IMG/VR virus record: IMGVR_UViG_3300027509_000022
Coordinates: 1 to 41,387 of that record
Length of the DNA stretch: 41,387 bases
Source of the DNA: a virus
Strand: one strand, 5' to 3'
The notes under the pieces were generated by a model. That model was not told the DNA's origin, ran no database searches, and saw only the letters and a list, made by a program, of their open reading frames with translations. Each line of letters opens with the position of its first letter. Within the stretch, counting starts at the first letter, position 1. The translations under genes and the position numbers were made by a program. Below, one piece after another: positions 1 through 41,387 of this stretch.

Positions 1-286
1 TATTCTTCAGGTGTCCGATAGCCCGAAGCTCTGCCGTCACCACATCACGCTGCTGTTCGCTGATCTCGCCGGAAGCCAGAAAACTGACCAGACGAGCCGG
101 TTCTTTCTGCATGTAGAAATCCAGGATGAGATCTTTGAAATCCGGGTTCTTCGCCAGACGCTCTGCTTTCTCAGAGGTCGCAATGACCTCTTTCAACATG
201 GAAGCGTGCTCACGGACTTCTTCGATCGTGGCAGCCTGCGGTGCGGTATCGACTTGATCGTAGATGGGGTTCTGGTCTCGATTCAT
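1..286 (-). CDS. Partial hypothetical structural-region protein (C-terminus cut by window edge)
   Basis: An open frame reads leftward from the ATG at 286 to the window edge, giving at least 95 residues that begin MNRDQNPIYDQVD. It is acidic, rich in Glu, Ala and Lys, looks helical and has no membrane segment. A weak GAAAGA ribosome-binding site precedes the ATG. It lies directly downstream of the portal gene in the same orientation; in N4 this is where the small genes between portal (gp59) and major capsid protein (gp56) lie, so a virion or assembly role is likely by position only. I do not recognise the family. Confidence 0.65.
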   Translation of the reverse strand, partial: MNRDQNPIYDQVDTAPQAATIEEVREHASMLKEVIATSEKAERLAKNPDFKDLILDFYMQKEPARLVSFLASGEISEQQRDVVTAELRAIGHLKN

Positions 287-344
287 GACGTATATCTTTC
301 GGACTGATAGAGTTGAACTTTTGAACTTCTATTCTGTAATGATC

Positions 345-2660
345 CTATACTGATTGTAAAGGACCAAGCTGTTGATTCGGAAGAACTTGTGGTTGCTGTC
401 CCTGCATCAGAAGTTCTTCGGCGCTGGGTTGACCGGGTGGAATGGGAGGACGCACATCGTCTTTTCCGTCGATCAGTTTGTTGTAACCGACGGCTGCTTC
501 AATGTTTCCTGCCGGGGTATCCCCTTTGAGAATGCCCTTGGCTACTTCCAGATCACGGTTGCCACCGGCCTGAGCTGCCTGCTTCTCGACATCACGGGAA
601 TGCTTGACGCCTTGAGCATCCAGCTCGGTATCGAGATTGGTGTTCTTTGCTCGGGCCTGAGCTTCCATTGCACGAGCCTTGTCCAGCTCAATGTCAGCTT
701 TCATCTTCTCCATCTCGAGCTTCTGCATCTCTTGCTGCATCGGATCAGGCTGAGGCTGATAGTTCCGAATCTTTTCAGCCAGAGTTGGCATTCTCTTCAG
801 GTCAGCAATCTCGGAAATGATGATCTGGCTGAGACCCGGATCCATGTCCGGTCCCATGGTTTGAAGCATGTAGCCAAGATCCTGAGCACGCTCCTCGTCG
901 ACTTTTGCAGTGGAAATATCCACCACCATGTCGAAGTTCCCTTGGATACTTTCTCGAGAAATATCCACGAACTCATCATTGGTCACTCGAACGGTCTCTT
1001 CGTCAGACAAGAACTTCGAGTTCATGGCTGTGATCTTGATGCCGATAAGTTTCATACCCTCTGCCAGACGGCGGAGAATGCTCACCTCACGCTGTCCTGC
1101 GGCATCAGATGCAGCTGCAATGCCCTTGGCCACCTGACCATAGGATTCACCTGTGATACCGCTCGAAAAGCTCTTGATGCCGGACAGACCTTCAGCTTCC
1201 TGGTTCTGTTGCTGAAGCACCTGAAATGCCGAGTTGGGGATCTCAGGATATTTCAGCTGCTGGAGCATTCCCCGAGGATCGCCGTTGGGATTGAACTCGA
1301 AATCCTCACCAGAGTTGAACCGGCGCTTGTTGACAGGATCCAGGAAGCCTTTGGCGTAACCTTGCTGAGCATTCGCAGACCGGCCCAGAAGGTCAATCAC
1401 GCCTCGTGTGACAGCGCCAGTGATGCGCTGGGCATCCTGAAGCAGGCTCGCATCAGCTTCGCCGTAATGAGCCATGAGGACAGGCATATACGGCACGATG
1501 ATGAATGGAGGCTTCCGATCCGGGAACGGGTTCTCGGTCATTTGGATGATCGTGTCACCGATGAATGAAACCAAGATGGGAACTGTCTCTTCGTTGTCGT
1601 GAATATCGGACAAGCCCCAATACTCGTGAACAACGACCATCTGCTTTTCTTTATTCACCCGAGTATCATTGCTCGGAGAATTGGTTTCATGATCAGGATC
1701 ACCCAGCTTGCTTTTGACAGCATTGGATTCCCAGTTCACCTGATCGAGATTCTTGAAAATCTTTCTTTTCTTGAGATCTGCTTTCGTGGTCTCATAAGTG
1801 AAAACCATGAACTGAGCATCCTGCCATTGCCCATCGCATGACGGGTCAATAAACAAGTTCCGACTGTCCACAATCTTTACACTTGGTTGATTGTAGGTCA
1901 GCACATCTTCCGTCACTTTTTCAGTGCCGGTTTCTTGAGCGATGACCATGATGCCATCTTCATTCTCCAGAGAATACTCTACGGAAGCTTGAAGATCTTC
2001 AGGCAGCCTTTCATAACCGGGATCGTCAGCCTCATACATCTGGATTGCCTGCTGAAGCATCTCCATCTGCTGTTCGTCCTCGACTTCGAAATAGTCGTAG
2101 ACAGGCTTTTCGATCGTGACTTTTTCGGTCTTGTTGTCCCAACCAACACGAACAATCACCGTGCCTTCATCGACCACGGTTCGGACATATCGATCAATAA
2201 AATCAACTTTGTTCAGCTTGGTGTCGAACTGCCAGTTCAGCAGGATCTGGTTCTGCTTCGCAGCTTCTCCATCCTCGAACGTCCGAGGGTTCACTTGGAA
2301 CATCCGTTCGGTGTTGAGAAAAGGTTCCGACAGAGCAGGGTATCTCCACTCGTTGCTCTTGCGGATCATCTTCGGCTGAATGCTCGACCGGCCGGGTTGC
2401 TTCTTCCCACCCTTCACCCCGGACTCTGCCCCGGTGGTGTTGCGAAGAGCGAGCCAACCATCAACATTGGTCTTGTGGTTCGTGTTCTCTTCTCGAGCGT
2501 ATTCGAGATCAGCTTTCAGCTCAGCAATCGTAGGTTCTTTTGCCCAGTCTGTCAGCTTGCTGTCCGGCGATTCGTCCAGCTTGCTGGGGTCGTAATGCAG
2601 CTCTCGACTGGATTCATTCAGGTTGGATTTGCCCCCCTGTTCTTCAGTTTCCATATCCAC
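345..2660 (-). CDS. Portal protein, N4 gp59-like
   Basis: This 771-residue protein matches N4-type portal proteins in length and character. It would form the dodecameric ring at the capsid vertex through which DNA is packaged and ejected. The N-terminal 80 residues are acidic. The body holds the P22/N4 portal style segments RYPALSEPF and VVVHEYWG, and near residues 640-720 there is a long Glu/Lys/Ala/Gln-rich helical stretch fitting the crown or barrel. The start is taken as GTG at 2660 because AGGAGAG sits 6 nt upstream; the in-frame ATG at 2654 is too far from it. It lies downstream of the lysis genes and upstream of the partial gene at the edge. Confidence 0.88.
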   Translation of the reverse strand: MDMETEEQGGKSNLNESSRELHYDPSKLDESPDSKLTDWAKEPTIAELKADLEYAREENTNHKTNVDGWLALRNTTGAESGVKGGKKQPGRSSIQPKMIRKSNEWRYPALSEPFLNTERMFQVNPRTFEDGEAAKQNQILLNWQFDTKLNKVDFIDRYVRTVVDEGTVIVRVGWDNKTEKVTIEKPVYDYFEVEDEQQMEMLQQAIQMYEADDPGYERLPEDLQASVEYSLENEDGIMVIAQETGTEKVTEDVLTYNQPSVKIVDSRNLFIDPSCDGQWQDAQFMVFTYETTKADLKKRKIFKNLDQVNWESNAVKSKLGDPDHETNSPSNDTRVNKEKQMVVVHEYWGLSDIHDNEETVPILVSFIGDTIIQMTENPFPDRKPPFIIVPYMPVLMAHYGEADASLLQDAQRITGAVTRGVIDLLGRSANAQQGYAKGFLDPVNKRRFNSGEDFEFNPNGDPRGMLQQLKYPEIPNSAFQVLQQQNQEAEGLSGIKSFSSGITGESYGQVAKGIAAASDAAGQREVSILRRLAEGMKLIGIKITAMNSKFLSDEETVRVTNDEFVDISRESIQGNFDMVVDISTAKVDEERAQDLGYMLQTMGPDMDPGLSQIIISEIADLKRMPTLAEKIRNYQPQPDPMQQEMQKLEMEKMKADIELDKARAMEAQARAKNTNLDTELDAQGVKHSRDVEKQAAQAGGNRDLEVAKGILKGDTPAGNIEAAVGYNKLIDGKDDVRPPIPPGQPSAEELLMQGQQPQVLPNQQLGPLQSV

Positions 2661-2684
2661 GATGCACTCTCCTAGCTGAACTTT

Positions 2685-3260
2685 TTAAACTTCTTTTGTG
2701 ATGAAGCCGATCGAAGTTTTCTCCAGAGCTTTTACACGCCTTGTCCAGCCTCTGCCAAACCTTTTCCAAGATCGCAAAGTTTGCATGAATGCCAGCCTAC
2801 GATGGCACATGTCTTGGATCAAAAACACTGGATCCGCTTCATGGGCATGGCGAAGCGTGTAAGGACCGATCACCCCATCAACATTCTTCTTGTTGAAACC
2901 AAGGGATCTCTGGAGATATTTTCCTGCGGTTTTCGGGCCGGAGTTGACCGCGAAATCGAACACGCAATAGTCGACACCATCAGGAAGATCCTGGCATCGA
3001 CACTTGTTCCAATAGTTGTTTTTGTAGATGAGCAAAGCTTCATTTTTGGTCAGGAGCTTTACATCTGAGATGGAAACCGAATCGACACCACGCCAGTCCG
3101 CAAGAGTTCTATGCGTGATGCCGAAGTTGGTCGCCCCCCCATTGTCTTGGGGATCGTTCACGAAGCCCCCCTCATAGGGGAACATCGCATTCGCAGACCG
3201 CATGAATTTAATTGTTGAAGGCGTATTTCCGGCTCCCCGGAATACGTTTGGACTCATCAT
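2685..3260 (-). CDS. Endolysin, GH108-type N-acetylmuramidase, N4 gp61-like
   Basis: About 191 residues. The segment YEGGFVNDPQDNGGATNFGIT (about residues 29-49) is the hallmark of glycoside hydrolase family 108, with the catalytic Glu in the EGG motif. The C-terminal half, with a VDGVIGPYT segment, resembles the family 3 peptidoglycan-binding domain that usually follows. It would cleave cell-wall glycan at lysis; N4 gp61 is the family reference. No signal peptide is convincing, so export probably depends on the holin. The ATG at 3260 has GGGGAGAAG at good spacing and overlaps the upstream gene by 53 nt, so an earlier in-frame ATG at 3296 is not preferred. Confidence 0.85.
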   Translation of the reverse strand: MMSPNVFRGAGNTPSTIKFMRSANAMFPYEGGFVNDPQDNGGATNFGITHRTLADWRGVDSVSISDVKLLTKNEALLIYKNNYWNKCRCQDLPDGVDYCVFDFAVNSGPKTAGKYLQRSLGFNKKNVDGVIGPYTLRHAHEADPVFLIQDMCHRRLAFMQTLRSWKRFGRGWTRRVKALEKTSIGFITKEV

Positions 3261-3783
3261 TTGACTTCTCCCCAGAATAAGGAATGTTCGGATCATATAT
3301 ATCCGTACAGATCTCTGGAGTTCTGTCTATAACTTTGGTGTCATAGGTCTCGCTCTTGTATCGCAGGCAGACCTTGAACGGGATCGTAGGAACTTTAGGG
3401 GTTGGAGTTCCATCTTCAGGATCGAACCATGCAGACCACTTCCACAATCTCGGATCATCGTCCGTGTCGGTATAGTCACCGTAGCCTCGACGACTGAATA
3501 GACGAGTACCGTTTTCAGCAAATACCGTGGCAACCCACAGACCCCTGACCGGACCAACGCTCTTATTGGCGTCAGCATCATAAAGTAGCATAGGCTCATT
3601 CGGGCCTGGTCTGATCTCCAGCACAGCCGTAATAAAAGGACGTTGAACCAGATACTTATGGTAGAAAATCCCTATGGGTTTTTGAGCCATAAGCAATGCA
3701 ATACTCACAAGACAACCCACTACAAGCACTTTGAAGTCGTCTCGTGCTCCGCCTTGTTTTGTTGAACGCAAGAATTGTTTCAT
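3208..3783 (-). CDS. Single-span membrane protein of the lysis cassette, unknown function
   Basis: 191 residues with a basic N-terminus (MKQFLRSTKQ), one transmembrane helix at about residues 18-36 (VLVVGCLVSIALLMA) and a hydrophilic domain of about 150 residues that should face the periplasm. Its place between holin and endolysin suggests a lysis accessory or i-spanin-like role, but the typical spanin coiled coil and partner o-spanin lipoprotein are not evident. Its stop lies inside the endolysin gene, so translation is probably coupled. A GAGAGATAAG ribosome-binding site precedes the ATG. No family recognised. Confidence 0.7.
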   Translation of the reverse strand: MKQFLRSTKQGGARDDFKVLVVGCLVSIALLMAQKPIGIFYHKYLVQRPFITAVLEIRPGPNEPMLLYDADANKSVGPVRGLWVATVFAENGTRLFSRRGYGDYTDTDDDPRLWKWSAWFDPEDGTPTPKVPTIPFKVCLRYKSETYDTKVIDRTPEICTDIYDPNIPYSGEKSNDESKRIPGSRKYAFNN

Positions 3784-3788
3784 GGTTC

Positions 3789-4142
3789 TTATCTCTCATC
3801 TTTGGCTGACTTTTCAGCGGTTTCTTCTTCCCCTTTAGATATAAGCCTCTCAACGATTGTCACGGCAACAAGGCCAGTCAGGAAAGAAATAGCGGTCAGT
3901 GTACCGATAGCTCCAGCCATATCTTCAGGGACGTTTCCGATCCATGGTTCCAGGATTGCTGGACCCATGACACCAATACCAAACGACACAGCTCCGCCGA
4001 CAAAGACGACTCGCAGTCCTTCCTTCCATGTGGTTTTCAGGACGGTGGCTCTTACCGAGCCACCTAGAGCGCCGAAGAAGGTGAGGAGCAAAGCTCGCTC
4101 GTTGAACACCTCCGATAGCAGCGTGAACTTGCTTGGTTCCAT
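3789..4142 (-). CDS. Holin, three predicted transmembrane helices
   Basis: 117 residues with hydrophobic stretches at about 17-33, 44-64 and 76-97 and a charged C-terminal tail (GEEETAEKSAKDER), the layout of a class I holin. It would permeabilise the inner membrane and release the endolysin encoded two genes downstream. The start ATG shares its A with the TAA stop of the connector gene, which implies translational coupling to late structural genes. Identification rests on topology and neighbours, not on a catalytic motif. Confidence 0.75.
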   Translation of the reverse strand: MEPSKFTLLSEVFNERALLLTFFGALGGSVRATVLKTTWKEGLRVVFVGGAVSFGIGVMGPAILEPWIGNVPEDMAGAIGTLTAISFLTGLVAVTIVERLISKGEEETAEKSAKDER

Positions 4143-4897
4143 TAGACGAATCCTCTGTCCGACAGCTTATCGTCATGCATAGTCTCAGATGTGGAACTCA
4201 AGTCCTTTTCCTCATCAAAGCCTAGATATCTCAGATAGGTAGCAAAATACCTCTCACCCTGTCTCGAACTTTCTTCCCCTCCAATGTGCGATAAATATAG
4301 AGACGCTACATATATCTGAAGAGCTGTGAGCATGTTCGGCGGCAGCTTAATAAAGTTCTGGGTAGAAATAGGGGCAAACCCTGGAGAAAACACTTGTTGT
4401 CCTACTTCCGAGTTCCCTTGCTGCATGTAATCGATCACGTTCGACGTGACCCATGGATGCCGAGCCTGATATTTGATCCTGATCTTGGGACCAAGCTCTC
4501 GGATCTTTGCAGAGGTAAACCTGAGCGTGTTAAACTCCGGCGTCATGATATGGCCGTTGGTGTCTGTGAAGTGCTTTTTACCTTCGGCGTCAATTATCTC
4601 AAGAAACCGAATGAAATAGTATTCGCTAAACGGATCCGTATCGTCATCGTTCAAATACGGATAATAAGCGTCCAACACCATCTCGTAAGTTTTCTTGTCA
4701 TCAAGAAATATTAGATCAACCGTTCTCGTAATGATCGTCTGTCTGACACAGATATCTGTCAGACCTTGATTGACGTAACTTACTAGCTCAGGAACCTTTT
4801 CTTGAATGATCAAACCATTTTCTGTGCAAGACGCATTTTTCAGCTGACCTTTTGCAAGGATATCCAGAAATTCGTCAATGCCGGTTGAGCTATACAT
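4142..4897 (-). CDS. Head-tail connector / tail-tube protein, N4 gp67-like
   Basis: 251 residues, soluble, mixed alpha/beta. The order TerL, this gene, then lysis and portal matches the N4 gp67 position, and the C-terminal helical segment (KLPPNMLTALQIYVASLYLS, about 184-203) is typical of short connector proteins that dock below the portal. AAAGGATG precedes the ATG at good spacing. Assignment to gp67 is from position, length and general character; another adaptor family is possible. Confidence 0.6.
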   Translation of the reverse strand: MYSSTGIDEFLDILAKGQLKNASCTENGLIIQEKVPELVSYVNQGLTDICVRQTIITRTVDLIFLDDKKTYEMVLDAYYPYLNDDDTDPFSEYYFIRFLEIIDAEGKKHFTDTNGHIMTPEFNTLRFTSAKIRELGPKIRIKYQARHPWVTSNVIDYMQQGNSEVGQQVFSPGFAPISTQNFIKLPPNMLTALQIYVASLYLSHIGGEESSRQGERYFATYLRYLGFDEEKDLSSTSETMHDDKLSDRGFV

Positions 4898-4927
4898 GTC
4901 TTTTCATCCTTTAGATTTGGTTATGTC

Positions 4928-6538
4928 TTAAACCATGTAAGAACCAAACGATGAATCGTCGTGCTCATCCTGAATATCGCTGGTTCCCCAAACGCCTGTA
5001 TCGTCTTTCTTGTCTTCTTCAGGGGGGATGTCCTCAGACGGTTCCCATGGATTCATGTACGGCAGCATTGAAACTGTGTCGATGCAGTCGTCTTTGCCTT
5101 TTAACCCATCCTTGGTGGCCAAGGCAATCTGACCCAGGAAAATGCCCAGCTCTTTGGAAAGCTTCATCTCTTCAGCAAAATAGATTTTGCTTGTCTTGAA
5201 GTAGGGTACGACCATGTTAAATCGAGCAAGCTTATCGGTGGTGGGACGAATCCCCGCACTCCCATTGTGCTGGGTCAGAGGGAAATACACGCCCCTGTTG
5301 TCCATCTCCATAAGAAGCCAATCCACGAAGCCCCCCTGTTGGCCTGTGGTCTCTACTCCGACCCCTTGAGGGTCATACTCTCCTACCAGCCTGAACAGAT
5401 CGTTGATGGTCAGGTTCATGCCCTGACGCTCGACCACACCATCTACCCATGTCCACTTTTTGTCTTTGTCATAGGCCCAGACCGAGAGCACAGAATAATC
5501 TGCTGTCTGCTTCGACGAGGTGGCAAAATCTGTCGTGATATAGAAGTTGTACTTGTACTTGTTCTGGAGGATCTCTGATCTCTTTCTCCAGAGGATCTCT
5601 TTGTCCTGAACCAGCTTGCTTTCCTCGCTGGTAATCCTGAGCATCAGTTCCTGCCGGAAAGATTTCTCTTTTCCTTCTTTCACAGCATCGTCGTACTTTT
5701 CTTTCACATAGTCGAAATTGAACCTGTCTTCCCAAGCTCCCTGAAACTCGGATCTCTCGCACGGAAATCGCTCACAGACCGGGAACACGTTCACATCCCA
5801 GGATCCTGATTCAATGGCTTCGTAAACGATGTCCTCTTTGTTGAAAGGTGTCCCGTTCAGGATCATCTTGTACCGGGTCGGATCGAGAGCATACTGGACC
5901 CCGGAATAGACTGTGTCTTTGATGGCATCCATAGCGGTCTTGGATTTGGAATCAGCATCTGAAACCAAGTCATCCATGACGGCCAGCGTTGGGCGCTTGT
6001 TGAAAATCTTCGTCCCACGAATACCGGACTTGGCACCAAACATCTTGATGCCAAACTTGTGGCCGGACCTGTTTTGGAACTCGATATAGTTTTCAGTGAA
6101 GTGTGCGTGAGGCACCCAATGTTGCATGAACTCGGAATTATCATACCTGAACTGCATAGAGTTCTTGGCAGACTTCACACCGTTGTCCATTGAATCCGAG
6201 ATATAAAGCATCCCGTTGATCTTGCCGAAATTAGGAATCTTTCCAAACACAGCAATATACAGAGCAAGATACTCAATAAAGATCGAAGTTTTACCTGACC
6301 CACGAAAGCACAGATTGGCGATCTTTTTCTTCTTGTTTGCAATCTTGTCCAGCATAGACAAGTGCATCACAGGGGTTTTGTTATCTTCCCCCATGTCACC
6401 ATTTACCAGCTTAATGAAATTCATAAATTTCAGGGCAAACTCTGTTGGCACATAACCAACAGAGCCATTCAGCGCCATGAGATCTACTTCATTAAGATAG
6501 TCATCAACTGTGCTTTCAGTTGGGGCCATGTCCAACAT
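4928..6538 (-). CDS. terL: Terminase large subunit, N4 gp68-like
   Basis: 536 residues, the normal length for N4-like TerL. The N-terminal packaging ATPase has a Walker A motif CFRGSGKTS at 77-85, a Walker B TLAVMDD at 184-190 and a coupling motif ILNGTPF near 227-232. The C-terminal RNase H-like nuclease has acidic centres at TTDFA (Asp337), GVETTG (Glu395) and KDDCIDT (about 482-488). It would cut concatemers and pump DNA into proheads through the portal encoded nearby. The ATG overlaps the TGA of the upstream gene by one base, so the two are translationally coupled. Confidence 0.93.
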   Translation of the reverse strand: MLDMAPTESTVDDYLNEVDLMALNGSVGYVPTEFALKFMNFIKLVNGDMGEDNKTPVMHLSMLDKIANKKKKIANLCFRGSGKTSIFIEYLALYIAVFGKIPNFGKINGMLYISDSMDNGVKSAKNSMQFRYDNSEFMQHWVPHAHFTENYIEFQNRSGHKFGIKMFGAKSGIRGTKIFNKRPTLAVMDDLVSDADSKSKTAMDAIKDTVYSGVQYALDPTRYKMILNGTPFNKEDIVYEAIESGSWDVNVFPVCERFPCERSEFQGAWEDRFNFDYVKEKYDDAVKEGKEKSFRQELMLRITSEESKLVQDKEILWRKRSEILQNKYKYNFYITTDFATSSKQTADYSVLSVWAYDKDKKWTWVDGVVERQGMNLTINDLFRLVGEYDPQGVGVETTGQQGGFVDWLLMEMDNRGVYFPLTQHNGSAGIRPTTDKLARFNMVVPYFKTSKIYFAEEMKLSKELGIFLGQIALATKDGLKGKDDCIDTVSMLPYMNPWEPSEDIPPEEDKKDDTGVWGTSDIQDEHDDSSFGSYMV

Positions 6539-7212
6539 CAGTTCACCTGTTTCATCGGCATATGGGCAATGTCCTGAGCAGACACACCCGGATTATTCTC
6601 GATAGCTTCGATCTGTTTTTGGCTGATCTCGGTCAGAGATCTCTCAAGAGCGGCCATACCATCATTCAGAGCCACGTCGATCTTCAACTCAGTCTTGATC
6701 GCTTCAGGCTTCTTCAGGTGGGTCAGCAGGCTGTTGGCTGCTTCGCACCGAACTTTGTCCGAGACATCCACATCGGTCATCAGCTCGTATTGGGTGTTCA
6801 AAGCATCTTGGAACATGCTCTGGTTCAGAATCCAGGAAGGCACAATGGCCTGTTCCATAATTTTTGTGACCAAGATGTTTTTATTGTAAGCCGAAACCAA
6901 GGAAGCAATGTCTTTGGGTTCTTTTCCGGCTGCCACCTGAGCTGCATGACGATCTGGAAAAGTCGCCTTGTACGCTTCAAGATTGGACTTGTTCATCATC
7001 TTGTGAGAGACGTACATTACGGCCCGAACGTAATCGCCCAGCTTGAATTTGCCCTCACTCAGGATCCGAGAATACGAGACAAAGTTATCTCTGATATTCT
7101 TTGCTTCATCAGGATCTCTCGACAGTGCATTCAGCTGATCCACCATATCTTGAGTGATGTTGGCCCGATGGTTTGACGGTAGGGTGTTCTGCACTTCAGC
7201 CAACGTAAGCAT
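6538..7212 (-). CDS. gp69-like protein, candidate small terminase or packaging partner
   Basis: 224 residues, largely alpha-helical, without a recognised enzymatic motif. It immediately precedes TerL and is coupled to it by a one-base stop/start overlap, as N4 gp69 is to gp68, so a packaging role is reasonable but unproven. The start is placed at ATG 7212 (MLTLAEVQ) because AGGAG lies 9 nt upstream; a longer frame from ATG 7233 would include that ribosome-binding site as codons. It is the first gene of the minus-strand late module here. Confidence 0.65.
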   Translation of the reverse strand: MLTLAEVQNTLPSNHRANITQDMVDQLNALSRDPDEAKNIRDNFVSYSRILSEGKFKLGDYVRAVMYVSHKMMNKSNLEAYKATFPDRHAAQVAAGKEPKDIASLVSAYNKNILVTKIMEQAIVPSWILNQSMFQDALNTQYELMTDVDVSDKVRCEAANSLLTHLKKPEAIKTELKIDVALNDGMAALERSLTEISQKQIEAIENNPGVSAQDIAHMPMKQVN

Positions 7213-7281
7213 TGCCAGATTCTCCTGTCTCATGATAGCAAAATGTTCAAGATCTCATACAATTAGAAAGTAGTGTACCTC
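7213..7281. promoter_or_regulatory. Divergent intergenic region between late module and fibre gene
   Basis: This 69-bp AT-rich gap separates the leftward gp69-like gene from the rightward fibre gene, so it must hold, or lie near, promoters in both directions. On the minus strand TTGTAT and TATCAT lie 19 bp apart close to the gp69-like start, a weak sigma70-like pair. N4 late genes use host RNA polymerase, so this would fit, but the match is poor. No clear plus-strand promoter is visible. Confidence 0.3.
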
Positions 7282-10200
7282 ATGGCTATAACCAAAACTA
7301 CTGTCACAGGTCCAGTATATCTTGTGAACGCAACCGCACCTCAAGAGGCACGAATTGTCTTCGAACTTTCTGGTTGGGATAGAGAAGAAGATGAAGCGGT
7401 CTTTGTCAGCGGTCCTTTTGCCGCCGACCTTGATGCAAACGGAGATTTTTCTGTAGATCTCTTCAGCAACTCCAACGGCCAGAACAATGTCGTCTACCGG
7501 ATCAGCGTGATCTACAAAGACAGCCTTTCCCAGATCAAGAGCGAGTATATCGGCTTTGTCGCTCTGCAAGGTGCTGGACCTTTCGAACTTTCCGAACTTG
7601 AGATCGTGAATGAGTTCGATCACAGCATTCTTTCTTATGATCTCCTGGCTCATATCAAAACCGCTGAGGCCAGCATGGCTGCTTTGACGGCAGCCGGTCT
7701 CAAAGGCGACACAGGTGCTCAGGGTCCGACAGGCCCAAAGGGTGATACCGGAGCGACCGGCTCGACAGGTGCTCAAGGAATCAAAGGCGATACCGGAGCA
7801 AAAGGCGATACCGGGGCGGCAGGTTCTGATGGGGCTGACGGAGCTGACGGATCAAATGGCACAGACGGTGTCGATGGAGCCAAAGGAGATAAGGGAGACA
7901 CGGGAAACACTGGGGCAACTGGTAATACAGGTGCAGCCGGGGCCGATGGACAAGACGGTGCTGACGGTGCTGACGGTGCTGACGGCGTTGATGGTGCTGA
8001 TGGGAATGACGGTGCTCAGGGCGTCAAAGGTGACACTGGGGACACCGGAGCCAAGGGAGACACCGGAGATACTGGCGCTACAGGAGCAACAGGAACAACA
8101 GGTGCAGCCGGTAATGACGGAGCAGATGGGGCAGACGGGGCAGATGGAGCCACTACTTTCTTGGCTCTGACAGATGCTCCGACTTCTTATACTGGCCAAG
8201 CTGGAAAGATTCCTGCTGTCAACACTACTGAAGACGGTCTCGATTTTATCGTAGCTGCTTCTGGACCCGCAGGTTCAACAGGCGCTGCGGGAGCCGATGG
8301 AGTTGATGGAACTGATGGAGCCGATGGTGCCGATGGAGCAACTGGAGCCAAAGGTGACAAGGGCGATAAAGGTGATAAAGGCGACAAGGGCGATACTGGT
8401 GACACTGGCGCTGCTGGCGCTGACGGTGCCGATGGTACGGATGGTACGGATGGTGCTACTGGGGCAAAAGGCGACACTGGTGATACCGGAGCTACCGGGG
8501 CCGCAGGTGCAGACGGTACAGATGGCGTAGATGGCGTAGACGGAAACGATGGTGCAGACGGAGCTGCTGGAGCAACGGGTGCTGCCGGAGCGGATGGCGC
8601 GAATGGCGCAGATGGTCAGGACGGTGCGGATGGAGCGGATGGGAATGATGCTCCGACTGTCTTTCTTGGTCTGACTGACACCCCAGCTACATTTGCTGGC
8701 AAGGCCGGTTTGGCCGCAGTTGTAAACCAAACAGAGAATGCTCTGGAGTTTGCAGCTGTCAGTGGAGCTGAAGATCCTGGCTACTATTCAGATGTGCATC
8801 TTGCTGCTCAATCTCTTCCGGGCGACACAGAAGCTTCTGACCGTGGGCAAGAGTCTTTGGTCATTGCTTCAAACAACAACCCTTCCGTGGTCACTTCTCC
8901 TGAGAAGTTTGGCACTGCCATGTATTTCTCTGGAGACGATAGCTGGTACACTTTTTCCGGCTTCGACATGGATCTTTCCGGGGAGTTCACCTGGGAAGGT
9001 TGGTTCCGTCTGGCCAGCAACAAAAGTGCCGGTTTGTTCGGTACGGCCAATGTCCTTCTCTATTATGATGCAGGTTCTACAAAACTTCGGTTCTATCGAA
9101 CTGCTTCAACAATCTTGATCACAAGTGTTTCTACTTTCGCTGTAGACACATGGTATCACGTCGCCATTGCTCGAGATGATGCAGGAACCACAAGAATGTT
9201 CATTGATGGTGTTCTGGATGCCAGCACCACTGCCTCTTACACGTTGTCGGAGACTGCAACTACTTTTCGGCTTGGTAACTACAGCGGGTCAAACTCCTAC
9301 GATATGGACGGCTACCTGCAAGATGTTATTCTAACCGAAAAGTGCAAGTACCCGACCGATACTACTTTCACACTTCCTACCGAGCAATATGATGCCAAAG
9401 ATCCGTTGGCTTTTGATGGTTCTTTTGTTTCTCTTTATGATACCCCTGAAACTCTTATCGGTTACGGCGGTCAAATTGTAGCAGTCAAAGAGAATGGTTA
9501 TGGTTTGGAGCTTCTTCCCCCTGCTTCCATTCTGGCTGCTGCTTCTGAAGAAGTAAGCTACTATGATGACGGTCTTCTTATCTTGCAGGCGTTTCCCTAC
9601 AAAAATGAGCTTGTAGATGGGAGCCGATATAAGCACCGTCTTTATCAAACCAACTACCCCAAGATCACAACAGATGTTGAGAAGTTTGGTGCGGCGGCCT
9701 ACTTTGATCGAAACAACAGCTGGTACACGATCAACGATATCGATGCTGCCATGGCAGGTGAGTTTACTCTCGAATGCTGGGTTCGTTTTGGTGCTGATTC
9801 CACGATGGGTATCGCTGGTCGAGAAGAAGACTTCTTTCTTTACCGCTCCACTTCTGGGGATGCGATTCGCTTCTACATCGACAACACTCTCATCTTGACC
9901 AGCACTACTGCCACGTCCACAGATCAGTGGTATCACATTGCTGTGGCTCGAGATGATTCTGACAATATTCGTCTCTTCATTGATGGCGTATTGGAAGACA
10001 CTTACTCGACCGCAATCACAATTCCTGCCGGACACACAACTTTCTTTGTGGGTAATCACAGGGCAAACACTTCTACAGATCTCAATGGTTGGATCCAGGA
10101 TCTTATCTTGCTTCCCAACACTTGCCTCTATTCGAATGACACTTCTTTTGTGCCTCCCACTGCTCAATACGAGAATGGGATAAACGTCAAAGCTGCTCTC

Positions 10201-12720
10201 ACTGGTTTGTCGGATGTTGCTGGGCCGATCACAAATCGTACCGGATCTCAGTTGGTCGTAAATCCTTCTTCGGATGGTTTTAAGATTGTCCCTGCACCCG
10301 CTATGTCAGAAGATCCGTACTGGCCCTTTGTTACAGCATTGATCCAACCTGTCTCAGCAACTGATAGTGTTGTAGACAAGTCAAACTACCAGCATTCTCT
10401 GACTGGAGGTTTTGGCATCTCCATATCCAAAACCAAGTTTGGAGCTGCATTCGAGACTGCCGGTTCAAGTGATTCCATCACTTTCTCGGACTATGATGCT
10501 TTCGATTGTACTGGGCCTTTCACTCTTGAAGGTTGGTTCAATGCAAATGACTGGGATTCGCTCGATTATGTGATTCAGGCTTTCGATCGCTTTGACATCC
10601 GGGGAGCCAATGGCATTCTGACTTTTGATGATGCCAAAGGTAATGCCATGGTGTCCAACTCCACTGCTCTGGTGATCGACCAATGGTATCACCTCGCATG
10701 GGCCATGGATGCAGATGGTGTCCTCCGCATGTTCATCGACGGAGTTCTGGAAGATACTTCTTCTGGTACTTTTGAACTCGGTGGTTACGGTGCTCTTCGC
10801 ATCTCCAACAATTCGAATGGCTGGAGAGGTTATATCCAATCGTTCCGGTTCACTTCTGGTGTTTGCCGGTACACAGCTTCCTTCACACCTCACACTGAAC
10901 TTCTTCCTGAAAGAGATGCTCGTATCAACTCTATTCTTTCTATCCCTGATGCACCTTCTACTTACAATAAGAGTGCAGGGAAACTTGTAAAAGTGAACCA
11001 TGATGAAGATGAAATTATCTTCGCGTCCGGTGATACGGTCGAGATGGATAAGCATCTTAAAAATGTGACACTTCTTCTTCAGCCTCGTGCTACTGTCACT
11101 ACAACTTCTATCGTTCCTCCTGATCTTTCCCCTCGTAAGAGAACCATGGGAAGAACAGGTTCGGCTGACCAGAACCCTGCTCAAACGCTCTATGGCGGTG
11201 GGCTGGATATCCAAGGCACCTCTGATTGGTACTGGACCCTCGGCACTGAATACGATGATTTTGTAAATGACCACACCATCGAATTTATGATGTGGCCTTG
11301 GCAAGATGGAGAGATTCAATATGTCATCGGGCAGGATACAGACTGGTATCTGACCATTGAAGCTAACGGGATCCTCAAGCTTTATATCGACGACACTTAC
11401 AGATGTCAGTCTTCATTGTCCGTGAACTTTGAAAATTGGAATCACGTAATGATCATAAGAAGCGGTAATATTTATACCGTTTATGTCAGAGGAGACAAAG
11501 GTATAAACTCCAGCTCAGTCACTCCGACTGGGAACCATGATGGGTACATTCGGATTGGTGGTATTCCTACCAAGCCTACTGGGGTCGATGGGGATTTCCA
11601 CGGCTACTTCCAGTCTGTTCGTATCACGACTGGGATTGCCCGTTATACTTCTGAGTTCTCCCCGCCCAACGAACCTCTGGGAATCTACCCTGCCGGAGTT
11701 GGTGTTTTCACTGATCTCATGGATACCCCTGATGATCTTACCGACAGTGCTGATAAATTTGTAGTTTTGAACTCTGAAGCTACTGGTTTTAAGTTTGTCG
11801 AGAATCCTGATAAGTACAACTTCCAGGTTGAACGTGAAAGGTACTATGCCGGTGATCTGGCTAAGATCACAGGATACACTCCTTCCAAGCAGATCATTCA
11901 TAGCAGCGTCATCTATACTCTTGTTGCTGCTTGTGATTGTGATGGGACTAACACATGTCGCTGGTATCCCGATAACTACAACTCTTGTCCTCGTCTGGTA
12001 ATCGCTCCTTCTGGGACGATTACCCAGAGCACAAGCAGTATCGATATGACTGAAACAGGTATCCACTTCTTTTATGTCGGAGGATCTACTGTTGCGGTCA
12101 ATGATCCAGGATTCAAGTTTGGTGTCTTCGGAACAGGGATGCTGAGCCTTCAATTCTATGAAGGTGCTGACAACTTGTTCTGGGAATTTGGTGTCGCAAC
12201 AACTCCATCTTTTGATGAGGATCTTCCAGCATCTGCTGTTCCTCGTGGTGTCGTCGAACTGAAGCTTGAACCTTCTTCCTTCACATTGGTAGGACCGTTC
12301 AAACATATCCCCCGGTCTGTTGAAGTTCTCATGTGTGGAAACACAGATTGTAGTCTGACAGGTGACTGTGCAGACCTTCCTCCACGGCTGACAGCCGCAC
12401 CTTGGTACAACACTGACATCACTCTTACCGGAGATATAAGTAAACTTCCTGCAACTCTTACAAGTTTACAACTCAATAACAATGGAGGTTCATCTGACCT
12501 GACAGCAACTGCACCAATCAATGTTCTCTTGGTTACTCTCAATCTCGAGAACTGTGTTCAGACAGAAGCTGCTGTTGATGCAATCCTTAAACAACTTGTT
12601 GCTGGAGGTGCAACAGGAGGAACAGTCGATCTGGGAGGCACCAACCCTGCACCGAGTTCTGTAGGGGATGCAGATCGAACAATTCTTCTTGGTCGCTCTT
12701 GGACTGTTATCGTAAACTGA
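7282..12720 (+). CDS. Giant modular tail fibre / adhesin with collagen-like repeats and four LamG-like domains
   Basis: About 1812 residues. In order: an N-terminal virion-attachment domain (about 1-115); collagen-like Gly-X-Y repeats (about 141-290); a short spacer with FLALTDAP; a second collagen-like stretch (about 327-457); then four LamG/concanavalin-like lectin domains near 499-705, 755-960, 1012-1205 and 1257-1470, each with a W(Y/N)HV..R or related strand and (M/L)FIDGVL-type strand. Related spacers (L.D.P ... G.....VN...GL.F) separate the modules. The last 300 residues end in an LRR-like part (TGDISKLPATLTSLQLNN). It would bind host surface glycans or protein. Start chosen at ATG 7282; GTG 7273 is possible, and both have only a weak AGAAAG site. 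It lies opposite to the late module and is followed by a strong terminator. Confidence 0.88.
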   Translation: MAITKTTVTGPVYLVNATAPQEARIVFELSGWDREEDEAVFVSGPFAADLDANGDFSVDLFSNSNGQNNVVYRISVIYKDSLSQIKSEYIGFVALQGAGPFELSELEIVNEFDHSILSYDLLAHIKTAEASMAALTAAGLKGDTGAQGPTGPKGDTGATGSTGAQGIKGDTGAKGDTGAAGSDGADGADGSNGTDGVDGAKGDKGDTGNTGATGNTGAAGADGQDGADGADGADGVDGADGNDGAQGVKGDTGDTGAKGDTGDTGATGATGTTGAAGNDGADGADGADGATTFLALTDAPTSYTGQAGKIPAVNTTEDGLDFIVAASGPAGSTGAAGADGVDGTDGADGADGATGAKGDKGDKGDKGDKGDTGDTGAAGADGADGTDGTDGATGAKGDTGDTGATGAAGADGTDGVDGVDGNDGADGAAGATGAAGADGANGADGQDGADGADGNDAPTVFLGLTDTPATFAGKAGLAAVVNQTENALEFAAVSGAEDPGYYSDVHLAAQSLPGDTEASDRGQESLVIASNNNPSVVTSPEKFGTAMYFSGDDSWYTFSGFDMDLSGEFTWEGWFRLASNKSAGLFGTANVLLYYDAGSTKLRFYRTASTILITSVSTFAVDTWYHVAIARDDAGTTRMFIDGVLDASTTASYTLSETATTFRLGNYSGSNSYDMDGYLQDVILTEKCKYPTDTTFTLPTEQYDAKDPLAFDGSFVSLYDTPETLIGYGGQIVAVKENGYGLELLPPASILAAASEEVSYYDDGLLILQAFPYKNELVDGSRYKHRLYQTNYPKITTDVEKFGAAAYFDRNNSWYTINDIDAAMAGEFTLECWVRFGADSTMGIAGREEDFFLYRSTSGDAIRFYIDNTLILTSTTATSTDQWYHIAVARDDSDNIRLFIDGVLEDTYSTAITIPAGHTTFFVGNHRANTSTDLNGWIQDLILLPNTCLYSNDTSFVPPTAQYENGINVKAALTGLSDVAGPITNRTGSQLVVNPSSDGFKIVPAPAMSEDPYWPFVTALIQPVSATDSVVDKSNYQHSLTGGFGISISKTKFGAAFETAGSSDSITFSDYDAFDCTGPFTLEGWFNANDWDSLDYVIQAFDRFDIRGANGILTFDDAKGNAMVSNSTALVIDQWYHLAWAMDADGVLRMFIDGVLEDTSSGTFELGGYGALRISNNSNGWRGYIQSFRFTSGVCRYTASFTPHTELLPERDARINSILSIPDAPSTYNKSAGKLVKVNHDEDEIIFASGDTVEMDKHLKNVTLLLQPRATVTTTSIVPPDLSPRKRTMGRTGSADQNPAQTLYGGGLDIQGTSDWYWTLGTEYDDFVNDHTIEFMMWPWQDGEIQYVIGQDTDWYLTIEANGILKLYIDDTYRCQSSLSVNFENWNHVMIIRSGNIYTVYVRGDKGINSSSVTPTGNHDGYIRIGGIPTKPTGVDGDFHGYFQSVRITTGIARYTSEFSPPNEPLGIYPAGVGVFTDLMDTPDDLTDSADKFVVLNSEATGFKFVENPDKYNFQVERERYYAGDLAKITGYTPSKQIIHSSVIYTLVAACDCDGTNTCRWYPDNYNSCPRLVIAPSGTITQSTSSIDMTETGIHFFYVGGSTVAVNDPGFKFGVFGTGMLSLQFYEGADNLFWEFGVATTPSFDEDLPASAVPRGVVELKLEPSSFTLVGPFKHIPRSVEVLMCGNTDCSLTGDCADLPPRLTAAPWYNTDITLTGDISKLPATLTSLQLNNNGGSSDLTATAPINVLLVTLNLENCVQTEAAVDAILKQLVAGGATGGTVDLGGTNPAPSSVGDADRTILLGRSWTVIVN
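7702..8655 (+). repeat. Collagen-like repeat DNA in the fibre gene
   Basis: Two blocks (about 7702-8151 and 8262-8655) of imperfect 9- and 18-nt repeats encode Gly-X-Y triplets such as GDTGATG, GADGADG and GAKGDKG, interrupted once by a non-collagen spacer. Trimeric triple-helix stalks of this kind are known in phage fibres. The low-complexity DNA is prone to slippage and copy-number change, and produces long spurious minus-strand frames. Confidence 0.9.
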
Positions 12721-12757
12721 TATAAGTCTCTCTCTTTTCTCTCTTCTCTCTTTTTCT

Positions 12758-12793
12758 CCTCTCCTCTGCCTCGTGCAGGGGAGGGGATTTTTT
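12758..12793 (+). terminator. Intrinsic terminator after the fibre gene
   Basis: A 12-bp GC-rich stem with a few G-U pairs (5' arm CCTCTCCTCTGC, 3' arm GCAGGGGAGGGG), loop CTCGT, then A and six T. It lies 37 bp past the fibre stop after a pyrimidine-rich run and should end fibre transcription before the early region. Confidence 0.85.
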
Positions 12794-12928
12794 ATACCCA
12801 AACACTCCGTATACAGATATTTTCGCCCACTATACTCAGACCCATCTTTATATGTATTAGTATGATAACTCTGAGAATCAAATAATAACTTATCCACAGA
12901 GTTATCCACAAGGTATACCCTCTATACT
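12794..12928. other. AT-rich noncoding segment with inverted repeat and paired DnaA boxes; candidate genome-end or origin region
   Basis: No gene fits here. GATAACTCTG at 12864-12873 and its exact complement CAGAGTTATC at 12897-12906 form a perfect 10-bp inverted repeat with a 23-nt spacer. Overlapping the right arm are two perfect DnaA-box 9-mers. In N4 the late genes end at the right terminus and the early genes start at the left, so a circularised map should have the terminal repeat in this hub (12721-13607). That placement is inference. Confidence 0.5.
12890..12910 (+). promoter_or_regulatory. Two direct-repeat perfect DnaA boxes
   Basis: TTATCCACA occurs at 12890-12898 and 12902-12910, same strand, 12 bp apart, beside an AT-rich tract. 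The 9-mer matches the bacterial DnaA-box consensus exactly. Two such copies 12 bp apart are unlikely by chance; a third copy at 19162-19170 lies inside the HNH coding sequence and may be incidental. Binding of host DnaA is inferred. Confidence 0.6.
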
Positions 12929-13288
12929 CTATTTGTTATTATACCCCCCATCTGCATTTGATCTGCCCTTGGCCGCTTCCACAGCCTCTTCCACACTCTT
13001 GAACCTCTGATAAGGTTCATTCCCAAAAGCCTCTCTCATCTTCACAATCTCTCTACTCTCATCTTCAGAAAGATGATTTCCTCTCCCTTCATCATCGAAC
13101 CAAACCGTAGGATGATTCACCCAACTCCCATCTTCTAACTGAGAAGTAGTAGTCAACTCAGTAGTAAGAGATCCATCTTCATTGACAATCGGCTGATCCC
13201 TTTCAGGATCAAATGGCCGCATAGACATCATCCTCTTGAACTGATCATCCGATATAGCCTGAGTTTCCCCACTCATATTATTGTCCAT
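12929..13288 (-). CDS. Small acidic hypothetical protein
   Basis: 119 residues starting MDNNMSGETQAISDDQ. The ATG at 13288 has AGGAGAAC in front and is preferred to a longer frame that would add a hydrophobic leader without such a site. The C-terminal half (SEDESREIVKMREA, then YQRFKSVEEAVEAAKGRS) resembles a small family seen in phages near structural genes, of unknown function. It is the only minus-strand gene between the fibre and early module, so it probably has its own promoter in the region to its right. Confidence 0.7.
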   Translation of the reverse strand: MDNNMSGETQAISDDQFKRMMSMRPFDPERDQPIVNEDGSLTTELTTTSQLEDGSWVNHPTVWFDDEGRGNHLSEDESREIVKMREAFGNEPYQRFKSVEEAVEAAKGRSNADGGYNNK

Positions 13289-13355
13289 GTTTTGTTCTCC
13301 TATGTGCAGATTCTCTTTATCTGTATAAATCAAAAATCCTATGAAGATAGAAAAA

Positions 13356-13390
13356 AGTAGTATGGAGAAAGTAGTAATTTTGCAGTAGTA
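13356..13390 (+). repeat. Three AGTAGTA heptamers at exact 14-bp spacing
   Basis: AGTAGTA begins at 13356, 13370 and 13384, so copies fall exactly 14 bp apart; a degenerate AGTAGTG follows at 13425. The array lies just upstream of the minus-strand gene and before the early hairpins. Phased heptamers suggest an operator or iteron for a dimeric protein, but the sequence between copies is not conserved. Confidence 0.45.
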
Positions 13391-13396
13391 GATATC

Positions 13397-13485
13397 TATA
13401 TATGTAACGACAGAGGTGAAAAATAGTAGTGTGCAGAAGCACAAAATTTTAGTGCATGAGATTTATATAATTAACGTCAGAGGTG
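13397..13485. repeat. Pair of 22-bp direct repeats, TATATA-N3-AACG-N-CAGAGGTG
   Basis: Copies at 13397-13418 and 13464-13485 agree at 19 of 22 positions and are 67 bp apart. Both combine a TATATA box with TAACG and CAGAGGTG. They lie in the divergent region between the leftward small gene and the first early hairpin. They could be phage promoters or operators, reading in either direction; no polymerase specificity can be assigned from sequence alone. Confidence 0.5.
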
Positions 13486-13546
13486 GGGGGTTCTGTCTGG
13501 GTGGCCACCTTCACCAAACCCACCCCCCCGGCTCATTACACATTCA

Positions 13547-13560
13547 GGGGCTAACGCCCC
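13547..13560 (+). promoter_or_regulatory. Early hairpin 1 (TAAC loop), candidate virion-RNAP promoter
   Basis: GGGGC-TAAC-GCCCC forms a 5-bp stem with a 4-nt loop, 47 bp before the first early gene. It is followed by CTATGAGTT. Three related stem-loops with different stem sequence but the same C-TAAC-G core occur in intergenic DNA at 13974, 15127 and 15996. N4 virion RNAP is known to recognise short promoter hairpins. Confidence 0.6.
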
Positions 13561-13607
13561 CTATGAGTTAATCATGACTCACATACCATACCAGGAGCAC
13601 TCACATC

Positions 13608-13886
13608 ATGGGTCCATTCGCATTCATCAGCACCATCTTCGTCTCCATCTCTGACTTCATCACCAGCATGAGCAACTACTCCAAGGTCATCGAAGATCAC
13701 AGCCAACGCACATATGCATCCTCCAAGCTCGCAGGCTCTGCAAAAACCCGTACCGAGATCAAAGAGAAGATCGCCATGTACGACAAGCGTACCAAGAAGC
13801 TCAGCAAGACCAACGTAGACTCCGAGCAAGTCGACAAAGACTTCGAATCCATCATGAACAACTTCACATCCACCGAAGAAGAATAA
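13608..13886 (+). CDS. First early gene, hypothetical protein
   Basis: 92 residues. A hydrophobic N-terminus (MGPFAFISTIFVSISDFI) could be a membrane-associated helix; the rest is strongly charged and helical (KTRTEIKEKIAMYDKRTKKL), ending in acidic residues. AGGAG precedes the ATG. It stands alone between early hairpin 1 and a terminator, so it is probably a short, abundant early transcript. Function unknown; early small proteins of this kind often act on host machinery. Confidence 0.75.
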   Translation: MGPFAFISTIFVSISDFITSMSNYSKVIEDHSQRTYASSKLAGSAKTRTEIKEKIAMYDKRTKKLSKTNVDSEQVDKDFESIMNNFTSTEEE

Positions 13887-13926
13887 GCTACAGCCTCACA
13901 GGGAAACCTGTGGGGTCAGCTTTTTT
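13885..13926 (+). terminator. Terminator with GAAA tetraloop after the first early gene
   Basis: CCTCACAGG-GAAA-CCTGTGGGG forms a 9-bp stem with one G-U pair. An outer AAGCT/AGCTT pairing and six T follow. The AAGCT arm overlaps the stop codon of the upstream gene. Confidence 0.85.
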
Positions 13927-13973
13927 ACACATACACATAAGATAGAGAGAGTACATCTCTATACTATAGTAGA

Positions 13974-13989
13974 GGAGGCTAACGCCTCC
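13974..13989 (+). promoter_or_regulatory. Early hairpin 2 (TAAC loop), candidate virion-RNAP promoter
   Basis: GGAGGC-TAAC-GCCTCC is a perfect 6-bp stem with the same C-TAAC-G core as hairpin 1 but different stem bases on both sides, that is, compensatory variation. It is followed by AATGACAAG and precedes the 14.07-15.08 kb group of small genes. Confidence 0.62.
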
Positions 13990-14066
13990 AATGACAAGAT
14001 CACTACATTCTCACCAACATGCTACAACTTTGCACTATCAACATCCCTCTCATCTGGACACCAATC

Positions 14067-14243
14067 ATGACCACATCACCACGGGATACAGACTCAACAC
14101 TATCCTCCAAACCTGATGATCCAATCATCGTTCAAGCTACCAATCGCAGATTATCTATTGATCGGGCGATTTTAACTTTCCAAGAAGATCTTGAGAAAGA
14201 GAAATCTAAATCTTTAATTGAGAGGGTCGGGAACAAAACGTAA
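14067..14243 (+). CDS. Doubtful small early protein
   Basis: 58 residues beginning MTTSPRDTDS, in the same frame as a longer reading from 14019. No good ribosome-binding site is visible at either ATG, and composition is Ser/Asp/Lys-rich with a charged helical C-terminus. It fills the space between early hairpin 2 and the lipoprotein gene on the expected strand, which is the main reason to list it. Confidence 0.4.
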   Translation: MTTSPRDTDSTLSSKPDDPIIVQATNRRLSIDRAILTFQEDLEKEKSKSLIERVGNKT

Positions 14244-14286
14244 ACAATTCATCAACTCTTAAACCAGGAAAGAAGAGATCATCACC

Positions 14287-14547
14287 ATGATCATCGCTCT
14301 CACCATCATCGCTTTCGTCTTCATCACCGGCTGCTTTTACAAGCCTCCAACACCTGAGCAACAGGCTCAGGCTGATGCTGAGCTTCAGGCATATACCGAC
14401 AAGGTAGCTCGTAAGACCCAGCTCAACATCGACCGCAAACTTGCTGATTATGCTCGTCACAGCAAAGCTCTCGGCTCCCGTTGTAACATCATCAACATCC
14501 GTAAAGATGTCGATGCCATGTATGCTGAAATGCAGAAAAGAAAGTAG
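14287..14547 (+). CDS. Small predicted lipoprotein
   Basis: 86 residues. A hydrophobic stretch (MIIALTIIAFVFITGC) ends in a lipobox-like FITGC with Cys16, followed by a Pro/Gln/Ala-rich helical region. It would be anchored to a membrane through the lipidated Cys; location and early expression would fit superinfection exclusion or envelope modification, but that is a guess. GAAGAG lies upstream of the ATG. Confidence 0.65.
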   Translation: MIIALTIIAFVFITGCFYKPPTPEQQAQADAELQAYTDKVARKTQLNIDRKLADYARHSKALGSRCNIINIRKDVDAMYAEMQKRK

Positions 14548-14557
14548 AAACAATACC

Positions 14558-14794
14558 ATGCTCATCCTCGCATTCATCGTCCTCATCGCTTACTGCCTCA
14601 TCAAAACTCACCTCGAACAGAAGGATCATAGGCCCGCTGATAGACCTCAGAAGCCTGCCAATATCACCATCCCTGAACAGCTGGATGATCTTGCTCGTCG
14701 AGAGCAAGCTCTCCGTGATGACCCTGAGACAGACATCAACCTTGATCAGATCGATCAAGACTTTGATGCTGCTCTCGCATCTCTCCGTAGATAG
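14558..14794 (+). CDS. Small membrane-anchored protein
   Basis: 78 residues starting MLILAFIVLIAYCLIK, one N-terminal transmembrane helix, then a hydrophilic cytoplasmic or periplasmic tail with Asp/Glu/Arg-rich helices (LDDLARREQALRDD). Begins 10 nt after the lipoprotein gene, probably co-transcribed. No family recognised. Confidence 0.65.
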   Translation: MLILAFIVLIAYCLIKTHLEQKDHRPADRPQKPANITIPEQLDDLARREQALRDDPETDINLDQIDQDFDAALASLRR

Positions 14795-14803
14795 GATATC
14801 AAC

Positions 14804-14956
14804 ATGCTCACTGAAACACTTGATCTCACTGAACTCTTCAAGTTCCCTGAATCTGAAGTTGAGGCTCCTGTCCCAACTTCCTGCTCTCCATATCTCCTGA
14901 TCGAGTATCCCAAGACCTACAGCTGGAACACCATGCTCGCAGAGGATTGGGCATGA
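14804..14956 (+). CDS. Short hypothetical protein
   Basis: 50 residues beginning MLTETLDLTELFKFPE and ending EDWA. AGGAT lies before the ATG, and the stop TGA overlaps the next ATG as ATGA. The tight coupling to its neighbours supports translation although the protein is too short to classify. Confidence 0.55.
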   Translation: MLTETLDLTELFKFPESEVEAPVPTSCSPYLLIEYPKTYSWNTMLAEDWA

Positions 14957-15078
14957 TCGTCGAGCGTTGGTACGAGCGGTTGTTCAACTTGTTGTTCAAC
15001 CATGATCAACATCTCCGGGATCAGAGGCTCCGTAAGGAACTTGCTGATGCCCGCAAATTATCCCAGAAATCTGAATGA
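14953..15078 (+). CDS. Very short hypothetical protein
   Basis: 41 residues beginning MIVERWYERLFNLL, amphipathic and basic, helical throughout. Its ATG overlaps the preceding TGA. Listed for coupling and position; no function can be assigned. Confidence 0.5.
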   Translation: MIVERWYERLFNLLFNHDQHLRDQRLRKELADARKLSQKSE

Positions 15079-15126
15079 TATCTGGAACTTCTGTAAATTG
15101 CTGAACTATCTGTCTTAACTGAGAGA

Positions 15127-15140
15127 GGCGCTAACGCGCC
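15127..15140 (+). promoter_or_regulatory. Early hairpin 3 (TAAC loop), candidate virion-RNAP promoter
   Basis: GGCGC-TAAC-GCGCC, a 5-bp stem with the conserved core, followed by CTATGCGTT much as hairpin 1 is followed by CTATGAGTT. It is 62 bp upstream of the strongly terminated gene at 15203. Confidence 0.62.
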
Positions 15141-15202
15141 CTATGCGTTTCAATCAAGAGACGCTGAAACCAACATACTGTTCTCTGAAAGGAACTATCA
15201 CC

Positions 15203-15670
15203 ATGGCACGTAACCGTAAAAACAACGACGTTCTGAACACCGCTGGCCGTACCCGTGGCGGCTCTTCGAAAACTTCGAACCAGAGCAACCAGCGTACCGG
15301 CACCGATCGCAACGGCAACGAGTTCATCAAGGATGACTTCTGGATGAACATCGGCTTCAACCTCGAAGTCGTCGGAGAAGACGGTGAGACCACCACCGAG
15401 TTCTTCCGCCTCGCCAAGGGCATCCCTCTGTCCGCGTTCGAGCGTATGACCACCTATCCGAACACCTCGGACAAGCAGAAGACCCGTATCGCTCGCCACA
15501 ACGCCATCATCGACGCTCTGCACGTTCAGGGCGACAAGCTCGAAGACGGCGAAGGCAAGACCGTCAAGCTCTCCGTGAGCATGTATAAGGTCCAGGCCGA
15601 GGTCTCCGAAGACGATGCATCCGGCGATACCAAGTCGGCTGAAGAGCTGGCCGACGAACTCTTCGGCTAA
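15203..15670 (+). CDS. Early monocistronic protein, possibly nucleic-acid binding
   Basis: 155 residues. A basic, Arg/Lys/Ser/Asn-rich N-terminus (about 1-36) precedes a compact domain (FWMNIGFNLEVVGEDG, about 47-62 onward), and the C-terminus is an acidic tail ending DELFG. The basic arm, beta-rich core and acidic tail recall single-stranded DNA-binding proteins, but I see no defining motif. Codon use is strikingly GC-ending compared with the small genes before it, suggesting high expression. It has its own hairpin (15127) and terminator (15680). AAGGAAC precedes the ATG; an upstream in-frame ATG at 15143 lacks one. Confidence 0.75.
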   Translation: MARNRKNNDVLNTAGRTRGGSSKTSNQSNQRTGTDRNGNEFIKDDFWMNIGFNLEVVGEDGETTTEFFRLAKGIPLSAFERMTTYPNTSDKQKTRIARHNAIIDALHVQGDKLEDGEGKTVKLSVSMYKVQAEVSEDDASGDTKSAEELADELFG

Positions 15671-15679
15671 GATACCAAG

Positions 15680-15715
15680 ATGCCCAATCACCTAATCAGG
15701 TGGTTGGGCATTTTT
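15680..15715 (+). terminator. Strong intrinsic terminator
   Basis: A 14-bp stem (ATGCCCAATCACCT / AGGTGGTTGGGCAT, one G-U) with loop AATC and five T. It ends the 15203 transcript. Confidence 0.9.
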
Positions 15716-15783
15716 AGTTCAATAGATAGAACAGCTTAGTTCTCTTTTGGCGTCTTCCCAAGCAAGCTCAAGGAGTTCAAATT

Positions 15784-15939
15784 ATGGATAATAAAGTTAA
15801 CTGGCCAGATGACTGGATCCAGGATCTGATCGACAACCCTCCAGATCATAGACACTTCGAACAGCTGTTCCTTCAGGAGACATACCTGCTGGAATCAGAG
15901 ATTCTGGGAGATGAGAACAAAGTTCATATTGAGGATTAA
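15784..15939 (+). CDS. Small acidic hypothetical protein
   Basis: 51 residues beginning MDNKVNWPDDWIQDL, Asp/Glu/Leu-rich. AAGGAG is 9 nt before the ATG. It stands alone between the terminator at 15680 and early hairpin 4. Confidence 0.6.
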   Translation: MDNKVNWPDDWIQDLIDNPPDHRHFEQLFLQETYLLESEILGDENKVHIED

Positions 15940-16140
15940 CTTAGTGTTCTGTTTGTTCTTGTCGTTGTTCCTGTTCTTATTGGTGGCACCGTTGCCCGCT
16001 AACGCGGCCTTCGGTGGCCTTCCGGGGGTTTTGAGAGTTAACTTGAGTTGAATCCTCCAAAGTTCAGACTGGATCCTAAAATCTCTATTCCATTCAACTT
16101 TGACTGGACGTAGACTTAATCCTAAGAAAGAGAAAGAAGT
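15940..16140 (+). promoter_or_regulatory. Noncoding leader with early hairpin 4 inside a larger stem
   Basis: CCGC-TAAC-GCGG at 15996-16007 repeats the C-TAAC-G core with only four base pairs. It is enclosed by ACCG/CGGT and GGC/GCC pairings (15985-16018), giving a longer interrupted stem followed by CCGGGGGTTTT. It may therefore be a terminator, a promoter hairpin or both. No gene seen in the rest, which runs to a GA-rich ribosome-binding site. Confidence 0.45.
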
Positions 16141-16443
16141 ATGTTAAAGAAGTGGAAATATCTATCTATAGAAGTCTATGCAGCCATATTCGGATGGCGA
16201 GTCGAGATCGATTTCATCCCATTCCAATGGGCAAAGCCTCAGTTCGGCTTCTCTCGATCCATGGGAGAACCAATCAGAAAACCTTCTCTCAAAGCTGGAC
16301 CGTTCAGCCTCTGGACAATGTCATGCGAGAAGGTCGAGCTGGGCATAGCAGCTGATCTCCGTGCTGCATTCCATACCGTCCCGTTCCAAGCTGTCTATCC
16401 TGGGGCAGTGGTATGGCCAAAGTACCAGAAGAAGAAAGCTTAA
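16141..16443 (+). CDS. Hypothetical protein
   Basis: 100 residues, basic (KKWKYLS at the start, KYQKKKA at the end) and aromatic-rich, with a central Pro/Gly segment. A purine-rich AAAGAGAAAGAAG site precedes the ATG. First gene after early hairpin 4 and first of a run of closely spaced genes to 17332. No family recognised. Confidence 0.65.
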   Translation: MLKKWKYLSIEVYAAIFGWRVEIDFIPFQWAKPQFGFSRSMGEPIRKPSLKAGPFSLWTMSCEKVELGIAADLRAAFHTVPFQAVYPGAVVWPKYQKKKA

Positions 16444-16447
16444 TACC

Positions 16448-16819
16448 ATGCATACAGAAATGTTAGTTCTAAGAGTTCTTCAAGAACTTTCCAAATTCTA
16501 CCTACGAATCCTCGTGATGCCGAACGGGTATGTGGTCAATGACTTCTACCAATCAGGCACAGCAGAGATCCAGATCCAAGGTGAAACCATCGTGATCAAG
16601 ACTCGCTACGAGCGAGAGGTGACATGTCATTTCAGCGAGTTCCTCCAAACCCTGATCGACGAGAACCTCCACTGGTATCATGCCAGCAAAGGAAAGACCG
16701 GAACCTGGGATGAGATTGCTGAACCATGGAGACGAATCATGAATCATTACGACAGAACCGGAGACATCAATGCCGAAGGAAAAAGAGAACCAGAGCCGGA
16801 ATCTGAACCAGTGGTATAA
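16448..16819 (+). CDS. Hypothetical protein
   Basis: 123 residues beginning MHTEMLVLRVLQEL. The region about 28-60 looks beta-rich (FYQSGTAEIQIQGETIVIK) and the tail is Glu/Pro-rich. Its 3' end overlaps the zinc-ribbon gene by 50 nt. No function assigned. Confidence 0.65.
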   Translation: MHTEMLVLRVLQELSKFYLRILVMPNGYVVNDFYQSGTAEIQIQGETIVIKTRYEREVTCHFSEFLQTLIDENLHWYHASKGKTGTWDEIAEPWRRIMNHYDRTGDINAEGKREPEPESEPVV

Positions 16820-16913
16820 GTGCCAGTGCGGTCAGGAATGGGAAGCTCCGGGACATCCTGATCCCAAGACCTGCCCAGAATGTGAAACCTCAAAAAATGT
16901 GAGAGAAATATGA
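16770..16913 (+). CDS. Overlapping 47-residue zinc-ribbon miniprotein
   Basis: MPKEKENQSRNLNQWYKCQCGQ and onward, with Cys pairs CQC and CPEC spaced like a zinc ribbon. It starts in another frame within the 3' end of the preceding gene, with GGAG 7 nt upstream, and its TGA overlaps the next ATG (ATGA). The paired cysteines and both overlaps support it. Likely a nucleic-acid or protein-binding mini-domain. Confidence 0.6.
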   Translation: MPKEKENQSRNLNQWYKCQCGQEWEAPGHPDPKTCPECETSKNVREI

Positions 16914-17332
16914 GCCAGATAGAAAGATACATCATCGGCCAACACTTCATGATCGCCAAATCCCATGGAAGATTCATCCTGCCCATCGCTCAGAAAGTTG
17001 TTTTCCCGTCGGGAGAAATATCTGGTGAGGGAGACGGCCGAGGATATGTCTCCGAAGATGGAAGAATCTTCAGATCTATTGATGGAGATACTTATCCAGA
17101 TGAGGACACTGCCAATCTGGCAATCAAGAAACTCTTTTACGGATTCGTAGAAAGAAAAGAAAAGTTCCTCAAAGTCTGTGAAGGCTGTGGATCAGAACAG
17201 GTCTCATGTGATGGCTCAGCTCGCTGGTCTGTTCAGGATCAGGACTGGGAACTCGTCATGCTCTACGACAAAGCATCCTACTGTGATGACTGCGACGGAG
17301 AGACAAATATAGTATCTAAGAAAGTTCCCTAA
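16910..17332 (+). CDS. Zinc-binding hypothetical protein
   Basis: 140 residues. The C-terminal 50 residues hold two Cys pairs, CEGCGSEQVSCDG and YCDDCDGE, around a W-rich strand, a layout known from small phage and plasmid zinc proteins of unknown role. The N-terminal part is beta-rich. Coupled to the miniprotein by an ATGA overlap. Confidence 0.65.
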   Translation: MSQIERYIIGQHFMIAKSHGRFILPIAQKVVFPSGEISGEGDGRGYVSEDGRIFRSIDGDTYPDEDTANLAIKKLFYGFVERKEKFLKVCEGCGSEQVSCDGSARWSVQDQDWELVMLYDKASYCDDCDGETNIVSKKVP

Positions 17333-17374
17333 CTTTCTTCTTTGCGTTCTCTAATCTTATGACAGGAGTAATCT

Positions 17375-18835
17375 ATGGCACAGCTCAATGAGCCACTCAG
17401 CAACAAGAGAAAAGATATCACCGGACAAAAGTTCGGTAATCTCACTGCCATCATCTATACCCACAGCGATCAGTCTCGCCATTCGATGTGGGATTTCCTC
17501 TGCACCTGCGGTGATACATATAATGAGCGTATGAACACCGTCACAGGCCGCCATAGCAGCGGTAAATTCAACGCCTGTCCCAAGTGCATCACAGCTCATG
17601 CTGACGCTCAGGGAGGGCTACAGGCCCAAGAGAGAGCATTGCCCAAGCCTCCACTGGATTTGAAACTCAAGTCAGGTGTGAGACCTCAGCAGAAGCCCAA
17701 GGTCAAGAAGGTGAAAACAAAACCTTTTGTCAAGAAAGCTTCTGAGCTGGAACCAACGGTGTTCAACAAGCACCATGGTACTCCTCCAGCTGATGCTGTC
17801 TACATCGGCCGGGGATCACCCTATGGCAATCCATTTGTCATCGGCAAAGATGGCAACCGAGACGAAGTCTGCGATCGGTTCGAGAAAGAGATCCTTCCTG
17901 ATCTTGATCTCACGCCTCTCTATGGCAAAGATCTGGTCTGCTTCTGCTCACCTCAGCGATGCCATGGCGATGCTATCTTGGCCGAAGCCAAGAGACGCCA
18001 GACTCAGGGAGAAGAAGAAGATAAAGCTCAGAAGCCTGATCCCTACAAAGATAAGTTCTATGCTCAGGAACTGATCGAGAAGATGTATGACAAGGGCCAG
18101 ATCCTTGACATCCTCAAGGAAGAGTTCGCTTCGGTATCGGATGATCCATTCGAGAACGAAGCTCTCTGTCAGATTTATCTGCACAAGTATGCAGATGCTG
18201 AAACCATGGTGGGAATCCTCAGCCCCAAGCATGGCACTCCACAGGAGGTAGCTGACAAGCTGCTTGCTATGGTCGATGAGGACTTCATGGACCTCGACGA
18301 GCTAGGCCGGTTCTCTGTCATCTGGGAACCAGAAGAAGACACTGAAGCACGCCTCAGCAAGCTCCAGTATCCTCTGCCCATGATCGTCAAGCCGAACAAG
18401 CTCAGGAAGAACACTGACACCGGCTACATGACCATCTCCAAGTGTGCAGTCCTCAGTGGTGCCGACCACAGGTATGAGACGAAAGATCTCTGTCTCGATC
18501 ATCTGAACAGGATGAACTCCGTAGGTCTGGCAACAGACTGGGGAGTGGTGGAATCACCTGAAGCTGTATTCGTTCGACCGAAGCAGAAAGAAGATGAGAC
18601 CTCCAAAGAGTATCAGAAAAGAGTTCAGGCCGATCAGAAGTTCTATGACATGTCGATAGATGTGTTGGAGAAACTCGACTCGATCACGAACACTTTCTAC
18701 CTCACCCACCGATATGATTTCCGCGGCAGATCCTATGCCTCCGGCTATCATTGTAATACGCAAGGCGATGCCCTCCATAAGGCCGTTTTGCAATTCGCAA
18801 CAAAGGAGAAGATCACTGACTCAAAGAGTTCGTAA
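17375..18835 (+). CDS. RNA polymerase II, N-terminal subunit (N4 gp15-like), fused to zinc-ribbon and DUF4326-like domains
   Basis: 486 residues. About 15-71: a zinc-ribbon-like module starting DITGQKFGNLTAI with Cys43, 45, 68 and 71, resembling the N-terminus of the HNH-type protein at 22122. About 127-205: DUF4326-like domain, with VYIGRGSPYGNPFVIG and CFCSPQRCHGD. About 211-486: the N-terminal part of a single-subunit T7-like RNAP, ending with YDFRGRSYASGY (447-458), the T7 DWRGRVY motif, and LHKAVLQFATKEKI, matching T7 just before its GYYWLK segment. It lacks the catalytic palm, supplied by 20584-21780; N4 RNAPII is likewise a heterodimer. N4 gp15 is about 270 residues, so the first 210 are an extension. 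AGGAG lies 7 nt before the ATG; no good internal start is seen at the RNAP boundary. Confidence 0.85.
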   Translation: MAQLNEPLSNKRKDITGQKFGNLTAIIYTHSDQSRHSMWDFLCTCGDTYNERMNTVTGRHSSGKFNACPKCITAHADAQGGLQAQERALPKPPLDLKLKSGVRPQQKPKVKKVKTKPFVKKASELEPTVFNKHHGTPPADAVYIGRGSPYGNPFVIGKDGNRDEVCDRFEKEILPDLDLTPLYGKDLVCFCSPQRCHGDAILAEAKRRQTQGEEEDKAQKPDPYKDKFYAQELIEKMYDKGQILDILKEEFASVSDDPFENEALCQIYLHKYADAETMVGILSPKHGTPQEVADKLLAMVDEDFMDLDELGRFSVIWEPEEDTEARLSKLQYPLPMIVKPNKLRKNTDTGYMTISKCAVLSGADHRYETKDLCLDHLNRMNSVGLATDWGVVESPEAVFVRPKQKEDETSKEYQKRVQADQKFYDMSIDVLEKLDSITNTFYLTHRYDFRGRSYASGYHCNTQGDALHKAVLQFATKEKITDSKSS

Positions 18836-19325
18836 GCCGAAAAACTACTGGGCAGGCACAGCACATCAGCTTGCCCAGCTGTACCCGGCATCAGATGCCA
18901 ACAGTGGCACAGGCTACATTCGCATCTGTCGTGATGGCGAAGTCATCGACATGCATTTATGGATCTGGAAAGAAATCTATGGAGTTATTCCTCATGGTTG
19001 GGAAGTCGATCACATCAACCATGTGAAAACAGACAATCGGTTGAAGAATCTCCGGTGCATTCCTGGCGCAGAGCAGAAACGAAATCTGCCTATCAGATCT
19101 GACAACGTGTCTGGAGTGCTCGGGGTATCCATCTGGAATGCGACTCGACGAGGTGATCAGGTTATCCACATGTGGAGAGCTGTCGCCAATGATCAGAATG
19201 GAAAACAAAAGATCAAAACATTCTCGATCAAGAAATATGGAAACCAGGGTGCCTTCGATCTTGCCTGTGCAGCTCGAGCACAGATGAACATCGACTATGG
19301 ATATCACCCCAACCACGGAAAGTAG
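18816..19325 (+). CDS. HNH homing endonuclease with AP2-like DNA-binding domain, non-ATG start
   Basis: About 169 residues in the frame +1 to the RNAP subunit it overlaps. The HNH_3-type core reads MHLWIWKEIYG, then EVDHINHVKTDNRLKNLRCI. The C-terminal half (SGVLGVSIWN ... MWRAVAN ... AFDLACAARAQ) is AP2-like. Such proteins nick or cut specific DNA and spread their own gene. No ATG lies in frame after 18768. The best site is AAGGAG at 18803-18808, 7 nt before CTG at 18816. Alternatives are ATG 18768 (poor site) or frameshifting from the RNAP gene. Its stop abuts the next gene, leaving no room for a group I intron core. Confidence 0.75.
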   Translation: MTQRVRKPKNYWAGTAHQLAQLYPASDANSGTGYIRICRDGEVIDMHLWIWKEIYGVIPHGWEVDHINHVKTDNRLKNLRCIPGAEQKRNLPIRSDNVSGVLGVSIWNATRRGDQVIHMWRAVANDQNGKQKIKTFSIKKYGNQGAFDLACAARAQMNIDYGYHPNHGK

Positions 19326-19327
19326 TT

Positions 19328-19696
19328 ATGATCAGCTTCAACCTGGAAAGAGCCTTCAACGAATGGTTCACTGCTTGGAAGGCCAAATACGGAGATCTGG
19401 CATTCTCCAAGACAACACTCGAGCTGGCTTTCCATGCTGGTTTCTCTCTGCACTCGCAAACGCAGAAGAAGAGATGGATCGTCCTTCTGGACTTCAACAG
19501 TGAGGGTTCCAGCGAAAGCTGGAATACCAACTACATGGAGTTCTACTCAGCAGCTTCGGAAGAAGAAGCTGATTTCGTAGGAGCATATGAGCTGGCACGT
19601 CTTCTCAATGAAGATTTCGATCACTTCAACGATGTTGATGATGGATTTAACTACGGATCCTATGAGATTCGAGAAGAAGGGGAAGAGGCAGACTGA
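19328..19696 (+). CDS. Hypothetical protein between the RNA polymerase genes
   Basis: 122 residues, acidic, aromatic-rich (FNLERAFNEWFTAWKAK at the start) with an acidic tail EEGEEAD. Its ATG is 2 nt after the HNH stop, and its TGA overlaps the next ATG. Not recognised. Confidence 0.65.
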   Translation: MISFNLERAFNEWFTAWKAKYGDLAFSKTTLELAFHAGFSLHSQTQKKRWIVLLDFNSEGSSESWNTNYMEFYSAASEEEADFVGAYELARLLNEDFDHFNDVDDGFNYGSYEIREEGEEAD

Positions 19697-20085
19697 TGAT
19701 CAAACTTGTTGTCAAACCATATAACGCAGAAGAGATGTCTCTGGGAGGAATCACCAGATTCATCTACTTCGAAGATGTCATGCCCAACGTAGAGGTGGGA
19801 TCATCTTTCGAAGTGTTCACTCCCTACAACATCGTCGATCCAGTGTTCAGTGAAATCGTCACAAAGATCGAAACCATAGAAGTACATGTCACCCAGATGT
19901 ACCTCAATGGAAACCTTCTGCCGAATCAGATCTACTCGAGAGATCAGATCGAAGAAACAGATAACGAGTTCGCAGAGACCTGCGGATTCGAAGGCTTCTC
20001 GGAAATGAGAGATGCCATCTCCACCTCTATCTTCGGACCTGGGAGACCTCTCCCTCTCACCGCAAAAGTAATGAACTGGAGCTAA
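19696..20085 (+). CDS. Hypothetical protein between the RNA polymerase genes
   Basis: 129 residues, beta-rich and acidic (MIKLVVKPYNAEEMSLGG). Start overlaps the upstream stop (TGATG). No motif recognised. Confidence 0.65.
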   Translation: MIKLVVKPYNAEEMSLGGITRFIYFEDVMPNVEVGSSFEVFTPYNIVDPVFSEIVTKIETIEVHVTQMYLNGNLLPNQIYSRDQIEETDNEFAETCGFEGFSEMRDAISTSIFGPGRPLPLTAKVMNWS

Positions 20086-20090
20086 GAACT

Positions 20091-20297
20091 ATGTCAGAAG
20101 AACCATACCGAGGAGAAAACATCCTCCTTGAAGATGTGAAGACCCGTGCCTCCGCTCTCTGGATGGACAACGAGAACCTCACCGAGAAAGAAGCTTGGGA
20201 GAATGCTCGTGAACAGGTCTCGGAAGAACTCCGTGCTCAGGGTCTGGAAAACTCGGCCGAGGCCGTGATGTATTTCGACAAGCCCAAGAGCAACTAA
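20091..20297 (+). CDS. Small hypothetical protein
   Basis: 68 residues, acidic helical (ENLTEKEAWENAREQVSEEL). Starts 5 nt after the preceding stop. Its GC-ending codons resemble those of the 15203 gene. Function unknown. Confidence 0.65.
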   Translation: MSEEPYRGENILLEDVKTRASALWMDNENLTEKEAWENAREQVSEELRAQGLENSAEAVMYFDKPKSN

Positions 20298-20300
20298 GCC

Positions 20301-20573
20301 ATGGCAGAAGAAAAAGAACTTATCCAGATGAGTGAAATGCAGGTTGGTTTCATTGCCAACAAGCTCTGGATGACGAATCGGGGAGAAACCCTGAAGATGT
20401 CAGACATGGCAACTCAGCACATCTTGAACTGCATAACGTGGATCAGGAATCACCGAGGCATTGCAGATACCCGACGAGGCATTACCCAGAGTGATGTCTA
20501 TTTCGGGATTGAATGCATCAGGCTGTTCGAGGAAGAACTTGCTTCTCGGATAAAAGATAACTCTCAACTTTAG
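20301..20573 (+). CDS. Small hypothetical protein
   Basis: 90 residues beginning MAEEKELIQMSEMQVG, helical, ending in SRIKDNSQL. It starts 3 nt after the previous stop and lies 10 nt before the second RNA polymerase gene, whose AGGAG overlaps its stop. Function unknown. Confidence 0.65.
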   Translation: MAEEKELIQMSEMQVGFIANKLWMTNRGETLKMSDMATQHILNCITWIRNHRGIADTRRGITQSDVYFGIECIRLFEEELASRIKDNSQL

Positions 20574-20583
20574 GAGACAGAGA

Positions 20584-21780
20584 ATGTTTCAGACATTCAC
20601 CGGACTTGAATATCTCAAGATGGATATCGCAGCGAACCATAAGAAAGAATGCGAGAAGGCCAACTGGGACGATCGCATCCGTCATTTCTACCAGATGGGC
20701 GACCTGAGAGACGAAGCCAATGTGGCCCAGCTCTGTGAGGGTGCCAACAACCCAGTGGGTCTCAGGGCTGCTATCCTGGCCTATCAGGACACTCTGGCCG
20801 ACAAGGCCACTGGCTACATGATCTCGCTCGACGCTCACTGCTCGGTGCTCCAGATCCTCTCCCTGCTCATGTCCTGCGAAAAGAGCTTCAAGCTCTGCGG
20901 TGGTGACAGCGACAACCTGATCGATACCTACAGCCACATCTACGAGGCCATGGATCTCGAAGGCACCCAGATCGGCCGCAAGGCTCTGAAGGCTGCCATC
21001 ATGGAGTCCTGCTACGGATCGGACACGAAACCTGCCAAGGTCTTCGGAGACGACGAGGAGCGGTTCTACGAGATCATGGACGAAGAGATGCCGGGTGCAT
21101 GGTCACTCTCCGGGGATCTCGTGCTCATCTGGAATGACTTGGACACTCCAGGATACTCTTGGTTCCTGCCGGATAACTTCTATGCAGAAGCAAGAGTTAC
21201 CGAGATGGCTGAGGAAACCTTCGAGTTCATGGGGGAAACCAAGTCCATCATGGTTCATACCGATGAGCGAGCGGATTACCACAAGGGCTGTGCAGCCAAC
21301 ATTGTCCATTCCATTGATGGTTTCATCGTCAGGGAAATGTTCAGGCGCTGCATGTTCGATATGGATACTTTCTCCAAAGTCGTTGAATGTCTCAACGCTA
21401 CTGGAACAAACGGTAAACATGAACAGGCAGTCCAGACGCTCTGGGGCAACTATCTGGCATCAGGATTCCTGAGTGTTCGGATTCTCGACTATCTCGACGA
21501 AGGCACCATGGGTCTGGTAGATCCTCTGGTCATCGCTGAGCTGCTTCAGTCTCTGCCGGATGCACCGTTCGACATCGTGACAATCCATGATTGCTTCCGC
21601 TGTCATGCGAACAACGGCAACGACGTTCGACGCCAGTACAACAGAATTATGGCTGATATATCAGGCAGTAACATTCTGAAGTTCATTGTATCTGCCATCT
21701 TCAATGAGGAGATCAATGTGGCGAAGACCGGCACCATCGACCGAGCTACGATCGTGGATGCGAATTACATGATCGGTTGA
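20584..21780 (+). CDS. RNA polymerase II, catalytic C-terminal subunit (N4 gp16-like)
   Basis: 398 residues, close to N4 gp16 (about 404). It begins where the first subunit ends relative to T7 RNAP: EYLKMDIAANH matches the T7 GYYWLKIHGAN region. Motif A is SLDAHCSVLQ with Asp83 (T7 Asp537); motif B is RKALKAAIMESCYG with Arg132, Lys136, Tyr144 and Gly145 at exactly the T7 spacing (Arg627, Lys631, Tyr639, Gly640); NIVHSIDG at 239-246; motif C IHDCF with His335 and Asp336 (T7 Asp812). All catalytic residues are present, so with the N-terminal subunit it should be active. AGGAGA precedes its ATG, so it is translated separately. By N4 analogy it transcribes middle genes. Confidence 0.9.
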   Translation: MFQTFTGLEYLKMDIAANHKKECEKANWDDRIRHFYQMGDLRDEANVAQLCEGANNPVGLRAAILAYQDTLADKATGYMISLDAHCSVLQILSLLMSCEKSFKLCGGDSDNLIDTYSHIYEAMDLEGTQIGRKALKAAIMESCYGSDTKPAKVFGDDEERFYEIMDEEMPGAWSLSGDLVLIWNDLDTPGYSWFLPDNFYAEARVTEMAEETFEFMGETKSIMVHTDERADYHKGCAANIVHSIDGFIVREMFRRCMFDMDTFSKVVECLNATGTNGKHEQAVQTLWGNYLASGFLSVRILDYLDEGTMGLVDPLVIAELLQSLPDAPFDIVTIHDCFRCHANNGNDVRRQYNRIMADISGSNILKFIVSAIFNEEINVAKTGTIDRATIVDANYMIG

Positions 21781-21790
21781 TACCGAGACT

Positions 21791-21828
21791 GATATCTACC
21801 CCTTCCGGGAAACCGGGAGGGGATATCT
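21791..21828 (+). terminator. GAAA-tetraloop hairpin after RNAP subunit 2
   Basis: CCCCTTCCGG-GAAA-CCGGGAGGGG is a 10-bp stem with one G-U pair, extended by GATAT/ATATC with a 3-nt bulge. No T run follows, so it may terminate phage polymerase, be a processing site or protect the mRNA end. Similar GAAA stems lie at 13885 and 23958. Confidence 0.6.
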
Positions 21829-21855
21829 ATTCCATAAGATAGAAAAGGAAAATTT

Positions 21856-22116
21856 ATGCCCAGAGCTTACTACTGGGGTCTCATGGCTGGAGCTGACAAC
21901 AGGCTGGATGGTAGGAGAAGAAATCTTGTCCATCAAGACTGTATGCCCAAGCTCTTCACCACCAGACAGAAAGCCATCGACTATCGAGAACAAGTCTACG
22001 GGTACATGCGAAAGAGGCATGACCTCAAGGCTGAGCCTCATGGCTGGATCTATCCGAGGCCAGTGAAGATTTATATTAATTGTCCTCAAATAGACAAAGA
22101 AATGGAGAATAAATAA
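21856..22116 (+). CDS. Hypothetical protein
   Basis: 86 residues, basic and aromatic ([22 protein letters not shown]). GAAAAGGAAAA precedes the ATG. Not recognised; first gene after the polymerase hairpin. Confidence 0.6.
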
Positions 22117-22121
22117 AACTT

Positions 22122-22622
22122 ATGAATCCGTTAGACCTCACCGGACAAGTATTCGGTAGACTTACTGTCATTGGTCAATCAATCAGCCGACCATCCAAGC
22201 CTAGCAGGCGACGATTTGCTCCCACAATTTGTTCATGCGGCAACTCTCAAGAGGTTGCTGTAGCTTTGCTTAGAAGAGGCAAAACCAAATCATGTGGGTG
22301 TCTTCGTAAAGATCTAACCAGTGAACGTGCAAGCACTCACAAACAATCTGGAACAAGACTCCATAAAACATGGAAAGGTATGAAGCAGAGGTGTTTCAAT
22401 CCTAAAAATACTGATTACGATCTTTACGGTGGCCGTGGCATTACAGTCTGTCAAGAATGGTTTGAGTTCGAACCATTTCATTCTTGGGCATTACAGAATG
22501 GTTATGCAGATCACCTGACAATCGAGCGCATCGACAATAACGGAGAGTATTCTCCGAACAACTGTCGATGGGCTACCCGGCTTGAACAAGCCAATAACCG
22601 GAATCCAAGAAGAAAGAAGTAG
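22122..22622 (+). CDS. Zinc-finger / HNH-type DNA-binding protein, probably a mobile endonuclease relative
   Basis: 166 residues of a common phage family. An N-terminal zinc module starts [13 protein letters not shown] with Cys pairs CSCG and SCGC. The C-terminal module contains [20 protein letters not shown], then [20 protein letters not shown], a degenerate HNH-like element (ERIDNN, NNCRW). Such genes are usually annotated HNH endonucleases and are often mobile. Its base composition is visibly more AT-rich than the flanking genes, consistent with transfer. No strong ribosome-binding site is seen before the ATG. Confidence 0.7.
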
Positions 22623-22673
22623 AACTTTCTTTTTTGTGGTAACAACTTATAGCTCAATCAGGAGTACAGACTT

Positions 22674-23939
22674 ATGCGACCATTGAAGCCTTCGCAGGCA
22701 TATGCCTTTGCCCAGCGGGCATTGCGGATGAACAGGGTTCCCTACCTCAGTGGACCGGCAGGTATCGGCAAGAGTTCCATCGCAGCTCAAATAGCCGACG
22801 AGTTCAATCTGAAGCTCATCGACATTCGCCTTTCCCAGATGCTCCCCGAGGACATGATGGGCTTGCCCCAGATCGAAGGCGACAGGGCTTCGTACAAGCC
22901 GTTCACGACGTTTCCGTTGGCCGAGTTCGACAAGGTGCCAGACGGGTTCGACGGCTGGCTCATCCTGCTCGACGAGCTGTCCAGCGCCTCTGAAGAGGTT
23001 ATGGCGGCAGCCTATTCGATCATCCTGGATCGGCTGGTAGGCGGTCGGCAGATCCATGCCAAGGCTCGGATCATGGCAGCTGGCAACCGCTCGACAGACT
23101 CGGCCATTGCACGTCCTTTGCCGGATACCCTGATCACCAGGATGCTCTGCATTGAGATGAAGCCCAGCGTGAAAGACTGGATGCGATGGGCAGAAAATAT
23201 CTGCAAAGCTCCCAACGAGCACACCATGGCGTTCATCAAGAAGCACCCCTCCATGCTGCACGATCTCGGTGACTCCTCCAAGCGTTCGGAGCTGGAACCG
23301 TATCCGAATGCTCGAGGCTGGGAAGCTGTGATGACGGCCATCAACGCTCACCAGAGGATCACCGGCAAGGATAGTCCAATGGATGAAGTGACCCTTCATA
23401 CCGTTGAGGCAGCCGTTGGCTCCATCGCAGGCACGACCTACAAGGAGGATTACGATCAAGCTCTGACCCTTCCGAAACCATGGGATTGTGCTCAGGCTCC
23501 GGCAGCCACTCACATTCCACCATCTGCGATCGGCAAATCCACGCTGACCAAGGATCTGGTGAAATACTATCTGGAGTCCGGTGACGGTCCCCGAGAAGGT
23601 GTCATCAAATACATGAACCGGATCGGTGGCGAGTTCAGCTCGCTCTTCGCTCAGCTGGCTGCTGAACAGATGGGTCAGACTGCATCTGAAGTGGCACTTC
23701 TCGCCAATCTGAAGAAAGAGCTGAACATCAACGATCTGAATTTTGATGACGAGTTTCTGAAGCCTCCGCTTCCAAAGAAACCCGGTGTCAAACCAGGAAG
23801 CAAACCTTCGACCCTGAAGCCTGTGACCAAAGGTAAGAAGTCGACGCCTGTATCATCTACTCCGGTCCAGAACATCGTCCCCGATTTCGATGCCGACATG
23901 GATATCGGAGATGAATACGACGACGAGCCGTTCGACTGA
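22674..23939 (+). CDS. MoxR-type AAA ATPase, N4 gp24-like
   Basis: 421 residues. Walker A GPAGIGKSS at 27-35, Walker B WLILLDE at 95-101, sensor 1 IMAAGNR at 133-139, and an arginine at about 156. The MoxR-type AAA core is followed by a helical region and a Lys/Pro-rich tail (about 355-400) ending in a very acidic stretch. MoxR ATPases typically act with a VWA-domain partner, here encoded next, to remodel or activate target complexes. N4 gp24/gp25 form the same gene pair; their exact role is not settled. AGGAG lies upstream of the ATG. Confidence 0.85.
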   Translation: MRPLKPSQAYAFAQRALRMNRVPYLSGPAGIGKSSIAAQIADEFNLKLIDIRLSQMLPEDMMGLPQIEGDRASYKPFTTFPLAEFDKVPDGFDGWLILLDELSSASEEVMAAAYSIILDRLVGGRQIHAKARIMAAGNRSTDSAIARPLPDTLITRMLCIEMKPSVKDWMRWAENICKAPNEHTMAFIKKHPSMLHDLGDSSKRSELEPYPNARGWEAVMTAINAHQRITGKDSPMDEVTLHTVEAAVGSIAGTTYKEDYDQALTLPKPWDCAQAPAATHIPPSAIGKSTLTKDLVKYYLESGDGPREGVIKYMNRIGGEFSSLFAQLAAEQMGQTASEVALLANLKKELNINDLNFDDEFLKPPLPKKPGVKPGSKPSTLKPVTKGKKSTPVSSTPVQNIVPDFDADMDIGDEYDDEPFD

Positions 23940-23957
23940 TATCATCAGATCCCGCCT

Positions 23958-23983
23958 GATCCCCGAGAGAAATCTTGGGGATC
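23958..23983 (+). terminator. GAAA-tetraloop hairpin between AAA ATPase and VWA genes
   Basis: GATCCCCGAGA-GAAA-TCTTGGGGATC, 11 bp with one G-T pair, followed 8 nt later by a five-T run. It could attenuate transcription between two genes that act together, or shape mRNA ends. Confidence 0.55.
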
Positions 23984-24016
23984 TCCCCATATTTTTGAGT
24001 CAAGAAGGGAAACTTC

Positions 24017-25270
24017 ATGTCTGCTCAAGTTCAAGCCCAACAGGGTCCACCACAGGTTCAAGGCCCACCGCCTCCTCCTGTTCAACAGCCTCCAGAGATG
24101 CTTCCAGCAGGTGAGCTGAAGCCCCTCGTCGAGGAGCTGATCCGTCATCCTTCCATGGTTGGATACTCGGTCTACCTGAACCGTATCCAGATCTTCTGGA
24201 GCAATGAAATTCCTACGGCCTGTGCCGGTCATGGTTTCATCTTCTTCAACAAGATCTTCTACTACTCGATCCCGAAACCTGCTCGGGTGACAGTTCTGGC
24301 CCATGAGATCATGCACTTGATCCTCCGGCATCTGGACCGCGGCAAACAGGCAAATGCCAGCACCTATAACATCGCCGCCGATCATGTGATCAACACGTCT
24401 CTGAAGCATGACGGGTTCTCATTCGTCGGGCTGGAAGACTGCATCTGCGACATGAAATACTCGGGCTGGAGCACCGAGGATGTCTACAATGTCCTCGCCA
24501 AGAACCCACCGCCTCCACCGCCGAACACACCATCCGCTGACCAGATCGAAGATCTGATCAAGGATGCTCTGAAGAAGATGGCTGAAGCCGGTGAGGTATC
24601 AGTTTCTTTCGACGAGCAAGTGGTCAAGGCTGAAGGTGATCTGAAGGATCTGGAAACCAGCATCGGCAGCAATCCCGGCATGATGACCCGTGTGATGCTC
24701 AACAGCACTCGAGCTGTGATCATTGAAGATGCCACCTATCAGGAGATCTTCTCGGACTATCTGATCGATCCTCTGAACCTTCGTCGGAGAACATTCAGCA
24801 GGCCCAGCCGCAGGTTCAAGTCCCAGAACTTCGTCCTGCCGGGAAGGCTCAAGAAGCAGACCCCCAGCAACCGGCTCACCCATCTGGTCTATGCTTTGGA
24901 CGTGTCTGGATCCATCAATGCCCAGCAGGCTCAACAGTTCCATGACTCGGTTCGTACCATCAAAAAACTGCTCGATCCTGAAGCTCTGACAGTGCTCTTC
25001 TTCGACACGAAGATTGTGCTGGAACGGGTGTTCAAGTCTTCTGAACCTTATACCGAGATCCAGGTCCGGGCCGGTGGAGGAACGCATCTCGGTGCAGTCT
25101 ACAAACGGACGGAAGAACTCGAGCCGGAAGCTCTTGTCGTGTTCACAGACCTGGCTGTGAAAATCCCGACCAAGATGCCCTGCAAAGATGTGATCTGGAT
25201 TGTTCCGTTTCTGGTCAATACAAAGGTTCCATACGGAACGACATATCTCATTCCGAAACTCGAACAGTAG
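24017..25270 (+). CDS. Putative metallopeptidase-domain plus VWA-domain protein, N4 gp25-like
   Basis: 417 residues. A Gln/Pro-rich N-terminus (about 1-35) is followed by a metallopeptidase-like domain with HEIMH at 96-100, a zinc HExxH motif. A poly-Pro linker (about 162-172) leads to helices, then a VWA fold with the MIDAS motif DVSGS at 295-299, GGGTHL near 353-358 and VVFTDLA at 374-380. The DUF2201-type pairing of these two domains occurs next to MoxR ATPases. Likely partner of the ATPase encoded 77 bp upstream; whether it cleaves protein is unknown. Confidence 0.82.
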   Translation: MSAQVQAQQGPPQVQGPPPPPVQQPPEMLPAGELKPLVEELIRHPSMVGYSVYLNRIQIFWSNEIPTACAGHGFIFFNKIFYYSIPKPARVTVLAHEIMHLILRHLDRGKQANASTYNIAADHVINTSLKHDGFSFVGLEDCICDMKYSGWSTEDVYNVLAKNPPPPPPNTPSADQIEDLIKDALKKMAEAGEVSVSFDEQVVKAEGDLKDLETSIGSNPGMMTRVMLNSTRAVIIEDATYQEIFSDYLIDPLNLRRRTFSRPSRRFKSQNFVLPGRLKKQTPSNRLTHLVYALDVSGSINAQQAQQFHDSVRTIKKLLDPEALTVLFFDTKIVLERVFKSSEPYTEIQVRAGGGTHLGAVYKRTEELEPEALVVFTDLAVKIPTKMPCKDVIWIVPFLVNTKVPYGTTYLIPKLEQ

Positions 25271-25280
25271 AGGAAAACCA

Positions 25281-25820
25281 ATGAAGGTAAACGGCTCAAG
25301 ACTGCTCAGGGCAGCTCCTATAGCCAACATGGAAACCGAGAAGATCAAGTTCGAAGGAACGTCGTATGGCCTTGCAGAAGCAGGCTACGACATTCGTTTG
25401 AAACAGGATGTCCGCTGGGTCAAAGAGATCAAGCGAGCACCCTGGATCATCAGGCTTCTGCGGCTTCACTATCTGGTTCGGCACTCTCTCTATGTCGATG
25501 GAGAGTTCCAGGGTTTCACCCGGTTCACTCTGGCATCCGGGGTAGAATACTTCCAGATGCCCAAAGATCTGGTTGCCCAGATTGCTGACAAATCGACCCA
25601 TGCTCGACGAGCATTGTCGGTGTTCAATACTGTGGCAGAACCCAACTGGCGGGGAAATTTAACACTCGAGTTGGTCTACCACGGTGAGGACGAACTGCAT
25701 CTCAAGGCAGGCATCGGCATCGCTCAATCACTCTTCTCTCAGCTGTTCGAAGACGGTGATTACGGAGAAGATGGCAAATACCAAGATCAGCCTGATCGGC
25801 CGGTCGAAGCTAGAGATTGA
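25281..25820 (+). CDS. dCTP deaminase / dUTPase-superfamily protein
   Basis: 179 residues with the trimeric dUTPase-like beta fold: GYDIRL near 38, a region LASGVEYFQMPKDLVAQI (about 80-97), and NWRGNLTLEL, where the Glu of TLEL is at the catalytic position of dCTP deaminases, then GIGIAQSLF. It would make dUTP or dUMP for ThyX (30675). Deaminase is favoured over plain dUTPase by that Glu, but the usual RSS signature is DKSTHAR here, so specificity is not certain. AGAGGA is 7 nt before ATG 25281. Confidence 0.75.
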   Translation: MKVNGSRLLRAAPIANMETEKIKFEGTSYGLAEAGYDIRLKQDVRWVKEIKRAPWIIRLLRLHYLVRHSLYVDGEFQGFTRFTLASGVEYFQMPKDLVAQIADKSTHARRALSVFNTVAEPNWRGNLTLELVYHGEDELHLKAGIGIAQSLFSQLFEDGDYGEDGKYQDQPDRPVEARD

Positions 25821-25838
25821 TCTGATCTGTCTCTGACA

Positions 25839-25872
25839 GTATAGTTCCCTCACAGTGTTGAGGGAGCTATAC
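25839..25872 (+). promoter_or_regulatory. Hairpin hiding the ribosome-binding site of the endonuclease gene
   Basis: A 14-bp stem (GTATAGTTCCCTCA / TGAGGGAGCTATAC, one G-U) with loop CAGTGT ends one base before the ATG at 25874. The 3' arm contains the only Shine-Dalgarno-like sequence, GAGGGAG, so long transcripts should be poorly translated. T4 homing endonuclease genes are known to be controlled this way. Confidence 0.7.
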
Positions 25873-25873
25873 C

Positions 25874-26413
25874 ATGCAGCAAATGAAATTATGTCGTAAA
25901 TGTAAAAATGAATACCCGGCTACCCTGGAGTATTTCTACAAAAACTCTGGAGGAAAATATGGTCTTACGCCGAGATGTAAATCTTGTGTGAATGAAGACA
26001 ATGCAGAAAGCCATGCACGTCGCAAAGCCAAAGATCCTGACAAAGTCAAAGAACAAGGCAACAAGCGTTCAACCAAACATTATCACAAAAATCTTGAGCT
26101 ATCTCGAAAGCGAGCCAGAGAATCGGCTGCCAGATCCAGAGCTGATCCAGAAAAATATGCCAAGATCCAAGCTCGAAAACGAGGTGGAGCTGCTGGTCTG
26201 ACTCCTGAAGAAATTGAAAAAATCCGAGAAAAACAAGATAATCTTTGTGCAATATGTGAAGATCCTGATCCTACAGATCTCGACCATTGCCACGACACAG
26301 GTGACGTTCGATGGCTCTTGTGCAAACATTGCAACAGAGGTCTGGGTGCGTTTAGAGATAACCCAGATATAATGGAGAAGGCAGCTGCCATGCTCCGAAC
26401 CAGAAAAGGATAA
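25874..26413 (+). CDS. Endonuclease VII-like (HNH fold) protein
   Basis: 179 residues. N-terminal zinc finger CRKCKNEYP ... CKSC (about 7-38), a very basic helical middle (about 45-115), and the endonuclease VII-type core CAICEDPDPTDLDHCHDTG, then LCKHCNRGLGAF, with two Cys pairs and the DHCH catalytic element. True endonuclease VII resolves branched DNA; many relatives are free-standing homing enzymes. Composition is more AT-rich than neighbours, and the gene interrupts a compact operon behind a regulatory hairpin, both favouring mobility. Confidence 0.82.
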   Translation: MQQMKLCRKCKNEYPATLEYFYKNSGGKYGLTPRCKSCVNEDNAESHARRKAKDPDKVKEQGNKRSTKHYHKNLELSRKRARESAARSRADPEKYAKIQARKRGGAAGLTPEEIEKIREKQDNLCAICEDPDPTDLDHCHDTGDVRWLLCKHCNRGLGAFRDNPDIMEKAAAMLRTRKG

Positions 26414-26417
26414 AGCC

Positions 26418-26783
26418 ATGCTCGAATCCCTCCGAACTCTCGTCGATGTCATTTTCATTCCCGGTGTGCTCGCTCTCATCGGAATGATCCTCTTCAAATA
26501 TACCGGCATCACGATGGAACAGCGCCATGCAGACGCCCTGACCGGCGCTCTGGAAGCCGGTGCTGACCTCGTGCTCAACCGGGTCGCTGAAGGTCAGATC
26601 GAAATGACCCCGAAACAGATGCGTCAGGAAGTCGTGAAGCACGCGGAAATCCATACGCCGGATGCCGTGGCCCACTTCGAAAAGACGCCCGAGCAGCTGG
26701 CCAACATGGCCGAAGCTCGTCTCGCTTCTCGTGCTCTGCTGACACGAGAAGATCTGATCCCTGAAGTGGCAGTTCTCAAGTAG
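26418..26783 (+). CDS. Single-span membrane protein, holin-LLH-like by layout
   Basis: 121 residues; an N-terminal hydrophobic helix (VIFIPGVLALIGMILFKYTG, about 10-29) and a long amphipathic region rich in Ala/Glu. The layout resembles small LLH-type phage holins, but a holin is already encoded in the lysis module, so function is open. AAGGA precedes the ATG, and a long hairpin follows. Confidence 0.65.
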   Translation: MLESLRTLVDVIFIPGVLALIGMILFKYTGITMEQRHADALTGALEAGADLVLNRVAEGQIEMTPKQMRQEVVKHAEIHTPDAVAHFEKTPEQLANMAEARLASRALLTREDLIPEVAVLK

Positions 26784-26785
26784 GG

Positions 26786-26834
26786 AACTTGACAAAAAGT
26801 AGAAGGGCATCCGAGTATGCCCTTCTTCAAGTTT
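26786..26834 (+). terminator. Long two-part hairpin between genes
   Basis: AGAAGGGCAT / ATGCCCTTCT (loop CCGAG) is a perfect 10-bp stem, enclosed by AACTTG / CAAGTT. No T run follows. It lies 19 bp upstream of the next ATG and may separate or stabilise transcripts. Confidence 0.55.
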
Positions 26835-26852
26835 GAACAGAAAGAGTCAGCT

Positions 26853-27164
26853 ATGGCCGATCAGAAAGAAAAAACTCTGCACAACTCGACGATCTCTGGC
26901 GCTCGAATGAATGTCAAAGATATCAAGGTTGTCGGAAATGGAGACATGTTCCGTCTTCTCTGTAAGGCATCCAGCGAAGCTGAAGGTTGGATGAAATCCA
27001 CCAAGGCCATGCAGGTTGTCGGCGGATGTGTGGTACAAGTCACCACCCAGCAGAAGAACCCGGACGGCAGCTATGCCGTTGCAGAAGCTCTCACCTATGT
27101 TCCTGGCGTCAAGCTGGAAGATGATGAGAACAACGGTCGGCGGTTGGCTCCTCTGGGCAACTGA
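26853..27164 (+). CDS. Hypothetical protein
   Basis: 103 residues, beta-rich (GDMFRLLCKASSEAEGW, CVVQVTTQQKNPDG). ATG 26853 has CAGAAAGAG upstream; an earlier in-frame ATG at 26817 lies inside the hairpin and is rejected. Resembles nothing I can name. Confidence 0.65.
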   Translation: MADQKEKTLHNSTISGARMNVKDIKVVGNGDMFRLLCKASSEAEGWMKSTKAMQVVGGCVVQVTTQQKNPDGSYAVAEALTYVPGVKLEDDENNGRRLAPLGN

Positions 27165-27208
27165 TACCTACCTCTTTCAACCAACAACCAGCAGAAAGTG
27201 AGCGCCAG

Positions 27209-27688
27209 ATGCGAACATCTCGAACTCGACTTCTTCTCATTGGCTCAATCGGTGCAGGTCTCATGGCCCTGAGTGCCTGTGCCTCGTCAGATGACATTAC
27301 AACGGGAGGCAGTGGTGGAGTTCCCAGCAGTGTCGCTGCTTCTTTCACGCCTGAGACCGTCGTAGCCGTATCGACCAGCGCCCGACCTGTCGGCACCGCT
27401 TTGGAAGTTCTCTTCTCCAACAATCTCTGCGGAGATCTCCAGACGATCTGGAATGCTTCTGATCCCATGCGTCGTACCGCCGATGCCGAGAACGGGTTTA
27501 TCGAAACCTGTACCCTCATGGGAACCGTGGCGGCATCTTTCATCCCGATCGAGCGAACGGTCTATGATGACCCGGTTCAGGCAGCCTGTATTTCGGCTCC
27601 GGCCGGAACCTATTACCAGCACTCTGGCGGGTATGCAGGTCTCCGGTCTTCGGTCTGCGACAAGTATCGACCGGGAGCAAGCCCATGA
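27209..27688 (+). CDS. Predicted lipoprotein
   Basis: 159 residues with a classical lipoprotein signal: RTSRTR, hydrophobic core, lipobox LSAC (Cys24), then Ser/Asp/Gly-rich linker. The mature part contains four further cysteines that could form disulfides. The protein should be exported and lipidated. Its TGA overlaps the ATG of a probable secreted-type protease gene, implying a functional pair. Phage lipoproteins often block superinfection, but nothing here proves that. Confidence 0.75.
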   Translation: MRTSRTRLLLIGSIGAGLMALSACASSDDITTGGSGGVPSSVAASFTPETVVAVSTSARPVGTALEVLFSNNLCGDLQTIWNASDPMRRTADAENGFIETCTLMGTVAASFIPIERTVYDDPVQAACISAPAGTYYQHSGGYAGLRSSVCDKYRPGASP

Positions 27689-28491
27689 ATCAGGCTGCCC
27701 TTCGCAAGCTGGCATCGTCTGCGGACAAGCTGGCTGAGCAAGCTCAGATACTGTCGGTCGATGCTTTGGCAATGCTGAACGCCAGTTCTCTGGCTCAGCC
27801 CGCCAATGTCTCAGGGGTGAACGGCAAGGCTGGAGCTTCAGGCGTCAACGGCGCTCCTGATGCCATCGTCGCTCCGTCGCCCTTCGGTCTCTTCCCGGAG
27901 ATCCATGAGACAGCCTCCATTGCTGGAGCTTTCTCCACATGGTTCAGTCTCTGGGGCGGCACTATCGGTGCAGGTCACTCGGTTGAAGCATGGCCTCAAG
28001 ATCGTGAGCAGTGGCCTGCATGGACCCGTGGCAAAGAACTGATCCTTCGGCCCGATGGTCTGGATGTTGCTCTCTTCGGCTGCAACGCCATTCCTGTCCG
28101 ACCGCCGACCGTTCTCCGGGTGAAAGACCGGGTGCGGATCCGTGGATACCCTGCGGGTGTCACCCGGCCTGATCACTATGAAGTCCGAAACGGCTTCGCC
28201 TACATGGACCGGCCCGAGGATATGCGGAACGGAGATGCTCCATCCTGGATCATCCAGTTCGACGACGGCTCTGTGCTCGCCATGAGCGGCATGTCAGGGG
28301 GCGTTGGTACAATCGTGCTGGAAGATGCTTCCGAAGTGCCAGCGATGGTCCTAATCACCCAGAACAGCCGTGCTGACCTGGATGGTGACGGAGACGGGGA
28401 TCATTCTTCGGATGTGGTCGAGCTGATCGACGTGTGGACAGCGATCATGAAGGGAAAAGAACGCCTCAGTCCGGCAGCTTTCGCAAGCTGA
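27685..28491 (+). CDS. Probable trypsin-like serine protease with calcium-loop-like tail
   Basis: 268 residues. The order and spacing of a chymotrypsin fold are visible: IGAGHSVEAW (His98), GLDVALFG (Asp127), RIRGYPAG (about 151-158) and SGMSGG (Ser204), the last being a GxSGG nucleophile motif. An N-terminal helical Ala/Leu region (1-40) and Gly/Val-rich linker (41-60) precede it; no signal peptide is obvious. DLDGDGDGDH (231-240) looks like a calcium-binding loop. Coupled to the lipoprotein gene by overlap. Protease identity is inference from motifs. Confidence 0.6.
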   Translation: MNQAALRKLASSADKLAEQAQILSVDALAMLNASSLAQPANVSGVNGKAGASGVNGAPDAIVAPSPFGLFPEIHETASIAGAFSTWFSLWGGTIGAGHSVEAWPQDREQWPAWTRGKELILRPDGLDVALFGCNAIPVRPPTVLRVKDRVRIRGYPAGVTRPDHYEVRNGFAYMDRPEDMRNGDAPSWIIQFDDGSVLAMSGMSGGVGTIVLEDASEVPAMVLITQNSRADLDGDGDGDHSSDVVELIDVWTAIMKGKERLSPAAFAS

Positions 28492-28518
28492 TCTTCCAAC
28501 CATGAAGAAAATACATGA

Positions 28519-28549
28519 ACGCCCTTTGGTTACTCCAGAGGGCGTTTTT
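28519..28549 (+). terminator. Intrinsic terminator after the protease-like gene
   Basis: AACGCCCTTTGG / CCAGAGGGCGTT, 12-bp stem with one G-T pair, loop TTACT, and a five-T run. Ends the 26853-28491 unit. Confidence 0.88.
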
Positions 28550-28587
28550 GTATTTACTTTAAATTTTAAATGAAAGAGAGGAGCCAA

Positions 28588-28908
28588 ATGGAAAACTTCA
28601 CATTCAACCTAGAAATGACAGGAGACTGGAGAATTGTCTTATTCGCTTTCACTCTTCTGTTCTGTTTCATATCGGAGATGGCTAGGTTTATAGATAATCT
28701 CTTTTTCTGGAACAGACCAGATAAGATGATGCCTCCGAGAGAATACTATGTTTCAGCTCTGGGAGTATGTCTTCTTATATTCTTTGGAATAGCAACCGCT
28801 GCTTTTGTTCAGAATGAGCAAAACAAAGCTAAACCTTTAGAGTCTGTAAAGTATGAATACTTTATGAAATGTAACATGGATGTCCCACACATCAGAGGCA
28901 TCCATTAA
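28588..28908 (+). CDS. Two-span membrane protein
   Basis: 106 residues with hydrophobic helices at about 14-35 (WRIVLFAFTLLFCFISEMA) and 61-78 (SALGVCLLIFFGIATAAF). ATG 28588 has AGAGGAG; the longer frame from 28570 does not. AT-richer than neighbours. Unknown role, early to middle membrane protein. Confidence 0.65.
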   Translation: MENFTFNLEMTGDWRIVLFAFTLLFCFISEMARFIDNLFFWNRPDKMMPPREYYVSALGVCLLIFFGIATAAFVQNEQNKAKPLESVKYEYFMKCNMDVPHIRGIH

Positions 28909-28923
28909 ATAAAGGAGAGAACC

Positions 28924-29148
28924 ATGCCAGTTAATCTGACAACTACAGTCTTTGATGTAGACGAAGCCAATCGGCTTTACGCCTATCATCTTCAGATGGC
29001 TGCAATGTATTTCGAAGCCACATCCATTCCTGTGAACTTGTTACAGGACAGTATGCCGCTTCATGCAATGCCTGCGGCTCAGGCTTTTACTAATGCTCTG
29101 GAAAAGTATTATTCAGACCTTGATGAGGAAGAGAACGATGGCAGTTGA
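28924..29148 (+). CDS. Small hypothetical protein
   Basis: 74 residues, helical, acidic C-terminus (SDLDEEENDGS). AAAGGAGAG before the ATG. Overlaps the next gene by 11 nt. No function known. Confidence 0.65.
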   Translation: MPVNLTTTVFDVDEANRLYAYHLQMAAMYFEATSIPVNLLQDSMPLHAMPAAQAFTNALEKYYSDLDEEENDGS

Positions 29149-29410
29149 AATACTCTGCAAATCCAAACCATTCACCGTCTTGTTCAGGCTGCCTGATGAC
29201 ATCGCCAGCGATCAGAACTGTGCAGCTGACACGATCTATCGAGTTCAGACCAACGGCAAAGATCCGGCTCATGCTGTCAACATGGCGAGCTACATCGTCG
29301 CTCAGGACATTGAGTACGAGGGCGATGTTTTGGATATTGAGCCGGTAGCAGTCTATGCTGGCCACCTTACCGATCTTTTCAGTAAACTCAGACAAGAGAG
29401 TATCTCATGA
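29138..29410 (+). CDS. Small hypothetical protein
   Basis: 90 residues beginning MAVEILCKSKPFTVLF, mixed fold. GAGGAA lies before ATG 29138, inside the preceding gene. Overlaps the next start (ATGA). Not recognised. Confidence 0.65.
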   Translation: MAVEILCKSKPFTVLFRLPDDIASDQNCAADTIYRVQTNGKDPAHAVNMASYIVAQDIEYEGDVLDIEPVAVYAGHLTDLFSKLRQESIS

Positions 29411-30114
29411 AAATCCTAGATAAGTTGTTCAGACGCCGTGTCACCTATAGCTCTCGAGAGCCGGGTATGTGGCGACAGTGGTATGAGAACGGTCAGTCTC
29501 TGGAAATCTGCTGGGGCAGGGAATGCTCTATCGGTATCAAATACGGAATCACTGGTAACGAAGATGATCTGGGAGACCGGATCCTGAACATTTCTTTACT
29601 CTTTGCCCAAGCGTTCATTCCTCTGGGTGTGGTCAACAAAACCTATCACCCGATGGAAGGTCCACGCTGGGGCGTAGAAGTCTCTCGAGAGTTCGGTATG
29701 CAGTTTTACTGGGGCGATCACTGGAAAAGCTGGGATCTGCCTCTGACCCTTTACACAATCCGCTATCAGTATCTTGGCCAAAGTGGCGAAGATTGGTTCG
29801 ATGTTCGTGAAGAGAGTAACGGCGTCTTTCCTCCCATGACGGCTGTTCACCCTTACACCTATCGTTTGGAAAGTGGTGAGATCCAAAACCGCTGGGCCAC
29901 GATCAGCCGTCGTCGGCATATTCTGGGCCGGAAGTGGGTTCCCAAATGGCTTTACGCCAGAGAAGCTCAATCGATCGATATCGAGTTCAGCGATGAAGTC
30001 GGAGAACGATCCGGCTCTTGGAAGGGTGGAACCATCGGGTGCAGCTACAAACTCCGAGAAGGTGAAACCCCTGAAGAATGTCTCCGTCGTATGGAAGAAG
30101 AAAGGAAGTTCTGA
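29407..30114 (+). CDS. Conserved-looking hypothetical protein
   Basis: 235 residues, Trp/Tyr/Arg-rich (EPGMWRQWYENGQSLEICWG) with a beta-rich body and a charged helical tail EECLRRMEEERKF. The pattern resembles a phage family of unknown function. ATG overlaps the upstream TGA. Confidence 0.7.
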   Translation: MKILDKLFRRRVTYSSREPGMWRQWYENGQSLEICWGRECSIGIKYGITGNEDDLGDRILNISLLFAQAFIPLGVVNKTYHPMEGPRWGVEVSREFGMQFYWGDHWKSWDLPLTLYTIRYQYLGQSGEDWFDVREESNGVFPPMTAVHPYTYRLESGEIQNRWATISRRRHILGRKWVPKWLYAREAQSIDIEFSDEVGERSGSWKGGTIGCSYKLREGETPEECLRRMEEERKF

Positions 30115-30115
30115 C

Positions 30116-30526
30116 ATGAACCGCGATCAACAGAACCAAGAGCGGGATAGCATCCTGCACTATGAGGCTCTGCGGGATTGGTGTGATTCAATCACATTTC
30201 TCCATGGCACCTGGGTTATGAAATATCCCATGAGCCTGATCAAAGAGTATGATCTCAACCCAGAGATTCAGAAGACTTTCATTGGTATTGAGAATGCCTA
30301 CTACTTTATGTTGGGCATGAACCAAGTGATCCAATGGGAACAGATCCAGGCGAATGTCTTGAGCGGTGCTCGAGCATATGAGCCTGAGATCTCCGACGGT
30401 CGGCCAATGGCTGATCATGCGTTCATCACTCTGCTGGTGGACAACAACTGCCCTGAAACCTACTCCCGGCTCCAGAGCTGGAATGAAGGTGCATGGGACG
30501 AAGCACTGGAAGGGCTTGTGCAATGA
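30116..30526 (+). CDS. Hypothetical protein
   Basis: 136 residues beginning MNRDQQNQERDS, acidic, with a hydrophobic centre (IENAYYFMLGMNQVI). Its ATG is 1 nt past the previous stop; its own stop overlaps the next ATG. Note its N-terminus shares only the chance start MNRDQ with the partial gene at 286. Confidence 0.65.
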   Translation: MNRDQQNQERDSILHYEALRDWCDSITFLHGTWVMKYPMSLIKEYDLNPEIQKTFIGIENAYYFMLGMNQVIQWEQIQANVLSGARAYEPEISDGRPMADHAFITLLVDNNCPETYSRLQSWNEGAWDEALEGLVQ

Positions 30527-30678
30527 ACCACGCTGAACGAATCAAAGCTTTGATCGACAAGGCTTTCGCTGACACCTCGGTTCCACCGGAAAAAACCATG
30601 GAGACCATGGAAGAAGTCCGGGGCCATTGCGAGATGCTGATCGAAGCTCTCAAGGAAGATGGGGATCTATCCGAATGA
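30523..30678 (+). CDS. Short hypothetical protein
   Basis: 51 residues, one or two helices (MNHAERIKALIDKAFADT). ATGA overlaps on both sides, tying it to the neighbouring genes. Confidence 0.55.
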   Translation: MNHAERIKALIDKAFADTSVPPEKTMETMEEVRGHCEMLIEALKEDGDLSE

Positions 30679-32135
30679 CCAAACCTGAAAACCTGAACCG
30701 CAAACCCAGGATCCTGCTCATCGGCCATGCCCAGCATGGCAAGGATGACACCGCTCAGATCATCACGGAAGAGATGGGAGTGAACTTCAGCTCCTCCTCG
30801 CATTTCGTGGCCACCGAGTTCATCTGGCCCTTCTGGGGCAAAGATCGGTACGGCAATTACGACGCCTTCTTTGAGGACCGGAAAAACAACCGGAAACTCT
30901 GGGCGGATATGGTCGAAACCTACAACACGCCGGATGCCACCAAGACAGCATCAACGATGCTCGACCGGGGCAACCACATGTATGTGGGAATGCGTCGTCG
31001 TCGGGAGCTGGTGGCTTGCAAGGAGAAGGGTGTCTTCGACACAGTGATCTGGGTTGATGCCTGTGACCGAAAGCCTCTGGAAGATGAAAGCTCCATGGAG
31101 CTGAATCATATGGATGCAGAGTTCTTCATCGACAACAATCCTGAAAAGAACTTCACGGAGAACATTCGTCGACAAGTTCAACATATCCAGAAGGCTCTGT
31201 ACCAGAGAGGCTTCAACGTCAAATATGCTGAGCGTGTTGCCAAGGATCATCCGATCGTTCGGCATGAAGAGCTGGCCATGATTGCCGTTCCTGAAAAGAC
31301 CATGTTCGACATGCCTGACGGAGCAACCCAGGTTCTCGATCATGGTTTTTTGCATCTGCAAGAAGTCATGGGGTCTGACAAAAGTATCGCTGATTCAGCT
31401 CGCATGAGCTACGGCCGTGGAACCAAGAGCGTGAACAACGATCAGGGTCTCATCAATTATCTGATGAGGCACAAACATACTTCTCCCTTGGAGATGGGTG
31501 AGATCAAGTTTCATGCTCGGGTGCCGATCTTTATTGCTCGCCAGTGGATCCGGCATCGAACAGCCAATCTCAACGAGTATTCTGGCAGATATTCTGAGAT
31601 GGTTCGGCTCTTCTATGTTCCGAAACCTGAGCAGATCTGTCATCAGGACCGGCTCAATAAACAGGGTTCAGCAGAACCTCTGTCTATCGGTGAAGCTCGA
31701 GAAGTTCAGGAAGAGATCAAGAGAGTATCCAATTACTGTTTTGATCGTTACGAGTTTCTTCTCAACACAAAGAAAGTCTCTCGTGAGACAGCTCGTATGG
31801 TGCTTCCCCTGAACACCTATACCGAGTTCGTCTGGAAACTGGATATCTCCAACCTGATCAAGTTCTTGTTCCTACGGGACGATGAACATGCCCAGTGGGA
31901 GATCCGCCAGTATGCCGGGATCATCGGGGAACAGGTTCAGTTCCACTTTCCGTTCGTCCATGCTGCATACATGCAGGCGAAGAGGTCTTCGACTCTCTCG
32001 CCTGAGCAGATTCATACCCTGCTGTATCCGAATTGCCTGACGGATCCGCAGAATGGTCTGTCCAAGAGCGAGACGGCCGAGGTTATCAAGCTTCTGGATA
32101 TGTATGATATCTCCCGTCCTGATCTAGGAGATTAA
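30675..32135 (+). CDS. thyX: P-loop nucleotide-kinase-like domain fused to flavin-dependent thymidylate synthase ThyX
   Basis: 486 residues. About 1-205: a P-loop domain with GHAQHGKDD (17-25) resembling phage deoxynucleoside monophosphate kinases. About 217-470: ThyX, with RHRTANLNEYS (293-303), the RHRx7S signature, and flanking FIARQW, so the FAD/dUMP site is intact. It would methylate dUMP to dTMP and perhaps phosphorylate the product, a two-step route in one polypeptide, downstream of the deaminase at 25281. Kinase identity is inferred from the P-loop and fusion; the usual kinase substrate motifs are not certain. Start ATG overlaps the upstream TGA. Confidence 0.85.
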   Translation: MTKPENLNRKPRILLIGHAQHGKDDTAQIITEEMGVNFSSSSHFVATEFIWPFWGKDRYGNYDAFFEDRKNNRKLWADMVETYNTPDATKTASTMLDRGNHMYVGMRRRRELVACKEKGVFDTVIWVDACDRKPLEDESSMELNHMDAEFFIDNNPEKNFTENIRRQVQHIQKALYQRGFNVKYAERVAKDHPIVRHEELAMIAVPEKTMFDMPDGATQVLDHGFLHLQEVMGSDKSIADSARMSYGRGTKSVNNDQGLINYLMRHKHTSPLEMGEIKFHARVPIFIARQWIRHRTANLNEYSGRYSEMVRLFYVPKPEQICHQDRLNKQGSAEPLSIGEAREVQEEIKRVSNYCFDRYEFLLNTKKVSRETARMVLPLNTYTEFVWKLDISNLIKFLFLRDDEHAQWEIRQYAGIIGEQVQFHFPFVHAAYMQAKRSSTLSPEQIHTLLYPNCLTDPQNGLSKSETAEVIKLLDMYDISRPDLGD

Positions 32136-32136
32136 C

Positions 32137-32313
32137 ATGGGACCGGCATATAGCGCCATTGCTATGGTTGGCAGCGGAGTATTTTGTTACTTCGTCTTCC
32201 AGGTGTTTGATCATATCAAACCTCGTTGGGCAGCATGGTTCGCCATGATTCTGCCCATGGGAATCTACAGCTTTACGATGGCCCATGCTTTCGTAAAAGC
32301 TCTTGCTGGATAA
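32137..32313 (+). CDS. Small two-span membrane protein
   Basis: 58 residues beginning MGPAYSAIAMVGSGVF, hydrophobic throughout with helices at about 5-22 and 32-50. AGGAG at good distance before the ATG, one nt after thyX stop. Possibly a membrane modulator; no family. Confidence 0.6.
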   Translation: MGPAYSAIAMVGSGVFCYFVFQVFDHIKPRWAAWFAMILPMGIYSFTMAHAFVKALAG

Positions 32314-32328
32314 CTGATAAAGATGGAG

Positions 32329-32357
32329 CCAAGGGGAGAACTTTCTTTCCTTGGTTT
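32329..32357 (+). terminator. Possible weak terminator
   Basis: CCAAGGGGAGA / TCTTTCCTTGG, 11 bp with two G-T pairs, loop ACTT, and only three T after it. Lies in the 80-bp gap before 32394. Confidence 0.45.
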
Positions 32358-32393
32358 CCAAACTTAATCAGTTTCAATCAGTAGAGGTCAATC

Positions 32394-32891
32394 ATGACAC
32401 CTGAAGCAGCAATCCTGAACACCACCGAAAATACGGGAGTGGTCATTGAAGATATGGTGATGCTTTCCCAAGCGACCCATGACTATATGCCCAGCACTCT
32501 GGAAAACATGTTTGAAGAAATAGCTTCAGACTTGTGCGATGGAGATGGCCCCCATCAGTCGATCACCGATCTCATGGGCAAAGATGCCAACATCGAGTTC
32601 TGGCAAGCCAATTCTGAGCATCTCGAAGATGATGAGCTGGTCAGCGAGTATTTCCATGAAGGCTGGCTTGTTCAGCTGATCATCAAAATTCCGCAGGATG
32701 TGGTTCTCGCCGGAGATGGTTCTCTTCTCAGCTCCACCGCTTCGTGGGGCATTGCCACGACGGAAATCGTCTGGGTTCCGGTCCTCGACGATCTGCCCAA
32801 ATACATGAACCAGTTCGCGGAAAAGACCAAGCAGACTGCTATTCGCAAAGCTCGCAAACTGGCTCAAACCTCTGATCAAACCCATGGATGA
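32394..32891 (+). CDS. Hypothetical protein
   Basis: 165 residues, acidic N-terminal two thirds and basic C-terminal helix (KTKQTAIRKARKLAQ). AGAGG lies 8 nt before the ATG. Overlaps the next gene by 8 nt. Not recognised. Confidence 0.65.
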   Translation: MTPEAAILNTTENTGVVIEDMVMLSQATHDYMPSTLENMFEEIASDLCDGDGPHQSITDLMGKDANIEFWQANSEHLEDDELVSEYFHEGWLVQLIIKIPQDVVLAGDGSLLSSTASWGIATTEIVWVPVLDDLPKYMNQFAEKTKQTAIRKARKLAQTSDQTHG

Positions 32892-33066
32892 AAGGTTCAT
32901 CCTGGAGCACGAGTTCGATGACTATCCCATCTACATCATCGACACTCTCGACGGAATTGATGAAGCCATTGCTTCTGTCGAAAGATCCTCCAAACCACAA
33001 GTAGATGTTCACCGGGCCACCATTATGTGTGCTGCCCTCAACGAGAAAGCTTCTTCAGATGAATGA
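32884..33066 (+). CDS. Small hypothetical protein
   Basis: 60 residues, acidic (MDERFILEHEFDDYP). It overlaps genes on both sides by 8 nt, as the operon here is very compact. Function unknown. Confidence 0.55.
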   Translation: MDERFILEHEFDDYPIYIIDTLDGIDEAIASVERSSKPQVDVHRATIMCAALNEKASSDE

Positions 33067-33412
33067 ACTTATTCGAGTTGGTGATCTTGTCATTGTCGGA
33101 GAAGTCGATGCTCCAGAAGCATCAATGGTCGCTGTCGTCACGATGGCAGACGGCCACCGCTTCGTCCGCTATCTCGGCAAGAGAGCCTGTCAGGGATCCT
33201 TTCGAAGACCCTTCATGGTGACAGTGCCTCTCACGCCCGTAGAGATGTTCTCTGTCCGCATCACGTTCCAGAAAGGCTTCATCGTCCCTGTAGTTCTCCG
33301 AGGGGTCTCCAGCGCCACCTATGCCGATGGAGAGCGCCGAAACTGGCAAGGCGGAAACCGTCAGGCCGAGCTGGCTGACTGGGCCAAGAAAGACCGCAGG
33401 TTCAAGGGATGA
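33059..33412 (+). CDS. Hypothetical protein
   Basis: 117 residues, beta-rich N-terminal half (VGDLVIVGEVDAPEASMVAV) and basic Trp-containing tail (WAKKDRRFKG). No motif recognised. Confidence 0.6.
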   Translation: MNELIRVGDLVIVGEVDAPEASMVAVVTMADGHRFVRYLGKRACQGSFRRPFMVTVPLTPVEMFSVRITFQKGFIVPVVLRGVSSATYADGERRNWQGGNRQAELADWAKKDRRFKG

Positions 33413-33711
33413 AAACCAAGCATGCGTTCTGGACCGGGTTCTGTCTGTCTGCCCTTGTCTCTTCGTTTCTGACATGGGCTTTCACCGCCGACCATTATGG
33501 TCACATTTACCGCGGTGATCTGATCGCCGGTATCATGTGTCGGGTCCATAAGCTCGAGACTGTTCGTCATGGTTCCTTCGGAGATACGATCAATCTCTGT
33601 GTGGACCTGTCTGATGCCATCCCAGAGGATCAACTCTGGGATGAGGCTCTTGCACTTATAGAAGAGAACTTTGCTCTTCGTAGAAAACTAGAAAGTGAGA
33701 AAAACCAATGA
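33409..33711 (+). CDS. Membrane-anchored or exported hypothetical protein
   Basis: 100 residues. One N-terminal hydrophobic helix (AFWTGFCLSALVSSFLTWAF, about 6-25) after KTKH, then a soluble part ending in a helix. Could be a signal anchor. ATG overlaps the upstream TGA. Confidence 0.65.
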   Translation: MKTKHAFWTGFCLSALVSSFLTWAFTADHYGHIYRGDLIAGIMCRVHKLETVRHGSFGDTINLCVDLSDAIPEDQLWDEALALIEENFALRRKLESEKNQ

Positions 33712-33926
33712 CCGAAGCTTCAGGACTGGATACTCCTAAGCCGCCTCTCTACGGATGTCCGTTCTGTGGCAAGGCTCCACACTGGTCTTTGACAAAGACC
33801 CGTACCCATCGCGAAACTGGAGATCGTTTCCAGAGTCGTGTTATTCAATGTCCCTCTGGACATTCTCGCATCACGGCTTTCACCAACGCTGAAGCTGTCA
33901 AGAAATGGAACACACGTTATGACTGA
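33708..33926 (+). CDS. Lar-like zinc-finger protein (restriction-alleviation family)
   Basis: 72 residues. CPFCGKAP (17-24), a second Cys near the middle (QCPSGH) and the ending AEAVKKWNTR match the Lar/restriction-alleviation-like family, small zinc proteins, of which Rac-prophage Lar modulates type I restriction. The second cysteine pair appears reduced to CxxxH, so metal binding may differ. Function in phage T-like genomes is mostly untested. Confidence 0.7.
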   Translation: MTEASGLDTPKPPLYGCPFCGKAPHWSLTKTRTHRETGDRFQSRVIQCPSGHSRITAFTNAEAVKKWNTRYD

Positions 33927-34284
33927 TGAGACCAAGAAAACCAACGAGATGAATGGTGCCGAGACGGTCGAGCCTCAGAAGCCGATTATCCAGTACCCGA
34001 TCCTCGTAACCATTCAGGTTATGGTGATCAACGTGAAAACCAAGCAGTCTGGTATGGCCGATTTCCGAGTTCCTGTCTTCACTCTTCCGACCGATAAAGG
34101 CATGCAGTCGATCCTCACCGAAGGTCTGACCGCCATGCCCCAAGGCTATCGGATCATGACTCAGCAGGAAGCTCATACCTACGTCATGCGGCAGAAAACC
34201 GGAAATCCCAACGTCGTCTCGACCGGAGATCTTCCCGAGGGACAGGAGTGGCATGTAGATGGAACCGACAGCACCAAGCACTGA
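33919..34284 (+). CDS. Hypothetical protein
   Basis: 121 residues; acidic N-terminus, then beta-rich (IIQYPILVTIQVMVINVKTK), hydrophilic tail. Overlaps both neighbours. Not recognised. Confidence 0.6.
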   Translation: MTDETKKTNEMNGAETVEPQKPIIQYPILVTIQVMVINVKTKQSGMADFRVPVFTLPTDKGMQSILTEGLTAMPQGYRIMTQQEAHTYVMRQKTGNPNVVSTGDLPEGQEWHVDGTDSTKH

Positions 34285-34924
34285 TCCAGGGCCAGAACCC
34301 AGCATGATCGAAAAGATCACGTTGGGTTATCAGGCTCTCGCCCGGATCCTGGCAAACATGCCTCGAACCACGAAGGGAGACTGGTCTGCCTTCATCGACG
34401 ATTCTGGTGACAAGTGGTCAGGTTGGCCTCTCTCTGTTCATGCAGATTCTGAAGATGATAAAGTTGTCGTTCGGTCTGGGGGTTTCTACCCCTACGAATG
34501 GGACGCCAGCATGTCTCAGGAGGAGGCTGTGGCCAACTCATTGCATATCGCGATGACCGGCCCCAACCCGATCGAGCAGATCTCCGATGGCTACATCGCT
34601 CTCTATGAGAAGTCAGCAATCCTGGAACAAGAACTGGAAAAAGCCAGGGAAACTGAGCAGCGCCTCAGAACTTCTCTGGTCATTACCAGAGACCAGATCC
34701 AGAAGCTGAAGGATGGTGCTCCGGCAACTCAGGATGAGAAAGATGCTGTTCAGCTCTTGGTTCGACTGACCAGAGCAGTCGAGCGAGGTCATTCTGATAC
34801 AGGCATCAAGGCCAAAGCCTCATCGGCAACTGGCTGGTTGAATCGGTACTATGCGAGAAAACCTCGTCGGATCCTTCGTATTGCTGACCTTCCTCAGATC
34901 CTTTGGGATATGAAGAAACCATGA
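34259..34924 (+). CDS. Hypothetical protein with coiled coil
   Basis: 221 residues. The region about 118-155 (KSAILEQELEKARETEQRL) is a coiled coil; the C-terminus is basic (YYARKPRRILRIADL). AGGAG is about 10 nt before ATG 34259, which overlaps the previous gene; ATG 34304 is an alternative. Not recognised. Confidence 0.6.
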   Translation: MEPTAPSTDPGPEPSMIEKITLGYQALARILANMPRTTKGDWSAFIDDSGDKWSGWPLSVHADSEDDKVVVRSGGFYPYEWDASMSQEEAVANSLHIAMTGPNPIEQISDGYIALYEKSAILEQELEKARETEQRLRTSLVITRDQIQKLKDGAPATQDEKDAVQLLVRLTRAVERGHSDTGIKAKASSATGWLNRYYARKPRRILRIADLPQILWDMKKP

Positions 34925-35083
34925 TAGGGGTCATCTCGCCATGTGTGATGTGGCCTATTGAATCCGACGATACTGAGGGGGCAGTTTATTTCCTCAATAA
35001 TCTGGCGTAGGTTTGTCCGCGTCAGCCGGGTGTTTAGGAAACCCGGTGCCTCCACCAGTATCCAGCCAGCAAAAGGACACGCT
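34925..35083 (+). promoter_or_regulatory. 159-bp noncoding gap with hairpin
   Basis: CCGGGT (35026-35031) and ACCCGG (35041-35046) can pair, loop of 9 nt, just before the next ribosome-binding site. No T run. One of the few real gaps in this operon, so it may carry a middle promoter; no recognised consensus. Confidence 0.4.
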
Positions 35084-35557
35084 ATGTCTTTCAAACAAGT
35101 CGCTGATTTCGACCCAACCGATAGCCATCGCGTGATCCTCAAAGATCATCGGCTGCACGATGCAGATATGAATCCTGAAGCCATGGCTGAAGCTGTGCTC
35201 ATGCCTGAGAACGATGACGGCACTCGAGATGCAGAAGTCGCCGTGTGGAATAATTACCAAGACAAATTCGAAAGCAAGACTGTCGAAGATGTTCACATTG
35301 CTGAAGCATTGCCCCTGCCAGCTATCAAAATTTCCAATGCTTTCAATGAACTTCTATATCTTCTTGGAGGCGTCATCTCAGGTCTGGTGATCTTTCTTTG
35401 TGGTGTTATTTACACTGAAACCAACAAAGAGAGAGTCATCATACTGCTGAGTGTCGTCTTGAGCATTCTGTCTATGTATGTCGTCTACCTCTTCGTCAAA
35501 CGATGGAGTAATCTCGATGATTTACGCTGGAATAGGCGCAAGAAAAACACCCGCTAA
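35084..35557 (+). CDS. Two-span membrane protein
   Basis: 157 residues. A soluble N-terminal region (about 1-90), then hydrophobic helices at about 93-113 (LLYLLGGVISGLVIFLCGVI) and 119-141 (VIILLSVVLSILSMYVVYLF), then a basic tail NRRKKNTR. ATG 35084 has AAAGGAC upstream. It overlaps the next gene by 41 nt. Confidence 0.68.
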   Translation: MSFKQVADFDPTDSHRVILKDHRLHDADMNPEAMAEAVLMPENDDGTRDAEVAVWNNYQDKFESKTVEDVHIAEALPLPAIKISNAFNELLYLLGGVISGLVIFLCGVIYTETNKERVIILLSVVLSILSMYVVYLFVKRWSNLDDLRWNRRKKNTR

Positions 35558-36029
35558 TATCCTGGAAAAGATGGTGTCCATAGGTCGGTACATGGCTGAT
35601 CATGGACACATCCTGAGATCAGGTGCAGCCGACGGAGCTGATGCAGCATTCGAAGAGGGATGCCGACAGCACGATGGTCAATGCGAGATTTATCTCCCCT
35701 GGAAAGGGTTCAACAACCATCCAAGTGGATGGAGCAATCTCAGTCTCAGAGCCTATGATATGGCTGTCGAGCATCATCCCAACTGGGATGCACTGAGCAG
35801 CGGAGCCAGCAAGATGATGGTCCGCAATTCCTATCAGGTTATGGGTCGAGACTGCCGGACCCCAGCGGATCTCATCATCTGTTGGACACCCGGAGGGCGA
35901 ATCACCGGAGGCACCGGGCAGGCACTTCGCATTGCCCAAGGCCAGAGTATTCCAGTGATCAACTTTGGCAATCTCGAGTTTGACGAGGTCCGTGAGCGGA
36001 TCTACGAAGTCATTGGGCAGCCTGAATAA
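35517..36029 (+). CDS. SLOG/DprA-like Rossmann-fold protein
   Basis: 170 residues. MIYAGIGARKTPANIL, LRSGAADGADAAFEEG, EIYLPWKGFN and ICWTPGG..GGTGQALRIA match the SLOG (DprA/LOG/YpsA-like) phage family that binds nucleotides or derivatives. Substrate unknown; related SLOG domains bind NAD-type or ADP-ribose ligands or ssDNA. Start ATG 35517 is chosen as the conserved MIYAG(I/V)G start, upstream ATG codons lie in the previous gene. Confidence 0.72.
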   Translation: MIYAGIGARKTPANILEKMVSIGRYMADHGHILRSGAADGADAAFEEGCRQHDGQCEIYLPWKGFNNHPSGWSNLSLRAYDMAVEHHPNWDALSSGASKMMVRNSYQVMGRDCRTPADLIICWTPGGRITGGTGQALRIAQGQSIPVINFGNLEFDEVRERIYEVIGQPE

Positions 36030-36127
36030 TAGCTTCAAATTTACGCATTCAGTTTGGTTTCGGATCGTGTAACTTGAGCGGTTCGAACCACAGCTGTTCC
36101 CTTCAACCAACAGAGAGAAAGTCCCAA
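36030..36127 (+). promoter_or_regulatory. Gap before ribonucleotide reductase gene
   Basis: 98 bp, AT-rich at its start. Contains the palindrome GGTTCGAACC at 36080-36089, which resembles a T-arm sequence but is not part of a tRNA. Purine-rich AGAGAGAAAG precedes the ATG. No promoter motif is assigned. Confidence 0.35.
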
Positions 36128-39100
36128 ATGGAACGAAAATACAAACGCATAGATTGCGAAATCAAGAATGGGGCAGGCGAAGTCATCTTCAGACATTCCA
36201 ATGTCGAAGTTCCAGAGCACTGGTCTCAGGTTGCTTGCAACATCATGGTCGAGAAATACTTCCGAAAGTCAGGCGTTCCTGACATGGCGGAGATACAGCT
36301 CGAAGGGAATATCCTGCCGGAGTTCTGTCCCTCCAAACCCCATGCAGAAGCAACATTCGGCGGAGAAACATCTGCCAAACAAGTCTTCCACCGGCTCGCC
36401 GGAGCATGGGCATACTGGGGTCTGATGCAGGGCCACATCATCAATGAAGAAGCCCACAGGTTCTACGAGAAAACCGTGGACATGCTGTTCAATCAGAAGT
36501 TCGCACCGAACTCTCCTCAATGGTTCAACACGGGTCTCGACTGGGCCTATGGAATCACCGGCCCGACCCAGGGTCATTACCATGCTGCTCTCAAAGGGGA
36601 TGTCGGCGTCGAGCTGGGGACCATCATCCAGTCCGTCAACGCCTATACCCGGCCCCAAGCCTCGGCATGTTTCATCCAAGGCGTCTCGGATTCCCTGATC
36701 AAAGACAACGGCATCATGGACCTCGTGTCCAAGGAAGCTCGGCTCTTCAAATACGGTTCAGGATCCGGCACCAACTTCTCCAACATCCGTGGAAAAGGAG
36801 AAGCTCTCTCAGGTGGAGGCAAGTCCTCTGGTCTGATGAGCTTCCTCAAGATTGGCGACGTGTCAGCCGGTTCCATCAAGTCTGGTGGCACCACTCGACG
36901 AGCAGCCAAGATGGTCTCTCTCGATGACGATCACCCCGATATCGAAGATTTCATCAACTGGAAAGTCGGAGAAGAAGACAAGGTTGCATCTCTCGCTGCT
37001 GGCTCAGCCTTGATCCATCAGCACCTCTACAAGATGCAGGAAGACTTCGGGAAACCTCAGTTCCAGGCTACTGTCTTTGCAGCCAAGGAAGCTGGTGTCC
37101 CGGATGGTTTGATCGAGCGTGCTCTTCTCGCCCTCGACCAAGGCATCAATATCAGCGTGGATGTGATCGGCACCGATTGGCAATCGGAAGCCTACATGAC
37201 GGTGTCCGGCCAGAATGCCAACAACACGATCCGGGTCTCGGATCAGTTCTTGGAAGCAGCTGACGGAATCACCGAATATGATCGGAAGTGGGATCTGATC
37301 AGTCGCACCACTGGTGATGCTGTGAAAACTGTCTGTGCTCGAGATCTTCTCGATCAGGCGGCCTATGCTGCATGGGCTTCAGCTGACCCCGGCATCCACT
37401 ATGCTGACGTGATCGACAAGTGGCACACCTGCAAAAACGATGGTCGGATCAAAGGAAGTAATCCATGCTCGGAATACATCTTCCTCGACGACACAGCCTG
37501 CAATCTGGCTTCGCTCAATCTGGTCAATTACACCGATAAAGACGGTAACTTTGACCTCGAGAAGTATGCCGAAGATTGCCGACATGTGACGATGATCCTG
37601 GATATCACCGTCGGCATGGCCCAGTACCCTACTGAAGCCATTGCTCAGGGATCCTGGGACTATCGGACCATCGGTCTCGGCTATGCGAACATCGGCGGTC
37701 TCCTGATGCGTTGGGGTATCCCCTACGACTCGGATGAAGGCCGGTTTGTCGCTGGTGTTCTCTACAGCATCATGACTGCCTCCGCCTATCTGGAGGGAGC
37801 CAAGATGGCGAGAAACCTCGGACCCTTCCCGAGATACGAGGCGAACAAGTCTTCTGTCCTCGGTGTCATGCACAAGCACCGTGCTGCTTCTGAAGCTGAA
37901 GCCTTCTTCGAAGGTGAATGCATCCCTCTTCCACGGATCGATCTCGACCATGATCTGTCTACTGGAACAGGGGGTCGGTTCCTACAGGACGCACGAGCCA
38001 TGCAGGAAGCGATCTGGGAGCGTGTCTGTGTCAATGCCCAGGATTATGGCCTGCGGAACGCACAGGCCACTGTGGCGGCTCCTACAGGCACTATCGGGCT
38101 TGTCATGGATTGCGACACCATGGGGATCGAACCGGACTTCGCTCTCACGAAGTTCAAATCTCTCGCTGGGGGTGGATTCGTCACTCTGGTCAACCAAGCA
38201 GTCGAGCCTGCACTGAAGCATCTCGGTTATCCTGCTGAAACCAGAAACGTGATTCAGGAACAAATCCTTCAAGGTATCCCGCTCGGAGATATCGGGGATC
38301 TGCATCCGTCTCACATCTCGGTGTTCCACTGTGCCAATGAGATCTCCTACGAAGGCCATATGAAGATGCTCAGCGTCTGTCAGCCTTTCGTGTCTGGTTC
38401 TCTCTCGAAGACGGTCAACCTGCCTGCCACGGCAACGGTTGCCGAGATCAAAGAGATCTTCCTGTTCGGTCGCAAGATCGGTCTGAAAGCTCTCTCGGTC
38501 TATCGGGACAAGTCAAAGCTGTCTCAGCCTCTGTCCAGTTCGTCGAAAGTCATGACGATGCTGGCTCAGATGGAAAACATGGAAAACATGGAGAGCAACG
38601 AGAAAGGTTCTGAAATCAGAGTCGATGAAGAGAAAGATCAATTCATCTTCGAAGATAAAGTTCCTGATCCGGTTTCCGATGCTGCTCTGGCTCAAGCCAT
38701 GGAAATGACCATGGGCCAGCGTGTCCGGCTGCCGAACGAACGCAATGGCCACACGGTCAAGCTCATCGTCTCAGGTCACAAGTTCTATCTCAGGACGGGT
38801 GAATATGCAGACGGTCGGCTCGGTGAGATCTTCATCACGATGTATAAAGAAGGAACCCTGATCGGGTCTCTTCTGAACAACTTCGCGATCAGTATTTCTC
38901 TTGGTCTCCAATATGGAGTTCCGCTGGAGGAATACGTGGATGCCTACGTCCACACGAAGTTCGAACCGGCAGGCATGGTGCAGGGCCACGAGAACATCAA
39001 GATGTGCTCGTCGATCCTGGATGCTGCGTTCAAGCATCTGGCGATGCGATATCTCAATCGGTATGATCTGGCACAGGTCAAACGATACGTGGGTGTCGAT

Positions 39101-39346
39101 GAAGCTGGGCCTGACAGGGATTACACGGCGATACAGGTCTGGGATCCGAAAGCGAAAGACGACAACCTGGCTCGTCTCAATCGCAAGCTTGATCTCGAAG
39201 CGGCAGCCCAACGCAGTGCTGAAGCTGCTGACAAGCCTGCTCCGTTCGCCGGAGACCAGTGCAAGCATTGCCAGAGCCATGAGCTTGTCCACAACGGCAA
39301 CTGCCTCTTATGCCGAGCCTGTGGCGAGACCACTGGTTGCAGTTAG
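36128..39346 (+). CDS. nrdJ: Adenosylcobalamin-dependent (class II) ribonucleotide reductase
   Basis: 1072 residues of the NrdJ/vitamin B12-dependent type. ASACF (about 193) gives one substrate-site Cys, and SNPCSEYIFLDDTACNL carries the NPCSE radical-site Cys. GSGTNFS, RPQASACF and APTGTIGLVMDCD fit the catalytic barrel. About 865-985 is a TSCPD-like domain, and the end has CKHCQSH ... CRACGETTGCS, redox or zinc cysteines. It makes dNDP or dNTP independent of oxygen but needs host or imported B12. Roseobacter N4-like phages are known to carry RNR. No NrdB is near, as expected for class II. Confidence 0.9.
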   Translation: MERKYKRIDCEIKNGAGEVIFRHSNVEVPEHWSQVACNIMVEKYFRKSGVPDMAEIQLEGNILPEFCPSKPHAEATFGGETSAKQVFHRLAGAWAYWGLMQGHIINEEAHRFYEKTVDMLFNQKFAPNSPQWFNTGLDWAYGITGPTQGHYHAALKGDVGVELGTIIQSVNAYTRPQASACFIQGVSDSLIKDNGIMDLVSKEARLFKYGSGSGTNFSNIRGKGEALSGGGKSSGLMSFLKIGDVSAGSIKSGGTTRRAAKMVSLDDDHPDIEDFINWKVGEEDKVASLAAGSALIHQHLYKMQEDFGKPQFQATVFAAKEAGVPDGLIERALLALDQGINISVDVIGTDWQSEAYMTVSGQNANNTIRVSDQFLEAADGITEYDRKWDLISRTTGDAVKTVCARDLLDQAAYAAWASADPGIHYADVIDKWHTCKNDGRIKGSNPCSEYIFLDDTACNLASLNLVNYTDKDGNFDLEKYAEDCRHVTMILDITVGMAQYPTEAIAQGSWDYRTIGLGYANIGGLLMRWGIPYDSDEGRFVAGVLYSIMTASAYLEGAKMARNLGPFPRYEANKSSVLGVMHKHRAASEAEAFFEGECIPLPRIDLDHDLSTGTGGRFLQDARAMQEAIWERVCVNAQDYGLRNAQATVAAPTGTIGLVMDCDTMGIEPDFALTKFKSLAGGGFVTLVNQAVEPALKHLGYPAETRNVIQEQILQGIPLGDIGDLHPSHISVFHCANEISYEGHMKMLSVCQPFVSGSLSKTVNLPATATVAEIKEIFLFGRKIGLKALSVYRDKSKLSQPLSSSSKVMTMLAQMENMENMESNEKGSEIRVDEEKDQFIFEDKVPDPVSDAALAQAMEMTMGQRVRLPNERNGHTVKLIVSGHKFYLRTGEYADGRLGEIFITMYKEGTLIGSLLNNFAISISLGLQYGVPLEEYVDAYVHTKFEPAGMVQGHENIKMCSSILDAAFKHLAMRYLNRYDLAQVKRYVGVDEAGPDRDYTAIQVWDPKAKDDNLARLNRKLDLEAAAQRSAEAADKPAPFAGDQCKHCQSHELVHNGNCLLCRACGETTGCS

Positions 39347-39402
39347 GTTTGAAGAAAAGCTGATCCGATTGAAAAGTCGGGTCAGCTGCATCTCTTCTAA
39401 AC
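39347..39402 (+). promoter_or_regulatory. Long imperfect hairpin after nrdJ
   Basis: AGCTGATCCGA / TCGGGTCAGCT, 11-bp stem with one G-T pair and 8-nt loop, enclosed by GTTTGAAGA / TCTTCTAAAC with one bulge. No T run. It fills most of the gap to the helicase, suggesting transcript processing or attenuation. Confidence 0.5.
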
Positions 39403-39452
39403 CAACAAAAGAATCGAGGTATCTCTCAAAACTCAAACCAAGGATGGAATCC

Positions 39453-40721
39453 ATGCCCCTAAATCACATGCAGCAAGAAGCATTTCACGACGTAATTAGT
39501 TTCATCAATTCAGATCGAAAATACCATTTTATCTCTGGCGGTGCAGGTGTCGGTAAAACTTACTTTATCTCCAAGGTTGCCGAAAATATTCTGAAGCACT
39601 GCATACCCAGCAAACCTCTCTTCAATGTTCAGATCACTGCTACCACAAACAAAGCTGTGGCAGTTATTCATGCGGCTTGTCAGGGACAGTTCAATATCCA
39701 GACCGTCTATTCTTTTCTGAACCTTCGGGTTTCTGAAAACTATTCGGATGGAAGCACGAGCTGTGTTCCGACTGGAGCTTTCACGGTCTATGGCAACATC
39801 CTGCTGATCATCGACGAGTGCTCTATGGTCAACAAGCAGCTGATGGAATACATCGAGAAAGCCACGAACGGCACTTGCAAGATCCTCTTCGTCGGAGACA
39901 AGAACCAGCTCGCTCCAGTGAAAGAGACGCTGTCCCAGATCTTCAGAAGAGGGTATTCGGCATCCTACCTGACCAAGCCAGTTCGCAACGCCGAGCAGCC
40001 CGCTCTGATGGCTCTCTGCGAGCAGGTCAAGAAGACAGTGGAAACTGGCATCTTCACGCCTATCGTCGAGGTGCCGGGTGTCATCGACATCATGGATGGT
40101 CGAGGGGTCAAAGACTATCTGGATGCCGAGTATACTGCCGAGGATCCATCCAAGAGGATCCTGGCCTATACCAACGACAAGGTCATCAACTACAACAACT
40201 ATGTTCGACAGATCCGAGGCTATACCCGGACTTTCGAAACAGGTGAAATCGTGTCGAACAACTCCTCTTGCGAGTTCCGGCCGAAGGTCACTTTCTACGC
40301 CGATCAGATGTTTGAGATCGTCAAGACCAGTGCTCACTTTCCTCGGAAAGATATCGTCAATGGTCAGGAGATCATGGTGATTCCTCTCACCGTGAAAGAT
40401 GTGAACAACGGCCTCACCTATGAGTTCGAGACGTTCATGCATTCCGAAGATCGCAAACAAGTTCTGAAATACTATGCCAACAATAAGAAGTGGCATAAGT
40501 ATTTTGGGATCAAAAACAAGTTCCCTGATCTCAGGTCCGTGGCAGCTTCCACTGTCCACAAGGCCCAAGGTTCGACCTATGACTCCGTCGTGGTCGATCT
40601 TGCAGATATCGGGAAATGCACCCAGCGAGAGACCACCGCAAGGCTTCAGTATGTTGCCCTGTCCCGGCCCAAAAAGAGGGTTGTGATCCGCGGTGAGCTG
40701 CCACCTCGCTACTTTAACTGA
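39453..40721 (+). CDS. SF1 DNA helicase, Dda/RecD-like (N4 gp37-like)
   Basis: 422 residues. Motif I GGAGVGKTY (about 28-36), Walker B IIDECSM (about 116-122), motif III GDKNQLAPV, motif V STVHKAQGSTYDS and motif VI ALSRPKKRV are all present, so the protein should be an active 5'-3' helicase for replication or recombination. The gp37 assignment comes from position and type. ATG 39453 has AAGGA about 8 nt upstream; ATG 39444 overlaps this site. Confidence 0.88.
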   Translation: MPLNHMQQEAFHDVISFINSDRKYHFISGGAGVGKTYFISKVAENILKHCIPSKPLFNVQITATTNKAVAVIHAACQGQFNIQTVYSFLNLRVSENYSDGSTSCVPTGAFTVYGNILLIIDECSMVNKQLMEYIEKATNGTCKILFVGDKNQLAPVKETLSQIFRRGYSASYLTKPVRNAEQPALMALCEQVKKTVETGIFTPIVEVPGVIDIMDGRGVKDYLDAEYTAEDPSKRILAYTNDKVINYNNYVRQIRGYTRTFETGEIVSNNSSCEFRPKVTFYADQMFEIVKTSAHFPRKDIVNGQEIMVIPLTVKDVNNGLTYEFETFMHSEDRKQVLKYYANNKKWHKYFGIKNKFPDLRSVAASTVHKAQGSTYDSVVVDLADIGKCTQRETTARLQYVALSRPKKRVVIRGELPPRYFN

Positions 40722-40738
40722 AACCAGGAGAAAGAAGT

Positions 40739-41095
40739 ATGGACTGGAAAGTAGTCTCTGAATCTCTGGGAGATACTTCTCTCGGAGCCGAATCGACTTC
40801 TCGAGTCGTAGGCGGTGAAAACCGTCTCGAAGCTCGGATCGTTGGCGGTGTTGCAGCCTCTATGTCTACGGCACTTGCACGAGGGCATATGGAAGCTCAG
40901 CACAACAAGCTTGATCTGTCAGATGTTTCTTCTGCTTCTTTCTTCGAACGCCAAGATCATTACCTCAAAGGGTATGGGGGTAGTGATATCAACGCTCGTC
41001 TTGCTGTTCTGCCTATGGCGAACACAGCTGTTCAAGCTGAGATGCTCGACGAGATCCATCTGATGCTACGCCATCTCTGTGGCATCAAAAAGTAG
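40739..41095 (+). CDS. Hypothetical protein between helicase and DNA polymerase
   Basis: 118 residues, hydrophilic with Ser/Ala-rich first half and a helical C-terminus (AEMLDEIHLMLRHLCGIKK). AGGAG before the ATG. Sits where N4 gp38 lies; no function assigned. Confidence 0.65.
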   Translation: MDWKVVSESLGDTSLGAESTSRVVGGENRLEARIVGGVAASMSTALARGHMEAQHNKLDLSDVSSASFFERQDHYLKGYGGSDINARLAVLPMANTAVQAEMLDEIHLMLRHLCGIKK

Positions 41096-41107
41096 GAACC
41101 ATGAACC

Positions 41108-41387
41108 ATGAGATATGAAATCATTGGCAAAGATCCTGAGATCGCAGTGCTCTGCCCTGTGATCAATACGGGCGAAGTCACCAAGCACTATGCGGATGAC
41201 ATTCCTCTCATGGTTTGTGACCTCCACATGAGCCAAACCAAGAAGAAGACTCCGGCTGCCGAAATCAAAGAGTACCTGTCAGATCTTCTGCCTCATCTTG
41301 TCGATGCAGGCATCAAACTTCTGGTTGTCACTCACCCGGAGTATTTCAAAGTTTTGACGAAACAATCCAAAACAGATGTGACCATCG
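41108..41387 (+). CDS. Start of a replication gene, probably DNA polymerase (N4 gp39-like); cut by window edge
   Basis: At least 93 residues beginning MRYEIIGKDPEIAVLCPVIN. LVVTHPEYFKVLTK resembles the N-terminal region of some phage family A DNA polymerases, and the order helicase, small gene, polymerase is that of N4 gp37-gp39. Motifs of the polymerase lie beyond the window, so this is probable by position and general likeness only. Confidence 0.45.
   Translation, partial: MRYEIIGKDPEIAVLCPVINTGEVTKHYADDIPLMVCDLHMSQTKKKTPAAEIKEYLSDLLPHLVDAGIKLLVVTHPEYFKVLTKQSKTDVTI

Follow-up and report, generated by a model that had tools for sequence, protein, structure and literature searches.

What are four short G+C-rich stem-loops, all with the loop TAAC, doing between the early genes of an N4-like phage? 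They lie on a 41,387-nucleotide viral fragment, analyzed here over its whole length (the window; IMG/VR virus record IMGVR_UViG_3300027509_000022). The virion RNA polymerase (vRNAP) of phage N4 is the textbook case of an enzyme whose promoter is recognized as a DNA hairpin, and the original prediction was that the four stem-loops are candidate promoters for a polymerase of this kind. The phage was assigned as N4-like from PHROGs matches to the portal, large terminase, RNAP1 and RNAP2, together with a BLAST match to gp2; an N4 gp24-type ATPase is also encoded. In an RNAP2 tree it is placed at the base of the roseophage clade (support 100/100), and the nearest sequence is 50% identical. No vRNAP gene was seen among the long ORFs of the 41-kb fragment; vRNAP was found in 28/30 and 27/30 related records. 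The early region starts near 13.5 kb and runs rightward. The features relevant to the question are as follows.

345–2660, − strand: portal (PHROGs)
4928–6538, − strand: large terminase, TerL (PHROGs)
13547–13565, + strand: site 1, hairpin GGGGC-TAAC-GCCCC (13547–13560), predicted +1 G at 13565; heads the ORF at 13608–13886
13608–13886, + strand: small early ORF of 92 aa, without a match in PHROGs or Pfam
13893–13925, + strand: terminator-like stem (13893–13916 by scan) and T run, which would end the site 1 unit
13974–13993, + strand: site 2, hairpin GGAGGC-TAAC-GCCTCC (13974–13989), +1 G predicted at 13993; at the head of several successive small ORFs (14019–14243, 14287–14547 and following)
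15127–15145, + strand: site 3, hairpin GGCGC-TAAC-GCGCC (15127–15140), +1 G predicted at 15145; lies before the gp2 homologue
15203–15670, + strand: homologue of N4 gp2, cofactor of the middle RNA polymerase
15682–15715, + strand: terminator-like stem GCCCAATCACCTAATCAGGTGGTTGGGC (scan core 15691–15708) and T run, after gp2
15996–16013, + strand: site 4, hairpin CCGC-TAAC-GCGG (15996–16007), predicted +1 G at 16013; the weakest site, upstream of the genes leading to RNAP1
17375–18835, + strand: RNAP1 (N4 gp15) homologue with an N-terminal, DUF4326-containing extension
20584–21780, + strand: RNAP2 (N4 gp16) homologue

The hairpins are real and far more frequent than chance would allow. The window contains exactly four copies of GCTAACGC (13550, 13978, 15130 and 15998), always on the + strand, against 0.39 expected, and none of the shuffled sequences reached four. 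Each copy lies at the center of a perfectly paired hairpin whose stem is 4–6 bp long; the stems are all different, and they differ by whole base-pair changes, the compensation that had been pointed out from the sequence. A stricter filter (C-TAAC-G, a stem of at least 4 bp and a G ten bases after the loop) returned the same four sites and none on the − strand, versus 0.1 per shuffled window, or about 40 times the expectation. All four lie between likely genes within 13.5–16.0 kb, in agreement with the predicted intergenic placement, and a search of the full window, in line with the genome-wide check that had been proposed, found no others there and none in coding DNA. Site 4, described from the outset as weaker and embedded in a longer stem, does have a shorter stem inside a longer interrupted one and may fold differently, yet it retains the G at the +1 position.

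These counts bear on the simplest alternative, that a short motif has recurred through chance or base composition and has no function. In a loose scan of viral contigs, GGCTAACGCC-N4-TTGG had many matches, and by itself the core motif is therefore not a rare one. The long-stem matches that we examined fall, among the matches listed, in coding frames of unrelated phages, and we rejected them as background; the only N4-like match among those listed is the roseophage RPP1. Against a chance origin stand the excess in the window, its confinement to one strand of intergenic early DNA, the paired changes in the stems and a position before gp2 that is common to relatives (see below). We regard chance as a scarcely credible explanation.

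The gp2 homologue downstream of site 3 has 30% identity to N4 gp2 (E 1.7e-12), belongs to PHROG 4099 and matches a gp2 profile with E 1e-32. Terminator-scan matches are near chance level in number in the window (6 found, 4.2 expected). A tRNA scan of the window was empty.

The early promoters of N4 form a template-strand hairpin with a 5'C:G3' closing pair and a loop that begins with G at its 5' side and ends with A at its 3' side, and N4 vRNAP recognizes a purine at −11, −10G, −8G and +1C, with the start eight bases past −8 (PMC4496689). Read on the template strand, the window sites have the form stem-GC-[GTTA]-GC-stem. All four have an inverted repeat with a G+C-rich hairpin just upstream of +1, the 5'C:G3' closing pair, the 5' loop G (−10G) and 3' loop A, a −8G within the GCTAACGC core, and, at +1, a template C (RNA G) that lies ten bases beyond the loop, as in N4 promoters P1–P3. 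The loop itself departs from N4: it has four bases with TT at the apex (GTTA, versus GGA or GAA in N4), and the central −11 purine contacted by N4 vRNAP is absent. To place these sites among known promoters, we scanned for hairpins with C-TNC-G and C-TNNC-G loops and read the base ten places after the loop. The scan recovered N4 P1, P2 and P3 with G at the same spacing and thus has a positive control.

Gene order gives the same picture. As in N4, the hairpins lie at the left end, in the early region that enters first and ahead of early genes, with one promoter before gp2, and all four are upstream of gp2 or the RNAPII genes and upstream of RNAP1/RNAP2; site 3 is orthologous in position to N4 P2. 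The window has four sites and N4 three. The C(T/A)ATG(A/C) sequence that had been reported after three of the hairpins is present at sites 1–3, where it spans −4 to +2 and the G of ATG is +1; at sites 1 and 3, the TATG that precedes +1 is similar to the sequence in N4 P1 (TTATGG). With every N4 rule except loop length observed, a site at the P2 position and hairpins before gp2 in relatives, the proposal of vRNAP promoters stands, and we consider it very probable that the four hairpins are the early promoters of this phage's virion RNA polymerase.

On the template strand, the functional loop is best described as GTTA, a refinement of the TAAC description. DNA loops of the GNA and GNNA types are grouped as exceptionally stable mini-hairpins (PMC4686876); since the two were reported together, the template strand of the window sites (c-GTTA-g, or GNNA, on G-C pairs) keeps the structural class used by N4, whose loops are GNA. 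Those mini-hairpins are known as short synthetic DNA fragments, whereas the ones in the window would be natural promoters. Predicted DNA folding energies for sites 1–4 are −5.2, −6.0, −6.0 and −3.8 kcal/mol for the template (GTTA) strand and −4.8, −5.6, −5.6 and −3.4 kcal/mol for the TAAC strand, slightly in favor of the template strand.

Under the strict published description, a three-base loop with a central purine, the window sites fall outside the class. The suggestion of a 4-nt TAAC loop as a variant is upheld; the further suggestion of a new specificity class may be too strong. The sites share the closing pair, the loop-edge bases, −8G and +1 with N4, and 4-nt loops are recurrent (see below), so for now they are better described as a loop-length variant of the N4 promoter. 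That the sites work like N4 vRNAP promoters, within a known mechanism class, is well supported.

By homology with N4, a sequence of events can be proposed. Host gyrase would supercoil the incoming left end during injection, and each inverted repeat would extrude. The template (−) strand would then fold up as stem-C-[GTTA]-G-stem, a mini-hairpin of high stability that belongs to the GNNA class; its N4 counterpart is of the GNA class. The injected vRNAP may bind by reading the closing C:G pair, the G and A at the loop edges and −8G, and would initiate RNA ten bases past the loop, at the G at 13565, 13993, 15145 and 16013. The predicted transcripts would carry the genes for small early proteins and for gp2, and probably those for the RNAPII subunits. 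The sole change relative to N4 would be at the loop apex, where one purine is replaced by two thymines.

If these hairpins are promoters, equivalents may be expected at the same genes in relatives. Single-protein searches of IMG/VR with the gp2 or RNAP2 of the window returned no matches, and alignment queries were needed. Hairpin loops were counted without bias in 80 IMG/VR loci surrounding RNAP2 homologues, and two are strongly enriched on the coding strand: C-TCC-G occurs there 69 times, 59 of them with G at +10, against 4 on the opposite strand, and C-TTC-G 30 times, 23 of them with G at +10, against 7. For anchoring, a gp2 homologue was identified in 87 of 96 loci, which gave 72 upstream regions after dereplication. 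A 3-nt C-TNC-G hairpin with the +10 G lies upstream of gp2 in 29 of these 72 genomes, and a 4-nt C-TNNC-G hairpin with the +10 G in 10 (controls: 1 and 2 on the opposite strand, 0.12 and 0.08 in shuffles). Conservation relative to early genes, which the original prediction had named as a check, is thus seen at the gp2 position with loops of either length. By lineage, the 4-nt loops are TAAC (window and RLP1), TTAC, TCAC, TTCC and TGAC. On the RNAP2 tree, the loop-length label needs at least five changes on well-supported branches, and 4-nt loops probably arose several times; exact TAAC promoters were found in only two lineages, the window and RLP1/RPP1. Early-region hairpins have also been predicted, and assigned to vRNAP, in the N4-like Pseudomonas phages LUZ7, LIT1 and PEV2 (PMC3715699) and Pectobacterium phages CB1, CB3 and CB4 (PMC6027278); the two papers describe only loops of 3 nt.

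The roseophages RLP1 (FR682616) and its near-twin RPP1 (FR719956) offer the closest comparison. RLP1 is sister to R7L in the RNAP2 tree (support 100/99). In R7L, TCC hairpins precede both gp2 and RNAP1; at the corresponding places RLP1 has GGGGC-TAAC-GCCCC-TCGTGG and GCGGC-TAAC-GCCGC-TCTTGG, and no TCC hairpin was found in RLP1. The two RLP1 hairpins lie at 364 and 1057 of FR682616. At an orthologous promoter the two phages therefore have different loops but equal spacing to +1. The search of related roseophages for C-TAAC-G stem-loops, which had been proposed as a check, thus found them, and like those of the window they have −8G and the +10 G and precede gp2 and the genes leading to RNAP1. 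RLP1/RPP1 have two such sites versus four in the window, and TCGTGG or TCTTGG downstream versus CTATGA. The authors of the RLP1/RPP1 genomes reported that they could not identify a promoter consensus (PMC4193335), and the TAAC hairpins supply candidate early promoters for these phages, where none could be assigned.

A further line of evidence comes from the polymerase. In N4 vRNAP, R904 contacts −8G (PMC4496689). In an alignment of the vRNAP domain, Arg is at position 904 in 19 of 27 phages whose gp2 hairpin has −8G versus 0 of 12 with −8C (Fisher 4.5e-5; 0.004 with one row per close group). RLP1 has R904 and −8G; R7L has A and −8C. Correction for relatedness left about 3.3 concordant and 0 discordant among 6 independent pairs, too few for significance. 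The agreement between residue 904 and base −8 supports the predicted hairpins as what the polymerase reads. It also bears on whether these are real DNA hairpins that serve some other factor, for example in replication, packaging or repression. A DNA-binding factor would likewise keep the loop and pairing and let the stems vary; the +1 spacing, the placement at early genes and the family-wide agreement with residue 904 are specific to vRNAP transcription, and we judge another factor very unlikely.

Recognition by vRNAP may also have changed at the loop apex. The −11 element reads FKQFKMIA in RLP1 versus FRRFKAG in roseophages with 3-nt loops; the RLP1 and R7L enzymes are only about 49% identical over the domain, so this difference is a lead only. 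An attempt to tie loop length to individual residues in the −11 element gave a suggestive result only, with few cases and a weak alignment there. Taking promoters and polymerases together, we favor, with some reserve, a family-wide promoter code with an evolving hairpin apex, in which lineages have passed repeatedly from a GNA triloop to a GNNA tetraloop, or the reverse, on the template strand. The closing pair, the +1 ruler and the G and A at the loop edges would be retained, with the −11 recognition element and specificity loop of vRNAP changing in step. In that case the window and RLP1/RPP1 would represent two separate occurrences of TAAC (GTTA) and offer natural pairs of polymerase and promoter with altered specificity. 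The descriptions of vRNAP hairpin promoters that we consulted make the 3-nt loop and its central purine part of the code; natural loops of 4 nt with all else kept suggest which contacts are dispensable and provide ready-made pairs for specificity tests. Within the open literature that we searched, we found no description of the tetraloop variant, of its recurrence or of the RLP1/RPP1 promoters.

Several roseophages also have a second kind of hairpin, C-TNAC-G without the +10 G, 45–62 nt upstream of the gp2 promoter. Among these are the TAAC hairpins of R7L and DSS3phi2, which we rejected as promoters: they have no G at +10 and lie 45–62 nt upstream of a TCC promoter. Such hairpins are perhaps terminators of the preceding gene, and a TAAC loop by itself is not diagnostic of a promoter.

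This second class lends something to two other readings of the window sites. One is that they act as RNA. UMAC loops are GNRA-like in RNA, and C-UAAC-G stem-loops in the + strand transcript could be 5'-UTR structures or protein-binding or processing sites, with promoters farther upstream. All four are indeed on the coding strand and upstream of genes, as this reading would have it. It leaves unexplained the fixed +10 G, the −8 base and the N4-type TCC/TTC hairpins at the same place in relatives; an Rfam scan of the window gave no match at the gathering score, and upstream sigma-70-type promoters are in no excess over chance in the region. We consider RNA elements unlikely. The other reading is that the sites are intrinsic terminators, or terminator-like stems, of preceding genes, as short G+C-rich stems between genes might be and as hairpins of the R7L/DSS3phi2 type before the gp2 promoter could end the upstream gene. 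Sites 1–4 lack a T run after the stem, and the terminator scan skips them in favor of other stems, which directly follow the genes of units 1 and 3. Terminators would account neither for the fixed +1 G and −8 base nor for the exchange with N4-type hairpins at gp2, and this role is most improbable. For vRNAP promoters, the combination of C-TN(N)C-G, a paired stem and a G ten bases on provides a rule for annotating early transcription in metagenomic N4-like phages.

Among the related N4-like phages compared with the window, the most promoter-like set of hairpins with 4-nt loops is on contig L037, where there are six C-TCAC-G hairpins, each with a G at +10 (ten bases after the loop, the predicted +1). 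No C-TN(N)C-G hairpin with a +10 G was identified before the gene for gp2 (cofactor of the middle RNA polymerase) in roseophages L013, L015, L016, L017, and L025, so their early promoters must either look different or be located elsewhere. Several roseophages have a second class of hairpin, mostly GATGC-TNAC-GCATC, placed 5' of the gp2 promoter region:

L009:3707 and 4740, L010:1069, L007:1042, L011:6651, L016:1511, second-class hairpins without a G at +10

Perhaps each of these serves as a terminator of the gene that precedes it.

Three other features of the window were noted:

13391-13418 and 13458-13485, direct repeat of 28 nt, TATATA..TAACGNCAGAGGTG
13480-13534, imperfect, G+C-rich inverted repeat, GAGGTGGGGGGTT.../...AACCCACCCCCCC
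17375-18835, RNAP1 with a long N-terminal extension

The copies of the direct repeat (82% identity) lie between divergent genes, just 5' of site 1 (the first C-TAAC-G hairpin), and may represent a promoter of a different type or a control element. The inverted repeat separates the leftward lysis and tail genes from the early region, and may be a terminator or mark the end of the genome.

The N-terminal extension of RNAP1 contains a DUF4326 domain (Pfam; residues 134-202, E 1.5e-18) and also has a weak HNH-type match. DUF4326 (gp12) and RNAP1 (gp15) are encoded by two separate genes in N4.
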